Assembly: GCF_003574315.2 (NCBI RefSeq)
Contig: NZ_AP025739.1
Coordinates: 248,001-312,000 of the forward strand
Reading direction: 5' to 3'
Length of the DNA: 64,000 bases
Origin: Capsulimonas corticalis
Lineage (GTDB): Bacteria > Armatimonadota > Armatimonadia > Armatimonadales > Capsulimonadaceae
Numbering within the stretch: position 1 is the stretch's first letter; each line of letters opens with the position of its first letter. This document shows, in pieces, positions 1-64,000 of the stretch. The notes below the pieces were generated by a model. It saw nothing but the letters and a program-made list of their open reading frames with translations, searched no databases and had not been told where the DNA came from. A program made the position numbers and the translations under genes.

Positions 1-26
1 TTTTCGTGAGGTATATTAAATGGCAA

Positions 27-74
27 GAGGCCAGCCGCTGAAACGACTGGCCTCCTAGTTCACAGGAAAGGAGG
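27..74 (+). promoter_or_regulatory. Hairpin with anti-Shine-Dalgarno in front of a 31-codon ORF
   Basis: A perfect 8-bp stem (GAGGCCAG at 27-34, CTGGCCTC at 47-54) is followed by CCTCCT at 51-56. That hexamer is exactly complementary to the AGGAGG ribosome site at 69-74. The two pairings compete for bases 51-54, so the RNA could switch between an open and a sequestered ribosome site. The pairings are read from the sequence; the switching is inferred. Confidence 0.5.
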
Positions 75-82
75 TGAAATCC

Positions 83-178
83 TTGCCTAGAACGAAACAA
101 CGGCGGCTTTACGTCGCCATCAAGTGGATTACTGCGATTACATCACTAATTGCGGCTATCTGTCATCTCGTCAAGTAA
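83..178 (+). CDS. Small hydrophobic peptide, 31 aa, TTG start
   Basis: The ORF begins TTG CCT AGA and ends TAA. It lies 8 nt after a near-perfect AGGAGGTG ribosome site, one of the strongest in the window. The peptide is basic at its N-terminus (MPRTKQRRLYVAIKW), followed by about 14 mostly apolar residues (ITAITSLIAAICHL) and a final VK, so it resembles a short membrane-inserting peptide. A hairpin with an anti-SD lies upstream and an intrinsic-terminator-like hairpin downstream, so it may be a free-standing small transcript. Small hydrophobic toxins of type I toxin-antitoxin systems have this layout, but I recognise no known family. A leader peptide or chance ORF is the alternative. Confidence 0.45.
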   Translation: MPRTKQRRLYVAIKWITAITSLIAAICHLVK

Positions 179-187
179 CGGGCTGCC

Positions 188-224
188 CCCGGAGCGGTGC
201 GTAAACACCACTCCGGGACTTTTA
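188..224 (+). terminator. Hairpin after the 31-codon ORF
   Basis: CCCGGAGCGGTG (188-199) and CACCACTCCGGG (206-217) form a 12-bp stem with one mismatch and a 6-nt loop, followed by ACTTTTAA. It is a plausible intrinsic terminator that separates the small ORF from the gene at 332. Confidence 0.6.
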
Positions 225-331
225 AGAATGCTTAGTATTTATATACCACATTCCCCGTAATTTGAGCCTTTCTTATCCCTATTTGGAAATAATTGTGATC
301 GATCTGGGCGTCAGGTAAACTGAAGATAACC

Positions 332-1096
332 ATGAACGGCCCATTCCTTGAGTTGAACTTCTATCAGGACGAAAATGAGCAAGATTTCCTCGTTGCCCTG
401 ATAGACTGCCTGATCGAAAACGGAGCCAAGCTGTCCGGCAAGGCGCTCATCCATCGCGGGCCAAATATCAATCAGCAGCCGTTTGGTTTCTCCTCGGACG
501 AATATAAAGAGGAGATCGAAATTGCCTCAGTCGACGACCTGCGGGCGATCAAGGCCGTCGCAGATTCGCGTCTCGTCCAAGTCCCCATCACAAACGCCAG
601 CGGCCTCACTCGCGGCGCGCCAGAACTCGTGACCGTGACAGGAATCTCTGAATGGGCCGCATCCCGGGGAGACAATCACCCTGTCGCGATTTGGGCGTCG
701 GGAGATAAGCTCGACTTCGAAACGCTCCAGTCCCATGCGTTGGCGACTAAGGCCTACCGACGGTTTATCACGATCGTCGAACAACTTGCCCCCGCCTACG
801 CAGCGATTACCATGGAATGCAGTCTTGAGTGCCCTATGGACCTTCGGCGCGATCCAAAGAGTTATGCATTCCATGACTTTTATCTTTCCAATCAATTCTT
901 CGATGATGCTCTCATTTCGAGTGTCGTCGATTTGTGCTCCGACCGGTTCATCAAACCCTTGAGCAACGGCGTTTATATCTCAACGTCGGGTCTATTTATG
1001 CCTAAACCACCGAAGAGATCCAGCCAAAAACCCGACTTATCCACGCAGATCGGTCAATTGATTGCATCATCAGAACGATTTCGTACGTATCGATAA
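332..1096 (+). CDS. Hypothetical protein, 254 aa
   Basis: I do not recognise this protein. It starts MNGPFLELNFYQDENEQDFL, has no signal peptide or membrane segment, is mixed acidic and hydrophobic, and ends in a basic tail rich in Lys, Ser and Pro (KPPKRSSQKP). There is no convincing ribosome site before the ATG. Codon use is less GC-biased than in the next gene, which begins 5 nt after this stop codon, so the two may be co-transcribed by proximity. It is probably cytoplasmic. No function is proposed. Confidence 0.55.
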   Translation: MNGPFLELNFYQDENEQDFLVALIDCLIENGAKLSGKALIHRGPNINQQPFGFSSDEYKEEIEIASVDDLRAIKAVADSRLVQVPITNASGLTRGAPELVTVTGISEWAASRGDNHPVAIWASGDKLDFETLQSHALATKAYRRFITIVEQLAPAYAAITMECSLECPMDLRRDPKSYAFHDFYLSNQFFDDALISSVVDLCSDRFIKPLSNGVYISTSGLFMPKPPKRSSQKPDLSTQIGQLIASSERFRTYR

Positions 1097-1101
1097 TAAC
1101 T

Positions 1102-1848
1102 ATGCCTCTCCCCTGCTTTGACGAAACACTTTGGCCGGTCGCCCCCGCGCCGCCGCTCGCCACGGACGCCGCCCATGTTTGGGGCGTCGCGCTGGACGAC
1201 GCGCGACTGCCTCTGGATGCGCTGGCCGCGACATTGAACGCCGCCGAGCGGGCGCGGGCGGCGCGGTTCAAGTTCGCGCGCGACCGTGATGCGTTCGTCA
1301 TCGCGCATGGGGCGCTTCGCGCGATCTTGTGTGGATATCTCGGGTTGGAGGCGCACGAGATTGTCTTTCAAGAAGGCGCTCACGGCAAACCTGAACTCAG
1401 CGGGGGGATGGCGGGGTCACTGCGTTTCAATCTCAGCCATACCCACGGCGCGGCGCTGGTGGGAGTGACGCGCAACGCAAGGATCGGCGTGGATATCGAA
1501 CGAATCCGGGAAGATACGCCGATCCTGGAGCTGGCGCGCCGTTTCTTCCATCCCGATGAAGCCCGGGCGCTGGAGCAAACGCCCTCGGATCAGCAGCTCA
1601 GCGCGTTTTTCACCACATGGACGCGCAAAGAAGCGCTGGTGAAGGCGCACGGCGACGGCATCGCGCATCTGCTCCAAGTATTCGCCGTCACGATCGGCCA
1701 GCCGCCAGAAGTCCTCGCCAAGCCTGTCGGCGAAGAACATCTCGATTGGCGCATTTACGACGCGCCGACGAATGCAAGCTATCGAGCGTCGGTCGCGTGC
1801 GACCGACCAATAACGCTGACACGAAGGCTTTGGCGGCCCACCTCTTAA
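1102..1848 (+). CDS. 4'-phosphopantetheinyl transferase, Sfp type
   Basis: The enzyme moves the phosphopantetheine arm of coenzyme A to a serine of acyl- or peptidyl-carrier proteins and so activates fatty-acid, polyketide or non-ribosomal peptide synthases. The family hallmarks are present: the magnesium-binding GVDIERI segment (around residue 131) and WTRKEALVKAHGDGI (around residue 174), whose Glu and Lys are the conserved KEA residues. The N-terminal half has the ARAARFKFARDRDAFVIAHGALR segment typical of this family (RDRDAFVIAHG). At 248 aa it has the two-subdomain length of Sfp/EntD rather than the short AcpS. No carrier-protein pathway is visible in this window, so its partner must be elsewhere. 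Confidence 0.92.
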   Translation: MPLPCFDETLWPVAPAPPLATDAAHVWGVALDDARLPLDALAATLNAAERARAARFKFARDRDAFVIAHGALRAILCGYLGLEAHEIVFQEGAHGKPELSGGMAGSLRFNLSHTHGAALVGVTRNARIGVDIERIREDTPILELARRFFHPDEARALEQTPSDQQLSAFFTTWTRKEALVKAHGDGIAHLLQVFAVTIGQPPEVLAKPVGEEHLDWRIYDAPTNASYRASVACDRPITLTRRLWRPTS

Positions 1849-1859
1849 GCGAGTCAAAT

Positions 1860-2330
1860 ATGAAAATCAGCAACGAGAGAAAACGGCGTATCGTCCAGAC
1901 ACTTATCCAATTATTTTCTCTCGCCGCCGCACTTTGTTTGGGTCTTTGGGGGTGGATGGATTTAAGCTACACAAAATCGGGTTATCTCGATTTCATTCTC
2001 CACAAGAATCAATATGAACAGATGGTTGCACACGCAAAGCAAAGTGGCGTGCCTCCGGGTGGTTCAAATCGATTTGCTCCGCCCCAGCAACTGTCAAAGA
2101 AAGCCACAATTAGGGATGACTATAGCGGATATATCACAACAACGCGAGATCTATCCGGTCACTACACAATCACCATTATTACCAGCGATAAGCACCACGG
2201 AGGGGTTTTCGGCTACGTGTACTCAGATTTGACCGTCAAACCGGCAGAAGAAACAGAGACGACTGCTCCATTCCAAAGGCTATCCCCAACACTTGACACG
2301 CATTGGTGGATAGCGGAAGGAGACGAGTAA
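1860..2330 (+). CDS. Hypothetical membrane-anchored protein, 156 aa
   Basis: The ATG at 1860 follows the stop of the transferase by 11 nt. The N-terminus is basic (MKISNERKRR) and leads into one transmembrane helix (LIQLFSLAAALCLGLWGWM, about residues 14-33). The remainder is polar and predicted to lie outside the membrane, with repeated Tyr and Thr residues in segments such as YSGYITTTRDLSGHY. The reading frame is open further upstream, but that part overlaps the transferase and is compositionally a shadow. I do not recognise a family; a single-pass membrane protein with a soluble C-terminal domain is as far as the sequence goes. Confidence 0.6.
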   Translation: MKISNERKRRIVQTLIQLFSLAAALCLGLWGWMDLSYTKSGYLDFILHKNQYEQMVAHAKQSGVPPGGSNRFAPPQQLSKKATIRDDYSGYITTTRDLSGHYTITIITSDKHHGGVFGYVYSDLTVKPAEETETTAPFQRLSPTLDTHWWIAEGDE

Positions 2331-2343
2331 TGCTCTCAAGTCT

Positions 2344-2961
2344 TCAAAGATCATACATCGCTTCGAGCATATAAGCGTCTTTCGGATCGTAGTCGCGGGT
2401 GACGGCGGGGCGGCGGAGGTCGATTTTTAGGTCGGCCAGCAGGCGCATGGCGACGGCGCTTGGGCGCTGGGGCAGCCAGATGAGCAGGCTGCCGACGTCC
2501 GGCGTTTGCGCGAGGACGATCTGAAGGGGGCTTTCTTCGCCGCGAACAAATGTCCCGAGCGCTTCGCGCAGCTTCGCGGGGTCCGAGAGGCCGGCGGAGA
2601 AGGGCAGGTCCGCGCCGAAGAGGATGATGTAGCGCTGTTCGCCGTCTTCGTCGATCTCCTGCAATTCGCGCGCCAGCGCCGCCGTGTTCTTTCCGGTCGC
2701 CGCCGTCAACGAACGGTCGCGCGGCAGGTTGTACTGTTCGTAATCTTCGGTGGCGCCGCCGCTGCGAGTGCTCTCCCAAAACCACGCCAGCTCCGGCGCT
2801 TCCAGCGCTTCATCGAGATCGTCCCCATGCGCCAGATCCACGCCGCCCGCGATATCGTAGCACTGAACCCCAAACGCGCGGATATGCGCCGTCACGCCGC
2901 CGGTCCGCGCCGCGTCTTGCGCGCGCTGAAAAATCGTGTCGAATCGATCCTGTAAATTCAT
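2344..2961 (-). CDS. Hypothetical protein, 205 aa
   Basis: This cytoplasmic-looking acidic protein converges on the preceding gene and ends 13 nt from it. Two in-frame ATGs exist; the inner one at 2961 is preferred because GAGGAA sits about 7 nt before it, whereas the outer ATG at 2967 abuts that site. The sequence includes QRYIILFGADLPFSAG and GSLLIWLPQRPSAVAMRLL, suggesting a compact alpha/beta fold. No signal peptide or membrane segment is seen, and I do not recognise the family. Confidence 0.65.
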   Translation of the reverse strand: MNLQDRFDTIFQRAQDAARTGGVTAHIRAFGVQCYDIAGGVDLAHGDDLDEALEAPELAWFWESTRSGGATEDYEQYNLPRDRSLTAATGKNTAALARELQEIDEDGEQRYIILFGADLPFSAGLSDPAKLREALGTFVRGEESPLQIVLAQTPDVGSLLIWLPQRPSAVAMRLLADLKIDLRRPAVTRDYDPKDAYMLEAMYDL

Positions 2962-3054
2962 CGTCATTTCCTCACGACTATGATACCCGAGCCAAATGCC
3001 CAGACGCCTCTACTTCCTGTATCACGTCTGTGCATGGGCACACCCGATCAAGCG

Positions 3055-3672
3055 TCAGATGAGCCCAGCCCCGTAGCGCAGGCCGTCAACGAGCAGGGCG
3101 ACCATGCGCTGCGCGTAGGTGGGGTTGCTGTCGTCGCCACGCATGCAGAGGCCCGCGACGGCGGTCAGCAGTTCGTTCGCGTCTATGTCATTGCGCACTT
3201 CGCCGGCAGCGGCGGCGGCGGTGAGCAATGATCGAAGCGCGGGGACGAGGCGCTTCTCGAAGTAGGCGGGCAGGGTGTCGAATGTGGGATCTCCTGAGTG
3301 CAGGGCGGAGGCTAGGCCGCGTTTGGTTGCGATGAAGGCCGCGTATCGCTGCATCCAGCGGGCCAGCGCCTCGCTTGGCCCGTGCTCCGCCGCCAGGACC
3401 GGCGCGGTGTCCGCGCACGCGTCGACTTCGCGACGGAATACGGCCGCGACGAGATCCGCGCGCTGGGGGAAATGACGATATAGGGTGCCGACGCCGACGC
3501 CCGCTTTGGCGGCGATCTCCCGCACCGGAGCGTCCACCCCCGAAGTCGCGAATACCGCCAGGGCCGCCGCCAGCAGCGCATCGGTGTTCCGCTGAGCGTC
3601 GGCGCGCACCGGCCGATCCGCGCGGCTCCGAGGCTCTACAACATCCCCCGGACCTTCTGATTGGTCGTTCAC
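3055..3672 (-). CDS. TetR-family transcriptional regulator
   Basis: This is probably the local repressor of the divergent SDR pair. The N-terminal helix-turn-helix is clear (ALLAAALAVFATSGVDAPVR, then AGVGVGTLYRHFPQRADL), followed by a helical ligand-binding domain. The GTG at 3672 is chosen over the ATG at 3699 because AAGGGGAG stands 4 nt before the GTG and because the ATG lies inside the palindromic operator at 3692-3706. The product is then 205 aa, normal for TetR proteins. It is divergent from the dehydrogenase at 3802 and shares its promoter region, the classic arrangement for a TetR repressor and its target. Confidence 0.88.
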   Translation of the reverse strand: MNDQSEGPGDVVEPRSRADRPVRADAQRNTDALLAAALAVFATSGVDAPVREIAAKAGVGVGTLYRHFPQRADLVAAVFRREVDACADTAPVLAAEHGPSEALARWMQRYAAFIATKRGLASALHSGDPTFDTLPAYFEKRLVPALRSLLTAAAAAGEVRNDIDANELLTAVAGLCMRGDDSNPTYAQRMVALLVDGLRYGAGLI

Positions 3673-3682
3673 AAAACTCCCC

Positions 3683-3737
3683 TTGACAAAACGGAACAAT
3701 GTTCCGCATAATCACATATACGGAACATTGTTCCGTA
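3683..3737 (+). promoter_or_regulatory. Promoter overlapped by two TetR-type operators
   Basis: On the plus strand TTGACA (3683-3688) and CATAAT (3707-3712) are spaced 18 bp, a strong sigma-70-type promoter reading toward the SDR genes. A perfect palindrome CGGAACA-A-TGTTCCG (3692-3706) fills the spacer. A second perfect one, ACGGAACA-T-TGTTCCGT (3720-3736), covers the expected transcription start. Binding of the adjacent TetR at either site would block initiation. Confidence 0.85.
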
Positions 3738-3801
3738 TTAGATCTATTATAGCAGATTCCGGCGGCATTGATGAGACGCCAATGGAGAGCAGGAGAATGA
3801 G

Positions 3802-4641
3802 ATGGATAGCAAAGTTTGGTTTATCACCGGCGCGTCTCGCGGGTTTGGGCGCATCTGGGCCGAAGCCGCGCTGGAGCGGGGCGACAAGGTCGCCGCGACC
3901 GCCCGTAAATTGGCGGATGTGGCCGATCTGACGGAGCGTTTCGGCGACGCTGTTCTGCCGCTCGCGCTCGACGTGACCGACGCGGAGCAAGTCCGGCAGA
4001 CCGTGGCGCAGGCGCACGCGCACTTCGGCAGGCTGGACGTGGTCCTCAACAACGCGGGCTATTCTCTGGTCGCCACGGTTGAGGAGGCGAGCGAGGCGGA
4101 TGTCCGTGCTGAGTTTGACACGAACTACTTTGGGACTCTTCGTGTGATCCAGGCGGCCCTGCCCTTGCTGCGGCAGCAGGGCGGCGGGCGTATTCTCGGC
4201 GTTTCGAGCACCGTCGGTCATGTGGCGTTTCCGCTGATCGGCTTTTACTGCTCCTCCAAATGGGCGTTTGAGGCGCTCCATGAAAGCCTGGCGCAGGAGG
4301 TCAAAGCGTTCGGCGTTGCGGTGACGCTCATCGAGCCCGGCGCATATGCGACTGAGTTCGGAAGCCCCGCGTCGCTGAAGATGGCGCCGGGCATGGATCT
4401 CTACAACGAACTGCGCCAACAGGTGTTCGGACGTTTGTCGAGCATGGAGCGAGGCGATCCGCAGGCTACATCAGAAGCGATCTTCAAGGTCGTGGACGCG
4501 GAGAATCCGCCGCTGCGATTTATTCTTGGCAGTACAGGTTTGCCCATGGTGCGCGCCGCCTATGAGAGCCGTATCGCTATCTGGGAGGAATGGGCGGATG
4601 TCTCGAACTCCGCGCAGGGCGGATCGAATACGAATGCGTGA
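3802..4641 (+). CDS. Short-chain dehydrogenase/reductase, 279 aa
   Basis: This is an NAD(P)-dependent classical SDR oxidoreductase. The cofactor loop is TGASRGFG (residues 9-16), NNAG follows at about 90-93, the catalytic Ser lies in GVSSTVGH, and the Tyr-Lys pair is in YCSSK. The ATG at 3802 follows GGAGAATGAG at a good distance. The gene lies just downstream of the TetR operator pair and 22 nt before a second SDR, so the two form a small inducible operon. The substrate cannot be read from sequence; the family covers aldehyde and ketone reductases and steroid or sugar dehydrogenases. Confidence 0.9.
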   Translation: MDSKVWFITGASRGFGRIWAEAALERGDKVAATARKLADVADLTERFGDAVLPLALDVTDAEQVRQTVAQAHAHFGRLDVVLNNAGYSLVATVEEASEADVRAEFDTNYFGTLRVIQAALPLLRQQGGGRILGVSSTVGHVAFPLIGFYCSSKWAFEALHESLAQEVKAFGVAVTLIEPGAYATEFGSPASLKMAPGMDLYNELRQQVFGRLSSMERGDPQATSEAIFKVVDAENPPLRFILGSTGLPMVRAAYESRIAIWEEWADVSNSAQGGSNTNA

Positions 4642-4663
4642 TGGAAAGAATTAGGAGAATACG

Positions 4664-5413
4664 ATGCAGGACAAACTCGTCGCCCTGGTCACCGGGGCCA
4701 ACCAGGGAATCGGTCTACAGATCGCGAAGGAACTCACAGAGCATGGCTACACCGTACTTGTCGGATCGCGCAGTCTTGAGAAAGGGGAGAACGCCGCGCA
4801 GAACATCGGAGCGGACGCCCACGCCGTCCAGCTTGACGTCACGGACTCGGACTCCATCGCTGCGGCGGCGGAACGCATCCGGAGCGAGTTCGGCCGGCTC
4901 GATGTGCTGGTGAATAACGCGGCGATCTCACATGCCGGAGAGCCAGGCAGATCGCTTGAGGAGATGATGAATTCGAGCAAGGCGAGCACGGCGTCGCTCG
5001 ACGAAGTGCGGGCGGTCTTCGAGACCAACGTATTCGGCGTCATCGCCGTCACGCAGGCGATGCTTCCCCTCCTCCGGGACGCGCCGGCGGCGCGCATTGT
5101 CAACGTCTCCAGCGGCGTCGGCTCGCTGACGCTGAACTCGGACCCGGCCTTTCCGTATCGCGCAGGCTTCGGCGTCGTCTACGCCGCCTCGAAGACCGCC
5201 CTCAACGCGGTCACGCTTTCCTTCGCCATCGAACTCGAGTCGACAAATATCAAGGTCAACGCCGCGAGCCCGGGCTTTACTTCTACGGCTCTCAACAACT
5301 TCCAGGGGACGGAGACGGTCGAACAAGGCGCGCGCAACCCTATTCGCGTCGCCCTCGAAACGGATGGCCCCACGGGCGCCTTCACAGGCCCGAACGGCCC
5401 GCTCCCCTGGTGA
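4664..5413 (+). CDS. Short-chain dehydrogenase/reductase, 249 aa
   Basis: This is a second classical SDR. It has TGANQGIG at residues 11-18, NNAA near residue 84, SSGVGS in the catalytic serine region and YAASK as the catalytic Tyr-Lys motif. The segment NPIRVALETDGPTGAFTG near the end resembles plant-type carbonyl reductase-like SDRs found in bacteria. The ribosome site GGAGAATACG precedes the ATG. It is the last gene of the TetR-controlled pair and nearly touches (8 nt) the convergent TetR gene at 5422. A role in reducing reactive carbonyl compounds is inferred, not shown. Confidence 0.9.
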   Translation: MQDKLVALVTGANQGIGLQIAKELTEHGYTVLVGSRSLEKGENAAQNIGADAHAVQLDVTDSDSIAAAAERIRSEFGRLDVLVNNAAISHAGEPGRSLEEMMNSSKASTASLDEVRAVFETNVFGVIAVTQAMLPLLRDAPAARIVNVSSGVGSLTLNSDPAFPYRAGFGVVYAASKTALNAVTLSFAIELESTNIKVNAASPGFTSTALNNFQGTETVEQGARNPIRVALETDGPTGAFTGPNGPLPW

Positions 5414-5421
5414 TGTTTGTG

Positions 5422-6096
5422 TTATCGCTTGGCGTCAATGCCTTTGAGGATCAGATCGATTCCGGCGAGAAAATCCATACGGTCGTCGTGATCGCGGAGC
5501 TGTTCGGCGACGCTGCGTGCGAATGGGTACTCGTCCGGATCGAGCTGAGACCAGGCGGTTGACATCGTTTCCAGGAAGTCAGATCTGTCGAGGCCGCGCG
5601 TCCGGGCAAGCTGCCCATTGGCCGCGTTCTGACCACCGACGCCAAGGACGTAGCTCAGCAAAGCGGACGCGACCGCCCAATGAGTGTCCTCCGCCGCGCC
5701 AAGCGCGCGAACCTGCTGACCGATGCGTTCAAAAATGCGCACGATGGGCAGATGCCCCGGGGCGTCTGTGAGCGCCGAACCAACCCACGGATGCGCGTCG
5801 ATCGCGTCGAACATGCCCAGCGCCAGGGCGCGGATTGTCGCCTGCGGCGTCGCGCCGGCCACGCACGCCTCCAGCGTGCGGGCGACGATGGCGTCGCAGG
5901 CGGCGGTCAGCAGATCGCTCTTGTTGGCGATATGCCAGTAGATAGCGCCGGGACCGGTGGCGAGCCGTTCGGCCAGAGCGCGGAACGTCAGACCATCTTC
6001 TCCTCTGCTGTCCAAAATCTCGATCGACGCTTCAATGATGCGATCCCGTGAGAGTGATTCTTCCCGCCGCTGGGCGCCGCGCGCTTTTTTGACCAT
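5422..6096 (-). CDS. TetR-family transcriptional regulator, 224 aa
   Basis: The helix-turn-helix spans about residues 15-60 (IIEASIEILDSRGEDGLTFR, then LATGPGAIYWHIANKSDLL). The GAIYWHIANKSDLL recognition helix resembles tetracycline-type TetR repressors, and the C-terminal half resembles the TetR_C ligand-binding domain. The gene is divergent from the TetX-like monooxygenase at 6203; their 106-nt shared region holds two inverted repeats. The simplest model is a repressor released by the compound that the monooxygenase modifies. The ribosome site is weak (AAGG close to the ATG). Confidence 0.88.
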   Translation of the reverse strand: MVKKARGAQRREESLSRDRIIEASIEILDSRGEDGLTFRALAERLATGPGAIYWHIANKSDLLTAACDAIVARTLEACVAGATPQATIRALALGMFDAIDAHPWVGSALTDAPGHLPIVRIFERIGQQVRALGAAEDTHWAVASALLSYVLGVGGQNAANGQLARTRGLDRSDFLETMSTAWSQLDPDEYPFARSVAEQLRDHDDRMDFLAGIDLILKGIDAKR

Positions 6097-6104
6097 GCCT
6101 TATC

Positions 6105-6150
6105 TTGACATATATTGGATGCCATGTCAAAATAATGGAACGCCGTTCCA
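6105..6150. promoter_or_regulatory. Operator/promoter region between TetR and the TetX-like gene
   Basis: TTGACAT (6105-6111) and ATGTCAA (6124-6130) form an inverted repeat whose arms supply a -35-like TTGACA on each strand, so both divergent genes may start here. Six bases on lies a perfect 15-bp palindrome, TGGAACG-C-CGTTCCA (6136-6150). It shares the GGAAC-N5-GTTCC core with the operators at 3692-3736. Confidence 0.7.
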
Positions 6151-6202
6151 GAGCTATTTGCGAAGTTTCCAACGGCGGCATGAAACCACGAAGGAATCTC
6201 AA

Positions 6203-7333
6203 ATGAATACTCCAATCGCGATCATCGGCGCTGGGCTCGGCGGCCTGACGCTTGCGCGCGTCCTCCACGTTTACGGCATTGCGGCGACAGTCTACGAAGC
6301 GGACGCTTCGCCGGACGCGCGGGCGCAGGGGGGCATGCTCGACATCCATGAAAACAACGGGCAGCTTGCGCTAAAAGCAGCAGGACTCTTTGATGAGTTC
6401 CTCGGGATCATCCACCCGGGCGGCCAGGAAACACGGGTGCTCGACAAGGACGGCAATCTCTTGTTTGAAGACCCTGACGACGGAACAGGCGGTCGGCCGG
6501 AAGTCCCCCGAGGAGAGCTTCGCCGAATTCTGCTGGAGTCGCTTCCCGCCGGCGTGGTCCGCTGGGGACACAAACTGGCGGCGGCAACGCCCATTGGCGG
6601 CGGGCGCCACGAGCTAGTCTTTGCAGACGGCTCAACCGTGACGACCGGCCTCCTCGTAGGCGCGGACGGCGCCTGGTCAAGAGTCCGTCCACTTCTTTCC
6701 GAGGCAAAACCGGCGTATGTCGGCGCGTCCTTCATCGAGACGTATCTGTTGGACGGCGACAACCGTCATCCCGCGAGCGCAAAAGCAGTCGGCGGCGGCG
6801 CGCTGTTTGCTCTCGCGCCGGGAAAAGGCATCCTCGCACACCGTGAGCCCAATGGCGCGCTGCACACGTATGTCGAGCTGAACAAACCAAAGGAGTGGAT
6901 TGACAACATCGACTTCTCCAACCCAGCAACGGCCCTGACAAAAGTCGCCGAAGAGTTCGACGGCTGGGCTCCGGAACTGACAGCGCTCATCACCAACGCG
7001 GACACGGCTCCTGTGCCTCGCCCGATCCATGCGCTCCCGATCGACCACAAATGGGACCGCACGCTCGGGGTGACCCTGCTCGGCGATGCGGCGCACCTGA
7101 TGATCCCGTCTGGCGAAGGAGCCAACCTCGCCATGTTCGACGGCGCGGAGCTTGCGAAAGCCATCGCCGCCCACCCTGGCGATGTGGAAGCCGCGCTCCT
7201 CGCGTATGAAACGGACCTCTTCCCCCGCAGCGCATCCGAAGCCGCCGACGCGGAAGAAGTGCTCCACGTATGCCTCGGCCCCAACGCGCCCCAGAGCCTG
7301 GTGGATTTCTTTACGAACAACCAACCTGCCTGA
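6203..7333 (+). CDS. FAD-dependent monooxygenase, TetX-like
   Basis: This is a single-component flavoprotein monooxygenase of 376 aa. It has the Rossmann dinucleotide motif GAGLGG (residues 8-13), then GGMLDIHENNGQLALKAAGL, the NADPH/FAD region RPEVPRGELRRILL, and GDAAHLMIPSGEGANLAMFD near residue 293, the second FAD-contacting motif. The order and spacing closely follow TetX tetracycline hydroxylases, which have GGTLDLHKGSGQ and GDAAHLMPPFAGQGVN. The ATG at 6203 has AAGGAATC before it. With the divergent tetracycline-type TetR this looks like an inducible drug- or polyketide-modifying module. The TetX-like fold is well supported; tetracycline as substrate is not established. Confidence 0.85.
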   Translation: MNTPIAIIGAGLGGLTLARVLHVYGIAATVYEADASPDARAQGGMLDIHENNGQLALKAAGLFDEFLGIIHPGGQETRVLDKDGNLLFEDPDDGTGGRPEVPRGELRRILLESLPAGVVRWGHKLAAATPIGGGRHELVFADGSTVTTGLLVGADGAWSRVRPLLSEAKPAYVGASFIETYLLDGDNRHPASAKAVGGGALFALAPGKGILAHREPNGALHTYVELNKPKEWIDNIDFSNPATALTKVAEEFDGWAPELTALITNADTAPVPRPIHALPIDHKWDRTLGVTLLGDAAHLMIPSGEGANLAMFDGAELAKAIAAHPGDVEAALLAYETDLFPRSASEAADAEEVLHVCLGPNAPQSLVDFFTNNQPA

Positions 7334-7384
7334 TAAGATCTGTCAATGGGTGTGAATTGGGCAGGCGAATGTTAACCCACCCCA

Positions 7385-7413
7385 TTGACAACAATTCCCA
7401 TATCTGCTATCAT
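7385..7413 (+). promoter_or_regulatory. Promoter of the nrd operon
   Basis: TTGACA (7385-7390) and TATCAT (7408-7413) are separated by exactly 17 bp. The predicted start near 7420 lies just upstream of the cobalamin riboswitch. Confidence 0.8.
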
Positions 7414-7443
7414 ATCCGCACAAACAAACTACATATTGATGTT

Positions 7444-7554
7444 TATGGGGCAGCGCTGTCGTGGCGCTGCTGAAACAACGGGGGAAGTCCGGTCATTCCG
7501 GCACTGTCTCGCAGCGGTCGGCTCAAGGGAGCCTAGTCCGAACGCCCGCCCATG
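7444..7554 (+). promoter_or_regulatory. Cobalamin riboswitch, compact form
   Basis: The conserved core reads in order: GGGGAAGTCCGGT (7481-7493), ATTCCGG (7495-7501), CTGTCTCGCAGCGGT (7504-7518), a short hairpin GGCTCAAGGGAGCC, then AGTCCGAA and CCCGCCC, the B12-box-like end. E. coli btuB has the same landmarks (GGGAATCC, CGCAGCGGT, CCCGAAGACCTGCC). ATGGG (7445-7449) pairs with CCCAT (7549-7553) to close the RNA. A GCAGCGC/GGCGCTGC stem follows the first strand of that helix. The small P6-side arm suggests a compact class. About 160 nt of leader follow before nrdA, and no clear terminator was found there. Confidence 0.82.
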
Positions 7555-7716
7555 AATTGCTCACAGCTTCCCCTTCGACAGAGAGGGGTGTGATTGCGTC
7601 CATGGCCGCGCCGGCCTTCCCTTCTTCACCACTTCGCCGGCGTCCCTCGCGCTCTTCATGCCTCCCTGGCGCACGGGAGACAATGACTAGAGACAACGCG
7701 AAGGGAGCCTGCGCCA

Positions 7717-10506
7717 ATGGCCGTATCACCGACATTTTCCGAAACCAACTCATCCCCTGAATCCACTTTAGGCTCCGTACGCAAACGCAACGGCGTCGTC
7801 GCCGCGTTTGACGGCGTCCGTATCCACAAAGCCATCGAAAAGGCGTTTCGCGCCGAAAAGCGTTTGACGCCGGACGAGATGCTCAGTGTCGATCTGACAA
7901 ACGCAATTGACGCGCACGCCAATGCCGTGATCGCATGGAGCGCGGCGCAGGACGATCTGAACGTTGAGGCGATTCAGGATGAGGTGGAGCGGGTGCTGAT
8001 GGCGGCGGGCGCGCACGGCGTCGCGCGGCGTTATATCCTGTACCGGGAGCAGCATGCGGAAAAGCGGCGGGCGCGGGCGCTCTGGTATCGACGCGCCGAC
8101 GGGAGCGAAGCGGTTCTGGACACGGACGCCCTGCGGGCCAGCATTGAGGACGCTTGCGCGGGTCTTGGGCCGGATGTCAGCGCTGAGCCGGTGGTCAAGG
8201 AAGCCCTGGGATCGCTCTATGCCGGCGTGACGGAATCCGAAATCGCGCAGTCGATGATTCTCGCGGCCCGCTCGCGCGTGGAAATCGAGCCGGGCTACAG
8301 CAGCGCCGCCGCGCGTCTGCTGCTCGGCGTGCTGTACGGCGAAGCGACGGGAACGCCGTCGCGGATCGTGGACGCCGATCGGATCTACGCCTCTTATTTC
8401 AAAACGTATTTCACGCAGGCCGTCGAAGCCAAGCTGCTCAATCCCGAGATGCTGACGTTCGACTTAGATAGTCTCGCCGCCGCCATCCATGGCGAGCGCG
8501 ACTTGCAGTTCCAGTTTCTGGGCTTGCAGACGCTTTACGACCGCTATCTGATCCAAGATAAAGGACGCCGCATTGAGTTGCCCCAGCTGTTCTGGATGCG
8601 GGTCGCGATGGGCCTGTCACTGCGCGAGGATGATCGCGAGGCTCGGGCCATCGAGTTCTACACGCTGTTGTCGCAGTTCCACTTCACGTCGGCCACCCCC
8701 ACTCTCTTTAACGCCGGCACGCTGCATTCCCAGCTCTCATCGTGCTACCTGACCACGGTTCCGGACGATCTGGGCGGCATCTTCTCCAGCATCCGGGACA
8801 ATGCGTTGCTCTCCAAATGGGCGGGCGGTCTCGGCAACGACTGGACTGGGGTCCGCGCCCTCGGCGCGGAGATCACGGGGACGGGCGGCAAAAGCCAGGG
8901 CGTCATCCCCTTTCTGAAGGTCGCCAGCGACACGGCGGTCGCGGTCAATCAGGGCGGCAAGCGCAAGGGCGCGGTCTGCGCCTATCTCGAAACCTGGCAC
9001 CTGGACATCGAGCACTTCTTGGACCTGCGCAAGAACACGGGCGACGACCGCCGCCGCACGCACGACATGAACACGGCCAACTGGATCCCCGACTTGTTCA
9101 TGCAGCGCGTCGCCGCCGGCGGCCAGTGGACGCTGTTCAGCCCGAACGACGTCCCCGATCTGCACGATACTTACGGCGCGGCGTTTGAAGCGCGCTACAC
9201 GGAATATGAGCGCCAGGCCGACGCCGGCCAGATCGCCCTCTTCAAGCGCGTTCCCGCCTTAGATTTGTGGCGCAAGATGCTCGCCGCCCTCTTCGAGACC
9301 GGCCATCCCTGGATCACCTTCAAGGACCCCTCCAATGTCCGCTCCCCCCAACAGCACGTCGGCGTCGTCCACAACTCCAACCTCTGCACGGAGATCCTGC
9401 TCAACACGTCCGAAGAAGAGACCGCCGTCTGCAACCTCGGTTCGATCAACCTCCAGGCGCACCTCACAGACGGCGCGCTCGACCATGCGCGTCTCCAGGC
9501 CACCATCCAAACCGCCGTCCGGATGCTGGACAACGTGATCGACATCAACTACTACCCGACGCCGCAGGCCAAAACCGCCAACCTGCGCCACCGCCCCGTC
9601 GGCCTCGGCGTGATGGGCTTCCAGGACGCGCTTTACACCCTCGGGAGCAGCTACGCCAGCGACGCCGCCGTACAGTTTGCCGATGAAAGCATGGAAGCCA
9701 TCTCCTACTACGCGTTCTTAGCATCCTCACAGCTGGCCGCCGAGCGCGGTGCCTATCCCACTTACCAAGGCTCGCTCTGGAGCCAGGGACAACTCCCGAT
9801 CGACACCATCGACCGTCTCGCCAAAGAGCGCGGCGCCGATGTCTTGATGGATCGTTCCAGCACGCTGGACTGGACCGTTGTTCGCAGCGCGATCCAGCAA
9901 AGCGGCATGCGCAACAGCAATGTCCTCGCCATCGCGCCGACCGCGACGATCTCCAACATCGTCGGCGTCAGCCAATCGATCGAGCCGACTTACAAGAACC
10001 TCTACGTCAAGAGCAATCTGTCCGGCGAGTTCACGCAGGTCAACACAGCGTTGGTCCAAGACCTCAAGGCGCTCGGCCTCTGGGACGCCGAGATGCGCGA
10101 CGATCTCAAGTACTTCGACGGCTCGCTCTTAGAGATTGAGCGCATCCCGCAAGAGATCCGCGATCGCTATCGCACGGCTTTCGAGATCGACGCCCACTGG
10201 ATCATCGAATGCGCCAGCCGCCGCCAGAAGTGGATCGACATGGGCCAATCGCTCAATCTCTACATGGATCAGCCCAGCGGTAAGAAACTGCACGAAATGT
10301 ACTTCCTCGCCTGGGCCAAAGGCCTCAAGACGACCTACTACCTGCGCACCGTCGCCGCCACCCAGGTCGAAAAGTCCACCTTAGACATCAACCGCCGCAG
10401 CATCCAACCCCGCTGGATGAAGAATCAAAGCGCCTCGGCCGACATCCAAGTCGAACGTGTAGCCGAGACTTGCACGCTTGGCGCGGAGTGCGAGGCTTGC
10501 CAGTAG
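7717..10506 (+). CDS. nrdA: Ribonucleoside-diphosphate reductase, alpha subunit
   Basis: This catalytic subunit reduces ribonucleotides to deoxyribonucleotides for DNA synthesis. The 929-aa product has an N-terminal ATP-cone (about residues 20-110) for allosteric control and the ten-stranded barrel core. The reaction-site residues are visible: SCYLTT (first redox Cys), NLCTEI (Asn, Cys, Glu of the active site) and [10 protein letters not shown] (second redox Cys). The tail [11 protein letters not shown] carries the shuttle cysteines that meet thioredoxin or glutaredoxin. GAAGGGAGCC precedes the ATG. It is the first gene of a two-gene operon with nrdB and lies behind a cobalamin riboswitch, implying repression when B12 is available. 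Confidence 0.96.
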
Positions 10507-10685
10507 AGAGCGCCCCTTAACGCCACGCGCATTGAGGAAGCCGGCGAATGAATTCGCGCCTATAAAAACGGTCGTCCACCTCCGTGGACTTAGGAACATC
10601 CACGATCACGTTTCTGAACCCACGCAGGCGGGTGACCGTACTTCTAGGCGCGAATTCATTCGCCGGCTATCCTAACGGGCGCTCT
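10507..10685. repeat. Nested inverted repeat (REPIN-like) between nrdA and nrdB
   Basis: The outer arms are AGAGCGCCC (10507-10515) and GGGCGCTCT (10677-10685). Within them are 23-bp perfect arms at 10540-10562 and 10645-10667, of the form GCCGGCG-N8-CGCGCC plus TA. Inside these, ACGGTC (10568-10573) pairs with GACCGT (10634-10639), and a small hairpin GTCCAC/GTGGAC lies at 10574-10589. The whole gap folds on itself. The same GCCGGCG...CGCGCC words recur between urtA and urtB. Confidence 0.85.
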
Positions 10686-10710
10686 GCTTTTGTCCCAACA
10701 GGAAACCCGA

Positions 10711-11763
10711 ATGAATTACACCGAAACCACCCTCCCCACCGTCGCCGAACCCGCCTCCGCGCCCGCGCGGAAGCGACTGATCAATAGCAGTCAGGTTGAT
10801 GTCAACCAGCTCATGCCTCTGCAATACCACTGGGCATGGGAACACTATGTCAACGGCTGCGCGAACCACTGGATGCCGACCGAGGTCTCGATGGGCGCGG
10901 ATATCGCGCTCTGGGGATCGAACGGGCTGACCGACGCCGAGCGACTTGTGATTTTGCGCAACTTAGGCTTCTTTTCGACCGCCGAGAGTCTGGTTGGGAA
11001 TAACTTGGTCCTGGCGATCTTCAAGCATATCACCAACGCCGAATGCCGCCAGTATTTGCTGCGACAGGCGTTTGAAGAGGCCGTCCATACTCACACGTTT
11101 TTGTATATCGTGGACAGTCTGGGCCTGAGCGAGCGCGAAGTGTTCAACATGTATCGAGAGGTCCCGGCGATCTCGCGCAAGGACGAGTTTGAAATGGCGC
11201 TGACCGCCGACGTGCTCGACCCGAACTTCAGCACGGAGACCTTTGAAGGCGGCCAGAAGTTCCTGGAGAATCTGATCGGATACTATTTGATCATGGAGGG
11301 GATCTTCTTCTATACGGGCTTTGTGATGATCCTCTCGTTCCACCGGCAAAATCGGATGACGGGGATTGGAGAGCAGTTCCAGTATATTCTGCGCGACGAG
11401 ACCACGCATCTCAACTTCGGCATCGATTTGATCAACGGGATCAAGCAGGAGAATCCCCATCTGTGGACGCCCGAGTTCCAGGCGCGCATTCTGGATCTGG
11501 TAGACCAGGCGGTGTCTCTGGAGATTGCGTATGCGTGGGACTGCCTGCCCGAGGGAATTCTGGGGCTGAATGGGGATCTGTTCCAGGAATATGTCCGGCA
11601 CATCGCGGACCGGCGTCTGGAGCGCATTGGACTGCCGGCGCAGTACGGCGCCTCGAATCCGTTCCCATGGATGAGCGAGACGATGGACCTCGGCAAGGAA
11701 AAGAACTTCTTCGAGACCCGCGTGACCGAGTATCAGTCGGCCGCCGGGTTGACGTGGGATTAA
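10711..11763 (+). CDS. nrdB: Ribonucleoside-diphosphate reductase, beta subunit, class Ic-like
   Basis: This ferritin-like subunit makes the oxidant that starts catalysis in NrdA. The ATG at 10711 has AGGAAACC before it; the product is 350 aa. The metal ligands can be placed: Glu92 in STAES, Glu123 and His126 in [10 protein letters not shown], and the second Glu/His pair in DETTHLNFG. The position of the radical tyrosine (Tyr122 of E. coli) is Phe130. A Glu replaces the Asp84 ligand. Both are hallmarks of class Ic enzymes such as that of Chlamydia trachomatis, which use a Mn/Fe cofactor instead of a tyrosyl radical. The cofactor is inferred from these residues. Confidence 0.94.
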
Positions 11764-11773
11764 CGGGTCCTGT

Positions 11774-11800
11774 GCGGGCGCTCACAAAATGCGCGCCCGC
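11774..11800 (+). terminator. Hairpin after nrdB
   Basis: GCGGGCGC (11774-11781) pairs perfectly with GCGCCCGC (11793-11800). Only CTCTT follows, so it is a modest intrinsic terminator. It separates nrdB from the urea operon promoter 4 nt later. Confidence 0.5.
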
Positions 11801-11803
11801 CTC

Positions 11804-11833
11804 TTGACATCTTGTTTTAAAAAGCTGTATACT
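11804..11833 (+). promoter_or_regulatory. Promoter of the porin-urt operon
   Basis: TTGACA (11804-11809) and TATACT (11828-11833) are spaced 18 bp, near consensus. The resulting mRNA would carry about 205 nt of leader before the porin gene. I found no recognisable riboswitch or terminator in that leader. Confidence 0.78.
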
Positions 11834-12046
11834 CCCCTCACCTCACCGATGAGCAAATCTTCCTGATCGTCAGCATTGCCGCTCATCCATTTCCCAATTT
11901 TTGCACTCCCAATTTGCGTCCTCGTTCTGACGCGCATATGTTTCACCCCCGCCGTAAGTTCCTGGGCAATGGCTGCCTGACTCATGCAATGACGCCCATT
12001 CTCTTGCAAGTCCGGCACGTAAACCATCACTCAGGAGAACAGACAC

Positions 12047-13345
12047 ATGCGCATGCATCGGTTTACGACCGAAGCGACTTTCCGAGGACTCGCCACCATC
12101 GCAATCCTGGCGGCCTCAGCTCCCATTGCCCATGCACAAGCGGCCGGCGCCCCCACGGAAACCACGCCCAATCCCACCCCGCCGGCTCCGGCGGCCACGG
12201 AGCCCCCCGCTCCGCCCAAGCAAACGCCCGCCGAAGTTTCGCCCAACGCGATTACGGTCTCCGGTCTGATCGATTTCTACTATCAGTATCAGTTCAGCAG
12301 CCCAACTAAGGGACAAAAGCTGACGGGGCGGATCTACGACTTCCGTCACAATACGCCGACGCTTTCCCTTGCCTGGGTGGACGTCAAAAAAGCCGCCCAG
12401 CCCGGCGGCTTCGGATTCACGGCGAGTCTGGCGACCGGCGATTCCGCGGACGCCGATGTCGCGAACCCGTATTCCAATCAAGGGGAAGCGCGGTTCAAGA
12501 ACATCGCGCAGCTGTTCGCGACCTATACCGACAAAAGCGGCTTCACCGCCGACTTCGGAAAATTCCTCTCCCCGTACGGCTACGACACCACGAAAGTCAT
12601 CCTAAATCCCAATTACTCCCTCACCGACGCCACCTTCTTAGTGCCCAACTACGAGGCCGGCCTGCGCATGACCTACCCTGTCAAAGCGATCAACACCGCG
12701 TTCTCCCTCTTCGTCGTCAACTCCCTCTACCACACCGCCACCTCCGGCGTTCAGGAAGATAATGGGACCAAGGACTTCATCGTGCGGGCGAACTACACCA
12801 CTCCCGACGGTAAGTTCAACTATATCCCGGCCTATGGTTTCGGCAAGGATAAGCTTGGCGTCGGCAATGAAAACGTCGTCCTGTTCGACAACTGGCTGAC
12901 CTATCACCTGACAGCCGCCGACACGCTCGCCGGCGAATACGTCTACCGCAAGGACACCAACAAGGGCGGCAATTACGATCTCACCGGACATGGCTACGGC
13001 GCGTACTACCGCCGTCAGCTCGATCCGAAGAACGCCGTGATCTTCCGCGTCTCGGGATTCCAGAAGAAGGTGAAGAGCTTCTTCACTCTTCAGGATACGA
13101 TCGCGGGCGGGCTTCAGGACCTCGCCGTCGTTCCCTCGGTCACCGGAACCAGTGAATCGAGCGTGCAGACGAACGAAGTCACGGCGACCTATGAGATCAA
13201 GGTCACGCCGGCGCTCACCACACGCATCGAATACCGGCACGACAGCAGCAGCAATGGGTCGGTATTTGGCTATGTGAACGGCGATTCGGCCAGCCCGACC
13301 GACAAGCAGGATACGATCACGGTTGCGGGGCTTCTCACTTTCTAA
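12047..13345 (+). CDS. Outer-membrane porin, OmpL/BBP2-like
   Basis: The 432-aa protein has a signal peptide ending AHAQA (about residue 28), a Pro/Ala-rich linker, then a beta-barrel-like region that opens with [15 protein letters not shown]. It has many alternating aromatic strands and ends with a strand ([11 protein letters not shown]) that closes on Phe, the usual outer-membrane assembly signal. It resembles the BBP2/OmpL-like putative porin family often annotated next to transporters in diderm bacteria. It is first in the urea operon and AGGAG precedes its ATG, so it likely lets urea or another small nitrogen compound cross the outer membrane before UrtA captures it. The substrate is inferred from context. 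Confidence 0.82.
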
Positions 13346-13385
13346 AAGACGACGCACTACTATCAGACTGCCAGGAGGATTATTG

Positions 13386-14659
13386 ATGACGCGAGATTTG
13401 TTTACGACCCGAGCGGCGACGAGCGCGCGCTGGGGCGCTTCGATCCTGCTGAGCGCGGCGGTGCTGGCGGGCTGCGGCCCGAAAAAAGAAGCAGCAGCGC
13501 CCAGCGCTCCCGGAGCGCCGGCGGCGAGCGCCCCGGCCGACGACGGGAACAGCGTCAAGGTGGGCGTTCTGCACTCGCTGAGCGGCACGATGTCAATCAG
13601 CGAAGTCTCGGTGCGCGACGCCACCCTGATGGCGATCGATGAGATCAACGCGTCCGGCGGCGTGATGGGCAAAAAGATCGTTCCTGTCGTCGAGGACGGC
13701 GCGAGCGACTGGCCGACCTTCGCCGAAAAAGAAAAGAAGCTGATCCAGCAGGATCACGTGGCGGTCACCTTCGGGTGCTGGACGAGCGCGAGCCGCAAGG
13801 CGGTCAAACCGGTCGTCGAGAGCCTCCACGGTCTGCTGTTCTACCCGGTTCAGTACGAAGGTCTGGAATCGTCCCCGAACATCTTCTACACTGGCGCGGA
13901 GCCGACCGAGCAGATCGTCCCCGCCGTCGATTATCTTCTGAAGCAAGGCAAGAAGAAGATCTATCTGCTCGGCTCGGATTATGTCTTCCCGCGCACGGCC
14001 AACAAGATCATCAAGGCTCAGCTTGCCGCCGAGGGCGGCACGGTGGCCGGTGAAGAGTACACGCCGCTCGGAGGCACCGAATACAGCACGATCATCAGCA
14101 AGATCAAGGACGCCAAACCGGACGCGATCTTCAACACCCTGAACGGCGATAGCAATGTCGCCTTCTTCAAGCAGTTCAAGGACGCCGGCTTCACGCCGGA
14201 CAAGCTCCCCGTTCTCTCGGTCAGCGTCGCGGAAGAAGAGAAGTACGCGGCATCGGACCGGCGAACATCGCGGGCCATCTGGTCGCCTGGAACTACTATC
14301 AGACGACCGATACGCCGGAGAACAAGAAATTCGTCGCCGCCTACAAGGCCAAATACGGCCAGGACCGCGTGACGGACGACCCGATCGAAGCCGGCTACTT
14401 CGGCGTTTATCTCTGGAAAGCGGCCGTCGAAAAGGCGAAATCCTTCGACGTCGCCGCCGTCACAGCCGCCGCCGACGGCGTCACTTACGCCGCCCCCGAA
14501 GGCGAAGTGAAGATCGACGGCGCGAACCATCACACCTGGAAAACCGCCCGCATCGGCAAGATCCGGCCCGACGGCCTGATCGACGAAGTCGGCGGCTCCG
14601 GCAAGCCGATCGAGCCCGATCCGTACTTGAAGAAGTATGCCTGGGCGAAGGGGTTGTAG
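13386..14659 (+). pseudogene. urtA: Urea ABC transporter substrate-binding lipoprotein, one-base frameshift
   Basis: The periplasmic urea-binding protein of the Urt transporter. It starts MTRDLF, has a lipobox LAGC with Cys30, then [17 protein letters not shown] and [17 protein letters not shown], which are diagnostic for UrtA. The frame holds to [10 protein letters not shown] at 14249 and then runs into unrelated basic sequence. The expected continuation [20 protein letters not shown] begins in the next frame at 14249 and runs to the stop at 14659. Restoring one G in GCGGCATC (14247-14253) would give KYAGIGPAN and a full-length protein. It is either a real loss-of-function change or a base error in the sequence; all downstream urt genes are intact. 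Confidence 0.9.
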
Positions 14660-14702
14660 TAGGGACCTATTCCCCGGCGGCTGTCCCCCCCGCAAGGGCA
14701 GA

Positions 14703-14874
14703 GGCCGGCGGTTAAAACCGCGCCTGCCAGAGCGCAGAAACCCGCCTGCGCGGATTACATCATCGCAGCCGATACCGCCGAATTTAACGCATATATTAGG
14801 CGGTATCGTTTCGGACAATGTAGTCCCCGAAGGGGGACTTCTGCGCTCTCCAAGGCGCGACTTCAGTCGCCGGC
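14703..14874. repeat. Nested palindromic repeat between urtA and urtB
   Basis: An imperfect pair of GCCGGCG...CGCGCC elements (around 14703-14724 and 14852-14868) encloses AGAGCGCAGAA (14729-14739) with TTCTGCGCTCT (14839-14849), and GATACCGCC (14771-14779) with GGCGGTATC (14799-14807). The concentric layout matches the element between nrdA and nrdB. It fills most of the 270-nt gap inside the operon. Confidence 0.8.
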
Positions 14875-14929
14875 TGCCGTATCTGAACGCCATTGGGGAT
14901 GGGGCGGCGCCCCAACAGAAAGACACACC

Positions 14930-15826
14930 ATGAGTAATATCCTCTCACAAGCCTTCAACGGCTTGAGCCTGGGGTCGATCCTCCTGCTCATCTCGCTGGG
15001 ACTCGCCTTTTCGTTCGGCCTGATGAACGTCATCAATATGGCGCACGGGCAATTCCTGATGGTCGGGGCCTACACGGCGTACGTCTTTCAGCAGACGCTG
15101 GCGACGCCGCTGGGCGGGACCGAGCATGGGGTATGGTTCGTACTCGCCATTCCCGCCGCGTTTTTAGTCACGGCGTTTTTGGGCTGGCTGCTGGAGATTG
15201 GCCTCATTCGCTTCTTATATGGGCGACCTCTGGATACGCTGCTGGCGACCTGGGGCGTCGGTCTGGTCTTGCAGCAGGCGGCGAAGAGCATCTTTGGCGC
15301 GCCGAATGTGCAGGTTTCCGCGCCGTCGTGGCTAGACGGCGGCTGGGCGGTCACGCCGGATCTGATGCTGCCGTACAGCCGCATCTTTATCATTGGCCTC
15401 GCGACGGTGTCGGTCATCGCCATCTATGTCTATTTGAATAAGTCCACGGCCGGGCGGCGGCTGCGGGCGACGATGCAAAACCGGGAAATGGCGGCGTGCC
15501 TGGGCGTCGCCTCCCGGCGGGTCGATGCCGGCACGTTCGCGCTCGGGGCAGGGCTGGCGGGGATCGCCGGCTGCGCGCTCACGCTGATCGGGCCGATCGG
15601 GCCGTCGCTGGGCACGAACTATATCGTAGACGCCTTTATCGTCGTCGTCCTGGGCGGCGTGGGACGTCTCCCTGGCACGATCCTGGCCGCGCTGATCATC
15701 GGTGTCGCCAACACGCTTCTGGAGCTCGGCACGACGGCTTCGCTGGGAAAAGTGCTTGTCTTCGCGCTCGTGATCGCCTTCCTGCAATGGAAGCCCAAAG
15801 GGCTGGTCGCGTTGCGCGGCCGTTAG
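14930..15826 (+). CDS. urtB: Urea ABC transporter permease UrtB
   Basis: This is one of two inner-membrane permeases of the LivH type, 298 aa with about eight hydrophobic helices. Family features include [20 protein letters not shown] at the start, the conserved [13 protein letters not shown] segment, [10 protein letters not shown], and a C-terminal [17 protein letters not shown] loop that contacts the ATPase. It forms the translocation path together with UrtC. The gene follows urtA after a 270-nt repeat-rich gap and precedes urtC by 12 nt with AGGAGAAAG as that gene's ribosome site. The branched-chain amino acid permease family is the wider group; urtCDE context points to urea. Confidence 0.93.
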
Positions 15827-15838
15827 AGGAGAAAGACT

Positions 15839-16957
15839 ATGGCCGCTCTCGCGATTTTACGACAGCCCAAAGTTCGCTTCTGGATCACGTTCCTATTGAT
15901 CGGCGCCGTGCTGCTGATCGCCGCGCCGCTGGGCCTGCCCGTCTTCCGGCTCAACTTGCTCGGCAAATTCCTCGCCTACGCTATCGTCGCGCTCGGGCTC
16001 GATCTCATCTGGGGCTATGGCGGCATGCTGAGCCTGGGACAGGGGCTCTTTTTCGGCATCGGCGCCTACTGCATGGCGATGTATCTGAAACTGGAAGCCT
16101 CGGGCAAAAGCCTCCCCGACTTTATGGACTGGAGCGGCGTCACCAAACTGCCCTGGTTCTGGCAGCCCTTCCACTCCGCGCCGTTCGCCATCGTCATGGC
16201 GGTGGTTATCCCGATGGCGATGGCGGCGGGGATCGGCTATCTCATCTTCCGCAGCCGTGTCCAGGGCGTTTACTTCTCGATCATCACGCAGGCGCTCACG
16301 ATGATCGTCAGCATCCTTCTGGTCGGCCAGCAGCAGGTCACCGGCGGCACCAACGGCATCACGGGCCTGACCACCATCTTCGGCCACGACCTCGCCGGCG
16401 ACGACACGCAGCGCGGCCTTTACTATGTGAGCGTGCTGGCGCTCGGCGTCACCTATCTGCTCTGCCGCTGGCTGGTGACCTCGCGCTTGGGCCGACTGCT
16501 GGTCGCGATGCGCGACGACGAGAACCGCGTCCGATTTTTGGGCTACAACCCGATCGCGCTCAAGACGCTGATCTTCGCGATCTCCGCCGGTCTTGCGGGC
16601 CTCGCGGGCGCGCTGTTCGTTCCGCAGGTCGGCATTATCTCCCCGTCGGCGATGGCGGTCGCGCCGAGTATCGAGATGGTCATCTGGGTGGCGGTCGGCG
16701 GGCGCGGCACGCTGGTCGGCGCGGTCCTGGGCGCGCTGCTCGTCAACACGGCGCGCACCTCCTTCAGCGAGAGCTATCCGGACATCTGGCAGTATTTCCA
16801 GGGCGCGCTGTTTATCGGCACGGTGCTTCTGTTCCCGTACGGCCTCGTCGGATTCGCGAAACAGCTAGGCGAGAAATGGCGGGCGCGCCGAGGCGGCAAT
16901 CTTCGGTTCGCGTCGGCGCCGGCGGAGAGCGCCGAGCGAGAGGCGGTGGGATCTTAA
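15839..16957 (+). CDS. urtC: Urea ABC transporter permease UrtC
   Basis: This second permease, LivM type, has 372 aa and roughly ten transmembrane helices. Marker segments are [25 protein letters not shown] (split here as [10 protein letters not shown] and SLGQGLFFG), [25 protein letters not shown] and [23 protein letters not shown]-type N-terminal helices precede a large loop, as is usual for UrtC, which is longer than LivM. The C-terminal tail is basic and cytoplasmic. It lies 12 nt after urtB and 4 nt before urtD, so translation is likely coupled across the operon. Confidence 0.93.
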
Positions 16958-16961
16958 CGCA

Positions 16962-17723
16962 ATGCAAACACAACCGATTCTCGATATCCAAAACGTGACC
17001 GTCTCGTTTGACGGGTTCAAAGCTCTGGACGGCCTCAACTTCTCAATGGCCTACGGCGAGCTGCGCTTTCTGATCGGCCCCAACGGCGCCGGAAAGACAT
17101 CGCTGCTGGACATTATCACCGGCAAAACGCGGCCGCGCGAGGGCGCGGTCCTGTACGACGGCAACGGCGACATCCAGCGCTGGGCGGAGCACAAACGGGT
17201 GCAGAAGGGCATTGGGCGCAAGTTCCAGACGCCGACCATCTTCCCCAGCCTCACGGTCTACGAAAATCTGGAAGCCGCCGTCGGACGCACCGACAGCGCG
17301 GCGCGTCTCATGGCGCCGATGAGCGCAGATCAAAAGTCGCGCGTGGAATCGATCCTGGAGGCGACGGGGTTGGAAGCGCGGCGAGGCGCGCGCGCCGGGG
17401 TGCTGGCGCATGGGGAGAAGCAGTGGCTGGAGATCGGCATGCTGCTCATTCAGGAGCCGAAACTGCTGCTGCTCGACGAGCCGATCGCCGGCATGACCCG
17501 CCGAGAGCGCGACCGCACCGGCGAGATGCTCCAAGAGATCGCCAAGGAGCGCTCGGTGCTGGTCGTGGAGCACGATATGGACTTCGTGCGCAAGTACGCG
17601 ACCAAAGTGACGGTGCTGCACACCGGCAAGCATCTGACGGAAGGCTCCGTGGAGTCCGTGCAGAACGACCCGCGCGTGATCGAAGTGTATCTGGGCCGCA
17701 AGCACGAGGAGGCGGCGCACTGA
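16962..17723 (+). CDS. urtD: Urea ABC transporter ATPase UrtD
   Basis: This is a LivG-type ATP-binding subunit, 253 aa. Walker A is GPNGAGKTS (residues 39-47), and the signature region is LAHGEKQWLEIGMLL, the UrtD/LivG variant of LSGG. Walker B with its catalytic Glu is LLLLDEPIAGM, and the switch His lies in VLVVEHDMDFV. RKFQTPTIFPSLTVYENLEAA is typical of UrtD. It pairs with UrtE to drive transport through UrtBC. Its stop codon overlaps the urtE start by one base (TGATG), indicating coupled translation. Confidence 0.95.
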   Translation: MQTQPILDIQNVTVSFDGFKALDGLNFSMAYGELRFLIGPNGAGKTSLLDIITGKTRPREGAVLYDGNGDIQRWAEHKRVQKGIGRKFQTPTIFPSLTVYENLEAAVGRTDSAARLMAPMSADQKSRVESILEATGLEARRGARAGVLAHGEKQWLEIGMLLIQEPKLLLLDEPIAGMTRRERDRTGEMLQEIAKERSVLVVEHDMDFVRKYATKVTVLHTGKHLTEGSVESVQNDPRVIEVYLGRKHEEAAH

Positions 17724-18424
17724 TGTTAAGCATTCAAAATCTCAATGTCAACTACGGCGAAAGCCGTGTCCTGCACGATGTCTCCATGGATGTCGCCGAC
17801 GGCAGCGTCGTCTGCCTGATGGGCCGCAACGGCGTCGGCAAGACAACCTTGCTCAAGAGCATCATGGGGATCTTGAAAGCGCGCGGCGGCCATGTCACCT
17901 TCGGCGGCGCGGACATGACCACGCGTCCGCCCAACGTCCGCGCCCAGTCGGGCATCGGCTACGTCCCGCAGGGACGCGGCATCTTCCCCTATCTCACCGT
18001 CTACGAGAACCTGCTGATGGGCCTGGAAGCCTTTGGAAGCAAAAAGCGCGACATGAGCGGCATCGACCGTGTCTACGGGACCTTCCCGGTGCTCAAGGAG
18101 ATGGCCGGCCGAACGGCCGGCGCGCTCAGCGGCGGCCAGCAGCAGCAGCTCGCCATCGGCCGCGCCCTTGTCCGCCACCCCAAACTTCTCGTGCTCGACG
18201 AGCCCACGGAAGGCGTCCAGCCCTCGATCATGCACGAGATCGAAAACGTCATCGCCTCCCTGCGCGACGACGGCGGCATGGCGATCCTCCTCGTCGAGCA
18301 GTTCCTCGACTTCGCCCTGCGCGTCGGCGACCGTTATTACGTGATGGAGACCGGCCGCATCGTCTCCCAAGGCTCCATGGCCGAGTTCTCCGACGACGTG
18401 GCGCGGGAATACCTGGCGGTGTAA
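17723..18424 (+). CDS. urtE: Urea ABC transporter ATPase UrtE
   Basis: This LivF-type ATPase has 233 aa, starting MLSIQNLNVNYGES at the ATG that overlaps the urtD stop. Walker A is GRNGVGKTT (residues 34-42), the signature is LSGGQQQQLAIGRAL, Walker B is LLVLDEPTEGVQPSI, and the switch His is replaced in sequence by Gln (LLVEQFLDFA), as is normal for LivF/UrtE. It forms the second half of the ATPase heterodimer. It is the last gene of the porin-urt operon; no urease genes follow in this window, so urea breakdown must be encoded elsewhere or by another route. Confidence 0.95.
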   Translation: MLSIQNLNVNYGESRVLHDVSMDVADGSVVCLMGRNGVGKTTLLKSIMGILKARGGHVTFGGADMTTRPPNVRAQSGIGYVPQGRGIFPYLTVYENLLMGLEAFGSKKRDMSGIDRVYGTFPVLKEMAGRTAGALSGGQQQQLAIGRALVRHPKLLVLDEPTEGVQPSIMHEIENVIASLRDDGGMAILLVEQFLDFALRVGDRYYVMETGRIVSQGSMAEFSDDVAREYLAV

Positions 18425-19205
18425 GGAGCGGCCCTTCAGCAACACGACTGATTTTCGCGCCCCAAAGTTGAATCAGGCTGTGGATATTGACGCAATTCCC
18501 ACGGGAAAGACCGGCGATTGATGTGTTTTGCCGATTTAATGACGCAAAACGCATAAACCGCCGCCTCTGAATCCACCGTATTCTCATGTGATTGCGCGGC
18601 TAACGTCATCCTCGCGCGCTAATCCTCACAAGAGTAGTTTCTTCGCGTACCGGGCAATAAATTACCCGGCTGGGGCGCTTCGCATTAAGGACCCCGCAAT
18701 AAATTACGGGGCTGGGGGCGCTTCGCGCCGACCGTCCGTACCGGACGGAAGATTGCCAACGCAAACGATCACATTCTTCCGTCCGGTACGGTGGGCGCCC
18801 TTTGGGCACTGGTTGCGAAGCAACCCCCAGCCCCGTATTTCAATGCGGGGGCAGAGTCAGCTCCGTAATTTATTGCGAGATCGAAAAATACTCCCCCTGT
18901 GAAGCGCTCTCATCCCGAATCGATACATCCCCAATTCGCACAGTTTCTCACGGAAGAATCCCATGACGTAAGAAATGGTCTTGACACGTCAAGCCAAACG
19001 TGATAGACTTTGCTGTCTTGATATACTACGTAATACTATATTCATCAAGGCAGCTCGCCTACCGGAATCGCAATATCAGTTTCTTAGCGATAAATGCAAT
19101 TCAGAAGAAAAGAGGAGGTTCAATCACCGAAAACACATGCTGCGGAGCTGGCGTTAAGATTAAGTATTATTGCCACAAATGCTGTTTACTCAAAAGGAGA
19201 ATCCA
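18425..19205. other. Gene-free 780-bp region with palindromic repeats
   Basis: No convincing gene is seen. It holds CCGGG/CCCGG around AATAAATTA at 18650-18669, a similar CCCCG/CGGGG element near 18692-18711, and a perfect 17-bp inverted repeat (18736-18752 with 18775-18791, arm CCGTACCGGACGGAAGA). The words CCCAGCCCCG and GCAATAAATTA recur in both orientations up to about 18880. It then ends in the promoter of the next gene. The repeats look like a multi-copy intergenic family rather than a gene. Confidence 0.75.
18981..19009 (+). promoter_or_regulatory. Promoter of the large secreted protein gene
   Basis: TTGACA (18981-18986) and TAGACT (19004-19009) are spaced 17 bp. About 190 nt of AT-richer leader follow before the ATG at 19206. 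Confidence 0.72.
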
Positions 19206-22200
19206 ATGTCGTATTTGAGACCATCGCGGACGGCCGCGTTGATCGGAGCGATCGGCTTCTTGGGAGGCGCGGCCAGCCGGCCGGCGCTCGCTCAAATGCC
19301 TGGCAGCTACACCACATCCTGGCTCGGCGACACATTTGGGCAGGGTGGCTCCTCCACCGCGACCGGGCAATACTGGATGCAGGATTATATCGCGCAGATG
19401 ACCGTCCAATCTGACGGGACATGCTGGACATCCGGCCCCTGGGATGAAGGCGGGCGCACTAATGGCGAGTATAAAGACGGCCTTGTGGTCGGCAACCAGA
19501 ACAATAACATCAATAACCAGTCGGTCTCCGTCGGCGGGCATACCTGGACCATCAACGGCGCCAGCGTCACCAGCGACGACGGGCGCTCGCTGCCCAGTCC
19601 CGGCGCGCCGGGCGCGCTGGGAGTCGCCAGCAACGGCCAGCTTCTGGTGGCCGACAACGGCTCACGCTCGCAGGTCCTATTCTACAATGTCTCCGGAACT
19701 CCCAGTCTGGCCGGAACTTTCGGCGTGCAGGGTGGAATCAGCGCTTCCTATACGGCGACATATGACGTGCCGGCGGCCACCAACTCCCCCGACTACCCCA
19801 CCGGAACCTATGGCCCCGGCGTCTACCATCCGTTCAAACTCTGGAATATGACCGGGGTCGGCGAGGACAGCACGGGACGGCTCTTTGTCAGTCGCGAGGA
19901 CACGGGCGGCGGCAGCGCCATTCTGTGCTTCAAGCAAAACGGCAGCGGCAACTGGGTGCTGAACTGGCGGATCGAAGGCTATTGCTTTGTGGACAATGTG
20001 GATTTCGACGCCTCCACGGACGGCCAGGATGTCTACGGCGTCCAGGAGCATTACAAGATGGATTACACGCAGACCCTTCCGGGCGCCGAGTGGTCCATCT
20101 ACGGCTTTACGGCGGACAATCTGCATTACCTGAACGATCCGCGCAATGTCGACACCGTGCATGCAGGCCAGGAACATGGATTGACTTCCTGTTGGTATCG
20201 TAATGTCGGCGGTCACCGTCTGCTTTTCGTCGAGGGCATGACGACCCAGATGCTCAATATCTTCCGCTTCCAGAGTGGAAACGACGTCGCCGTTCCCACG
20301 GGCCTCGTCATGGAGACAAGCCATACCATCTATGGCGTATCCAACGGATTGTTCTGGCCGCCCAACCGGCCGGCGTCCGGCAGCGGCACGACGATCTGGA
20401 GCGACACCAACGACGACGGCAATTACCAGAGCGGCGAGTTCAGCGCGGCCTCCTATGGGTACACCTACGGCCAGTGGATCGACAGCGCCGGCAATATCTG
20501 GTGGGGAGGCAATCCTCTTGTCGAGAGCAAGCTCACCTCGTTCGACTCGGCCGGCAATCCGGTCTACGCCAGCTCCGGCGTGCAGAGCTTCAATATCAGC
20601 GGCATGCCCAGTGTCGGCAACATCCAATACGAAGAAGCGCAGGACCGCATGGTGCTGTGCGATAAGGCGGGAGAAGGTCTGACCGGGGGCAGCATCTATG
20701 TCATCAACGGATGGAGCACCGGCAACAGAACGGCGACAAAAGTGTTCACGATGACGAGCAATCAGCCGACGGGCTTCAGCGCGGCCGGCGACTATCTCTT
20801 TGAAGTCGGTTACGCCAGCCGAGGCAAGGTCTGGGTGCATAGCCTGGTGGACGGATCGCTGACCGGCACGATGGATGTTCCCTCGTCCCTGGGCGGCAAC
20901 GGCTACAGCGGCAACGTGGACATCGGCTACGGGATCCACGCCTTCAAGCGAGCCAATGGCGAGTACGAGGTCGCGGTCGAGGACGATTATATGGCGAAGG
21001 TCCTTCTGTATCGATGGAACCCCAATGGCGCCGTGGGCGGAGGCGGAACGCCGGAAGCGGCGTACCATGGACCGCACAATATTCCCGGCTCGATGGAGGC
21101 GGAGGATTACGACACCGGCGGGCAGGGCGTCGGCTACAACCAGACCAACGCCGGAGGACAGACAGGGTATCGAACGGACAACAACGGCGCCATCGAAGCG
21201 AACACCGCCGACAACAACGGCTACGATATCGGCTGGGCGGGATCCGGGCAGTGGGCGAAATATACCGTCGTCGTGGCCTCCGCCGGCGCTTACACGGTCA
21301 GCTTCCGCGTGGCGTCGCCCACCGGACAAACCGGCGCATTCCACCTTCAGGACGCCAACGGCAACAATCTGAGCGGCCCGATCAACGTTCCCAATACGGG
21401 CGCCTGGAACGCCTGGCAGAATGTGACGGCGACCGTGACGCTTCCGGCGGGATCCCAGATTCTGGAAATTGTCCAGGACAACTCCGGCTGGAATCTCGAC
21501 AGCATCAGCTTCGCCGCCAGCACCGGAACCGGAACGACGTCTTATGAGGCGGAAGCCACGGCCAATACGATCGGCAATGGCGCTTATGTCGACACCAACT
21601 CGGCGGCGTCCGGCGGACAGGTCGTCCGCTACATCGGCGGCTCCGCCGATGGATATGTGACGGTCAACAACGTGATGGAAAGCGCCGCCAGCACGCAGAC
21701 AATGACCGTTTACTACTACACCGGCGCGCGAAACTTCGCGGTCAGCGTCAACGGCGGCGCCGACCAGACGCTGACCTGCTCGAACGCCAACGGCGGCTCG
21801 GTCACGATGGCCGTGACGCTCAGCGCCGGCGCCAACACGATCAAATTCCACAACGCCGCAAGTTATGCGCCCGATCTGGACCGCATCACCGTCACCGGCG
21901 CCACGACGCCCTCCGCGCCTTCCGCTCCCACCGGCCTGACGGCGGCGGCGGGCAACGCCCAGGTCGCTCTCTCCTGGACCGCCGCTTCCGGGGCGACCAG
22001 CTACAGCATCTTCCGAGGTACAGCGTCCGGAGGAGAAAGCGCGACGGCCATCGTGACCGGCGTGACGGGAACGACCTATACCAACACGGGCCTGACCAAC
22101 GGAACGACCTACTATTACGAGGTCAAGGCCGTCAACAGCGCGGGAAGCAGCGGATACTCGAACGAGGCGTCCGCGAAGCCTGTCGCCCCCACGGCTCCGG

Positions 22201-22826
22201 CAGCCCCCACTGGCCTGGCGGCGACGGCGGGCAATGCCCAGGTCTCGCTGTCCTGGACGGCCTCCTCGGGAGCGACCAGCTACAGCATCTTCCGGGGAAC
22301 GACTTCGGGGGGTGAGAGCGCGACGGCGATTGCGACCGGCGTGACGGGGACAACCTACACCAACACAGGCCTGACCAACGGAACGACGTACTACTATGAG
22401 GTCAAGGCGGTCAACAGCGCCGGAAGCAGCGGCTACTCCAACGAAGACCTGGCCGAGCCGGGAACCTTGCCGGACCTGATCGTCACGGCCCTTACCTGGA
22501 CGCCGGCCGCGCCCGCCAGCGGATCGGCCGTCACCTTCACCACCACGGTTCGCAATATCGGCGCGGCCGCGACACCCTCCGGAACGGTGGTGGGCGTCGG
22601 CTACAGCGTCAGCGGCCTGGGAACGGTAACCTGGGAGGATCAAGACTCAACATCGCTGGCGGCGGGCGCTTCACGCGCCGAAACCGCCACCGGCGGCTCC
22701 TCCGGCAAGACCTGGACTGCGGCTTCCGGCTCCTATACGATCACGGCGTTCGTGGACGACGTGAACCGTATCTCGGAGCAAAACGAGAGCAACAACACGC
22801 TCGCGAAATCGCTGACCGTTCCATAA
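19206..22826 (+). CDS. Secreted multidomain protein: CBM6-like, FnIII x2, CARDB
   Basis: This is a 1206-aa exported protein. The ATG at 19206 follows AAAAGGAGAATCC. The signal peptide ends PALA-Q (about residue 30). Residues 31-610 are rich in Gly, Asn, Trp and Tyr with propeller-like repeats (VASNGQLLVADNG, VGEDSTGRLFVSREDTGGG), but show no catalytic motif I recognise. Then come a CBM6-like domain (about 618-771, SMEAEDYDTGGQG), a second related module (778-898), two near-identical fibronectin type III domains (about 903-993 and 996-1083) and a C-terminal CARDB domain (PDLIVTALTW to the end). It probably binds polysaccharide on or outside the cell. It stands alone with its own promoter and a terminator hairpin directly after it. 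Confidence 0.85.
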   Translation: MSYLRPSRTAALIGAIGFLGGAASRPALAQMPGSYTTSWLGDTFGQGGSSTATGQYWMQDYIAQMTVQSDGTCWTSGPWDEGGRTNGEYKDGLVVGNQNNNINNQSVSVGGHTWTINGASVTSDDGRSLPSPGAPGALGVASNGQLLVADNGSRSQVLFYNVSGTPSLAGTFGVQGGISASYTATYDVPAATNSPDYPTGTYGPGVYHPFKLWNMTGVGEDSTGRLFVSREDTGGGSAILCFKQNGSGNWVLNWRIEGYCFVDNVDFDASTDGQDVYGVQEHYKMDYTQTLPGAEWSIYGFTADNLHYLNDPRNVDTVHAGQEHGLTSCWYRNVGGHRLLFVEGMTTQMLNIFRFQSGNDVAVPTGLVMETSHTIYGVSNGLFWPPNRPASGSGTTIWSDTNDDGNYQSGEFSAASYGYTYGQWIDSAGNIWWGGNPLVESKLTSFDSAGNPVYASSGVQSFNISGMPSVGNIQYEEAQDRMVLCDKAGEGLTGGSIYVINGWSTGNRTATKVFTMTSNQPTGFSAAGDYLFEVGYASRGKVWVHSLVDGSLTGTMDVPSSLGGNGYSGNVDIGYGIHAFKRANGEYEVAVEDDYMAKVLLYRWNPNGAVGGGGTPEAAYHGPHNIPGSMEAEDYDTGGQGVGYNQTNAGGQTGYRTDNNGAIEANTADNNGYDIGWAGSGQWAKYTVVVASAGAYTVSFRVASPTGQTGAFHLQDANGNNLSGPINVPNTGAWNAWQNVTATVTLPAGSQILEIVQDNSGWNLDSISFAASTGTGTTSYEAEATANTIGNGAYVDTNSAASGGQVVRYIGGSADGYVTVNNVMESAASTQTMTVYYYTGARNFAVSVNGGADQTLTCSNANGGSVTMAVTLSAGANTIKFHNAASYAPDLDRITVTGATTPSAPSAPTGLTAAAGNAQVALSWTAASGATSYSIFRGTASGGESATAIVTGVTGTTYTNTGLTNGTTYYYEVKAVNSAGSSGYSNEASAKPVAPTAPAAPTGLAATAGNAQVSLSWTASSGATSYSIFRGTTSGGESATAIATGVTGTTYTNTGLTNGTTYYYEVKAVNSAGSSGYSNEDLAEPGTLPDLIVTALTWTPAAPASGSAVTFTTTVRNIGAAATPSGTVVGVGYSVSGLGTVTWEDQDSTSLAAGASRAETATGGSSGKTWTAASGSYTITAFVDDVNRISEQNESNNTLAKSLTVP

Positions 22827-22831
22827 ATGGC

Positions 22832-22866
22832 GGAAGCCGCCGGCGAGAAAATCGCCGGCGGCTTCC
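22832..22866 (+). terminator. Long hairpin after the secreted protein gene
   Basis: GGAAGCCGCCGGCGA (22832-22846) pairs perfectly with TCGCCGGCGGCTTCC (22852-22866) around a GAAAA loop. The T-run expected after it is missing, so it may act as an mRNA 3' stabiliser or a factor-assisted stop. Confidence 0.7.
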
Positions 22867-22916
22867 GAACGCGGGATCATTTCCCCACGATTTCCAGATT
22901 CGAATTCTCAGAGCGT

Positions 22917-22954
22917 GTAAAGAAAGTCTCAGCACAGATAGGGACTTTCTTTAC
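22917..22954. terminator. Bidirectional hairpin near the HxlR gene end
   Basis: GTAAAGAAAGTC (22917-22928) and GACTTTCTTTAC (22943-22954) form a perfect 12-bp stem with a 14-nt loop. It lies 6 nt beyond the HxlR stop codon and would terminate that minus-strand gene. Confidence 0.65.
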
Positions 22955-22960
22955 GCGCTT

Positions 22961-23311
22961 TTAGGGCTGGCGCCGGTCGCTTGTCATTTGCTGATAGCGT
23001 TCTCCCCAATCGCGCAAGCTCATCAAGGCAGGCTCCAGGCTTCGCCCCAATTCCGTCAGACTGTATTCCACGCACGGCGGGACGCTGGGAAACACCTCAC
23101 GATGCACCACGCCGGAGGCCTCCAGTTCACGGAGCTGAAGGGTCATCATTCGCTGGGTCACCTGCGGCATCAACCGCCGAAGCTCGTTGTAGCGACGGCT
23201 CCCACCGGTCAAGCAGTATAAAATCGCGCCCTTCCACCGCCCCCCAATGATATGAAGACCGGCCTCCAGAGGGCACTCGTCGCGCATGGCGCTGATCAGA
23301 TCTGCGGGCAT
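22961..23311 (-). CDS. HxlR-family transcriptional regulator, 116 aa
   Basis: This is a small winged-helix regulator. The family signature is intact: CPLEAGLHIIGGRWKGAILYCL (here CPLEAGLHIIGGRWKG), then RRYNELRRLMPQVTQRMMTLQLRELE, and the wing region HREVFPSVPPCVEYSLTELG (PPCVEYSLTELG). The Cys at the start of CPLEAG is the position that often senses quinones, aldehydes or thiol stress in HxlR/QorR-type proteins. It is divergent from an FMN azoreductase, and a perfect inverted repeat lies between them. YodB-azoreductase control in Bacillus is the closest known analogy; the signal here is inferred. Confidence 0.92.
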   Translation of the reverse strand: MPADLISAMRDECPLEAGLHIIGGRWKGAILYCLTGGSRRYNELRRLMPQVTQRMMTLQLRELEASGVVHREVFPSVPPCVEYSLTELGRSLEPALMSLRDWGERYQQMTSDRRQP

Positions 23312-23367
23312 CTCGGTGGCTTTCCTTCCTCATCAAAGTCTCACTCAGGATCAAATTTGTTCCTACG

Positions 23368-23391
23368 CTACAAGAATGTGCGTTCTTGTAG
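23368..23391. promoter_or_regulatory. HxlR-type operator
   Basis: CTACAAGAA (23368-23376) and TTCTTGTAG (23383-23391) are perfect 9-bp arms around a 6-nt spacer. The site lies between the divergent HxlR and azoreductase genes, 62 nt before the azoreductase ATG. Confidence 0.8.
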
Positions 23392-23453
23392 GCGAGTTCC
23401 CGCGCCTGTATACTGGAGCATCAATAATACAGCAGAGTTCTGGGAGGAACAGT

Positions 23454-24086
23454 ATGAGGAAATTATTGCACGTAGACTCCAGCCCGCGCGTGGAGCGATC
23501 GCATACTCGCCGGCTGAGCGCGGAGTTTGTCGAATCCTGGCGAGACTCACACCCCGAGACGAACATCGTCTACCGGGATATCGGGCGAAATCCGATTCCG
23601 CATGTCACCGAGGAATGGATAGGGGCCGCCTTCACTCCCACGAATCAGCGTACGAGCGCCCAGCTCGACACGCTTGCGCTAAGCGATCGGTTGGTGGACG
23701 AACTACTGGAGGCGGATGTCTATGTGATGGGCATTCCCATGTACAACTTCGGCGTGTCAAGCGGCTTCAAAGCCTACATCGATCAGATCGTCCGAATAGG
23801 CCGCACGTTTCTCTTCGAGCCGCAAGACCCAGGCGCAATCTACAAACCGCTTCTGACGGGGAAGACGCTATATGTGATTACCGCCAGCGGCGATTCCGGA
23901 TATGAACCAGGCGGCGTGAACGCCCGCATCAATCATCTGGCTCCATATCTTCACACCGTGTTCCAATTTATCGGAGTGACGGATATTTCGGTCATTAGCG
24001 TCGGCAGCGATGAGTTTGGAGGGGAGAGGCTTCAGGATTCGCTGGCGCGGGCGCGCAAGGCGATCGCCGAAATATCGGCGCGTTAG
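23454..24086 (+). CDS. azoR: FMN-dependent NADH:quinone/azo reductase
   Basis: This is a flavodoxin-fold reductase of 210 aa that reduces quinones and azo bonds by two electrons with NADH. The FMN-binding features are MRKLLHVDSSPR at the start, MGIPMYNFGVSSGFKAYIDQI (here GIPMYNFGVSSGFK) at about residue 95, and the ITASGDSGY loop near residue 140. GGGAGGAACAGT precedes the ATG. Expression is probably controlled by the divergent HxlR protein through the inverted repeat at 23368-23391, giving a quinone- or electrophile-stress response. Confidence 0.92.
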   Translation: MRKLLHVDSSPRVERSHTRRLSAEFVESWRDSHPETNIVYRDIGRNPIPHVTEEWIGAAFTPTNQRTSAQLDTLALSDRLVDELLEADVYVMGIPMYNFGVSSGFKAYIDQIVRIGRTFLFEPQDPGAIYKPLLTGKTLYVITASGDSGYEPGGVNARINHLAPYLHTVFQFIGVTDISVISVGSDEFGGERLQDSLARARKAIAEISAR

Positions 24087-24115
24087 CCGAGGGATCCGTC
24101 CGGCGAATCCCTCGG
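24087..24115 (+). terminator. Hairpin after azoR
   Basis: CCGAGGGAT (24087-24095) pairs with ATCCCTCGG (24107-24115) directly after the stop codon. There is no strong T-run. It also lies at the end of the convergent zinc-finger gene. Confidence 0.6.
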
Positions 24116-24128
24116 TGAGACAACCAGG

Positions 24129-24389
24129 TCAGACTTCGATCTCATCCACGTAGCACCAGCGCCAGTCTTCGCCGGGCTGGAACGATTGCATGATGGGGTG
24201 CTGGGTCGCATGGAAGTGCTTCGTCGCATGCTTGTTTTTGGACGAATCGCAGCAGCCGACGTGGCCGCACTCCAGGCAAAGTCTCAGGTGGACCCACGAA
24301 TCGCCGGACTCCAGGCACTCCTCGCAGCCCTGCGGCGTTTTAGGCTCTACGTCTTTGATCTGGTCCAGGTGTGTACATTTTTGCGGCAT
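24129..24389 (-). CDS. UBP-type zinc-finger protein, 86 aa
   Basis: This single-domain zf-UBP protein starts MPQKCTHLDQI. Cys5, His7, Cys22, Cys25, Cys38, Cys41, Cys46 and Cys47, with the His residues of HATKHFHATQHP (54-64), supply the three zinc sites of the fold. In eukaryotes the domain binds the free C-terminus of ubiquitin; bacterial stand-alone copies have no settled role. GGAG precedes the ATG. It is the last gene of the long minus-strand cluster, 47 nt after the DUF1573 gene. A copy encoding the identical 86 residues lies at 35614-35871, where it is fused to a LacI fragment. Confidence 0.9.
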   Translation of the reverse strand: MPQKCTHLDQIKDVEPKTPQGCEECLESGDSWVHLRLCLECGHVGCCDSSKNKHATKHFHATQHPIMQSFQPGEDWRWCYVDEIEV

Positions 24390-24432
24390 GAAGTTACTCC
24401 GGTTTTGAAGACTGAAGAAAGTATACCCAGAC
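24130..24432. repeat. 303-bp duplicated block, copy A
   Basis: This block covers the whole zinc-finger gene plus 43 bp upstream. It aligns without gaps to 35612-35914 with four mismatches, all silent or non-coding. Homology stops abruptly at CAGACTTC on one side and CCAGAC on the other. Confidence 0.95.
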
Positions 24433-24436
24433 CCGC

Positions 24437-24859
24437 CTACCTCACTTCTGCGCGAATGGCCCCTCGATCGATCTGACCGGTCAGCAGCAGCCACGTTTCC
24501 ACTCGCTGACCGCCGTGAGTGGTGGCGAAACATGCGCCGGCGGAAATATTGTTTGTGTCTTCGAGTTTGACACGCAAGGTCACATCGGCTTTGCCATGAG
24601 CGGGAATCACGGCGGCGGAAGCCTGTGCGGTGGTGCATTCACACCCGGTTGTCACGATCGAAAGGCCAACAGGAAAGGAGTGTGGATTGTTCAATCGATA
24701 AACATGCGTCAATGGGTGGCCGGCGGGCGTTCTCCCCGCATCGTACACCAATCCTCCCAGAACGCTAACATTCGGCGTTTCAGAGCCGCGCACTTTTGAG
24801 GCGACGCCCACGCCGACAAGCACGGAAACGGCGATAAGCGCAACAATCGAGATTCGCAT
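24437..24859 (-). CDS. DUF1573-like exported protein, 140 aa
   Basis: The N-terminal hydrophobic segment (MRISIVALIAVSVLVGVGVA) is a signal peptide or anchor. The remainder is a small immunoglobulin-like domain with NNPHSFPVGLSIVTTGCECTTA (key part TTGCECTTA) and IPAHGKADVTLRVKL. The Cys-x-Cys after a turn and the following Pro/Gly strand are characteristic of DUF1573. Start at 24859 is preferred because AGGGAG stands 5 nt before it. It lies 39 nt downstream of the transglycosylase fusion gene and 47 nt before the zinc-finger gene. The role of the family is unknown; a second copy is at 33532. Confidence 0.75.
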   Translation of the reverse strand: MRISIVALIAVSVLVGVGVASKVRGSETPNVSVLGGLVYDAGRTPAGHPLTHVYRLNNPHSFPVGLSIVTTGCECTTAQASAAVIPAHGKADVTLRVKLEDTNNISAGACFATTHGGQRVETWLLLTGQIDRGAIRAEVR

Positions 24860-24898
24860 AAGCACTCCCTGGCGATGAAAAGTTCCGAATCTGTGGAT

Positions 24899-26824
24899 TT
24901 AATCCCCCGTCGCCCTTGTCGTTCCAGGCGAGGCGTCGTCATATGGGCGAGGCGCGGTGGGACGCGGTCCTTTGACTTCAGTATGAAAGTGAGTCTGGTG
25001 GCGCTTTGGATCGTCGTTCCAATCGACGACGATGTCAAAGTGACGCCGGAGCATTGCTTCCAGCGGCGCAAGGCGCGCCATCACGCGCGGGTTGCCATGA
25101 TCCTTCACACTGACGCGGGAGCCGTCGGCAAATCGAAATCCGGAGATATCGATTGCCTGACCGAACGCATGCGCGGAAGTCGCCGTCGCCGATTGCCGCA
25201 TCGTTCGGTCGTTGTAGACGCCCAGATGGTCGATCCCCGTGACATGCAGGTTTTGTCGGGCATCCTCTAAAAATCCGGCCAGACGCTCCTTAAGACACAG
25301 CGCCGCCCGATCAATCGGCAAAGGCTGCTGGGGATCGGCGAATAAATAGAATTTCACCCCATGCCAGTCGTCCGGGATTTCATATGTCGCTCCCCGATCC
25401 CAGGCGTCTTTGTCAGGATAGAGCACTCGATCGAGCGGATCTCCGGCAGCGCGATCGACCTCTGCCTGGGAATATCGGTGAGGGAAGAAGTAACGCATAC
25501 GCCCCAACGCCGTCTGCCGGCCATCCAGTATCCGCTGCGAATCGACCTGCTGATGCATCGGATCCGGAACGATTCCGACAAGAATCGCGCTCTCCGTTAG
25601 CGTCAATTTGTCCGGCGTCTTGTGGAAATAATAACGCGCCGCCGCCGTCACGCCATGCTGCCCCATTCCATAATCGATCGTATTCAAATACAGCTCCAAG
25701 ATGCGCGGCTTCGGCAACATGCGCTCCAGCTCCCAGGCATACGCAGCCTCCTCGATCTTGCGCCACACAGTCCGATCGTTGCTGAGAAAGAGGTTCTTGG
25801 CAAGCTGCTGGGTAATCGTGCTGCCCCCTTCTTCGATCCGGCCATCGCGGAGGTCCATTCGCAGGGCGTGGTGCATCGCAGCCCAATCGAATCCATGGTG
25901 TTGGTAGAAGGCGTGATCCTCCATGGCGATCGTGGCGTCCTGCATGACAGGCGATATCGATGCAAGTGAACAAAATTCGCTTCGCCTTTCGGGAATCCCA
26001 GAGCCGCTGTAGTGAGCGACCGCGCCGTCCAATGGAATTTGAAGCACGAGAGCCACTGCGCAGACTGCGGCAGCGCCTCCCGCCCATAAGCGCACCGCCC
26101 ATGACCGGCGCCGTGCTTGCATGGGCGCCGAAGGCAATGCCAGACCAGGAAGATGCAAACCGCCGATCCATGCTGCTGTTAGCGCAAATATCCATGTTCC
26201 GATCACGGAGCTGCATGTCAAACAAGCATATCTCTCCCAAGGGTGCAGAAAGAGACAGCAGATCACGGCCAGAGCGATGATGCGAGAGACCATACGCAGC
26301 GGCTCTTGCGGGACCTCGGACGAGCGCAGCAACTTGACCGAGGCAATCAGGCTCATCCAGACACAGATGCCCGTAAGCGCCCCCAAAGCAAAGACAATTC
26401 CCCACCCTTGTTCCGCGACGAGCAAGGCGCCCCAAGGCTGCGCCGGCGAAGTGTCCGTTCCCAGTCCTTTTCCCAGCCATGCGTCTGCGGAGTTGCCCAG
26501 CGCGGGAAGAGGCGTCAACGCTCGAATGACCAGAATGCCGGAAAACAATGCGAGCAATGCGGCAATCACGGCCAACACGCGAGAACGCAGTGCGAACGAC
26601 GTTCTCGTCCCATCGGGAAAGATTCGAGCAAGCAAACGGAAAGCGCTGTTCCCAATTGTGGGGGTGCAGGAATAGACAACGAGCGATATCGCGACGCCGG
26701 CCGTGAGTCCCATGGCCGGGCAATAAGGAAACGGGGAGGCGCTTGACCAAAACCAGTCCTTCAGCGTCAATATCAGCCAGGACAGATAAGCGAGCTCAAA
26801 AAGCGCCGTCGGCGCTTGGCGCAT
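24899..26824 (-). CDS. Membrane protein with GT51 transglycosylase and extensin-C domains
   Basis: This 641-aa protein has three parts. Residues 1-265 carry about seven membrane helices. Residues 290-450 are a peptidoglycan glycosyltransferase family 51 domain: catalytic Glu in AMEDHAFYQHHGFDW, then EGGSTITQQLAKN, ELERMLPKPRILELYLN and LTESAILVGIVPDP. Residues 500-620 match an extensin-like C-terminal (M15-type peptidase) domain: HAFGQAIDISGFRFADG and HQTHFHTEV supply the His, Asp and His zinc ligands. It lacks the penicillin-binding transpeptidase domain normally joined to GT51. It may polymerise glycan and trim cross-links in one protein. It lies in the minus-strand surface cluster between a prepilin gene and a DUF1573 gene. 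Confidence 0.85.
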   Translation of the reverse strand: MRQAPTALFELAYLSWLILTLKDWFWSSASPFPYCPAMGLTAGVAISLVVYSCTPTIGNSAFRLLARIFPDGTRTSFALRSRVLAVIAALLALFSGILVIRALTPLPALGNSADAWLGKGLGTDTSPAQPWGALLVAEQGWGIVFALGALTGICVWMSLIASVKLLRSSEVPQEPLRMVSRIIALAVICCLFLHPWERYACLTCSSVIGTWIFALTAAWIGGLHLPGLALPSAPMQARRRSWAVRLWAGGAAAVCAVALVLQIPLDGAVAHYSGSGIPERRSEFCSLASISPVMQDATIAMEDHAFYQHHGFDWAAMHHALRMDLRDGRIEEGGSTITQQLAKNLFLSNDRTVWRKIEEAAYAWELERMLPKPRILELYLNTIDYGMGQHGVTAAARYYFHKTPDKLTLTESAILVGIVPDPMHQQVDSQRILDGRQTALGRMRYFFPHRYSQAEVDRAAGDPLDRVLYPDKDAWDRGATYEIPDDWHGVKFYLFADPQQPLPIDRAALCLKERLAGFLEDARQNLHVTGIDHLGVYNDRTMRQSATATSAHAFGQAIDISGFRFADGSRVSVKDHGNPRVMARLAPLEAMLRRHFDIVVDWNDDPKRHQTHFHTEVKGPRPTAPRPYDDASPGTTRATGD

Positions 26825-26874
26825 CAACGTCTCACATTTCCTTTCAAGGATTTCCAGCGCGGTCAGAGTATTTC

Positions 26875-27675
26875 CTATTGGCAGTCAATCGGCGACTGCC
26901 CCCCACATGTCCCGTCCGGCGCCGGATACACAGGCGAGTTCGGACTGCCCTCGCAGGCCTGGCCGTACCAGCAGCGCACATCCCAATTCGCGTCTTTCAG
27001 ATCGCCGGGCTTTGTGTATTTCGAATGGCCGTCGCAATAGAGGACGTTGGCGCCGCCGCTGTGCCGCCAGCTGATCTGATGGTTGTTGTAGGGAATGCCA
27101 AACCAATCCGGCTCCCACCCTTTGTCGTCCGTATGGTCCTTGACGCTCGCTGGATGCGGATAGGCGAACTCGCCAGCGGAGCGGCGGGCGGGCGGCTGGA
27201 GGGTGGAGTCCGGAGCGGCGCCCAATAAGGCGTCGGCTAGCAACACTGTTTCGCGCGGGTTGGCGACGCGCGAGGTTTTGACCACACTGCCGTAGCATCC
27301 ACGCGACGGCGTTTTGTGCTCTTGATCGAGCAGGCAGATCACCTGGCCGTTTGCGGAGTAGCTGAACGCGGAGGTGTTCGCGGAGGGACAGGTAAAGTCG
27401 GCGCCCGGCTTCGTCGATCCTTTTGCATAGGGAAGAATCAGCACATGCCAGTTCTGCGCACCTTCCGCCATATTGTAAGACCAGGGATAGGTTTGATCGT
27501 TGTCCTGAACGTACTGGCTGAGCGCGGACGAGATTTGGCGCTCCCGCGACTCGCAGGAAGCCAGCAATTGCCCATTCTTGCGGATCTGGATGACCGGAAA
27601 GAGAATGGCTCCGAGCAAGGCGACCACCGCCAGCGCAATCAGCAATTCGGTGCGAGTAAACGCCTGTGGTTTCAT
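26875..27675 (-). CDS. Prepilin-like H-X9-DG protein, 266 aa
   Basis: The N-terminus MKPQAFTRTELLIALAVVALLGAILFP is a type IV prepilin-like methylation motif (AFTRTELL keeps the key Glu) followed by one membrane helix. The C-terminal half has the family hallmark around HSGGANVLYCDGHSKY, in which a His is followed by a conserved DG. Its closest relative is the 266-aa product of 34007-34807: both share YVQDNDQTYPWS / YVEDNDETYPWS and end with a C-x-C-rich tail finishing SPIDCQ or SPVDCQ. Expected to be an exported pseudopilin-like surface or periplasmic protein. It sits in the middle of the cluster, 26 nt after the HAF fusion gene. Confidence 0.88.
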   Translation of the reverse strand: MKPQAFTRTELLIALAVVALLGAILFPVIQIRKNGQLLASCESRERQISSALSQYVQDNDQTYPWSYNMAEGAQNWHVLILPYAKGSTKPGADFTCPSANTSAFSYSANGQVICLLDQEHKTPSRGCYGSVVKTSRVANPRETVLLADALLGAAPDSTLQPPARRSAGEFAYPHPASVKDHTDDKGWEPDWFGIPYNNHQISWRHSGGANVLYCDGHSKYTKPGDLKDANWDVRCWYGQACEGSPNSPVYPAPDGTCGGQSPIDCQ

Positions 27676-27701
27676 CGTGTTTGGCTCCCTCGATTCTGGG
27701 T

Positions 27702-29621
27702 TCACGGCCATCGGACGCCGTTGGCCGCACATTGCGCGGCGTAAGTTTGCACAGGCGTGAGCAACGCCATGCGGTTTGTGTCGTTCCCATAGAACGCGCG
27801 ACAGACGCACTGGCCTTTGTCGTTGATGCTGTACACATCGCGGAGCAGGAAGCCGCTGTCAGGGGGTGTAAGCGCTGTCGAGCTTCTCATCCCGTTCTTC
27901 TTGTCCCAGATCCCGACGGCCATGGGAACTCCATCCAGATCCGACAAAAGCGTCGCCACAAGACCCGAGTTGCTGATGGCGCTGGCCACGCAAGACCGGC
28001 AATTTACCGGCAATCCAAGATCGACGATCTTTCCATTCTCCCAGAGAACCGGATGCATGCCGCGCACATCTCCCTTTCCCGTATTGGAATCCCCCACGAT
28101 CTGACCTTGATCGTTGATTCCATAGGCGGCGCTCAGACTGCCGCCGGGAAGGGTTCCAAGATCGGTGATCGATCCGTTTCGCCAGGCAATCGCATGCGTG
28201 TGGTTGTCGCGCGTCACGGCGCTCCCGACCACTTGCCCCTGGTCATTGATGGCGTAGGCGGCGCTGGAGATGCAATCTGTCGGAATTCCCAAATCTCGGA
28301 ATTTCCCGTTCTCCCAGAGAAATGCGCGTGACGAGCCATCGAACGCCGCCGATGATCCGCGATAAGCGCGCCCCACCGCTTGCCCCTTGCGATTGATGCC
28401 GCGCAACAGAAACCCGTCATAGCCTTCCGGATATTGAAGATTCTGGTATTTGCCGCCGCGCCAGATAAAGCCGTATTGATGGTCGGAATCGCCCGCGCCA
28501 GACGCCTCGGTTGACGCGAAGTTTCCTGCAATCTCACCCGCGGAGTTCACGGCGTAAGCCGTCGCACTGTTGGCGATACTCGGCCTCTTCAGATCCATCT
28601 GTTTTCCGCCCTGGAAGGCGAAGACATGCCCCTGAGTCCCTCCCACCACCAGCCCGTCATTGTTGACTGCCCCCGCATGGAACGCAAAGCCAAGATCGAC
28701 GATGCGATAGGGATACTGGACTGGAGAGGGCGCAGACGCATTTTGGTCTACCGAAGCCAGATCCGGGAAGATGTTCTCGACCGAAAGCTTTCCAAACGGA
28801 ACTGCCCGCACATGCCCGTCACAGAACAGCATCGCGGCGGCGCCGGGATTGCCGACGCTGCGATCGTGCCGGTAGGAAGGCGCGCGACATCCCCAGGCCA
28901 GCGGATACGAGCACTGATCTTTGATGTCTGTAAAGTCTTTCGATAAGAAGCTTCGGTACCATTCCACCAGTTGCGGCTTCGTCAGATTTCGCAAATAAAG
29001 ATCCGTCTTGCGCGGCCATTCCGGGAAAACAGCGGTGTATTTGTTTTTCGTCGGATCCCAATAGCGATTCGTATCGCCGCCCCAGACGATTTGGCCGGGA
29101 TTTTGCACATCGCTCGTTTTCAGTGAATCCTGCCATTCGGGCTCATGATCCTCGGAACCGCAGTTCCATTGCTTATACGCCCCGCTCACCATTGGGTTCA
29201 ATCCGTAGCTCAGCACGGCGTCGTCCGCATCGTTCGGGCATCGCCAGGGGCCAGACGCCGCCGAGACGTTTTGCTTCGACGCATCCCCCGGAGCATTCTC
29301 CAATATCGACCAGCCGGTGCTGATCACCCATCCCGCGCCGCCATCGATTTTTGCGGAGACATAGGGATCCAGATAGGATGTCCAGGCGGCCCGGTGCGCC
29401 GCGCGATCATTGCCGAAACACGCCGAATACGCCGGCGGATACGCCTGATCGTTGTCGGCAAGATACATCGCAAGCGCCTTGCCGAGAATTTGCAAGTTTG
29501 AAGGGCAGATCGCCGCACGCTCATCGTTTTTATGCCGCCGCACTACCGGCAACAGGATAAATGCAGGAATTGCAATGACAACCAGCACAGTCAGCCATTG
29601 TGATAATCGATAATTTTTCAT
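27702..29621 (-). CDS. Prepilin-like protein fused to HAF repeats, 639 aa
   Basis: The first third resembles H-X9-DG prepilin-like proteins: a membrane helix (QWLTVLVVIAIPAFILLPVV), MYLADNDQAYPPAY and a GNPGAAAMLFCDGHVRAV signature. The methylation motif is degenerate (YRLSQWLT; no Glu5), so processing by prepilin peptidase is doubtful. From about residue 320 the protein is a series of HAF repeats: HAFAFQGGKQMDL, AFLWENGKFRDLG, AIAWRNGSITDLGTLPGGS and VLWENGKIVDLGLP, separated by INDQGQVVGSA-type turns, which suggests a beta-propeller. Its ATG overlaps the upstream stop (ATGA), so it is translationally coupled to the gene at 29618-30403. This fusion is unusual. Confidence 0.85.
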   Translation of the reverse strand: MKNYRLSQWLTVLVVIAIPAFILLPVVRRHKNDERAAICPSNLQILGKALAMYLADNDQAYPPAYSACFGNDRAAHRAAWTSYLDPYVSAKIDGGAGWVISTGWSILENAPGDASKQNVSAASGPWRCPNDADDAVLSYGLNPMVSGAYKQWNCGSEDHEPEWQDSLKTSDVQNPGQIVWGGDTNRYWDPTKNKYTAVFPEWPRKTDLYLRNLTKPQLVEWYRSFLSKDFTDIKDQCSYPLAWGCRAPSYRHDRSVGNPGAAAMLFCDGHVRAVPFGKLSVENIFPDLASVDQNASAPSPVQYPYRIVDLGFAFHAGAVNNDGLVVGGTQGHVFAFQGGKQMDLKRPSIANSATAYAVNSAGEIAGNFASTEASGAGDSDHQYGFIWRGGKYQNLQYPEGYDGFLLRGINRKGQAVGRAYRGSSAAFDGSSRAFLWENGKFRDLGIPTDCISSAAYAINDQGQVVGSAVTRDNHTHAIAWRNGSITDLGTLPGGSLSAAYGINDQGQIVGDSNTGKGDVRGMHPVLWENGKIVDLGLPVNCRSCVASAISNSGLVATLLSDLDGVPMAVGIWDKKNGMRSSTALTPPDSGFLLRDVYSINDKGQCVCRAFYGNDTNRMALLTPVQTYAAQCAANGVRWP

Positions 29622-30403
29622 CGTTGCTTTTGAACGGAAGGCTTGCGCGCCGCTAATACTTTGGAAAGAACGAAGTCCAGGAAATGAGTCAGCCCCACGC
29701 TGACGGCGATTACCATCAGCACCGTGAGCAGTGAAACCCAATCGAAGCGACGCTCTAAGCGTACATTGTCAATCCAGACACTCGCGCCTCCCGACAGCAC
29801 AGAGACAGTCAAATCGGCGTTCTCCCAGCCCGGACAGCGCCCGCTAAGCTCGACATGTTTCCAGGCGCGCCCCGCCAAAAACTTCTGCGGTTCAAATTGT
29901 TGCTCTCCTGAGCTGTCGTCGCTATTTTTCAGCGCAACGATGACGTTGGAGCGACTGCTTGAGCGGATCCAAAGGTCGGCGGAGTAAGCGCCCGCCGGCA
30001 TACGCAGCCAGTGCGCGAAAGTGAGATATCCTGAATCGAGGCGCGAAATATCGATCCGCTGACAGGATCCTTCTGTATGGCAATTACTGTTATCAATGTC
30101 GTAATGCGCAGTCAAATCCGCCCAGCCCGACCAATCCTGCCAATCCTTCGCAAGATTTCCCGTGACCATCGCCTTTTGATCTTCCTGCGGGACAGGAAGC
30201 GAAACGAACTCCATAGACATTTTTCCGTTGGAAATACGGTTTCCATTGCCATTTCGATACTCGCCTTGATCGGAAGCGAATGGATTGAGACTCGTAAGGA
30301 TCCCCGCCATTTGGGATGGATGAACAAGTTCTAAAAACAAACCTAAAGCTGCCGCTATCAAGCAATACAAGATGACAATTTCCAGTACACGAGTCTTCTT
30401 CAC
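29618..30403 (-). CDS. Membrane protein with CBM-like ectodomain, 261 aa
   Basis: The start is GTG at 30403 and overlaps the stop of the upstream gene by one base. One membrane helix lies at residues 8-26 and another near 225-245. The roughly 190 residues between them resemble a carbohydrate-binding beta-sandwich of the CBM4/9 kind (SCQRIDISRLDSGYLTFAHW, RMPAGAYSADLWIRSSS, VELSGRCPGWENADLTVSVL, ASVWIDNVRLER). The predicted topology puts that domain outside. Its stop overlaps the next start by four bases. It sits between an O-antigen-ligase-like gene and the HAF fusion, consistent with glycan handling. No specific family match is certain. Confidence 0.7.
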   Translation of the reverse strand: MKKTRVLEIVILYCLIAAALGLFLELVHPSQMAGILTSLNPFASDQGEYRNGNGNRISNGKMSMEFVSLPVPQEDQKAMVTGNLAKDWQDWSGWADLTAHYDIDNSNCHTEGSCQRIDISRLDSGYLTFAHWLRMPAGAYSADLWIRSSSRSNVIVALKNSDDSSGEQQFEPQKFLAGRAWKHVELSGRCPGWENADLTVSVLSGGASVWIDNVRLERRFDWVSLLTVLMVIAVSVGLTHFLDFVLSKVLAARKPSVQKQR

Positions 30404-31773
30404 TATACTTGCCTCAATGTGGAAGCGGACCTGCGGGGAATCGCAACGCCAGCCAGCGCGAGATACGCCGCCGTGGCGGGAATCCGATCAGGAGTGCTCA
30501 AAATCGGCGAATCAAACAGCCCCATGATCAAAACAGCGCAGGACATCATCATGGCGCCCAGCGTCATTTCAAGATCCATTCGGTTCTGCCGACTCAAATC
30601 CCCATTGCGCCGATTATGCAAATGGCCTTGAAATGATCTTATCAGAGATATGACGAACACAATGTATGCGCATGCGTAAATGGCGAATCCAAGAAGTCCA
30701 TAGCTCATAAGGGTATTGAGGACCCAGTTCTTGACGTCCGTGGATTGTTTTTCGCCCATGTCTAGCAACTCCGCCGCTCCTGGTCCATTTCCAAATAATA
30801 TTGCGGCGACATGCTCTTTTTGAAGAAAATTCACACTTTCTCGCCATATTCGAACTCGGCCGGCCACAGCGCGGTCGTGCCGTGGAATCGGCAAATTTCC
30901 ATGGGTACGCACAAATCCAGATCCGATTGCAAGCCCGATACCCAGTCCAATGTAGAGGCAAAATCGTAGAGAATGGATATTTTGAAACCACCGATCTTTT
31001 CCAATAATCGTTACCCCCCAACTCCCTACTGCCACGGAGACAAACGCAATGGCGATCCAAGCAGCTCGGGAATATGTCAGGATGGTCGCCATGAGGCATG
31101 CCGACAGCATTACCCTCCATAAAACATCGACAACATTGAACGATGTCTGAACGCGCTTCTCTTTTCTCAGCGTTATTACCACGATGATTTCCCGCGCAAG
31201 CGCGATGGTCGCTCCAAGCACAACGATTGGATAAAGAGGGTTGGGTCCTAAAAAGAATGCGGAGGCGCGCAATCCAAACCCCGGAGTTTGAAATGGCTTC
31301 TGATTGGAGAAGCCTGGAAAGTAGTATAAAACCACAGCGACGATGGCTTGCATGCACAACAAGAGCGCCAACATATAAAATACGAGCGCCCGCCGCTCCG
31401 CAGTAAGTACGCTGCAAAGAAGCATCAACGTCAAGCTGAAAGCGATGAGCACACCACAATCATAGTGCTGAAACCCAAACAAATATGTGCTTATCAGGGT
31501 CGTGAATGCTGCTCCGACAATTGTTAGCGATAACGGTCGCCATCGACGCGACCAGCCGAAAATGAATACCACTCCGTAGATCACCGCGATGACCAAACAA
31601 GAACAACGAGCGCTTGTCGGAGCCTGTAAATCAGAGCTAGTCGCCAAAAGGACGGCGTCGTACCCAGAATAGGGATACGGCATCGGAAAAAGCAAATAGC
31701 TCATCGCCCACAAAACCACAGCCGCTCCGATACCGTCGAATAAGGAGCGATTGATCGGCCGAAGGTCTTGCAT
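30403..31773 (-). CDS. O-antigen ligase / polymerase-like membrane protein, 456 aa
   Basis: This polytopic protein has roughly eleven to twelve hydrophobic helices. The segment TILTYSRAAWIAIAF (around residue 240) and the large periplasmic loop that follows (GRVRIWRESVNFLQKEHVAAILFGNGPG, key words RIWRESVN and FGNGPG) are typical of the Wzy_C/WaaL O-antigen ligase-polymerase family. Such proteins join undecaprenyl-linked glycans to a lipid, to one another, or to pilin in the case of PilO/PglL. With prepilin-like proteins in the same cluster, a pilin-glycosylating role is an attractive inference but unproved. Codon use is AT-richer than in the flanking chromosome. The stop overlaps the next start. 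Confidence 0.82.
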   Translation of the reverse strand: MQDLRPINRSLFDGIGAAVVLWAMSYLLFPMPYPYSGYDAVLLATSSDLQAPTSARCSCLVIAVIYGVVFIFGWSRRWRPLSLTIVGAAFTTLISTYLFGFQHYDCGVLIAFSLTLMLLCSVLTAERRALVFYMLALLLCMQAIVAVVLYYFPGFSNQKPFQTPGFGLRASAFFLGPNPLYPIVVLGATIALAREIIVVITLRKEKRVQTSFNVVDVLWRVMLSACLMATILTYSRAAWIAIAFVSVAVGSWGVTIIGKDRWFQNIHSLRFCLYIGLGIGLAIGSGFVRTHGNLPIPRHDRAVAGRVRIWRESVNFLQKEHVAAILFGNGPGAAELLDMGEKQSTDVKNWVLNTLMSYGLLGFAIYACAYIVFVISLIRSFQGHLHNRRNGDLSRQNRMDLEMTLGAMMMSCAVLIMGLFDSPILSTPDRIPATAAYLALAGVAIPRRSASTLRQV

Positions 31774-31782
31774 GATGTTTGC

Positions 31783-33051
31783 CTATGAAAGAGCTGCGTT
31801 ACGCCGCCGCAATAAAAACCCACCTGCTCCTATAAGAACAATAATGCCTCCCATAATTAGTCCAACCGGGGCTGATGACGCTTGTAGTTGCTTCTTTGGG
31901 GTATTAGTTTCGTGACGTAAATAGTCTTTCAGTTCATCGAAATTCGCAAAATTTCCGCGCCAATCATAGGAAACCAGATTGTCATTGCTCTGAAAATCCG
32001 CCTGCGTGATCTGATCGCCCTGGAGGCGATGGTCCACGACCACTCGCGCGCCAGACGTATCGCCCATCGCGACAGTGGCGGAACTGGAAGTCATGGACAC
32101 AAGGCGCCACCAAACAGAAGATACGGTTACTCCGTTATTTTGAACGCGCACAAGTGAGGGCGCGAAATACTTCTCCCCGCCATTTTCGATACTTTTAAAG
32201 CCTATCGTTTCGACACTTACGTCCAGCGAGTGCCCCTCGCCGAAGTCTCGATGCAGAGTGATCAACCTCGGAGCCCAGCCATATTTCTTACTCAGCGTCA
32301 CTTGTGATGTAAAAGGCGCAAGATTTCCCTGTGTCACCTGGCTTTGAAGCACCATATCATCGCCAGACGAACGAATGACCACCCAATCGGCGCCGTAAAG
32401 ATGCAGAGGATTCTTACTTAATACCGCAACCACTTCAGCGGGATAATTGGTAAAGCCAATCGGCTTTGGAAACATATAATCAGCACTATCTGATGGGGTA
32501 GCCCAAACCGTACATGTTGGTGCGCTTTTCGAGCCGTTAATCGATACATTTTCATTAACAACTTCGATTTTGTCGCCATAAAATTGATCGACATCTCGAT
32601 CAATCTGAGTCGCAGATCCTTGCTGTGTATGAAAGGTCGTTTGAAATTCGGCGATATCGCCGCCTCGTCGAATGGCAATATCGGCGATGGAATGCGTCGA
32701 AGGCACGATCACTTGCTGAGCCGATAAAAGGCGAGCGCTTTGGGCGTGAAGTTTATCGCGTATATCGGGTCTCATACCTCGCCGTTCATAATCTTGATCG
32801 GCTTGCGCAAGCATTCTCGCTTTGATGTCGCTATCTTCCTGGGACGTTGCATTGGGATTTGTTTGATCTTGCTGATATTTCCACAATGCATTATAGGCGC
32901 TGAGACTTGTTTCTCTACGAGTAAGCGCCGTCACGACATTTTCAGGAACTTGATTTGACTGACCCGAACATACGGCAGGAAAGGCCGCTAAGGCGACTGC
33001 AATAAAAAGACAAATAGGATAAGTGCTTTGATATTTTAATTTCATCTTCAT
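31783..33051 (-). CDS. Surface protein with signal peptide and C-terminal membrane anchor, 422 aa
   Basis: The signal peptide ends near VCSGQ (about residue 30). Residues 31-380 are a soluble domain with a helical start (VVTALTRRETSLSAYNALWKYQQD) and then beta-rich sequence. The C-terminus is a hydrophobic helix followed by arginines, VGLIMGGIIVLIGAGGFLLRRR (core GGIIVLIGAGGFLLRRR), the shape of an anchor used in sorted surface proteins, but with no LPXTG or PEP motif before it. I do not recognise the ectodomain. It lies 9 nt upstream of the O-antigen-ligase-like gene and 106 nt after the 8-Cys peptide gene. Base composition is AT-rich for this genome. Confidence 0.7.
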   Translation of the reverse strand: MKMKLKYQSTYPICLFIAVALAAFPAVCSGQSNQVPENVVTALTRRETSLSAYNALWKYQQDQTNPNATSQEDSDIKARMLAQADQDYERRGMRPDIRDKLHAQSARLLSAQQVIVPSTHSIADIAIRRGGDIAEFQTTFHTQQGSATQIDRDVDQFYGDKIEVVNENVSINGSKSAPTCTVWATPSDSADYMFPKPIGFTNYPAEVVAVLSKNPLHLYGADWVVIRSSGDDMVLQSQVTQGNLAPFTSQVTLSKKYGWAPRLITLHRDFGEGHSLDVSVETIGFKSIENGGEKYFAPSLVRVQNNGVTVSSVWWRLVSMTSSSATVAMGDTSGARVVVDHRLQGDQITQADFQSNDNLVSYDWRGNFANFDELKDYLRHETNTPKKQLQASSAPVGLIMGGIIVLIGAGGFLLRRRNAALS

Positions 33052-33157
33052 GGATCGATAGATTTCTTAATGAGTATTCTGGTATGAGTGAATTTTGAGT
33101 TTGGTCCTGAGCTAGTCGTTCAGAACCAAACTCCGAAATCAATTCGAAGAGAGAAGC

Positions 33158-33499
33158 TTAGCAGCTAGGCTCTTGAACCTGCACATATTGAGGCGATCCA
33201 GTGCCGACACAGTTCCATTTGCCGCCGATTTGATTACAATAGCCTGGTGTCAGCGTCTCCGTCACGGTAACCGTCTTGTTCTGGCTGCATCCAAAGCTAA
33301 GGCCGCTGCCCGTACAAGTGCCGGTACTATAAGAATAGGTATTACAAGAGCTATTCTTGCTACAATTTGTGGAGCTTCCCAGAGTCTGCTGCACGCAGGT
33401 CGTCAGCGGGCCTCCCCATTCCTGAGCGTTCGCAATCGCGCCTGAGAGCAGGACAAGAGATGCGGCGGCAAAAAACCGAGAGCCTTTGAGTCGTTTCAT
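33158..33499 (-). CDS. Secreted cysteine-rich peptide, 113 aa, 8 Cys
   Basis: It starts MKRLKGSRFF with CAGGAGAAACG before the ATG, followed by a clear signal peptide ending AIANAQ (about residue 26). The mature part of about 87 residues holds eight Cys, in contexts such as TTCVQQ, TNCSK, SSCNT, GTCTG, FGCSQ, GYCNQ, WNCVG and the terminal PSC, and is rich in Ser, Thr and Gly with few charges. This suggests a disulfide-stabilised exported peptide. It lies 32 nt after a DUF1573-like gene. In Bacteroidota, small Cys-containing exported NVEALA peptides also occur beside DUF1573 proteins; a functional parallel is my inference only. Confidence 0.75.
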   Translation of the reverse strand: MKRLKGSRFFAAASLVLLSGAIANAQEWGGPLTTCVQQTLGSSTNCSKNSSCNTYSYSTGTCTGSGLSFGCSQNKTVTVTETLTPGYCNQIGGKWNCVGTGSPQYVQVQEPSC

Positions 33500-33531
33500 T
33501 CGTTTCTCCTGTGGGGGTTATTTCAACGGAT

Positions 33532-33966
33532 TTACCGTTGAAACTTGATCTCGACAATTCTCACGAGACTTGGCAGAGAAGTTCGTGAACTGTCGGGCGT
33601 AGTTAGCAGAACAGATACATCTTTCGTCATTTTCGATGGCTCGACTCTCGCTGTAAACGTACCACGGCCCAAGGGAGGGATCGTGATATTGCTCGGAAAA
33701 ACAGTAAAGCAGCCGCAAGAAGGAATAAGACGAAGACGCAATGTGCTTAACTGTCCATTGTAAATTTTGAACGCATGGGTTTCTACATCAGGATCTCGGA
33801 TAGACACATTCCAAGTATTCTCCGGCACCGCGACATGCCCTTGAGTCGAAAATGCTTCGGCGATTCCTGTTGTATAGCTCGATGCAGCGATGATCAATGC
33901 TCCGATTAGCATAAACAGATAAGTCCAATTTTGGCGAATAACAACACTGATTTTTTTAAGAGGCAT
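33532..33966 (-). CDS. DUF1573-like membrane-anchored protein, 144 aa
   Basis: A basic N-terminus and one hydrophobic helix (WTYLFMLIGALIIAASSYTTG, about residues 14-34) anchor a single small beta-sandwich domain. LRLIPSCGCFTV with Cys-Gly-Cys, and ITIPPLGRGTFTARVEPSK after it, match the DUF1573 pattern and parallel the TTGCECTTA protein at 24437. The gene lies 40 nt after the prepilin-like gene at 34007 and 32 nt before the 8-Cys peptide gene. Function unknown; periplasmic or surface location is inferred. Confidence 0.72.
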   Translation of the reverse strand: MPLKKISVVIRQNWTYLFMLIGALIIAASSYTTGIAEAFSTQGHVAVPENTWNVSIRDPDVETHAFKIYNGQLSTLRLRLIPSCGCFTVFPSNITIPPLGRGTFTARVEPSKMTKDVSVLLTTPDSSRTSLPSLVRIVEIKFQR

Positions 33967-34006
33967 AGATCGACCCTACAAATGAATATTTCTTTTCCGC
34001 AGAAGA

Positions 34007-34807
34007 TTACTGACAATCGACTGGTGACTGATCTCCGCACGATCCATCTGGCGGAGGATACACCAGTGCGCCTGATGCTCCGTCGCATACAGCGCCGTAG
34101 TGACAGCGCACATCCCAGTTTTCATCTTTGAGTCGACCGCGCAGATAGAATTTGGAATGTCCATCGCAGAATCCGAAGTTGGCGCCGTTGGTATGGCGCC
34201 AGGATACTTGATGGTCGTTGTCGGAATACCCAAGCCAGGCGTCTTCCCAGCCGCCATCGGGCGTATGGTCTTTGTTATTCGCAGGATGCGGGTAGGCGAA
34301 TTCATCCGCCGCCCGTCGCCCAGGAACAAGTCGAAAATCATCCACGTCACGCCCGATAAGGCCATCTCCCAACAACACAATGTCGCTCGTGTCATTTACT
34401 TGGGACAGCGCGACCACAGAATTGTAATATCCTCCTCGGGCGCTCCGAGAATCAATGTCCAGCAAGCCAATCACCTCACTATTTGTGCTGTAGGATTGAG
34501 CCGGAGTGCTGGCGTCAGGACAGCTAAAAACGCCGGAAGGGACACTGTAACCTTTAATATATGGATCAACGAGATCGCCCCATTGAAAGCTGCCTTGCGC
34601 CGTAGAAAGCGACCACGGGTACGTCTCATCGTTATCCTCGACATACTGCATGATCGCCATGGATAATTGGCGGGTGTTCGAAAGGCACGATATCTGGCGG
34701 GCTTTTTCTCGGGCTTTCGCGAAGACGGGAAATAAAATTGCGGCAATAATCGCAATCACAGCGATCACAACGAGCAATTCTATTAAGGTAAAGGCTCTAT
34801 ATCGCAT
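34007..34807 (-). CDS. Prepilin-like H-X9-DG protein, 266 aa
   Basis: The N-terminus [20 protein letters not shown] is a textbook type IV prepilin methylation motif, with cleavage expected before Phe6 and the key Glu in place, followed by [19 protein letters not shown], the standard DUF1559 continuation. The H-X9-DG signature is HTNGANFGFCDGHSKF. The C-terminal 40 residues contain paired Cys and end SPVDCQ, as in the paralogue at 26875. The reading frame is open upstream, but the prepilin motif and GGGAG fix the start here. It is the first gene after the operon promoter at 35149-35178 and its long leader. Confidence 0.9.
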   Translation of the reverse strand: MRYRAFTLIELLVVIAVIAIIAAILFPVFAKAREKARQISCLSNTRQLSMAIMQYVEDNDETYPWSLSTAQGSFQWGDLVDPYIKGYSVPSGVFSCPDASTPAQSYSTNSEVIGLLDIDSRSARGGYYNSVVALSQVNDTSDIVLLGDGLIGRDVDDFRLVPGRRAADEFAYPHPANNKDHTPDGGWEDAWLGYSDNDHQVSWRHTNGANFGFCDGHSKFYLRGRLKDENWDVRCHYGAVCDGASGALVYPPPDGSCGDQSPVDCQ

Positions 34808-35142
34808 GAATTGCTCATACTCCCAGGCAGAAAATAGATCATCACGAAAGATTGCTATCGTTGCAGAGATAACGATATTAATTTCTTTATCGACAAACGC
34901 CAACAGGCCGAAACAGCGACAAAAGAACTTAGTTTCTCGAATTAAGAAACTAAGTTTTCCAATGGAGACAAAATTCGAGCCAGTGAGACACAGCTCCGCC
35001 TCGAAAACGTTCAGGAAAGAAAGATACAGCTTACGCAAAGAAACTCATTGGCTTGAATAAGCCAATGAAAATTGTTTTCATCCCTGCAAACTCTTAACAA
35101 GAGACAATGCAAATTGCAGGTGTTGAACAAGCCGTCTGTGGC
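34808..35142 (-). promoter_or_regulatory. Long structured leader of the surface cluster
   Basis: The predicted 5' leader of about 335 nt contains no gene I can support. In transcript order it holds CCTGCAA/TTGCAGG arms (35113-35119 region), a perfect 10-bp hairpin TCATTGGCTT/AAGCCAATGA (35045-35068) and a perfect 12-bp hairpin AACTTAGTTTCT/AGAAACTAAGTT (34926-34956). It is AT-rich. It matches no riboswitch that I know, including cyclic-di-GMP types. A cis-acting RNA or attenuator is possible. Confidence 0.5.
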
Positions 35143-35148
35143 GAGGTA

Positions 35149-35178
35149 ATACTATCACAGATCAGTTTTATTTGTCAA
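35149..35178 (-). promoter_or_regulatory. Promoter of the minus-strand surface cluster
   Basis: On the minus strand TTGACA (35178-35173) and TAGTAT (35154-35149) are separated by 18 bp, near consensus. It reads toward the prepilin-like gene at 34807 and the ten genes after it. Confidence 0.75.
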
Positions 35179-35235
35179 GCGTGTTTTTTTCGGAGATGTG
35201 GAGAAGGAAAATGAAGTGGAGAAATTGAGGGGCTC

Positions 35236-35267
35236 TTCCACACTGTTTGCCGACAAGCAGTGTGGAA
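35236..35267 (-). terminator. Hairpin after the LacI remnant
   Basis: TTCCACACTG (35236-35245) and CAGTGTGGAA (35258-35267) form a perfect 10-bp stem with a 12-nt loop, 22 nt beyond the stop of the fusion ORF. It probably served as the terminator of the original LacI gene. Confidence 0.6.
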
Positions 35268-35289
35268 AAGCCGGGGAGTCTGTTCGGTT

Positions 35290-35871
35290 TTACTCGGAGC
35301 GCGGCGATGCGGTGCTGGCGCGGATGATGAGTTCGACGGGGAGCGTGACGCGGCATTCGGAGGCCGGCGCTCCTTCCAGAAGGCGGCTGACGAACTGCCC
35401 CGCCAGTTGTCCGACTTCCTCCGCCGGCTGACGTACGGTTGTCAGGCCCGGGAAATTTGCTGCGGCCGGACAGTCGTCGAACCCCACCACCGACATGTCT
35501 TCAGGAACGCGCTTTCCTAAGTTGCCCAGCCCTTCGATTGCCTGGAACGCCGAGGCGGCGTCGCCGGCGACAATCGCGGTCGGCGGCTCCGGCAGCGCGA
35601 TCAGCATACGGCAGACTTCGATCTCATCCACGTAGCACCAGCGCCAGTCTTCGCCGGGCTGGAACGATTGCATGATGGGATGCTGGGTCGCATGGAAATG
35701 CTTCGTCGCATGCTTGTTTTTGGACGAATCGCAGCAGCCGACGTGGCCGCACTCCAGGCAAAGTCTCAGGTGGACCCACGAATCGCCGGACTCCAGGCAC
35801 TCCTCGCAGCCCTGCGGCGTTTTAGGCTCTACGTCTTTGATCTGGTCCAGGTGTGTACATTTTTGCGGCAT
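35290..35871 (-). CDS. Chimeric ORF: zinc finger fused to LacI C-terminal fragment
   Basis: Residues 1-86 are identical to the UBP zinc-finger protein at 24129-24389. Its TGA stop is replaced here by TGC, and the frame continues for 107 residues of a LacI sugar-binding domain (CRMLIALPEPPTAIVAGD, MSVVGFDDCPAAANFPGLTT, LPVELIIRAS). That part aligns with the last third of the intact LacI at 44420-45478 but is a diverged paralogue, not an exact copy. The LacI DNA-binding half is missing. The zinc-finger ribosome site is retained, so a fusion protein could be made. Most likely a duplication landed in a LacI gene and left a pseudogene tail; a working fusion cannot be excluded. Confidence 0.85.
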   Translation of the reverse strand: MPQKCTHLDQIKDVEPKTPQGCEECLESGDSWVHLRLCLECGHVGCCDSSKNKHATKHFHATQHPIMQSFQPGEDWRWCYVDEIEVCRMLIALPEPPTAIVAGDAASAFQAIEGLGNLGKRVPEDMSVVGFDDCPAAANFPGLTTVRQPAEEVGQLAGQFVSRLLEGAPASECRVTLPVELIIRASTASPRSE

Positions 35872-35914
35872 GAAGTTACTCCGGTTTTGAAGACTGGAGA
35901 AAGTATATCCAGAC
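35612..35914. repeat. 303-bp duplicated block, copy B
   Basis: This block matches 24130-24432 with four mismatches and no gaps. The boundary toward LacI falls in CAGACTTC (35612-35619), an octamer present in both parent sequences (the zinc-finger gene end and the intact LacI near 44738). Confidence 0.95.
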
Positions 35915-35961
35915 TCAAACAGGCCGGCCCCCCTTTCCGCAATCCGTGGAAGCGGCGTTCG

Positions 35962-36738
35962 CTACTGGACGCGCTTGCCGTCCTTCAGAAACGGTTCGGC
36001 GATGTACAACGGCTTGCCGGCGGAATCGAGAAGCGGCGCCGAGGAGTATTGCGGCAGATAGATCCGGCGGCGGCGCGTCGTCGTGTTCGGTCCGCTGCGA
36101 TGGAGCACGTGGCTGCTGAACAGGGCGATGCTGCCGGCGGGCGCAATGACGGCGTCGCCGGGATCGTCGCCCCGATAACCGACCAGATCGAAGTCGTCCT
36201 CCAGCTTCGTATGCGGAACCAAGTCACGCGTTCCGGCGCGGTCATAGGGCAGCATATACACCGTGCCGTTTTCCTCCGTCACGTCGTCGAGCGTACACCA
36301 GCAGGTCAGATACGGATCGTGCGCAAAAGGGACATACGCCGAATCCTGGTGCCAGGCGAACGTACCGCCCTTTTCGGCGGCCTTGACGACGAACTGCTCG
36401 TAGGACAGATACACATCGTCGCCCAGCAGCGACTGGGTGATCCGCGCCATCAGATCGCTGAAGACGAACTCCTTGACCCGCGCGCGAGCGGCGTCCTTCA
36501 CGGGGTTGGCGCCCTGGGGCTCGTCCCACACCGAAAAGAAGTATTTGGTGGTGCGCGGCTTGCCCGCCTCGTCGGCCCGCTCGTCGATCTGATCGATCAG
36601 ATCGACGCAGGCGGTTCGCATCATCTCCAGATGCGCCTGGGGAATGACGCCCTCCAGCACGAAAAACCCCTTTTCCTCAAACTGACGCAGGTGCTCGGCG
36701 GTCACCAGCGGAGTCGGCGATTCACTCACGATAGGCAT
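35962..36738 (-). CDS. Phytanoyl-CoA dioxygenase family (PhyH) protein, 258 aa
   Basis: This is an Fe(II)/2-oxoglutarate-dependent oxygenase. The iron-binding His-x-Asp is in FAWHQDSAYVP, the distal His in SSHVLHRSGPN, and the following Thr/Arg-rich stretch ending RRRRIYLPQY supplies the 2-oxoglutarate Arg. The ATG at 36738 has AGAGGAGAAATT before it. Bacterial PhyH proteins hydroxylate diverse small molecules, so the substrate is open. It is divergent from an AraC regulator whose N-terminal cupin may sense the same compound. In related bacteria this pair is often found in sugar- or xenobiotic-use loci. Confidence 0.88.
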   Translation of the reverse strand: MPIVSESPTPLVTAEHLRQFEEKGFFVLEGVIPQAHLEMMRTACVDLIDQIDERADEAGKPRTTKYFFSVWDEPQGANPVKDAARARVKEFVFSDLMARITQSLLGDDVYLSYEQFVVKAAEKGGTFAWHQDSAYVPFAHDPYLTCWCTLDDVTEENGTVYMLPYDRAGTRDLVPHTKLEDDFDLVGYRGDDPGDAVIAPAGSIALFSSHVLHRSGPNTTTRRRRIYLPQYSSAPLLDSAGKPLYIAEPFLKDGKRVQ

Positions 36739-36901
36739 GACAATTTCTCCTCTGTACTGCAATAGTATCTTTAGAACTCTCAGTATTTTCTTCCGAACTT
36801 CACAATGCAATTGCCGTCGCCCTTGCTTTGTGTTATCATTATAGACGAACCATCTCCCTGTATGCTTCTCAAAATCTGAGAAAGAGTTATCACTTTACGT
36901 T

Positions 36902-37756
36902 ATGCCCAAAGAAGATCTTCACCTGCCGGTCTCCTGGGACGGCAGTATCTTTTTCCATACGCCGGACGCCCCCGCATCCACCCCGCACCGGCACGAGGAG
37001 CTGGAGTTCAATCTCGTGACGGCGGGCCGCGCCGCCTATCTGCTGGGCGAGCGGCGCTATGAGCTGACGCGCAATTCGCTGGTCTGGCTGTTCCCAGAGC
37101 AGGACCACGTGCTGCTCGACCGGTCGCCGGACCACGCCATGTGGATCGGACTGTTCAAGCCCGATCTGCTGAGCCGCCTGGATGCCGGTTCGCGACTGGA
37201 TGCGGACAAGGCGGTCCTGCTCGAACCCGCTCCCGCCGGAAACTTCTGCCGCCGGATCTCCGAAGCCGACGGCGCTCGTCTCAGCGCGCTCCTTGACGAG
37301 CTTCAGGCCGTGCGCCAGGACACGCCCTGGTTCAACGCCGGTCTGGGATATTTGCTGTTCATGTCGTGGGGCGCGTATCTCGCCGCCGAGGAATCGGCGG
37401 CGGGGCCGGACGTTCACCCGGCGGTCGAGCAGACGGCGCGTCTGCTGCGCGACGATCCCGAACCGCTCACCGTCGATCAGCTCGCGGCCCGGGTCGGCCT
37501 GAGCGCCTCATATCTCGGCCGCCTGTTCCATCAGCAGACCGGGATCACGCTGGTGGAGTTTCGCAACCGGCAGCGCATGGACCGCTTTCTGCGACTCTAC
37601 GACGGCGAACAGAAAATCTCCGCGCTGGAGGCGGCGCTGGAGACGGGATTCGGCAGCTACCCACAGTTCCACCGGGTCTTTACGGAGCAGATGGGGTGCA
37701 GCCCCGCCGAGTACAAAAGAAAGCGCCAGCAGGGAAGACGCCCGCAGGACGAATAA
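36902..37756 (+). CDS. AraC-family transcriptional regulator, 284 aa
   Basis: An N-terminal cupin-like sensor (HRHEELEFNLVTAGRAAYLLGERRYEL, with the key His-x-His-x3-Glu in TPHRHEELEF) is followed at residues 178-275 by the double helix-turn-helix domain (LTVDQLAARVGLSASYLGRLFHQQTGITL; second helix GFGSYPQFHRVFTEQMGCSPAEYK). Length and order are standard. It is divergent from the PhyH gene, so it may activate that gene, and lies 205 nt upstream of the RND efflux operon in the same direction. Which of the two it controls is not decided by sequence. Confidence 0.9.
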   Translation: MPKEDLHLPVSWDGSIFFHTPDAPASTPHRHEELEFNLVTAGRAAYLLGERRYELTRNSLVWLFPEQDHVLLDRSPDHAMWIGLFKPDLLSRLDAGSRLDADKAVLLEPAPAGNFCRRISEADGARLSALLDELQAVRQDTPWFNAGLGYLLFMSWGAYLAAEESAAGPDVHPAVEQTARLLRDDPEPLTVDQLAARVGLSASYLGRLFHQQTGITLVEFRNRQRMDRFLRLYDGEQKISALEAALETGFGSYPQFHRVFTEQMGCSPAEYKRKRQQGRRPQDE

Positions 37757-37816
37757 TTATCAGTCTGACTATTCTCCCAATCAGCGCACTTATTTAATAT
37801 TCATTAAATATTTATT

Positions 37817-37921
37817 GATACGGAGCCGTATCGTATTTACAAAGTTAATGCATATGAAGTAAACTCATCGGCGAACATCCTCCGCGCAGGAACTCAAATC
37901 CGTGTCAACTTGTTGACACGG
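37817..37921. promoter_or_regulatory. Two palindromes upstream of the RND operon
   Basis: GATACGG-AG-CCGTATC lies at 37817-37832. A perfect 22-bp palindrome CCGTGTCAAC-TT-GTTGACACGG (written as two arms) lies at 37900-37921. The right arm of the second contains TTGACA (37913-37918), a likely -35 element, and GTGACAGAT is repeated directly after it. A regulator binding there would cover the promoter of the pump operon. Confidence 0.65.
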
Positions 37922-37961
37922 TGACAGATAGTGACAGATTTAGGAAAGTTCGGGATATTTT

Positions 37962-40900
37962 ATGTGGATCGTTAAGCTGGCTTTGCGCCGCCCCTACACC
38001 TTTATCGTGATGGCGCTGCTGATCTTAATTCTGGGCGTTGTCACGATTCAAAAGACGCCGACCGACGTCTTTCCCAACATCGATATCCCCGTCGTCACCA
38101 TGATCTGGACCTACGGCGGTATCTCTCCCTCGGACATGGAGAAGCGCATCACGACCCTGACGGAGCGCGCCGCCACCACGACCGTGGGCGATATCGAGCA
38201 TATTGAATCTCAGTCGATGCCGGGCATCACCGTCATCCGGTTTTACTTCCAGCCCGGCGCGAAGGTGGAGGCGGGAGTCGCGCAGCTCACCTCGATCTCT
38301 CAGACGCTGATTCGCGCGATGCCGACGGGGACCACTCCGCCGCTGATTATCCGCTACAGCGCGTCGAGCGTCCCGATTCTTCAGCTGGGTCTGAGCAGCA
38401 AGACTCTTTCCGAGACTCAGCTTTACGACTTCGGCACCAACGTGATCCGCACCCAGCTCGCCACCGTGCAGGGCGCGTCCGTTCCCCTGCCCTACGGCGG
38501 CAAGTCGCGCCAGATCATGGTCGATCTCGACCTCCAGGCGCTCCAGGCCAAGGGACTGAACCCACTCGATGTCAGCACGGCGATCAACGCCCAGAACCTG
38601 ATCCTGCCGACGGGCACGATCAAGATGGGCCCGCGCGAGTACAACGTCTTTATGAACAGCAGCCCGGGCGTCGCCTCCGATATCGGCAACCTGCCGATCA
38701 AGCAGGTCAACGGCGCGACGGTCTACGTTCGGGACGTGGCGAATGTCCATGACGGTTTCGCGGTCCAGTCGAATGTCGTGAGCATGAACGGACGCCGTTC
38801 GGCGCTGATCACCGTTCTCAAAAGCGGCGACGCCTCCACGCTCGACGTCGTTCAGCGCGTGAAAACCGCCCTGCCCAAGATTCAGCAGACCCTGCCGCCG
38901 GAGCTCAAGATCGAGCCGCTGTTCGACCAATCTCTCTTCGTGCGCAGCGCGGTGAACGGCGTCGTCCGCGAAGCCGTAATCGCCGCCTGTTTGACCGCCG
39001 CGATGATCCTGCTGTTTCTGGGAAGCTGGCGCAGCACATTGATCGTCGCCGTCTCGATCCCCCTGTCGATCCTGACCTCCATCATCGCGCTGGGTTATCT
39101 GGGACAGACGATGAATGTCATGACGCTTGGCGGCCTGGCGCTCGCCGTCGGCATCCTCGTAGACGACGCCACCGTCACCATCGAGAATATCCACCGGAAT
39201 ATGCATGAAGGGAAGAACCTGCGGACGGCGATTTACGACGGCGCCGCGCAGATCGCCACGCCGACACTCGTGGCGACCCTCTCGATCTGTATCGTCTTCG
39301 TCTCGGTCGTCTTCCTGACCGGACCGGCGAAGTTCCTATTCACGCCGATGGCGCTCGCCGTCGTGTTCGCGATGCTGGCCTCGTACGTCCTTTCGCGCAC
39401 CCTCGTGCCGATCATGACGCTGCTGATGCTGCGCAAGGAAGCCCATCTCTACCAGTCGGCAAGCGAGCCGTCGAGCGGCGATGTGTTCTGGAAGGTCAGT
39501 CACGCCTTCAACGAACGATTCGAGCGGCTGCGCGACAACTACTGCGCCGCGCTGACCGGGATGCTTTACAGCCGCCGGCGTACGACCCTGTACTTCATCA
39601 GCTTCTTCGTCGCATCGATAGGCCTGGTATTCTTCATCGGCCGAGACTTCTTCCCGAGCGTGGACGCCGGCCAGATCCGCCTGCATGTCCGCGTTCCCGC
39701 CGGTACGCGCCTGGAGGAAACAGCCCACGTCTTTAACCGCGTCGAAGGCGTCATCAAGCAGACGATCCCCGCGAAGGATCTGAGCATGACGCTTCAGAAT
39801 GTCGGCCTCTCCGCCAACGGCGTCAACCTGGCCTTCAGCGACAGCTCCACGATCGGCCCATCCGATGGCGAGATCCTGGTGTCGCTGAAGGAAGGACATG
39901 GATCGACCGCCGACTATGTGGATGAGCTGCGCGCGAAGCTGAACAAGCAGTTCCCCAACTGTACGTTCTTCTTCCAGCCGGCCGACATCGTCAGCCAGAT
40001 CCTGAACTTCGGACTGCCCGCCCCGATTGATGTCCAGGTGGTCGGCCGCAGCCCCGCCAACTTCGCCATCGCGAACAAGATGGCGGAGGAGATCCGCAAG
40101 ATCCCAGGCGCGGCGGACGTGCATGTGCATCAGGTTCTGGACGTTCCCTCGATCAATGTCAACGTCAACCGCGACCGCGCGATCGGGCTGGGGCTGACCC
40201 AGCGGGACGTCGCGAACAGCATGCTGATCTCGCTCAGCTCCAGCGGCCAGTCCGCGCCCAACTACTGGCTCGATCCCAAGAACGGCGTGAACTACTCGGT
40301 CGCCGTGCAGACCCCGCAGCGCGATCTGAGCAATCTCAGCGCGCTGGGCGACACGCCGGTCAACGCGAGCGGCGGACAGAGCGAAATCCTCGATAACGTC
40401 GCCACCATGTCGCGCGGACTTTCGCCGCAGGTCATCAACCACTATAACGTTCAGCCGGTATACGATGTCTATGTGAACGTGTCGGGCCGCGATCTGGGCG
40501 GAGTGAGCGACGAAGTCGCGAAGATCGTCGCGAAGTATCAGAAGGGCCTGCCCAAGGGCACGACTACGATCATTCGGGGCCAGGCGCAGAGCATGAACGA
40601 CTCGTTCGTCGGGCTTGGCGTGGGCATCCTGTTCGCGATCCTGCTGGTGTACCTGCTGATGGTGGTGAACTTCCAAACCTGGATCGACCCGTTCATTATC
40701 ATCATGGCGCTGCCCGGCGCGATCAGCGGCATCCTTTGGATGCTGTTCCTGACGTCCACCAGCTTCAGCGTCCCCTCGCTGATGGGAACGATCATGTGCA
40801 TCGGCGTGGCGACGGCGAACTCCATCCTCGTCGTCACCTTCGCCAACGAACGGCGCCAGCATGGCGACAGCGCGATCGAGGCCGCCTTCCAGGCCGGCCG

Positions 40901-41174
40901 CACTCGCCTGCGCCCTGTGTTGATGACGGCCCTCGCCATGATCATCGGCATGCTGCCGATGGCGCTGGGCCTGGGCGAGGGCGGCGAACAGAACGCGCCG
41001 CTCGGCCGCGCGGTCATCGGCGGCCTGCTCGTCGCCACCGCCACCACCCTTTTCTTCGTCCCGGTCGTCTACTCGATCCTGCGGCGCAAGCAGCCGGTTC
41101 CGGACATGGAGGACGATTTCGACGAAGACACCCAGCCGCTTTCCCTTCCGGCGGATACGTCCCCGGCGCACTGA
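37962..41174 (+). CDS. RND efflux pump permease, HAE1-like, 1070 aa
   Basis: This inner-membrane proton-driven exporter resembles AcrB/MdtB-type pumps. It has the usual duplicated plan: one membrane helix (FIVMALLILILGVVTIQ), a periplasmic porter domain beginning TPTDVFPNIDIPVV, five to six helices with GGLALAVGILVDDATVTIENI (conserved Asp-Asp for proton relay), then the second half with FIGRDFFPSVDAGQI and a final helical bundle (GVATANSILVVTFANERR). The C-terminus is a short acidic tail. It is the first gene of a three-gene operon with adaptor and outer-membrane factor; the pump-first order differs from the more common adaptor-first order. The substrate is unknown. Confidence 0.95.
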   Translation: MWIVKLALRRPYTFIVMALLILILGVVTIQKTPTDVFPNIDIPVVTMIWTYGGISPSDMEKRITTLTERAATTTVGDIEHIESQSMPGITVIRFYFQPGAKVEAGVAQLTSISQTLIRAMPTGTTPPLIIRYSASSVPILQLGLSSKTLSETQLYDFGTNVIRTQLATVQGASVPLPYGGKSRQIMVDLDLQALQAKGLNPLDVSTAINAQNLILPTGTIKMGPREYNVFMNSSPGVASDIGNLPIKQVNGATVYVRDVANVHDGFAVQSNVVSMNGRRSALITVLKSGDASTLDVVQRVKTALPKIQQTLPPELKIEPLFDQSLFVRSAVNGVVREAVIAACLTAAMILLFLGSWRSTLIVAVSIPLSILTSIIALGYLGQTMNVMTLGGLALAVGILVDDATVTIENIHRNMHEGKNLRTAIYDGAAQIATPTLVATLSICIVFVSVVFLTGPAKFLFTPMALAVVFAMLASYVLSRTLVPIMTLLMLRKEAHLYQSASEPSSGDVFWKVSHAFNERFERLRDNYCAALTGMLYSRRRTTLYFISFFVASIGLVFFIGRDFFPSVDAGQIRLHVRVPAGTRLEETAHVFNRVEGVIKQTIPAKDLSMTLQNVGLSANGVNLAFSDSSTIGPSDGEILVSLKEGHGSTADYVDELRAKLNKQFPNCTFFFQPADIVSQILNFGLPAPIDVQVVGRSPANFAIANKMAEEIRKIPGAADVHVHQVLDVPSINVNVNRDRAIGLGLTQRDVANSMLISLSSSGQSAPNYWLDPKNGVNYSVAVQTPQRDLSNLSALGDTPVNASGGQSEILDNVATMSRGLSPQVINHYNVQPVYDVYVNVSGRDLGGVSDEVAKIVAKYQKGLPKGTTTIIRGQAQSMNDSFVGLGVGILFAILLVYLLMVVNFQTWIDPFIIIMALPGAISGILWMLFLTSTSFSVPSLMGTIMCIGVATANSILVVTFANERRQHGDSAIEAAFQAGRTRLRPVLMTALAMIIGMLPMALGLGEGGEQNAPLGRAVIGGLLVATATTLFFVPVVYSILRRKQPVPDMEDDFDEDTQPLSLPADTSPAH

Positions 41175-41181
41175 GAGAAAA

Positions 41182-42837
41182 ATGATGCAAACGATACCGC
41201 CTAAAAATCAACATGACTACAAAGAGAAGCGCCGATTCGGCCCGGTGGCCGGGATCTCCCTGGTGGCGATCTTGTTTGCTCTGGGTCTGATTCCCAAGCT
41301 GCGCAGCCACGCCGCGCTGGTCGCGGAATCGCATCAGCAGGCGACCGCCGCGCCGCCGGTCGAGGTCGTGACGACGCACATGGCGTCGGACGATAACCTG
41401 TCGCTCTCCGGCGATGTCCAGGCGATCTCCGCGACATCCGTTCAGGCCCGCGCCAGCGGGTATGTCGCCAAGCTGTATGTGGACATCGGTTCGCACGTCA
41501 AAGCCGGGCAGGTCCTGGCCGACATCGAATCGCCCGACGCCGACCAGCAGGCCGCGCAGGCGAACGCGGACACCGCCAAATCGCGGGCGACGGTCGGCCA
41601 GTCCGTCGCCAATGTCGCCAAGTCCGAGGCGGGCGTCGCCCAGAGCCAGTCCGAGTTGGTGCGCCAGAAGGCGGCGATCAAGCAGGCCCAGGCGGCCGTC
41701 GCGGGAGCGAAGGCGAAAGTCGCCCAGGCCCAGGCGGAGGCGTCCGGCGCGAAGGCGAAGCTGTCCCAGAGCAAGCACGCCGTCGAAACGCAGAACGCCA
41801 GTCTGGCCCAGGCCGTCAGCCAGTACGACTTAGCGCAGGTCACCGCCAAGCGCTACGGCGCTCTGCTGAAGGACGGCTTTGTCGCCCAGCAGGACTACGA
41901 TCAGGCGGCGGCGACGCTGAAAACGACGGCCGCCAACGTGCAGGCCGCCCAGGCCAACATCCATGCGGCCCAGTCCGACGTCACGGCGTCGGAGCAGGGC
42001 GTGGCCGCCGCGAACTCCGTGGTGGACGCCGCCCGGTCGGATGAGGACGCCGCGCAGGCCAATGTCGCGGCCGCCGTCGCGAATTACCAATCGCTGCTCA
42101 CCAACGTCAGCGCGTCCCGCGCCACGGTGCAGGCGAGCCAGGCCGATGTCGCCGCCAGCCAGGCGGCCGTCAGCTCCAGCGAGGCCAACGCGCGCCGCTA
42201 CGCGGTGCTCAGCTCGTTCAAACGAGTCGTCGCGCCGTTCGACGGCGTGATTACGGCGCGCAACGTGGACATCGGTTCGCTGGTGACGCCAGGAACGAAC
42301 ATCACCGGCAGCTCGACCACGCCCACCAGCGGCCTCTTTGGGATCGCCCGGACGGACACCCTGCGCATCTTCGTGAACCTGCCGCAGACGTACTATCAGT
42401 CGATCAAGCCCGGCTCCAAAGCGAAGGTCTTCATTCAGGAGCTGCCGAACACCCCCTTCGAGGGCACGGTGCAGCAGTCGTCGGGCGCCCTGAACTCCGG
42501 AAGCCGCACTCTGCTGACGGAGGTCCGGCTGCCGAACCCCGGCGGCGTGCTCCTGCCCGGCATGTACGCGCAGGTCCAGCTTCCCACCGGCAGCGGCAAC
42601 GCCACCCTGCGCGCCCCCGCCGACGTGCTGAAGGTGGACGCGCAGGGCGTTCGCGTCGCCGTGGTGGATTCGCAAATGCGCGTTCATTTCCGCAATGTGA
42701 CGCTGGGGCGCGACTTCGGCGCCGAGGTCGAGATCGTTTCGGGAATCGGCCCCGCCGATCGCTTGATCGCCAATCCTTCCGACGACTTGAAGGACGGCGG
42801 GAAGGTCAATGTCGTGGCGGGAGGACCTGCCCAGTGA
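41182..42837 (+). CDS. RND adaptor (membrane fusion protein), long coiled coil, 551 aa
   Basis: This periplasmic adaptor links the pump to the outer-membrane channel. One N-terminal helix (VAGISLVAILFALGLIPKL) anchors it. The lipoyl half-motif SGYVAKLYVDIGSHVKAGQVLADIESPDA is followed by an unusually long Ala/Gln/Ser-rich helical hairpin (about residues 120-340) with heptad-like AAQAN, VAQSQS and AAIKQAQAAVAGAK segments. Then come the second lipoyl half (VVAPFDGVITARNVDIG) and beta-barrel domains. The long hairpin makes it larger than most (usually 350-450 aa). The stop overlaps the next start by four bases (GTGA). Confidence 0.92.
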   Translation: MMQTIPPKNQHDYKEKRRFGPVAGISLVAILFALGLIPKLRSHAALVAESHQQATAAPPVEVVTTHMASDDNLSLSGDVQAISATSVQARASGYVAKLYVDIGSHVKAGQVLADIESPDADQQAAQANADTAKSRATVGQSVANVAKSEAGVAQSQSELVRQKAAIKQAQAAVAGAKAKVAQAQAEASGAKAKLSQSKHAVETQNASLAQAVSQYDLAQVTAKRYGALLKDGFVAQQDYDQAAATLKTTAANVQAAQANIHAAQSDVTASEQGVAAANSVVDAARSDEDAAQANVAAAVANYQSLLTNVSASRATVQASQADVAASQAAVSSSEANARRYAVLSSFKRVVAPFDGVITARNVDIGSLVTPGTNITGSSTTPTSGLFGIARTDTLRIFVNLPQTYYQSIKPGSKAKVFIQELPNTPFEGTVQQSSGALNSGSRTLLTEVRLPNPGGVLLPGMYAQVQLPTGSGNATLRAPADVLKVDAQGVRVAVVDSQMRVHFRNVTLGRDFGAEVEIVSGIGPADRLIANPSDDLKDGGKVNVVAGGPAQ

Positions 42838-44291
42838 TCGTGATCTCCTCGCTCTATCTCGCCGCCGCCCTGCTCGGCCAGCCCGTCCTGGCGGCGGACA
42901 CGGCGGCTGCTCCGCCGATCACCGCCGACACGCCCGTCACCGCCGACGCTCCGGTGATTATCGGTCCGCCGCCGCGCGTCCAGGATCCGAGCATCCCGCC
43001 GCCCGTCACGACCCCGCCGCCGGACGCCGTGAACGCCGATGTCGCCGGCGCGCCGCTGACCGCCGACGAAGCCGCGCGCATCGCCCTGCGGCTTCAGCCG
43101 TCACTGGGCGACGCCACCGGCGCGGCCCAATCCGCGCGTGGCCGCACACAGGAGGCCAAGTCCGCCCAGAACCCGCAAGTGATCGCCGGCGCGGGCTTCG
43201 ACACCGTCAGCAAAATATCCGGCGACGCAACGGGAGTTTTGACCGCGCCCACCGGCGCGACGTCGGCCGGCGTATCGCCGACTTACAAATACTCGACATC
43301 GATCGCCCTGCGCCAGCTTCTTTACGATTTCCATCAGACGCGCAATCTCGTCCGCCAGAACCGCAGCCTGACGGAAGCGGCCGAAGCAAACGTCACCCGT
43401 TCGCAGCAGGACCTCGTCCTGACCGTAAAGACCAATTTCTATAACTACGCCAACGCCCAGCGTTTGTCTGACGTGAACGCGCAGAACGTCGCCAACCGGC
43501 AGCGCCAGCTCGACCTCGCCAGCTCACGCCTGCGCAACGGCATCGGCCTTCCCAGCGACGCCGTTACCGCCGAAACGTCCAAATCGCAGGCCATCCTTGC
43601 CCTGAACGTGGCGCGCGACAACGCCGAGCAGGCCCGCGTCACCCTGCTGCAATCCATGGGCGTCGATCCGCTCACGCCGATCACGCCGGCGGACACGTCG
43701 GAAACAGCCCCGGCGAGCGATGACGTGAAGGCGCTGATTCAGACCGGCCTGCGCGCCCGTCCCGAAGTGCGGGCCGCCGAGCGCACACTGGCGGAGTCGC
43801 GTTATGGACTGGGAGCCGCCAAGGCGCTCAATCTCCCTTCCCTCTACGCCACGGTCGGCGCTGGCGCGGCTGGCAACGACTTCCCGCTCAAGCAAAACGT
43901 CAGCACGATCGGCGTGGGCGTGCAGTTCCCCTTGATCGACGGCGGTCAGCGCTCTGGCGCCGTGCAGGCCGCCAACGGCCAGATCACGACCGCCCAGGCC
44001 GACTACGACGCCGCCGTTCTGAACGTGCGAACCCAGGTCGCATCGGCGTACCTCGGCCTCGCCAGCGCCGAGCAGCGCGTAAGCATCGTCAGCGCCGAAG
44101 TCGCCAACGCCCGCGAAGGCGTCCGAATCGCCGAAGGCCGCTACGGCGCGGGCCTGGGATTATTCCAGGACATCACCACGGCCCAGGGCTTGCTGCTAAC
44201 GGCGCTCACCGACCAATCGACCGCGCAGAACGCGCTCAACCTCGCGCGAACGAACCTGCGGCGCGCGATCGGGGAAACGCTTTCGCGGTGA
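42834..44291 (+). CDS. TolC-family outer-membrane efflux protein, 485 aa
   Basis: The GTG start at 42834 overlaps the adaptor stop. A signal peptide (SSLYLAAALLGQPVLAAD) is followed by a Pro/Thr/Ala-rich linker of about 60 residues, then two repeats of the OEP domain. Typical strands and helices include RQLLYDFHQTRNLVRQNRSL, SSRLRNGIGLPSDAVTAETSKSQA (core RLRNGIGLPSDAVTAE) and RYGAGLGLFQDITTAQGLLL (core GLGLFQDITTAQ). Three copies form the outer-membrane channel and periplasmic tunnel. It completes the tripartite efflux operon and is followed by a strong hairpin terminator. Confidence 0.92.
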   Translation: MIVISSLYLAAALLGQPVLAADTAAAPPITADTPVTADAPVIIGPPPRVQDPSIPPPVTTPPPDAVNADVAGAPLTADEAARIALRLQPSLGDATGAAQSARGRTQEAKSAQNPQVIAGAGFDTVSKISGDATGVLTAPTGATSAGVSPTYKYSTSIALRQLLYDFHQTRNLVRQNRSLTEAAEANVTRSQQDLVLTVKTNFYNYANAQRLSDVNAQNVANRQRQLDLASSRLRNGIGLPSDAVTAETSKSQAILALNVARDNAEQARVTLLQSMGVDPLTPITPADTSETAPASDDVKALIQTGLRARPEVRAAERTLAESRYGLGAAKALNLPSLYATVGAGAAGNDFPLKQNVSTIGVGVQFPLIDGGQRSGAVQAANGQITTAQADYDAAVLNVRTQVASAYLGLASAEQRVSIVSAEVANAREGVRIAEGRYGAGLGLFQDITTAQGLLLTALTDQSTAQNALNLARTNLRRAIGETLSR

Positions 44292-44336
44292 AAGGGACTC
44301 GTCCCGGCGCGCCGCGCTTGGGCCGGCGGTAGGTTT

Positions 44337-44384
44337 GTAAAGAGCAATGGCCGGCGATTGATATCGCCGGCCATTACTCTTTAC
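44337..44384. terminator. Bidirectional terminator between the RND operon and LacI
   Basis: GTAAAGAG (44337-44344) and ATGGCCGGCGAT (44347-44358) pair with ATCGCCGGCCAT (44363-44374) and CTCTTTAC (44377-44384). The stem is more than 20 bp with a small internal loop and a TGAT turn. It lies between two convergent transcription units. Confidence 0.8.
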
Positions 44385-44419
44385 GAAAGCAGATAAAACT
44401 CCATCGCCGCCGATGATGT

Positions 44420-45478
44420 TTAACCTGCCGGGGGAGGCGCGGTGCTGGCGCGGATGATCAGTTCGACGGGGAGGGTGACGCGGCATTCGGAGGCCGGGGC
44501 GCCTTCGAGGAGGCGGCTGATCAATTGGCCGGCGAGCTGTCCGACCTCCTGGGCCGGCTGGCGCACTGTGGTGAGGCCCGGAGAGTTGGCGGCGGCGGGG
44601 CAGTCGTCGAAACCCACGACGGAGATGTCTTCCGGCACGCTCTTGCCGCACAGCTTGAGCGCTTCGATCAATGGGAAGGCCGAGGCGTCGTCGCCAGCGA
44701 TAATCGCCGTCGGCGGCTTCGGCAGCGCGATCAGCATACGGCAGACTTCCTCGAAGTCCGAGATCCAGTCGTCCGGGATCACGCTCAAGGCTGAGTCGTA
44801 GGGGAGACCATGCCGCTCCAGGCTGCTCACATAGGAGGCGTAACGCTCGGCGGCGTCGGGGGTCATCATGGCGCCGCAGAAGACGATCCGGCGATGTCCC
44901 AACTCCACCAGATGGTCCACGGCGGCGGCGACGCCGGCGGCGTTGTCGATCGTGACGGAGCCGGTTGAGTCGGGAACGTCGCCATTGTAGAGCACGACCA
45001 GCGGCAGGCCTGCGTTGGCGAGCATGGCGACGGCTTCGGGCTTGACGGTTGTCGGCCCGAGGATCAATCCGTCAACACGGCCATCGAGAAATGTCGCCGG
45101 GGTTAACGCCGGAAACTGGTTCGGCTTATCGGAATAAAGCAGCAGATCCCGGCCGCTGCCCGCCACGCCGTCGGCCACTCCCTTGAGCAAAGGCAGCGTG
45201 ATATCGTTGACGGCGCCGATCTGCACCGGCCACGCGAAGACGCCAATGGTATGGGTCTGCCCCCGCTGCAAAGAACAGATGAGCGCGTTCGGCGTAAAAT
45301 TCAGTTCTTCGGCCGCCTGAAGCACGCGCTGGCGCGTGCCGGCTTTGAGCTGGCCCTTGTTGTTCATCGCCTTGGAGGCGGTTCCCACGGAAACGCCCGC
45401 GCGCGCGGCGACGTCCCGGATTGTTGTGAGTGCTCTAGCTATGGCCTGCGCCCTCCACGAAAAACATTGTTTTCTCAT
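44420..45478 (-). CDS. LacI-family transcriptional regulator, 352 aa
   Basis: The DNA-binding domain is TTIRDVAARAGVSVGTASKAMNNKGQLKAGTRQRVLQ (core IRDVAARAGVSVGTASKAMN, about residues 18-40), unusually placed 17 residues into the reading frame. It is followed by the hinge and a sugar-binding domain with the signatures GHRRIVFCGAMM, AIIAGDDASAF and ISVVGFDDCPAA. The ATG at 45478 overlaps a 13-bp palindrome, so translation may start further in, but no ATG or GTG is available before the helix-turn-helix. The last third has a diverged relative in the chimeric ORF at 35290. It is divergent from a second LacI gene at 45735. Target genes are unknown. Confidence 0.9.
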   Translation of the reverse strand: MRKQCFSWRAQAIARALTTIRDVAARAGVSVGTASKAMNNKGQLKAGTRQRVLQAAEELNFTPNALICSLQRGQTHTIGVFAWPVQIGAVNDITLPLLKGVADGVAGSGRDLLLYSDKPNQFPALTPATFLDGRVDGLILGPTTVKPEAVAMLANAGLPLVVLYNGDVPDSTGSVTIDNAAGVAAAVDHLVELGHRRIVFCGAMMTPDAAERYASYVSSLERHGLPYDSALSVIPDDWISDFEEVCRMLIALPKPPTAIIAGDDASAFPLIEALKLCGKSVPEDISVVGFDDCPAAANSPGLTTVRQPAQEVGQLAGQLISRLLEGAPASECRVTLPVELIIRASTAPPPAG

Positions 45479-45562
45479 TCTATGCCATAAACGGCGCCAC
45501 TGTCAAGTAATTCGACGATACCATCGCATTTCTTCAATAAACCGGTTACATAACCGGTAATT
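45461..45562. promoter_or_regulatory. Operator-like palindromes at the LacI gene start
   Basis: AAAACA-T-TGTTTT (45461-45473) covers the start region of the minus-strand LacI gene. At 45539-45561 two ACCGGT-centred words, AAACCGGTTA and TAACCGGTAA, occur in tandem about 11 bp apart. Central CG palindromes are usual for LacI-family operators. Confidence 0.6.
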
Positions 45563-45664
45563 CATCGACTGATTTGTCCTGCGACGGTCCAAATGGCGGA
45601 TAAACGCTTCGGTCTTGTTGTACCAAAACTTAACCATCCGTTCGGAGTTTCAGGGAATGATCGA

Positions 45665-45725
45665 TCATTTTTCAGAAACCATGTTTCTGAAAAATGACGA
45701 CTTTCCCCTCTTCGGCCTGTATAAT
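45665..45725 (+). promoter_or_regulatory. 33-bp perfect inverted repeat and TATAAT box
   Basis: TCATTTTTCAGAAAC (45665-45679) and GTTTCTGAAAAATGA (45683-45697) are perfect 15-bp arms around CAT. TATAAT lies at 45720-45725, 10 nt before the ATG of the plus-strand LacI gene. The palindrome would overlap the -35 region, as expected for autorepression. Confidence 0.7.
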
Positions 45726-45734
45726 GACGATATC

Positions 45735-46808
45735 ATGTCCAATATCCACGAAGTCGCCCGCCACGCCGGCGTCTCGCCGGCGACTGTGTCCCGAACGTTC
45801 CGCACCCCGGAGCTGATCGCTCAGCAGACCCGGCGGCGCGTGCTGCGCGCCGCCGACACGCTCAACTATCAGCCAAGGGTGCGCGCCGCCGGCTTGGAAG
45901 CCGACACTCACTCCGAAAGCGTGACGGCGGCGATCGGCTTTCTGCTGTTCACCGAGGATCCCGACAGCGGGGAGATCGACGAGTTCTACGCGCCGATTCT
46001 CATGGGCGCGCAGGCGGAGGCGGACCGGTTTGGGATGCATTTGATTTTGCGGACGGCGTCCCGGTTCGAGCCGCCCCGAGAGACGCACAGGCCGGGCGCT
46101 CCCGCCACGCTCGCGGGATCGCTGCTGGTGGGTTCGGCGGAGCCGGAGGCGCTGGCCGCGCACGACTGTCAGTCGCGGATCGCCGTGCTGGTGGACAACC
46201 GGGATCGGACGGGGCAGCGCGACTGTGTCGTCAGCGACTGCTTCGGCGGCATGCAGGCCGCCGTCCAGCATCTGCTGGACCTGGGGCGGAGGCGGATCGC
46301 GATCGTGGAGGATGTGGCCGAAGACCACCGGCGCCGCGAGCGGCTTCAGGGATATCGCCACGCGCTCTGGGAAGCGGGGATTTCCCCGCCGCTCCAATGG
46401 ATCGTCTCCGCGCCGCCCAGCGCCGGCCTCACTCCTTACTTCAAGCTGCTGGACACGCCGGCCCGGCCGACGGCGATCGCCGTCGCCAGCGACGCCAGCG
46501 CTCTCGCGGCGCTCGCCGCCTGCCGGGCTCTGGGACTGTGCGTTCCGCATGACATCAGCATCGTCAGCTTCGACGACACCGCGCTCAGCCGGCAGTCCTA
46601 TCCCGCCCTCACCACGGCGCGCGTCAACAAGGCGCAGATGGGACGCCTCGCCGTCCGCCAATTGGCCGCCCGGATCCGAGAAGCCGAGGAAAACGTCGAT
46701 CCGCTTCCCTGCTCCGCCATCGTCGTCCCCATGTCGCTCATCGTGCGCGCCTCCACCGGCCGGGCGCTCGGTGAGGACGCCGCCTCAGGTCACCCCCGTC
46801 CGGATTAA
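45735..46808 (+). CDS. LacI-family transcriptional regulator, 357 aa
   Basis: It begins MSNIHEVARHAGVSPATVSR, so the helix-turn-helix starts at residue 3 as is normal for LacI proteins, which fixes this ATG over upstream alternatives. The ligand domain contains LLDLGRRRIAIVEDVAEDHRRRERLQGYRHAL (core GRRRIAIVEDV), AIAVASDASALAAL and ISIVSFDDTALSRQSYPALTT. No ribosome site is visible, and a TATAAT box ends only 9 nt before the ATG, so the mRNA may be leaderless. A large palindrome just upstream suggests autoregulation. The neighbouring genes give no metabolic clue. Confidence 0.9.
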   Translation: MSNIHEVARHAGVSPATVSRTFRTPELIAQQTRRRVLRAADTLNYQPRVRAAGLEADTHSESVTAAIGFLLFTEDPDSGEIDEFYAPILMGAQAEADRFGMHLILRTASRFEPPRETHRPGAPATLAGSLLVGSAEPEALAAHDCQSRIAVLVDNRDRTGQRDCVVSDCFGGMQAAVQHLLDLGRRRIAIVEDVAEDHRRRERLQGYRHALWEAGISPPLQWIVSAPPSAGLTPYFKLLDTPARPTAIAVASDASALAALAACRALGLCVPHDISIVSFDDTALSRQSYPALTTARVNKAQMGRLAVRQLAARIREAEENVDPLPCSAIVVPMSLIVRASTGRALGEDAASGHPRPD

Positions 46809-46900
46809 CCGCGCAGGAGTTCCCGGAGACGGCGTCGAACCGCTTCCCGCCGCAGCATACGGGCGAAGAAACGCCCGCAACGCCGGCGAAAGGACGAATT

Positions 46901-47278
46901 ATGGGAACATGGGGCGCGGGAAACTTCGACAGCGACGGCGCGCTGGATTATATCAGCGGCGTCGTGGACGATCTGGAAGGCAAGATCGAGGACATACTGA
47001 CCGACGAGGACCGCAGCGCGCTGGATGAAGAGGGCGAAGGCGTGCTCGTCCCCAGCGTCGCCATCCTCTCGGCGCTGCATGAAACCGTTCAGGCGCCCAC
47101 GCCCGAACCCGCCGTCGTCGCCCGCTGGCGCGCGCAGTATCTCGCGATCTACGACGGGCAGATCGACGATCTGGATCCCGACGACGGCTACAAGGACGAG
47201 CGCCGCCAGGTCATCCAAAGCACCTTCGACAAGCTGGAAACCCAGGCGCAGGCGTTCTGGAGCATCGCCGTGGAATAG
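46901..47278 (+). CDS. DUF4259 protein, 125 aa
   Basis: The N-terminus MGTWGAGNFDSDGALDYI is the diagnostic motif of DUF4259 (MGTWGxGxFDxDxALD). The protein is small, acidic, helical and without signal peptide. It lies 92 nt after LacI and is closed by a strong terminator hairpin. Members of this family occur beside varied genes, sometimes in immunity-like positions, but no function is established. Confidence 0.88.
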   Translation: MGTWGAGNFDSDGALDYISGVVDDLEGKIEDILTDEDRSALDEEGEGVLVPSVAILSALHETVQAPTPEPAVVARWRAQYLAIYDGQIDDLDPDDGYKDERRQVIQSTFDKLETQAQAFWSIAVE

Positions 47279-47295
47279 GCGCCGCGACTCGCTAA

Positions 47296-47332
47296 GAACA
47301 GCCCCGGAGACCGATGGTCTCCGGGGCTGTTC
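47296..47332. terminator. Bidirectional terminator
   Basis: GAACAGCCCCGGAGACC (47296-47312) and GGTCTCCGGGGCTGTTC (47316-47332) form a perfect 17-bp stem with a GAT loop, between the convergent DUF4259 and sedolisin genes. Confidence 0.82.
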
Positions 47333-47360
47333 CCATTCTCATTTCACGGACCGATCTCGG

Positions 47361-50300
47361 CTAGGGAGCCAGCGTCAAGGCGATGACCTTGATGTTGCCG
47401 TCGTTCGGCAGCGTGACGCTTTTGACCGTCTTGCTGCTGGTGATCGCGAAGGAGTATCCGTAGAGGTTCCCCTGGTTATTGTCCTGCGCGCCGTTGGAGG
47501 CGTTGCGATACGCCTGAACCATCGCGACGGACTCGCCGGTATAGCTTTGCGGCGCGTACCAATCACTCACTCCCTGCGTGATCGTGGTCGTCGAGTTGTC
47601 GGTATAGGTCACCGTGAATGTCTTCGACGCCTGGCTGCCGTTTTCGGCGGTCGCCAGCATGCGCAGAGTGGAGAACGAGCCCGACGGAAGCGTGATCGTC
47701 TGTCCGGAGCAGGTGACGACATTCGACGCGTTGGCCGCGCCGATGGTGAACGGCGTACCGTTCCATGTCACCGACGTTCCAATTAGATTGGAAGAGTAGG
47801 CGTAACCGCCGCCGTCCAAACCGCCGGTAGCGAAGGACGTTCCGTCCGTGTAAATTCCGGCGAGATTATATGCCGAGGAGAGGCTGACCGGCGCCGGCGC
47901 GGCCTTCACGGTCAGCGCGATCGTGACGGTGTGCGATGTCCCGCCGGAAGTCCCCGTCACGGTCACGGTCTTCGCGCCCAATGTCGCGGCGCTGCTGGCG
48001 GTCAACGTCAGCAGACTTGTCCCGGTGGTGCTGGATGGACTGAACGAGGCGGTGACGCCCGTGGGAAGTCCGGACGCCGTCAGACTGACGCTGCTGTTGA
48101 ATCCCGTGGTGGAGACCACGGAAATCGTGCTCGCGGCGCTCGCGCCGCGCAGCACTGTCAGGGTCGAGGGGGACGCCGACAGACTGTACGTCGCGGAGGT
48201 CGGCGCCTTCACGAGCGCCATTGCGAAGACGACGACATTGCGGTTACCGGGCAGCGTGATGCTCTTTACGGTTTTCGCGGTGTTGAGCGGGAAGCTGTAG
48301 CCGTAAACGTATGGGCGCGCGCCGTCCTGCGCGCCGTCGCCCGCGTTGCGGTAAGCCAGCGGCCCTGCCACGATCGCCTCGCCCGGCTGACTGGAGGGTC
48401 CCGTCCAGTCGCTCATGCTCTGCGTGAAGCTGGCGGTCGAATTGTCCGTATAGGTCACCACGAACGTCTGCGACGTTTGCGCGCCATTGACGGCGGACGC
48501 GAGCAGATCGATCTTCGCGAACGATCCCGAGGGCAGAGTCACGGTGGCGCTGCTGACGGTATCGAGCGCGTTCGCGGGGCCAAAGGAGAAGGTCACGCCG
48601 GACCACGCCATCGAGGAGCCAAGCAGCGTGGACGAGTAAGCATAGCCGTCGGTGTCGAAGCCGCCGGTCGTGAAGGTCGTCCCGTTCGTATAGATCCCGT
48701 TGACGTTATAGGCTGAAGTGAGGCTGACCGCCGTGACGGCGCCGGTCGTCGGCTTGATGGTGACGGGAACATAGGTCACATGGATCAGCGTCCCCGTGAT
48801 TCCGGTCACTTTGACGAACGCCGTTCCCGGCGTCGCCGTGCTGCTCGCCGTCAGCGTCAGCGTGCTCGTGCTGGTCGTGGACGATGCGCTGAGCGGCGCC
48901 GTGATTCCGGACGGCAGCGTTCCCACGGTGAGATTGACGCTCGATGTGAATCCGTTCAGAGCGTTGACCGTAACCGTGCTCGTTCCCGAGCCGCCTTGCG
49001 AGACGGTCGCCGGCGAGGAGGTCAGGCGGAAATTCGCGGTCGTCCCGCCCGCAAGATCGGTCACGAGATTCGCCACGATCGGCGAACCCCATCCTGTCGC
49101 AAGGTCGAATCCAGGGACGGCGTTATAGGCCCCATTGCTCCCGGTCGCCGTATCGTGGAAGTCGTTGGTGTAGTTCGCCCCGGTCCCAATGGCGTAGACC
49201 GCGGGATTGATGAAGCCGATCGTTCCCAGACCGTTGGCGGCGCGCTGCTGATCGACAAGCGCCGTGATGGCGGCCCAGATCGGCGCGGCGCCGCTCGTAC
49301 CGCCGATGCCGCCCCACGCGCCGTTGTTATAAAAAGAAAAAGGAGAGTACGGGTCGGCGACACAGGAAACATCGGGACCGTTGCGCATGGTGGTCGAGCC
49401 GCCGTTCGTCGCCATGCTCACGCTCTTTTGATAGGAGGGGATTGACCACTCGACGCTCGTTCCGCCGCCGCTGCCGCCCCACGCCGGTTCGGTCAGCCAG
49501 GAGTTATCCGGGTTGGTGTTCAGGTGGGCGCCGCCGACGCTCGTGATAAAGGGATCGTCCTGCGGATGCTGCCCGCCCGACCATGACCCGCCGTCGCCGG
49601 AAGCGACGAAGAACGACTGCCCCTGCGCCGCCATTTGTTTGTAGACCTGGTCTTCCGCCTGATCGGTTCCGTCGCCCCATCCGAGCGAGCAGCTCACGAC
49701 TTTCGCCCGGTTGTCCGTCGCGATCTTGTTGGCGATGCTCAGGCCCGAGTCGCCGATGTAGACGATCTCCTTGGCCGCGCCCGACGCGACCGCGATCTGC
49801 ATCTCGATGTCGAGCGTCGTCTCACCGGACTGGCCCTGGTTCGCGGCCGTTTTGCTGTCGAAATAGACGTTCTCCAGCGGCACGCCCGGCAGGCCATAGT
49901 AACTTTCGTAAGTCGTAATATCGCTGGTCAGGTACCCCGTGTTTTGGAACACTCCCATCGTCACGCCCGCCCCCGTGAGCGTGCTGGGGATATCGTACGC
50001 CTGTCGGAAATCGCTCGGGGAGAAACCCTGGTTCCCCGTCGCCGCGCGCGGCGACGGACGAAACGCCGCCTTGCCGGACACACGAAGCGGCGTGACGGGC
50101 GCCATGGGCAGATGGTGGAGCGGGTTCGCCGTATCGAGACCGCCCACGCAGAGCAGGTTCACGGGACAATCGTCGTCGACGGCCGGCGGCCGATCGGGGC
50201 CATGGAACTGGCTGCCGTCGGAACGCTGATAGACCACCTCGTTCACATGAAACGTCCGCTCCACGCTGCCGGACGGCGCCGAGACGCCGAGCACGGTCCG

Positions 50301-50678
50301 ATTGGAAAACGTCTGCGTCACCGTCATTCCGTGGGACTGCGCGTACCCGATCAGGTTCTGGTAGTCCGCCGGCGTCGGCCCAAACTGGGCGGCGAAATCC
50401 GAGCTCGTCAGAAAATGATGGTAGCGCGGGCTGGAGGGGTCGTACAGGTCTTGCAGCAGTTTGTCGAGCTGCGCGGTGTTGCGCAGCGGAAGCGCGAGCG
50501 TCAGCCGCAGCGGGGTCGAAGGCGGAAGGTAACTCGCCAGCAGCGCATTATTAGCCGCGGCGGCGATGTGGCCGTTGGACTGGCCCGCCAGCGCATGCGG
50601 AGCCGCGCACGCCGGGGCCACGCTGAGGGCCGCGAGGGCGGCCGACAGACACATTTTCCAGGGGGCTGAAGCGATCAT
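47361..50678 (-). CDS. Secreted S53 (sedolisin/kumamolisin-type) protease with C-terminal repeats
   Basis: This is an acid-active serine-carboxyl protease of 1105 aa. The inner ATG at 50678 is used because GAGGAG touches the outer one. Signal peptide 1-26; pro-kumamolisin activation domain about 45-185; catalytic domain about 225-560 with Glu286 and Asp290 (GETTLDIEM), Ser462 (GGTSGAAP) and the calcium-site region FHDTATG and GFDLATGWGSP. The C-terminal half has Ig-like segments (PATVSQGGSGTSTVTVNALNGF) and two copies of a roughly 150-residue module beginning AYNVNGIY / AYNLAGIY, which resembles substrate- or glycan-binding appendages. It is expected to be exported and self-processed. Confidence 0.93.
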   Translation of the reverse strand: MIASAPWKMCLSAALAALSVAPACAAPHALAGQSNGHIAAAANNALLASYLPPSTPLRLTLALPLRNTAQLDKLLQDLYDPSSPRYHHFLTSSDFAAQFGPTPADYQNLIGYAQSHGMTVTQTFSNRTVLGVSAPSGSVERTFHVNEVVYQRSDGSQFHGPDRPPAVDDDCPVNLLCVGGLDTANPLHHLPMAPVTPLRVSGKAAFRPSPRAATGNQGFSPSDFRQAYDIPSTLTGAGVTMGVFQNTGYLTSDITTYESYYGLPGVPLENVYFDSKTAANQGQSGETTLDIEMQIAVASGAAKEIVYIGDSGLSIANKIATDNRAKVVSCSLGWGDGTDQAEDQVYKQMAAQGQSFFVASGDGGSWSGGQHPQDDPFITSVGGAHLNTNPDNSWLTEPAWGGSGGGTSVEWSIPSYQKSVSMATNGGSTTMRNGPDVSCVADPYSPFSFYNNGAWGGIGGTSGAAPIWAAITALVDQQRAANGLGTIGFINPAVYAIGTGANYTNDFHDTATGSNGAYNAVPGFDLATGWGSPIVANLVTDLAGGTTANFRLTSSPATVSQGGSGTSTVTVNALNGFTSSVNLTVGTLPSGITAPLSASSTTSTSTLTLTASSTATPGTAFVKVTGITGTLIHVTYVPVTIKPTTGAVTAVSLTSAYNVNGIYTNGTTFTTGGFDTDGYAYSSTLLGSSMAWSGVTFSFGPANALDTVSSATVTLPSGSFAKIDLLASAVNGAQTSQTFVVTYTDNSTASFTQSMSDWTGPSSQPGEAIVAGPLAYRNAGDGAQDGARPYVYGYSFPLNTAKTVKSITLPGNRNVVVFAMALVKAPTSATYSLSASPSTLTVLRGASAASTISVVSTTGFNSSVSLTASGLPTGVTASFSPSSTTGTSLLTLTASSAATLGAKTVTVTGTSGGTSHTVTIALTVKAAPAPVSLSSAYNLAGIYTDGTSFATGGLDGGGYAYSSNLIGTSVTWNGTPFTIGAANASNVVTCSGQTITLPSGSFSTLRMLATAENGSQASKTFTVTYTDNSTTTITQGVSDWYAPQSYTGESVAMVQAYRNASNGAQDNNQGNLYGYSFAITSSKTVKSVTLPNDGNIKVIALTLAP

Positions 50679-50942
50679 TGTCATCTCCTCTTTGCGAGTA
50701 ACCTTGCAACGATAGCGAGAGCATCCGGCTTACTTGCTCTCCCCATTGCGCCTTATACTTGCCGTTTGTATAATTTGCGTCATAAGCAAATCAAGGAAAA
50801 ATCAGATTGCCGCAGCCGCCGTCTCGCCAGATGAGAATTTCACAACTCCGCTCCTCAAAAATATTCGCCGCCGGATACGCCCCGCCCCTTGCCTGGTAAA
50901 ATAAACCCAGAAGAGAACGGATTCGGCGTCAGGAGTTTTGCG

Positions 50943-51338
50943 ATGTCTCACCAAATTACCATTTACGATGAAACCCTGTCCGGCGAGCGCACGCCCTCGC
51001 TGAGCCTCGACTTGATGTCCTCCACCATCACCCTGCGCGAACTGATCCGCCGCCGGGTCTATGAAGAGGTCCAGGACTACAACGCCTCCACCCCCGAGTA
51101 CTTCCAAGGCTTCGTCCAGCCCACCGACGCCGAACGCGCGCTCAACGGCTACCGCGTCAAGGAACGCCGCCGCATCGACTGGGAGACGCAATATAATCGC
51201 GCCATCCAATCATTCCTCGGCAACGGCTTCTTCGTCCTGATCGACGACCGGCAGATTGAAGATCTGGACACCGAAATTCAGCTCAAGCTCAAAACGCAAG
51301 TCAGCTTCGTCAAACTCGTACCGCTGGTCGGCGGATAG
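50943..51338 (+). CDS. Hypothetical protein upstream of DUF4132 gene, 131 aa
   Basis: The ATG at 50943 has CAGGAG 8 nt before it, and the protein starts MSHQITIYDETLSGE. It is charged and soluble, with the Arg-rich segment LRELIRRRVYEEVQDYN and a C-terminus QVSFVKLVPLVGG. The stop lies 15 nt before the DUF4132 gene, which has its own GGAGG site, so the two form an operon. In related bacteria a small ORF of this kind regularly precedes DUF4132/MolR-like genes (from memory, not checked). Function unknown. Confidence 0.78.
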   Translation: MSHQITIYDETLSGERTPSLSLDLMSSTITLRELIRRRVYEEVQDYNASTPEYFQGFVQPTDAERALNGYRVKERRRIDWETQYNRAIQSFLGNGFFVLIDDRQIEDLDTEIQLKLKTQVSFVKLVPLVGG

Positions 51339-51353
51339 AGGGAGGACCAAGTC

Positions 51354-53849
51354 ATGAACTTATGGGATACCATCAAGCAGTATATCTCCGAGACTCAAGA
51401 CGCCGACCGCTTTGGTGAGGATATTCCCCTCTATCCGGAGGCGAAGCGTTCCGTCGACTGCTACCATCAAGAAATGAAGAGGCAGCAACTTTGGCGTCTC
51501 GACTGCCGGGATAATGAGAGCGCTCGAGATATCCTGAATGCCGCCCCTCAGTTCCAGATTGCCGCGCTGTCCGCGGCGCTGCATATGACGATTTCCGCGG
51601 AACGCCGTCGGGATTACCAAAATTCATATCGCCTGCGTCCTCTGATGAGCGCTATTCTGCGCCGGACGCTCCCGTATACGGAGGGAGACCTCCTGCGTCT
51701 CATCCGATTTGCCCCGGAAATGACAGGGCAAATACAGCTTGGGATCGGCCGTGCGATCACCGCATACTCTGGATCGGAACCGCTGACGGCTCCGATCCGC
51801 GAGGCCCTGGAAGCTTGGGCGACGGCTCCGCCGGGCCGTTACGGCGGCGCGGAGGAGGCAAAGGTCAAGATTAAAGTAAAGAACATGCTTGAGGGATCGG
51901 TGCATGCTCCTCTGCAAGGCGGTGAGCCATGGGGCGACGGCGTGCGAGCGGATTTGAACGAGATGTCCACGACTGAAAGCCAGAAATGGCATGCGCTGCT
52001 GTCGCATGCGATGACATCGGAAGCCGCCAAGCCGTCCGGGAAATGGCTGAAGCAGCTTCAGCCACGGATAGATGCGCTCGGCCACGATGTGTATTTGAAG
52101 CAGATGAGGTCGTGGATCGCGCGATTTCGCGCCAACCATTTGCCGCCAATCGCGGGGGCGGACGATTACGAACGTTATATGGAGGCGACGCGTCTTTCAG
52201 CCCTGCTCGTTCACAACTACGCGGCTTTGAAGGGCATGGTCTGGGGCTGCCAATTGATCGATGACGCCGAAGTCCCACCGATCCTGGGGGATCTTGCCGA
52301 CCACGCCCTGCGCAAAATCCCCGGGCATGGGCCGAAGTCGGCCAAAGTCGGCAACGCCTGCATTGTGACGCTGGGCGCGATGTCCGGCATGGCGCCGGTG
52401 GCGCAGCTCAGCCGGCTAAAGCGCAAGGTCAAATACGCGGCGTCGCAGGGGATGATTGAGACAGCGCTGGCGGAGGCGGCGGCGCGGGCCGGGCTGCCGC
52501 CGGAGGATCTGGAGGAGCTTGCCACGCCGACATTTGGACTGGACGAATCCGGCCGGCGGCGTGAGGAGCTGGGAGAGCACTTCGCCGAACTTGCCATCAC
52601 GCCGAGCGGTCATGCGGAGCTGATCTGGACGGACAAAGACGGTAAGACGCTGAAGGCGCCGCCCGCTGAGGTCAAGAAGAACCACGCGGAGACGCTCAAA
52701 GAGCTCAAGGCAGCCGTTACCGAGATGGGGAAGTCCTTGCCCGCCCTGCGCGACCGTTTGGAAGGGCTGCTGCTCACCGAACGTTCGTGGACCCTCGGCG
52801 ATTGGCGCGAGCGCTATGCGAATCATCCCGTCATGGGCGCGTTCGCCCGCCGTCTGATCTGGAGCTTCGAGGAGGGCGGCCGTACGGCGCTGGGGATCTG
52901 GCGTGCGGAAACGCTCGTGGACGAGACCGGCCGGCCGCTGGGACCGCTCCCGGAGAACACCATTGTCCGCCTCTGGCATCCGCTGGGATCGACTCCGGAA
53001 ACGGTGCTGGCCTGGCGGCGCTGGCTGGAGACAAACAGCGTCGCGCAGCCGTTCAAGCAGGCGCACCGGGAGATTTATCTCCTTACCGACGCCGAGATCG
53101 CGACGGCGACTTACTCCAACCGATTCGCCGCGCACATCCTCCGGCAGCATCAGTTCCAGGCGCTTTGCCGCGAGCGCGGCTGGCGCTACCAGCTTCAAGG
53201 GATCGGATTTGACGGCGGGAACACGCCGACGCTGACCAGGCATGGCCTGCGCGTCGAATTCTGGGTGGAGGTCGCGGAGGACCAAACGCTGTCCGAGTCC
53301 GGGATCAGCCTGCATGTCTCCACGGACCAGGTCCGTTTTTACAACGACCGAGGCGATTTGCTGCCCCTCGCCAACGTTCCGCCGCTCCTGTTCAGCGAAA
53401 TCATGCGCGATGTCGATCTGTTCGTCGGCGTGTGCAGCATCGGCAACGATCCCAACTGGCAAAACGGCGGCGGTCACGACGCCTACTGGAGCCACTTCTC
53501 CTTCGGCGACCTCACCGCCACGGCCCAAACCCGCCGCGACGTCCTCAGCCGTCTCCTCCCGCGCCTGAAAATCGCCGCCCAGTGCACGCTCGACGGCAAG
53601 TTCCTGCGCGTTCAAGGCTCTCTGAGAACCTATAAAATCCATCTCGGCAGCGGCAACATTTTGATGGAGCCGAACGATCAATACCTCTGCATCGTGCCCG
53701 ATCGCCACAAGGACGCGAAGACCAGCGCCGACGTCTTTCTGCCTTTCGAAGGCGACCACCTGCTGGCGATTATCCTCAGCAAGGCGTTTTTGCTGGCAAG
53801 CGATGATACGATTAAAGATTTGACGATTTTGAGCCAGGTCCGGCGATAG
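51354..53849 (+). CDS. DUF4132 (MolR-like) protein, 831 aa
   Basis: The C-terminal 300 residues carry the DUF4132 hallmark: LIWSFEEGG, VRLWHPLG, and PFKQAHREIYLLTDAE followed by YSNRFAAHILRQHQF. The N-terminal half is helical and repeat-like, with RRxxKYA-type segments (AQLSRLKRKVKYA). The protein has no signal peptide. E. coli MolR, once linked to molybdate, belongs to this family, but its activity is not established. WGS-like end motifs (GHDAYWSHFSFGDL) are also conserved. It is translated with the 131-aa protein upstream. Confidence 0.88.
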   Translation: MNLWDTIKQYISETQDADRFGEDIPLYPEAKRSVDCYHQEMKRQQLWRLDCRDNESARDILNAAPQFQIAALSAALHMTISAERRRDYQNSYRLRPLMSAILRRTLPYTEGDLLRLIRFAPEMTGQIQLGIGRAITAYSGSEPLTAPIREALEAWATAPPGRYGGAEEAKVKIKVKNMLEGSVHAPLQGGEPWGDGVRADLNEMSTTESQKWHALLSHAMTSEAAKPSGKWLKQLQPRIDALGHDVYLKQMRSWIARFRANHLPPIAGADDYERYMEATRLSALLVHNYAALKGMVWGCQLIDDAEVPPILGDLADHALRKIPGHGPKSAKVGNACIVTLGAMSGMAPVAQLSRLKRKVKYAASQGMIETALAEAAARAGLPPEDLEELATPTFGLDESGRRREELGEHFAELAITPSGHAELIWTDKDGKTLKAPPAEVKKNHAETLKELKAAVTEMGKSLPALRDRLEGLLLTERSWTLGDWRERYANHPVMGAFARRLIWSFEEGGRTALGIWRAETLVDETGRPLGPLPENTIVRLWHPLGSTPETVLAWRRWLETNSVAQPFKQAHREIYLLTDAEIATATYSNRFAAHILRQHQFQALCRERGWRYQLQGIGFDGGNTPTLTRHGLRVEFWVEVAEDQTLSESGISLHVSTDQVRFYNDRGDLLPLANVPPLLFSEIMRDVDLFVGVCSIGNDPNWQNGGGHDAYWSHFSFGDLTATAQTRRDVLSRLLPRLKIAAQCTLDGKFLRVQGSLRTYKIHLGSGNILMEPNDQYLCIVPDRHKDAKTSADVFLPFEGDHLLAIILSKAFLLASDDTIKDLTILSQVRR

Positions 53850-53913
53850 TTCAGCTGTAGCTTCAATTTAAAGAGGCCGAAAGCCGCCGGTGATGGATGC
53901 GTGCAGCAAATAC

Positions 53914-53937
53914 GGCCGGCGGTTAAAACCGCCAGCC
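53914..53937. repeat. Palindromic intergenic repeat
   Basis: GGCCGGCGGTT and AACCGCCAGCC flank an AA turn. The core GGCGGTTAAAACCGCC is the same word as in the urtA-urtB repeat at 14703. It lies between the convergent DUF4132 and methyltransferase genes and may also terminate transcription. Confidence 0.75.
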
Positions 53938-53990
53938 GCTTCCGCCATTTCCGCATATACGGATTGCATCACTAAATATTAACCAACACA

Positions 53991-55553
53991 TCACGCCTCC
54001 GCGCGCTTCTCCCCCACCAGCACCATATTCGTCACCGGCCATGGCAGCGGCGCCCCGTCCATGTCCTCTAGACGCACGTGTCCCGTGAAGATATTCGCGA
54101 CGCGCCATTCGTTCACATAAGGCTGCGAGGCGGGATGGAGGGCGAACCCGGCGGCGGTGAGTTCGCGTTTCCAATCGTCGAAGGCCCAGAAGCCGAACTC
54201 TTCGTGCATCTCGGACGCCCAGTTGTCCGTGTACTCCATCTTTGTGATGAACTCCATCGCGTCGCGCAGGGGCAGACGGAACTGCGGCGCGTCGCCATGG
54301 GCGTCTGCGATGGAGTCGTGATGGAGGGGGCGCGGCGAAAAGTCGTGCTGGAATTTCAGAAAGCGGCTGTAGGTCGAAAGCTCGTGGGCGGGCGTGTCCA
54401 GATATTCGGGCGTGGTCCGGCCGTCGGAGGCGCTGCACCAGAGCTGGACGATGTTGTCGGCGCCGCTGGGGCCGACGACATCGCGGATCACCAGGCGGCC
54501 GTCGCGGCGAAGCTGCTTGTGCTTGTCGCGCAGATAACTGCGGACACTTTCGGCGCGGCGGCCGTAGCTCCAGAGCTCGTGCAGGGTCGAGTTGCAGATC
54601 ACGGTGTCGCTGGTGTTCGCCTGCGAATCTGAGACGGGCGTGGTCAGGTTCTGCTGCTTGAAGAAGACAAAGGCGTTGCCAAATGCGCCGGCGCGCTTCC
54701 ATTCGTGGGCGCGGGCGAGCATTTCGGCCGAAAGATCGACGCCGATGATATCGCTGTCGGGGTAATCGCGCACGATCCGGCTGATCAGCGCGCCGTCGGC
54801 GCAGCCTTCGTCCACGATCTTGCCGGGGACGATGTAGTCCTTGATGGCCTGGTACTTCAGATCGATGACTTCCGCCATCGTCGATGCGTAGGTGTTGTAA
54901 TCCCGCGTCTCCGTCAGGTCTCCGTCTTCGGTCAGAATGGGGTCGTTGTAAAGCCGGACGATCCGCGCTCCGGCTTCGGGAAGGTCGGAAAACACCGTGC
55001 GGGCGCTCGCGCTCAGTCCCAGCGATTCCAGGCCGATCTCCCCGGTCCCAATCTGCCGCACCAGATCCGTCGGCACTTCGCGCAGATAGCGCTGGCCGGC
55101 CATGTCGTATTCGGCGGGCAGCACGGCGTAGCCCAATGTTTGGAAGGCGGCGATCACAGGCGGCGTTGACGACAGCACGACGGTGTTGTCCGGCGTAAGG
55201 TCTAACGCGCAGTCGGTCTGTTCGGCGATCTCTTTAAGCATCAGCGCCGAGAACTTATCCGTCGGCTGATAGTGCGGAATTCCGACGATATGGAAGTTCA
55301 CGCCATACTTGCGCTTCCACTGGCGCGCGAACTCATAGATCACGATCGACCGCAGCTCAAACGGCAGCGGATTATAGCGGCTGTTGCTTTTGTTGCTGGA
55401 GGTCACCGCGAACACAAGATCCGTCACGCGCCCCGCCGGCGCATCGCCCAGGAGATCCGGCAAGCCGGCGATCTCCTGCCCAAGGATACGATCCAAATAC
55501 TCTTCCTGAAACTGCGTCGTGACAATATGGCGGCCGGGAAACAATAGGTACAT
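53991..55553 (-). CDS. Two-domain protein with C-terminal SAM methyltransferase, 520 aa
   Basis: Residues about 230-400 form a class I S-adenosylmethionine-dependent methyltransferase: KIVDEGCADGALISR (motif I), IIGVDLSAEMLARA (acidic loop), DTVICNSTLHEL and GRLVIRDVVGPSG. Residues 1-200 form a second domain with LVFAVTSSNKSNSRYNPLPFELRS (core SNKSNSRYNPLPFELR) that recalls nucleotidyltransferase folds of the nicotinamide-nucleotide adenylyltransferase type, where a similar ENPF...R loop is seen; that part is a weak inference. GGAG precedes the ATG. It is a single-gene unit convergent with DUF4132. The substrate is unknown. Confidence 0.8.
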   Translation of the reverse strand: MYLLFPGRHIVTTQFQEEYLDRILGQEIAGLPDLLGDAPAGRVTDLVFAVTSSNKSNSRYNPLPFELRSIVIYEFARQWKRKYGVNFHIVGIPHYQPTDKFSALMLKEIAEQTDCALDLTPDNTVVLSSTPPVIAAFQTLGYAVLPAEYDMAGQRYLREVPTDLVRQIGTGEIGLESLGLSASARTVFSDLPEAGARIVRLYNDPILTEDGDLTETRDYNTYASTMAEVIDLKYQAIKDYIVPGKIVDEGCADGALISRIVRDYPDSDIIGVDLSAEMLARAHEWKRAGAFGNAFVFFKQQNLTTPVSDSQANTSDTVICNSTLHELWSYGRRAESVRSYLRDKHKQLRRDGRLVIRDVVGPSGADNIVQLWCSASDGRTTPEYLDTPAHELSTYSRFLKFQHDFSPRPLHHDSIADAHGDAPQFRLPLRDAMEFITKMEYTDNWASEMHEEFGFWAFDDWKRELTAAGFALHPASQPYVNEWRVANIFTGHVRLEDMDGAPLPWPVTNMVLVGEKRAEA

Positions 55554-55686
55554 GCAAAGATCTCCAAGAGACAGCAGAGGTTAGCGGCGCTGTTGATAAG
55601 GACGTGTGATTGCCTCGGAAACTTTACCCGAAAATGCTGCGCTGTATGCTATGCTTATTATGTCGACCCCACACAAGGAGACTTCC

Positions 55687-55971
55687 ATGAAAACCACAAT
55701 CACCGCAATTCTCGCCGTTTGCGTTCTTTCCGCCTCCGCATTCGCCGCAACGCCCAAGGCGCCGGTCGCCAAGAAGATGGCCGCGACGACGATGACCTGC
55801 CCGGCGTGCAAGATGCCGATGCCGATAAAGAAGTCCGCCGCGACCCCGGTCCCGGTTAAAATCGGCGCCAAGACCTACTACTGCTGCGCCGGATGCCCGG
55901 CCGGCAAGGAAGCCATGGCCGCTTCCGCCAAGAAAATGCCGAAGATGGGCGCCAAGAAGCACACGATGTAA
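55687..55971 (+). CDS. Small exported CxxC / CCxxC protein, 94 aa
   Basis: CAAGGAGACTTCC precedes the ATG. A signal peptide ends SAFAA (about residue 21). The mature part has TCPACKMPMPIKK and KTYYCCAGCPAGKEA, giving two Cys pairs separated by about 30 residues, as in TRASH or YHS-like heavy-metal-binding motifs. It is rich in Lys and Met (KKMPKMGAKKHTM tail), again suggesting metal contact. It stands alone with its own terminator hairpin. Metal binding is inferred from Cys, Met and His content. Confidence 0.75.
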   Translation: MKTTITAILAVCVLSASAFAATPKAPVAKKMAATTMTCPACKMPMPIKKSAATPVPVKIGAKTYYCCAGCPAGKEAMAASAKKMPKMGAKKHTM

Positions 55972-55981
55972 TCGCCGGCGA

Positions 55982-56012
55982 GCGGGTCTGGATCAATATT
56001 TTCCAGACCCGC
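55982..56012 (+). terminator. Terminator after the small Cys protein gene
   Basis: GCGGGTCTGGA (55982-55992) pairs perfectly with TCCAGACCCGC (56002-56012). The loop is TCAATATTT. No long T-run follows. Confidence 0.65.
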
Positions 56013-56091
56013 GCCTCCGATTGCGCCAGGTATAATAGGGCGTCGCCGTTTTGGATGGCGCCCTAATTCCCCGCGATTGGAGACTCTCGGC

Positions 56092-57432
56092 ATGACGACC
56101 GAATTCAGCGCCCCGCGCTATCCTGGGCCGGTGTCCGCCGCGATGCTGGAAGAGCTTCCCCGGTATGTCATCGCGGATCCCTATCCCTTTGTCCTCGATC
56201 TTCCCAACTGCGAAGGCATGTGGCTCGCCACCGTGGACGGCCAGCGCCTCTTCGACTGGGCCGGGTACTTCGGCTCGAAGCTTATCGGACACAACCACCC
56301 CCGCCTCTACGAGCAGGATTACGTTACGCGACTCGTCTGCGCCGCGAACAACAAAGTCGCGAACCCCGATTTCCTGACGCCCGAATGCCTAGACTACTAT
56401 CGGCTGCTGCACCGGATCGCCCCCGAGTCCATGCGTAACCCATTGCTGGAGGTGTACGCCGTGAACTCGGGCGCCGAAGCGGTCGAGAATATGATGAAAT
56501 ATCTTGTCGCCCGATTCAACGCCAAGCGGCGGGCGCAGGGCAAAGAGATCACCGGCAAGCGCTTCTTATACTTCGACAACGCCTTCCATGGGCGGACGGT
56601 GTTCGCGCTCGCCGTCACGCAGACGGTGGACCCCGTCGCCACCAAGGACTTTCACGGGCTCACCATCGGCGGCAACATCCAGATTCCGTTCCCGGCGATC
56701 AACACGTCCGAACCGGACGAATGGAATCGGGACAAACAAAAGCGCTCTCTGGATATGATCGAGACGGTGCTGGAGCAGATGGCGCACGAGATCGTCGGAA
56801 TCCTCGTCGAGCCGATCCAGGGCGCCGGCGGTCACCGAGTCGCCACAAAAGAGTTCTTCCAGGAGCTTTCTCGCCTGGCCCACAAACACGACGTCTATCT
56901 GGCGTTCGACGAAGTCCAGACCAGCCTCGGACCGACCGGAAAGATCTTCGCCATCGACCACTTCGACCTGCCCCACCCGCCTATGGCGGTCGCGGTCGGC
57001 AAAAAGTTCGGCTGCGGCGCGGTCTATATGTACGAGCCTTTGGAAGATCTCGGCGTGCTGGATTCGACCTGGGGCGGCGCGCTCGCCGACATGGTGCGCG
57101 TGGTCCAGGAAGTGAAGATCGTGGAGGAAGAGGGCCTGATCGCCGCCGCCGCGCTGAAAGGCGAGCGCCTCGCCGCCGGCCTGCGCCGGCTCGCCGAGCA
57201 GCCCTCCCCCATCTACAACGTGCGCGGCATGGGCCTGTATCAAGGCTTCTCCCTGCGCTCGCCCGAAGCCAAGGCGCGGCTGATCAAACGGGCGCGCGAA
57301 AAGCACGACCTGCTGCTGCTCGGCGCGGGCCGCCGCTCGATCCGCACGAGGCCAAGCCTGTCCGTGACAAACGAGGACATCGATCGGTTTTTGGAGATGC
57401 TGGAGGATTTGTTGGGGGAGGACGGGGCGTAG
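56092..57432 (+). CDS. lat: L-lysine 6-aminotransferase
   Basis: This is a PLP-dependent class III aminotransferase of 446 aa that moves the epsilon-amino group of lysine to 2-oxoglutarate, giving 2-aminoadipate semialdehyde. Diagnostic segments are NSGAEAVENMMKYLVARFN, YFDNAFHGRTVFALAVTQT (core DNAFHGRTVFAL), VEPIQGAGGHR, AFDEVQTSLGPTGK and the PLP lysine in VAVGKKFGCGA. DSTWGGALADMVR is also typical of lysine rather than ornithine enzymes. TTGGAG precedes the ATG at 56092. It is monocistronic, flanked by hairpins. In bacteria this step feeds lysine breakdown or, in some actinomycetes, beta-lactam precursors; no other pathway gene is nearby. Confidence 0.93.
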   Translation: MTTEFSAPRYPGPVSAAMLEELPRYVIADPYPFVLDLPNCEGMWLATVDGQRLFDWAGYFGSKLIGHNHPRLYEQDYVTRLVCAANNKVANPDFLTPECLDYYRLLHRIAPESMRNPLLEVYAVNSGAEAVENMMKYLVARFNAKRRAQGKEITGKRFLYFDNAFHGRTVFALAVTQTVDPVATKDFHGLTIGGNIQIPFPAINTSEPDEWNRDKQKRSLDMIETVLEQMAHEIVGILVEPIQGAGGHRVATKEFFQELSRLAHKHDVYLAFDEVQTSLGPTGKIFAIDHFDLPHPPMAVAVGKKFGCGAVYMYEPLEDLGVLDSTWGGALADMVRVVQEVKIVEEEGLIAAAALKGERLAAGLRRLAEQPSPIYNVRGMGLYQGFSLRSPEAKARLIKRAREKHDLLLLGAGRRSIRTRPSLSVTNEDIDRFLEMLEDLLGEDGA

Positions 57433-57446
57433 GCCTCGGGTTCAGG

Positions 57447-57482
57447 CCCTATTCCCCCGCGCTAAAGCGCGAGGGAATAGGG
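57447..57482. terminator. Hairpin between convergent genes
   Basis: CCCTATTCCC and CGCGCT pair with AGCGCG and GGGAATAGGG around an AA turn with one C/A mismatch. It lies between the lysine aminotransferase and the small minus-strand gene. The words CCTATTCCCC recur near 14667, so it may also belong to the intergenic repeat family. Confidence 0.7.
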
Positions 57483-57493
57483 ACTAACCGAAC

Positions 57494-57703
57494 CTAAAGC
57501 CCCATCGTCTCCCACTGCTCCAGGATCTCCATCGCCTGCCGCACGGTCTCGTACGCGGCGACCGCCGCTTCGCCGCGTTCGCCGGTGAAGTCGGCGGGCA
57601 GGCGGGAAAGATCGCCGCGCTGGATGGCGGCGATGCTTTCCGTCAGCCAGCGGTCCAGCTTTTCCCATTGCTCGTCGCGTGTCAGCGCGGGCTGGTTCGC
57701 CAT
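57494..57703 (-). CDS. Small hypothetical protein, 69 aa
   Basis: This soluble, acidic, all-helical small protein starts MANQPALTRDEQWEKLDRWL and contains DLSRLPADFTGERGEAAVAAYE. There is no signal peptide. Its start lies 6 nt after the stop codon of the NAD(P)-binding gene at 57710, so the two are co-transcribed. I do not recognise a family. Confidence 0.65.
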   Translation of the reverse strand: MANQPALTRDEQWEKLDRWLTESIAAIQRGDLSRLPADFTGERGEAAVAAYETVRQAMEILEQWETMGL

Positions 57704-57709
57704 GACGTG

Positions 57710-58633
57710 CTAACTCCCGTAGATTTTGGTCAGGATCTGTTCGAAGCCCAGTGGAGAAACGCCGAAGACATCGGTAATCGCGTGGCTCTTTGTGACGTTG
57801 TCCAGTCCCAGGTTGGCGAGCTGATCGCGGGTGACCGGAGGCTTGGGCAGGATCGCCTCCATGACGGTCGCGGCGATTTTGAGGATCGGGACGGGCGCAT
57901 GGAGAAATGGCTTGCTGACGTGCAGGGAATTGGCGAAGCCGCCCAGCAATTCGTTGAACGACACCTGGGTGGCGCCGCCGACTTCGTAGACTTGCTTCGC
58001 CGTGGCGGGGTCGCCGAGCGAATTCACGACGCACGCGGCCAGGTCGTCGATAAAGATCGGCTGGAACTTATTGTTGCCGGAGCCGGGCACGGGGATAAAC
58101 GGGAACGGCAGCGGGACGGGAAGTCCGCCGTGTTTGATCAGTTCGCCCATCTGCTCCACGAACTCGCCGTCTTTCCCGAGGATAATCGAGGGGCGAAAGA
58201 TGGTGTACGGCAGACCGCTTTCCGTCACGATCTTCTCCGCCGCCGCCTTGGTGCGCGAATACTCGGCGGGACCGTTCGGATCGGCGCCGATCGCGCTCAT
58301 GTAAATAAACCGTCCGTGAAAATCGGCCGCGCAGGCGGTCTTTACGATGTTCTGGGTTCCCTGAACGTGGATGCGCTGGAACGTCTGGCCGCCCTTCGCC
58401 TCCTGAATGATTCCCACGAGATGCAGGACGGCGTCCACGCCTTCAAACATCGCCGGCGTCAGCGTCGCGGCGTCCCCAACATCCACTCCGTCGATATACG
58501 TCGCGCCCGACTTGGCGCGCTCCCCTTGCGGCTTCTTGCGCGACAATCCGCGCACGGAATGCCCGGCCGCAAGCAGCGCCTCAATCATGTGGTTCCCGAC
58601 GAAGCCGGAGGCTCCGGTCACTAAAACTTCCAT
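57710..58633 (-). CDS. NAD(P)-binding epimerase-like protein (NDUFA9/NmrA type), 307 aa
   Basis: This is an atypical short-chain dehydrogenase with an N-terminal Rossmann fold: VTGASGFVGNHMIEALLAAGH (TGxxGxxG at residues 6-13), VDAVLHLVGI at about 66-75, YSRTKAAAEKIV (Tyr and Lys of the active-site pair) and LPYTIFRPSIILG, typical of the complex I NDUFA9-like subgroup. That subgroup includes proteins acting on quinones or as chaperone-like NAD(P)H sensors. It is co-transcribed with the 69-aa protein. Substrate not deduced. Confidence 0.88.
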   Translation of the reverse strand: MEVLVTGASGFVGNHMIEALLAAGHSVRGLSRKKPQGERAKSGATYIDGVDVGDAATLTPAMFEGVDAVLHLVGIIQEAKGGQTFQRIHVQGTQNIVKTACAADFHGRFIYMSAIGADPNGPAEYSRTKAAAEKIVTESGLPYTIFRPSIILGKDGEFVEQMGELIKHGGLPVPLPFPFIPVPGSGNNKFQPIFIDDLAACVVNSLGDPATAKQVYEVGGATQVSFNELLGGFANSLHVSKPFLHAPVPILKIAATVMEAILPKPPVTRDQLANLGLDNVTKSHAITDVFGVSPLGFEQILTKIYGS

Positions 58634-58754
58634 GTCCTATACAGCTTTCTAAGTCCATTTGGACCGGCGAACTTGCATCTGCGAAAGACGGGCAGCCAAT
58701 TGCGCCGCGTCCCTCGCCGCTATAACATCGCCAGAAAGAGTTCAGTTCCAAACA

Positions 58755-58789
58755 AAAACGCCTCGGGACATCTCTGTCCGAGGCGTTTT
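58755..58789 (-). terminator. Intrinsic terminator of the GH1 gene
   Basis: AAAACGCCTCGG and CCGAGGCGTTTT are the outer arms, with GGACA/TGTCC inside. Read on the minus strand, the stem ends in TTTTTGTTT, a good T-run, 13 nt after the beta-glucosidase stop. Confidence 0.85.
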
Positions 58790-58802
58790 CCAGTATTCTC
58801 AG

Positions 58803-60203
58803 TTATCCGCCGACGGCGTTGCGTCGAATGACCCCGGAATAGAACTCGGCGCTGAGCTTGGGCGTGCGCTCCAGCGTCTCGTAGTTGACGTAGCAGATCC
58901 CAAAGCGTTTGGTGTAGCCGAAAGCCCATTCGAAGTTGTCCATCAGGCTCCAGACAAAGTAGCCTTTGACGGGATAACCTTCGTCGGCGGCGCGGTGCAG
59001 GTGGATCAAATGCTCTTGCAGGTACATCACCCGCCCGACATCCTGAATCTCATTGCTCGCGTTCGGCCGGTCGGGATTGGCGCAGCCGTTTTCCGTGATG
59101 TAGATCTCGGGCGCGTTCCAGGTTTCCGCGACCATGCGCGGTCCCCAGTACATGATGCTCGGCCCGACCGCGAGCCATGGCATATCCATTTTGGGGTAGC
59201 CAGGGCCGTTCTCGACCGTGGACCAGCCGCGCGCTGTCGAGGGATCATGCCGGACATAGGTCGGCGCGTACAAGTTCAGACCGACGAAATCAATAGGAGA
59301 CGCAATCGCCGCCATCTCGTCGTCCGTGAAGACAGGCGCGTCGGCGCCCGCGCTTTCCAGATATCCGGGATGGTAGCGGCCCTCGAAGATCGGGGTCAGA
59401 TACATGCCGGACAGTTCGCGCAGCGCCTCGCGCGTGGCGGCGATGTGCTCGGGAGTCTCCAGGATCGGGACGATATTGGGAATGTTCTCGGCGAGTCCGA
59501 CCTTGAGGTCCTGGGGACCGGACGCGCGGATCGCCTGGACGGCCAGGCCGTGACCGTAGACGGCGTGGTGGCGCGCCTGGTTCAGCAGGCGCGGACATAC
59601 GTTCTTGCCCGGCGCGAACAGCTCGCCCGTGTCCACATACCCCTTGTCCAGAAAGCACATGAACTCGTTGATGGTGAAAACGCCGCTGAGACGGTCGCCA
59701 AGCTGGGCGGCCATATATCCGGCGTAGTCGGCGAAGACTCGCGCGCAGTCACGCGATTCCCAGCCGCCGAACCGGTCTTCGGTCCACTGCGGCAGATCCC
59801 AGTGAAACAAGGTCATCCACGGCTGAATGTCGGCGGCGCGCAGTTCGTCGACGAGACGCTTATAGAAGTCGAGGCCCTTCGGATTGGGGACGCCGCCGGC
59901 GTCGGGAAAGATGCGCGACCAGGAGACGGAAAAGCGGTAGGATTGAAGCCCGAGGCGCTTCATCAGCGCGACGTCTTCCTTGTAGCGATGGTAGTGATCG
60001 GTCGCAACATCGCCGTTCTGATCGAACGCGATTGCCCCGGACCGGCGGGAAAACGTATCCCACACACTGGGGGTGCGCCCGTCTTCGTCCCATGCCCCTT
60101 CGACCTGGTAAGCCGCCGTAGCCGCGCCCCACAAAAAATCCGCTGGGAACGGGCAAAAAAGCCGCGCGGCGCCCGACGCGGCGGGTATATCCAAATCCGT
60201 CAC
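58803..60203 (-). CDS. GH1 beta-glucosidase, 466 aa
   Basis: This is a retaining glycoside hydrolase of family 1 that cleaves beta-linked glucosides and related sugars. The N-terminal signature FPADFLWGAATAAYQVEGAWDEDGR (core FLWGAATAAYQVEG) is present, then TLFHWDLPQW. The acid/base Glu lies in TINEFMCF (the NEF variant of NEP) and the nucleophile Glu in YITENGCANP. The aglycone Trp region VWSLMDNFEWAFGY is intact. There is no signal peptide, so it is cytoplasmic and would act on imported oligosaccharides. The start is GTG with AAGGAAG upstream. It is the last gene of a minus-strand series that includes a LacI regulator, a likely controller. Confidence 0.95.
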   Translation of the reverse strand: MTDLDIPAASGAARLFCPFPADFLWGAATAAYQVEGAWDEDGRTPSVWDTFSRRSGAIAFDQNGDVATDHYHRYKEDVALMKRLGLQSYRFSVSWSRIFPDAGGVPNPKGLDFYKRLVDELRAADIQPWMTLFHWDLPQWTEDRFGGWESRDCARVFADYAGYMAAQLGDRLSGVFTINEFMCFLDKGYVDTGELFAPGKNVCPRLLNQARHHAVYGHGLAVQAIRASGPQDLKVGLAENIPNIVPILETPEHIAATREALRELSGMYLTPIFEGRYHPGYLESAGADAPVFTDDEMAAIASPIDFVGLNLYAPTYVRHDPSTARGWSTVENGPGYPKMDMPWLAVGPSIMYWGPRMVAETWNAPEIYITENGCANPDRPNASNEIQDVGRVMYLQEHLIHLHRAADEGYPVKGYFVWSLMDNFEWAFGYTKRFGICYVNYETLERTPKLSAEFYSGVIRRNAVGG

Positions 60204-60252
60204 TCTGATTGCTTCCTTCGGCCGTTACTATCCGCGCTTCGATAGGTGAGAT

Positions 60253-60492
60253 TTAATGCGCGTCGGCCAATTCTTTGTTCAGCTGCGCCAGGGCCGTTTG
60301 CTTGACGCCGGCCGGCATTTTCGTGTCGGCGTTCACCTGGTCGATGGCCTGCATGATCTCGGCTTTCGACCGCTTCTGCTCGGCCTGGTACCCTGAGGTG
60401 TCTCCGGAATAGGAACACCCGGACGAGAGCGCCGTGATTCCGATGGCGGCGATGGCCAATGCGGCCGACGCCAAATGTTTGATTCCACTCAT
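60253..60492 (-). CDS. Small lipoprotein, 79 aa
   Basis: MSGIKHLASAALAIAAIGITALSSGC ends in a lipobox (LSSGC, Cys 26), followed by a charged helical segment (SKAEIMQAIDQVNADTKMPAGVKQTALAQLNKEL). It is probably anchored in a membrane facing the periplasm. It follows a prepilin-like gene by 123 nt, the same order as the lipoprotein at 62680 after the prepilin at 62958. Function unknown. Confidence 0.78.
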   Translation of the reverse strand: MSGIKHLASAALAIAAIGITALSSGCSYSGDTSGYQAEQKRSKAEIMQAIDQVNADTKMPAGVKQTALAQLNKELADAH

Positions 60493-60586
60493 TCATTCTA
60501 CCCTTGAAGACCCGTAAAAGCGCCGAAGTATTCCTATACGCATTCACGAAACTTAATTTTTGCCAGCCCGTGATCGCCGTATCAGC

Positions 60587-60608
60587 GCCGGCCCCTTGCG
60601 GGGCTGGC
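60587..60608 (-). terminator. Hairpin after the prepilin gene at 60616
   Basis: GCCGGCCCC (60587-60595) pairs with GGGGCTGGC (60600-60608) through one G-T pair and a four-base loop. No T-run follows, so the lipoprotein gene downstream may still be read through. Confidence 0.5.
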
Positions 60609-60615
60609 GGTGAGG

Positions 60616-61485
60616 CTACGGGGTGCCCGGGCACTGGTTCCAGTACTGTTCGCAGGTCAGGCCGGGGATGTACAGGTTCTTGCTGTAGTAATCGGCGCCC
60701 TTGTGCTGGGACTTGACGTGGCCGTCCAGGAAGAGCATATCGCAGGTGCCGCTGTGGCGGTAGCGCGGCATGGTGTTGCAGGACTGATAGCCGCCGCCAT
60801 CGCCGGACGCGATATCGCAGTCCTTGATATTGGGCACGAATGTGCTGCCGGAAAACCACGCCCACTTGTCCATAGGATAGTAGGAGCCTCGGGGATTGCT
60901 GTAAATCGTCGTTCCGTCTGGAGCCATAGCGCTGGCGCCGTTTGCGCCGGCTTCCCAGATGCCAATCGATTCGGCGGGAGAATCGATCGCCGCCAGAGTC
61001 ACGGAGGGGCCGGAGGCGTTGGCGCTCAGGCCAGTGCCGTTGTCATACCAGACCGGGAAGACATCGTCGCGCACGACAAATTGCGCCTGCTGATCGCGAT
61101 GCACGGCGGACGGGCAGGAATACACTCCGCCAGCATAGCCCAGGATATTGCGGCCGGCCACTGTGGTTGCGTTGTTCTGACCGTTCTTCACATAGGGGTT
61201 AATGACATAAGTCCAGTCATACCCAGTGGTGAAGTTGCCCATGCCGCTGGTGGAGACCTGCGACGGGGGAAAAGACTCGTCGTTGTCTTGATTGTATTGC
61301 AGGATCGCAAGGCCGATCTGCTTGAAATTGCTGATACAAGCAGACTGGCGCGCTTTCTCCCGGGCTTGCGCGAATACCGGAAACAGGATCGCCGCTAATA
61401 TCGCAATGATCGCGATCACTACGAGAAGCTCAATGAGCGTGAACCCCAGGGTTTGGGGGGACTTGCGAAGAAAAGAACGATTCAT
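60616..61485 (-). CDS. Prepilin-like H-X9-DG protein (DUF1559), 289 aa
   Basis: The N-terminus [38 protein letters not shown] (core [13 protein letters not shown]) is a type IV prepilin motif; [19 protein letters not shown] follows as in DUF1559 proteins. The family signature is [29 protein letters not shown] precedes the ATG at 61485. The mature protein is expected to be assembled or anchored outside the inner membrane after prepilin-peptidase cleavage. It lies 56 nt after a LacI regulator gene and upstream of a small lipoprotein and GH1, consistent with a sugar-responsive group. Confidence 0.92.
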
Positions 61486-61541
61486 GACATTCTCCTTGAT
61501 ATGCGCGAAAAAATCGATTCGATGTTCTTGCAATGCCGCCC

Positions 61542-62591
61542 TTAGGAGGGCGGCGGTCCGACGGACTCCCGCATAACCAGCTCGACCGGAAAGATGTCGC
61601 TGGCTGTCGGTTCGAGAAGCGGCTGATTGTCGGCTCCGTCTCCGACTTGATTGAGAAGCAATTGTACGGCGCGCGCCGCCATGTCGCGGAACGGCTGGCG
61701 GATCGTGGTCAGATGCGGGGTTGTCATTTGCGCCAGCATCAGGTCGTCGAAGCCGCCGATGGAGATATCCCGGGGCGCCTGTAAGCCCCGGGCGGCGACG
61801 ACATCCAGGGCGCCGTAGGCGATACCGTCATTGGCGCAAAAGATCGCCGTCGGCAGCGGAAGCCCGCTGCCGAGCAGCGCCGCCATCCGCTCACTTCCGC
61901 TGACGGCGGTGAAATCGCCTTCCAGAATCAGACTCGGGTCGATGGGAATGCCGGCCTCCTCCATCGCTCTCTTGTAGCCGGCAAACCGCTGACGCGCCCC
62001 GGATTGATCGAGAGCGCCGGGAAAATGACCGATTCGGCGATGCCCCAGCTCGATCATATGCGTGACGATTTTATGGGCGCCGCCTTCGTCGTCCACCTCC
62101 AGATTGTGGATGCCGGGCATCATCACGCCGCCGTGGATCGTCACGAATGAGGTCCGCCGAGAAAGGAGCTCGGAAAACTCCGGCGTCAGATGCGATCCCA
62201 AAAAGATAATGCCGTCGACTCGCCCGTCGCAAAATTGGAGGATTTTGTCTTCGTCGAGCCGCCAATCGGAGACGGAAAAGACCGTCGTGTTCTGACCGTG
62301 CCCCACGCATTCGGCCAGGATCCCGTTCAGGATCTCCAGAAAGTATAAGTTCAAAGGGCCGTCAATCACCGCGACCACACCGAGCGTGTCCATGCGGCGT
62401 CGGGACAGGCCCCGCCCGACGGCGTTGGGCCGGTAGTGCAGCCGCTTGGCCGCCTCTTCGATCCGAACACGCGTGGCGTCGGAAACGCGAGTGGCGGACC
62501 GGGCGCCGTTGAGGACCACGGAAACGGTCATCGCGGCCACGCCGGCCTCGCGGGCCACGTCTTTTAATGTCGGTGCGTCAGTTCGTCTCAT
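61542..62591 (-). CDS. LacI-family transcriptional regulator, 349 aa
   Basis: [29 protein letters not shown] (helix-turn-helix about residues 9-28) precedes a hinge ([21 protein letters not shown]) and sugar-binding domain with [29 protein letters not shown] and [14 protein letters not shown]. The ATG at 62591 is chosen because the helix-turn-helix then starts at the usual distance; the upstream open frame is Pro/Arg-rich shadow. It lies between two prepilin/lipoprotein pairs and upstream of GH1, so it may regulate these genes. Inverted TTAcCGaTAA words near the window end are candidate binding sites. Confidence 0.92.
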
Positions 62592-62679
62592 AAATAGATC
62601 GTCGTTCTTTCGCCGTCGGGGGGCGGGCGGCGTTACTATTATACACCCGTCCCCCACCATTCCTCGGTTCGGACTTTGG

Positions 62680-62919
62680 TTACGGCTTTCCCGATTTCTG
62701 CGCGGCGGCCTGGCCGGCGGCTTGCGCACTCTGCATCTTCTGCGCCTGTTCCGCCTGCATGGCGGCGATCTTCGCCTGCTCCGCCGGCGGCGCCGGCGAT
62801 CCCATCACGTCTTTACGCTGCTGAGCCAGAGGATCGCCGGAGTTGCCGTCGCGGCTTCCGCAGCCGGCAAGCGCCACAGCGCAGAGCGCCGCCAGGAGGA
62901 TTGTGTGATTTCTCTTCAT
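62680..62919 (-). CDS. Small lipoprotein, 79 aa
   Basis: A signal peptide with lipobox ALAGC (Cys 20) precedes a short hydrophilic, Ala/Gln-rich helix (EQAKIAAMQAEQAQKMQSAQ) without conserved motifs that I recognise. It follows the prepilin-like gene at 62958 by 38 nt and has the same length as the lipoprotein at 60253. The pair arrangement suggests they work with, or stabilise, prepilin-like proteins; that is inference from position only. Confidence 0.78.
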   Translation of the reverse strand: MKRNHTILLAALCAVALAGCGSRDGNSGDPLAQQRKDVMGSPAPPAEQAKIAAMQAEQAQKMQSAQAAGQAAAQKSGKP

Positions 62920-62957
62920 CGATTGTTTGATTTCTTGCCTTTATGATACTTTCCGAA

Positions 62958-63839
62958 CTACTGGCGCAGAGCGTCCCACTTGTTGCTATCGGCGTGCCCG
63001 TTGGAGTCGTATCCCGACGCCGGCTGGGGATTGGTCTGGCTCGGGCGCATCGCCTTGACATGACCGTCGACAAACGCGAAGTTGCTCATCGTGTTGCCCG
63101 AATGGTGCGCGGAGATCGCTCCGTTCGGCCCGTTCGGATAAGCGGTTGAGGCGGGACGAGTATTGTCCGGCAGTTGGCTGCCTTCACCAAACCAGGACAC
63201 GCCGACAATGACGTTTCCATCGCCAAAGTTCGTCCAATTGCCCGCATTATTGTCGCTCGGCGCCGCATTGTGCATATCGCTGTTGAAATGCTCGGCGATC
63301 AGAATTGTATCTGACGGGCGACCGACACGTGAGAGAGGCGCGACTTCATAGTTACCCGGATAGAGCCCGTCTTTCGCGACGCCCATCAGACCGACCAGCG
63401 CCGGCGCATAGCCGAAATCGCCATAGTAACCCAGAACGCCATTGGCGGCATAGGAGCATATCACGCCCTTATAGGAATTCGCGGTGTCAACGCTCCCGGC
63501 GCCGGGATCATCGGGACATCCGAAGACGCCGTTGGCCTTGATATAAGGCAGCACTTTCTGCGTCCAATGCGCGGTCAGGTCCGTCCCGCTGGAATATTCC
63601 TGTCCACCATCAATCGCGAGAGGAAACGTCTCATCGTAATCCTGAACGTATTGCAGAATTCCCAAGCCCAACTGCTTCATATTGGAGGAGCAGGAGATCT
63701 GTCGGGCTTTCTCGCGAGCTTGAGCGAAGACGGGGAAGAGAATTGCGGCAAGGATTGCAATGATAGCGATGACAACGAGAAGCTCGATCAGTGTGAACCC
63801 TTTGACTTTGGCGGACGAAATAAATGAAGTACGATACAT
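62958..63839 (-). CDS. Prepilin-like H-X9-DG protein (DUF1559), 293 aa
   Basis: [29 protein letters not shown] carries the prepilin cleavage and methylation motif, followed by [21 protein letters not shown], the DUF1559 continuation. The signature at the C-terminal side is [20 protein letters not shown]. The start at 63839 has AGGAG 12 nt away; a TTG nine codons upstream is an alternative. It is first in a minus-strand series of two prepilin/lipoprotein pairs, a LacI gene and GH1. A long inverted repeat 120 nt upstream is a candidate operator. Confidence 0.92.
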
Positions 63840-63956
63840 AGTCTTGACTTTCTCCTGCGAACTCAATTCCGAGATACCCGTTGGCGTTTCGCCTTTCGGG
63901 GGTGTAAATCCATTCTATCACTGAATTAGCGCTACGTCAATAGGTTTCTAAAAATA

Positions 63957-63993
63957 AATTACCGATAATTCAGAAATAAAATTATCGGTAATT
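63957..63993. promoter_or_regulatory. Inverted repeat at the window end, LacI-operator-like
   Basis: AATTACCGATAATT (63957-63970) and AATTATCGGTAATT (63980-63993) are perfect 14-bp arms with a 9-nt spacer. Each arm is itself nearly palindromic around CG (TTAcCGaTAA), so it may be two operators in opposite orientation. It lies upstream of the prepilin-like gene at 62958. Confidence 0.7.
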
Positions 63994-64000
63994 CATAAAA

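Follow-up and report, generated by a model that had tools for sequence, protein, structure and literature searches.

Bacteria are known both for illegitimate recombination that depends on short homologies and for deletions that arise, independently of RecA, between short direct repeats, the classic examples being the deletions of the E. coli lacI gene. In short-patch double illegitimate recombination, or template switching, a genomic patch replaces resident DNA and microhomology is found at both edges; the patches reported so far are mostly well under 303 bp. Gene fusions, for their part, are mostly observed long after their origin, when their joints have been eroded. Microhomology borders of 9 bp have also been used on purpose (PMC11111574).

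The locus described here lies in a window of 64,000 nucleotides (the whole stretch of DNA analysed, C1:248001-312000 of the one-contig, 7,645,051-bp genome of Capsulimonas corticalis) and contains an open reading frame whose first 86 residues constitute an intact small bacterial zf-UBP protein (PF02148), whereas its last 107 residues derive from a LacI/GalR regulator. As in short-homology recombination and deletion, the joins fall at 5-9 nt of common sequence and no mobile element is involved, but in this case a distant 303-bp patch replaces the resident sequence and yields an in-frame fusion of two genes. The likeness to short-patch double illegitimate recombination consists in the replacement of resident DNA by a genomic patch with apparent microhomology at both edges, the difference being that what moved in this case was an entire gene, ribosome-binding site included. 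Furthermore, unlike the zf-UBP homologues examined, which are stand-alone, the fusion bears a LacI tail and, unlike the LacI/GalR regulators, it has no helix-turn-helix (HTH), no N-subdomain, only half of the C-subdomain and no invariant Asp. The mechanism is of a known kind and is ordinary for bacteria. The features on which the argument relies are the following.

24129-24389, minus strand: stand-alone zf-UBP gene, the ancestral form (86 aa and TGA; Pfam PF02148)
24130-24432, minus strand: donor copy of the 303-nt block (zf-UBP gene and 5' leader, with CAGAC at start and end)
35290-35871, minus strand: fusion ORF of 193 aa (zf-UBP and the C-terminal 107 residues of a LacI-family protein)
35293-35619, minus strand: tail of LacI origin; its homologous part in the intact paralogue is residues ~244-350
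35612-35914, minus strand: recipient copy of the 303-nt block, with 4 mismatches relative to the donor
35612-35619, minus strand: left junction, CAGACTTC (coding strand GAAGTCTG), common to donor, chimera and intact LacI
35910-35914, minus strand: right edge of the block, CAGAC followed by unrelated sequence (from the mismatch list and motif positions)
35962-36738, minus strand: PhyH-family dioxygenase gene (Pfam PF05721), directly upstream of the fusion
44420-45478, minus strand: intact LacI-family paralogue of 352 aa, the reference for the lost N-terminal part
44742-44749, minus strand: octamer CAGACTTC in the intact LacI gene, containing the only CAGAC in 44400-45620

The first-pass annotation had reported that the 303-nt block at 24130-24432 is present again at 35612-35914 with four mismatches and an unaltered protein, and both a self-repeat comparison and the list of mismatches bear this out exactly, the two copies being 98.7% identical (1.3% divergence). 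Two of the mismatches (24198 and 24216, in donor coordinates) are synonymous CAC/CAT differences in zf-UBP codons 58 and 64, while the other two (24415 and 24426) fall in the 5' leader of the gene. The content of the block is the zf-UBP coding sequence minus the final base of its stop codon, together with 43 nt of leader carrying a GGAG ribosome-binding site. The zf-UBP profile (PF02148) scores 49.7 bits on the fusion and 52.7 bits on the donor, the Pfam cut-off being 22.7, and a search of the genome yielded these two near-identical zf-UBP copies only.

At its left edge the block ends at CAGACTTC, as had been claimed from the sequence; the octamer occupies the corresponding position of the LacI gene and the identity between chimera and paralogue stops precisely there (35619 and 44749, respectively). 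The octamer of the ancestral LacI gene is read from this paralogue, which is 82% identical; when it stands in for the recipient and all alignments are enumerated, a random donor/LacI junction would display a microhomology of at least 8 nt with P ~3.5e-4. A new observation is that the 303-nt block both starts and finishes in CAGAC. This pentamer occurs at 24130 and 24428 only in the 1.2 kb around the donor (23700-24900), at 35612 and 35910 only in the 0.7 kb around the fusion (35280-36000) and only at 44742, i.e., at the junction, in the 1.2 kb around the intact LacI gene (44400-45620). A random 303-bp block would have equal terminal pentamers with P ~1.3e-3, but the symmetry was spotted after the fact, so that the probabilities attached to it are descriptive. 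The presence of CAGAC at both ends favors microhomology at both edges; for the right-hand edge we infer it, on the assumption of a CAGAC upstream of LacI in the recipient before the event.

Across the left junction the zf-UBP stop TGA becomes TGC in the second copy and the LacI frame then runs for 107 residues, in agreement with the initial reading. Pfam recognizes in the fusion ORF the zf-UBP domain (E 4e-13) and the C-terminal part of Peripla_BP_3 (E 9e-23), the latter effector domain being incomplete in that only profile positions 67-167 of 167 are represented; no HTH match was found by Pfam in the fusion. The first ~242 codons of LacI and its promoter are missing at this locus and, with the lobe boundaries that we assume, the tail is presumably devoid of the N-subdomain and of half of the C-subdomain. 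In addition, residue 105 of the fusion is Ala, whereas Asp is found in 19 of 19 homologues and in the intact paralogue; this Asp belongs to the conserved (N/D)D-x-x-A motif of LacI/GalR regulators and occupies what we take to be an effector-pocket position of LacI. Because HTH, N-subdomain and half of the C-subdomain are absent, the fusion cannot act as a LacI regulator. A structure model, for which LacI homologues were present in the alignment, gives high pLDDT at residues 81-190 and low confidence, without alignment depth, for the zinc finger. The model says that the LacI half keeps the local fold pattern, which does not imply that it would be stable alone, and this half may be a folded remnant. 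As the start signals of the zf-UBP gene are kept, the fusion is probably translated, if transcribed.

In the intact LacI paralogue, located 9 kb from the fusion in the same window, the alignment with solved LacI/CcpA chains starts at residue 18-19 and takes in the HTH, and the 3' part of the gene is 82% identical in DNA to the tail of the fusion, without gaps. The comparison of the two yields a dN/dS of 0.14, and the amino-acid changes (3 derived in the chimera, 4 derived in the paralogue and 9 unpolarised) reveal no excess on the side of the tail. The low dN/dS and the absence of surplus amino-acid changes indicate that the tail belonged to a normal working gene until recently. With the paralogue as query, a DNA search of the genome returned no second copy of the missing N-terminal part of LacI, and a 69%-complete draft genome of the same genus yielded no close intact counterpart, the best match being 39%. 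A long match from the same genus turned out to be an ordinary LacI gene cut by a contig end.

The direction of copying, from the zf-UBP gene to the LacI locus, is supported by the homologues. Those found in Acidobacteriota, Chloroflexota, Cyanobacteriota and other groups are stand-alone, the stop falls at position 86-89 in most of 88 homologues and 60 relatives revealed no zf-UBP/LacI fusion. The donor form is thus the gene at 24 kb. When the four mismatches were examined against the 88 homologues, CAC and CAT proved equally common, and the direction is not readable from the mismatches themselves. Two candidates for longer matches to the fusion were both stand-alone zf-UBP genes. Elsewhere in the genome (C1:7294269-7294520) there is a third, diverged zf-UBP gene with 44-46% protein identity, and a LacI-family homologue lies ~0.4 kb downstream of it on the same strand.

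Beyond the right-hand CAGAC, unrelated sequence leads to the end of the PhyH gene at 35962. A PhyH paralogue at C1:6984-7760 encodes a 91% identical protein but has different flanks, its similarity being confined to the gene; the right junction could not be read from that locus, which has no adjacent LacI gene and where similarity stops with PhyH. The PhyH gene forms a divergent pair with an AraC gene (36902-37756 with 35962-36738) that recurs in at least five relatives. In the five relatives having this pair no LacI gene directly follows PhyH, so that the ancestral order was not recovered.

As to how the fusion arose, the loss of the whole upstream part of LacI argues for a replacement and not for an insertion. 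The first-pass annotation, which had described a zinc finger duplicated into a LacI gene, was therefore right as to duplication and fusion, whereas the first ~242 codons of LacI have been replaced. Likewise, its proposal of recombination through microhomology is upheld as far as the chimera, the direction and the junction are concerned, the CAGAC at the second edge having escaped it. The account that we consider probable is a one-event replacement, in which a zf-UBP patch with microhomology at both edges supplanted the first ~242 codons of LacI, leaving a young duplicate with a decaying tail. In one event of illegitimate recombination or template switching, the zf-UBP gene would have been copied ~11-11.5 kb along the chromosome. 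At CAGACTTC the growing or invading strand would have passed from the LacI locus to the identical octamer that overlaps the stop codon of zf-UBP; it would then have copied the gene as far as the CAGAC of the 5' leader and, through another CAGAC(T) situated upstream of LacI, returned to the recipient. The promoter-proximal part of LacI would in this way be swapped for the leader, ribosome-binding site and start codon of zf-UBP. The same event could also be pictured as a donor strand that anneals at each of two microhomologies, and its product would be an intact zf-UBP domain with a C-terminal remnant of LacI unable to bind DNA. A single event with two template switches is the most economical account.

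Its main rival is a two-step history, which matches the evidence almost as well and yet seems to us doubtful: the zf-UBP gene would have been copied between PhyH and an intact LacI gene, and a later RecA-independent deletion between the 8-nt CAGACTTC repeats would have removed the zf-UBP stop codon and the N-terminal part of LacI. That zf-UBP, LacI and PhyH share one strand suits this history, and a classic short-repeat deletion would account for both the octamer and the loss of ~242 LacI codons; on the other hand, two rare events are required and the CAGAC at the other end of the block is left without a reason. The fact that CAGAC flanks the block in donor and recipient might also suggest a circle, excised between the two donor copies of the pentamer and integrated at a CAGAC of a LacI gene that had been truncated before, and the right flank CAGACTCA is consistent with a pre-insertion CAGACT. 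This scheme is very improbable, as it demands a prior truncation of LacI exactly at the same motif and there are neither inverted ends nor a fold at the edges; since the donor zf-UBP gene is still present, the source of the circle would have to be a sister copy. That the junction is an artefact of assembly or library is hardly credible: the genome is a single contig, assemblers make no joins on 8 nt, other genes are found on both flanks of the fusion, and the differences between the two copies at four sites mean that the second did not arise by collapse or misplacement of the first.

Mobile elements and DNA secondary structure were considered as well. Transposition by an IS or a MITE was rejected, there being no inverted repeats in the region and no further copies in the genome. 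Fork stalling at a hairpin was likewise rejected, since neither the LacI junction nor the other edges fold better as DNA than shuffled sequences do (z 0.2-1.4). In a survey of duplicates (at least 97% identity and at least 100 bp) covering a sample of 2.4 Mb, i.e., 31% of the genome, the zf-UBP block was the only dispersed single-gene duplicate of its kind, the others being IS-like pairs, a 60-bp tandem array, neighbouring tandem paralogues and ~100-bp repeats. A general duplication mechanism operating in this genome was dismissed, as no second dispersed single-gene duplicate appeared in the 2.4 Mb, and the lack of any comparable case in this sample indicates that the event is rare in this organism.

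The genome has repeats of other kinds as well. Dispersed palindromic repeats of ~150 bp, with ends GCAAACCCACCC...GGTGGGTTTGC and MITE- or REP-like in appearance, are found in several copies (C1:765510, 785427, 3633624, 5081581 and others), and a 60-bp unit forms a near-perfect tandem array at C1:2349668-2350396. Within the window, a 257-nt repeat occurs twice in tandem at 21909-22444, with 84% identity between the units, in a gene for a large secreted protein (fibronectin-type by eye), and DUF1559 prepilin-like genes are recognized by Pfam.

Is the fusion then a new protein? Such a protein, kept by selection, would be compatible with any of the mechanisms discussed, and some properties of the locus speak in its favor, namely an open frame of 193 codons with its own ribosome-binding site, an unchanged zf-UBP protein sequence and a confidently modelled LacI half. 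The open frame, however, is uninformative, because a divergence of only 1.3% is too recent, the LacI half lacks the HTH, the N-subdomain, half of the C-subdomain and the invariant Asp, and the changes in the tail are neither enriched nor depleted; we consider a selected function very improbable. With an intact zf-UBP half and a fragmentary LacI half deprived of its invariant Asp, the sober reading is that of a duplicated gene to which a pseudogene tail is attached and, judging from the sequence, the fusion is most likely a recent duplicate of the zf-UBP gene of this sort. The earlier alternative of "gene birth or decay" is thereby narrowed: birth is not borne out by an intact zf-UBP duplicate attached to a non-autonomous LacI fragment, and decay is favored.

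Little new biology would come from the fusion unless it is expressed and kept. It would be a surprise if this lineage had, in one microhomology-driven step, copied an entire small gene together with its ribosome-binding site into another gene and maintained the expressed zf-UBP/LacI fusion by selection. Nevertheless, with parents at most 21 kb apart, copies that are 98.7% identical and edges that are exact to the base, the locus represents a clean natural case of a fused gene made by microhomology.
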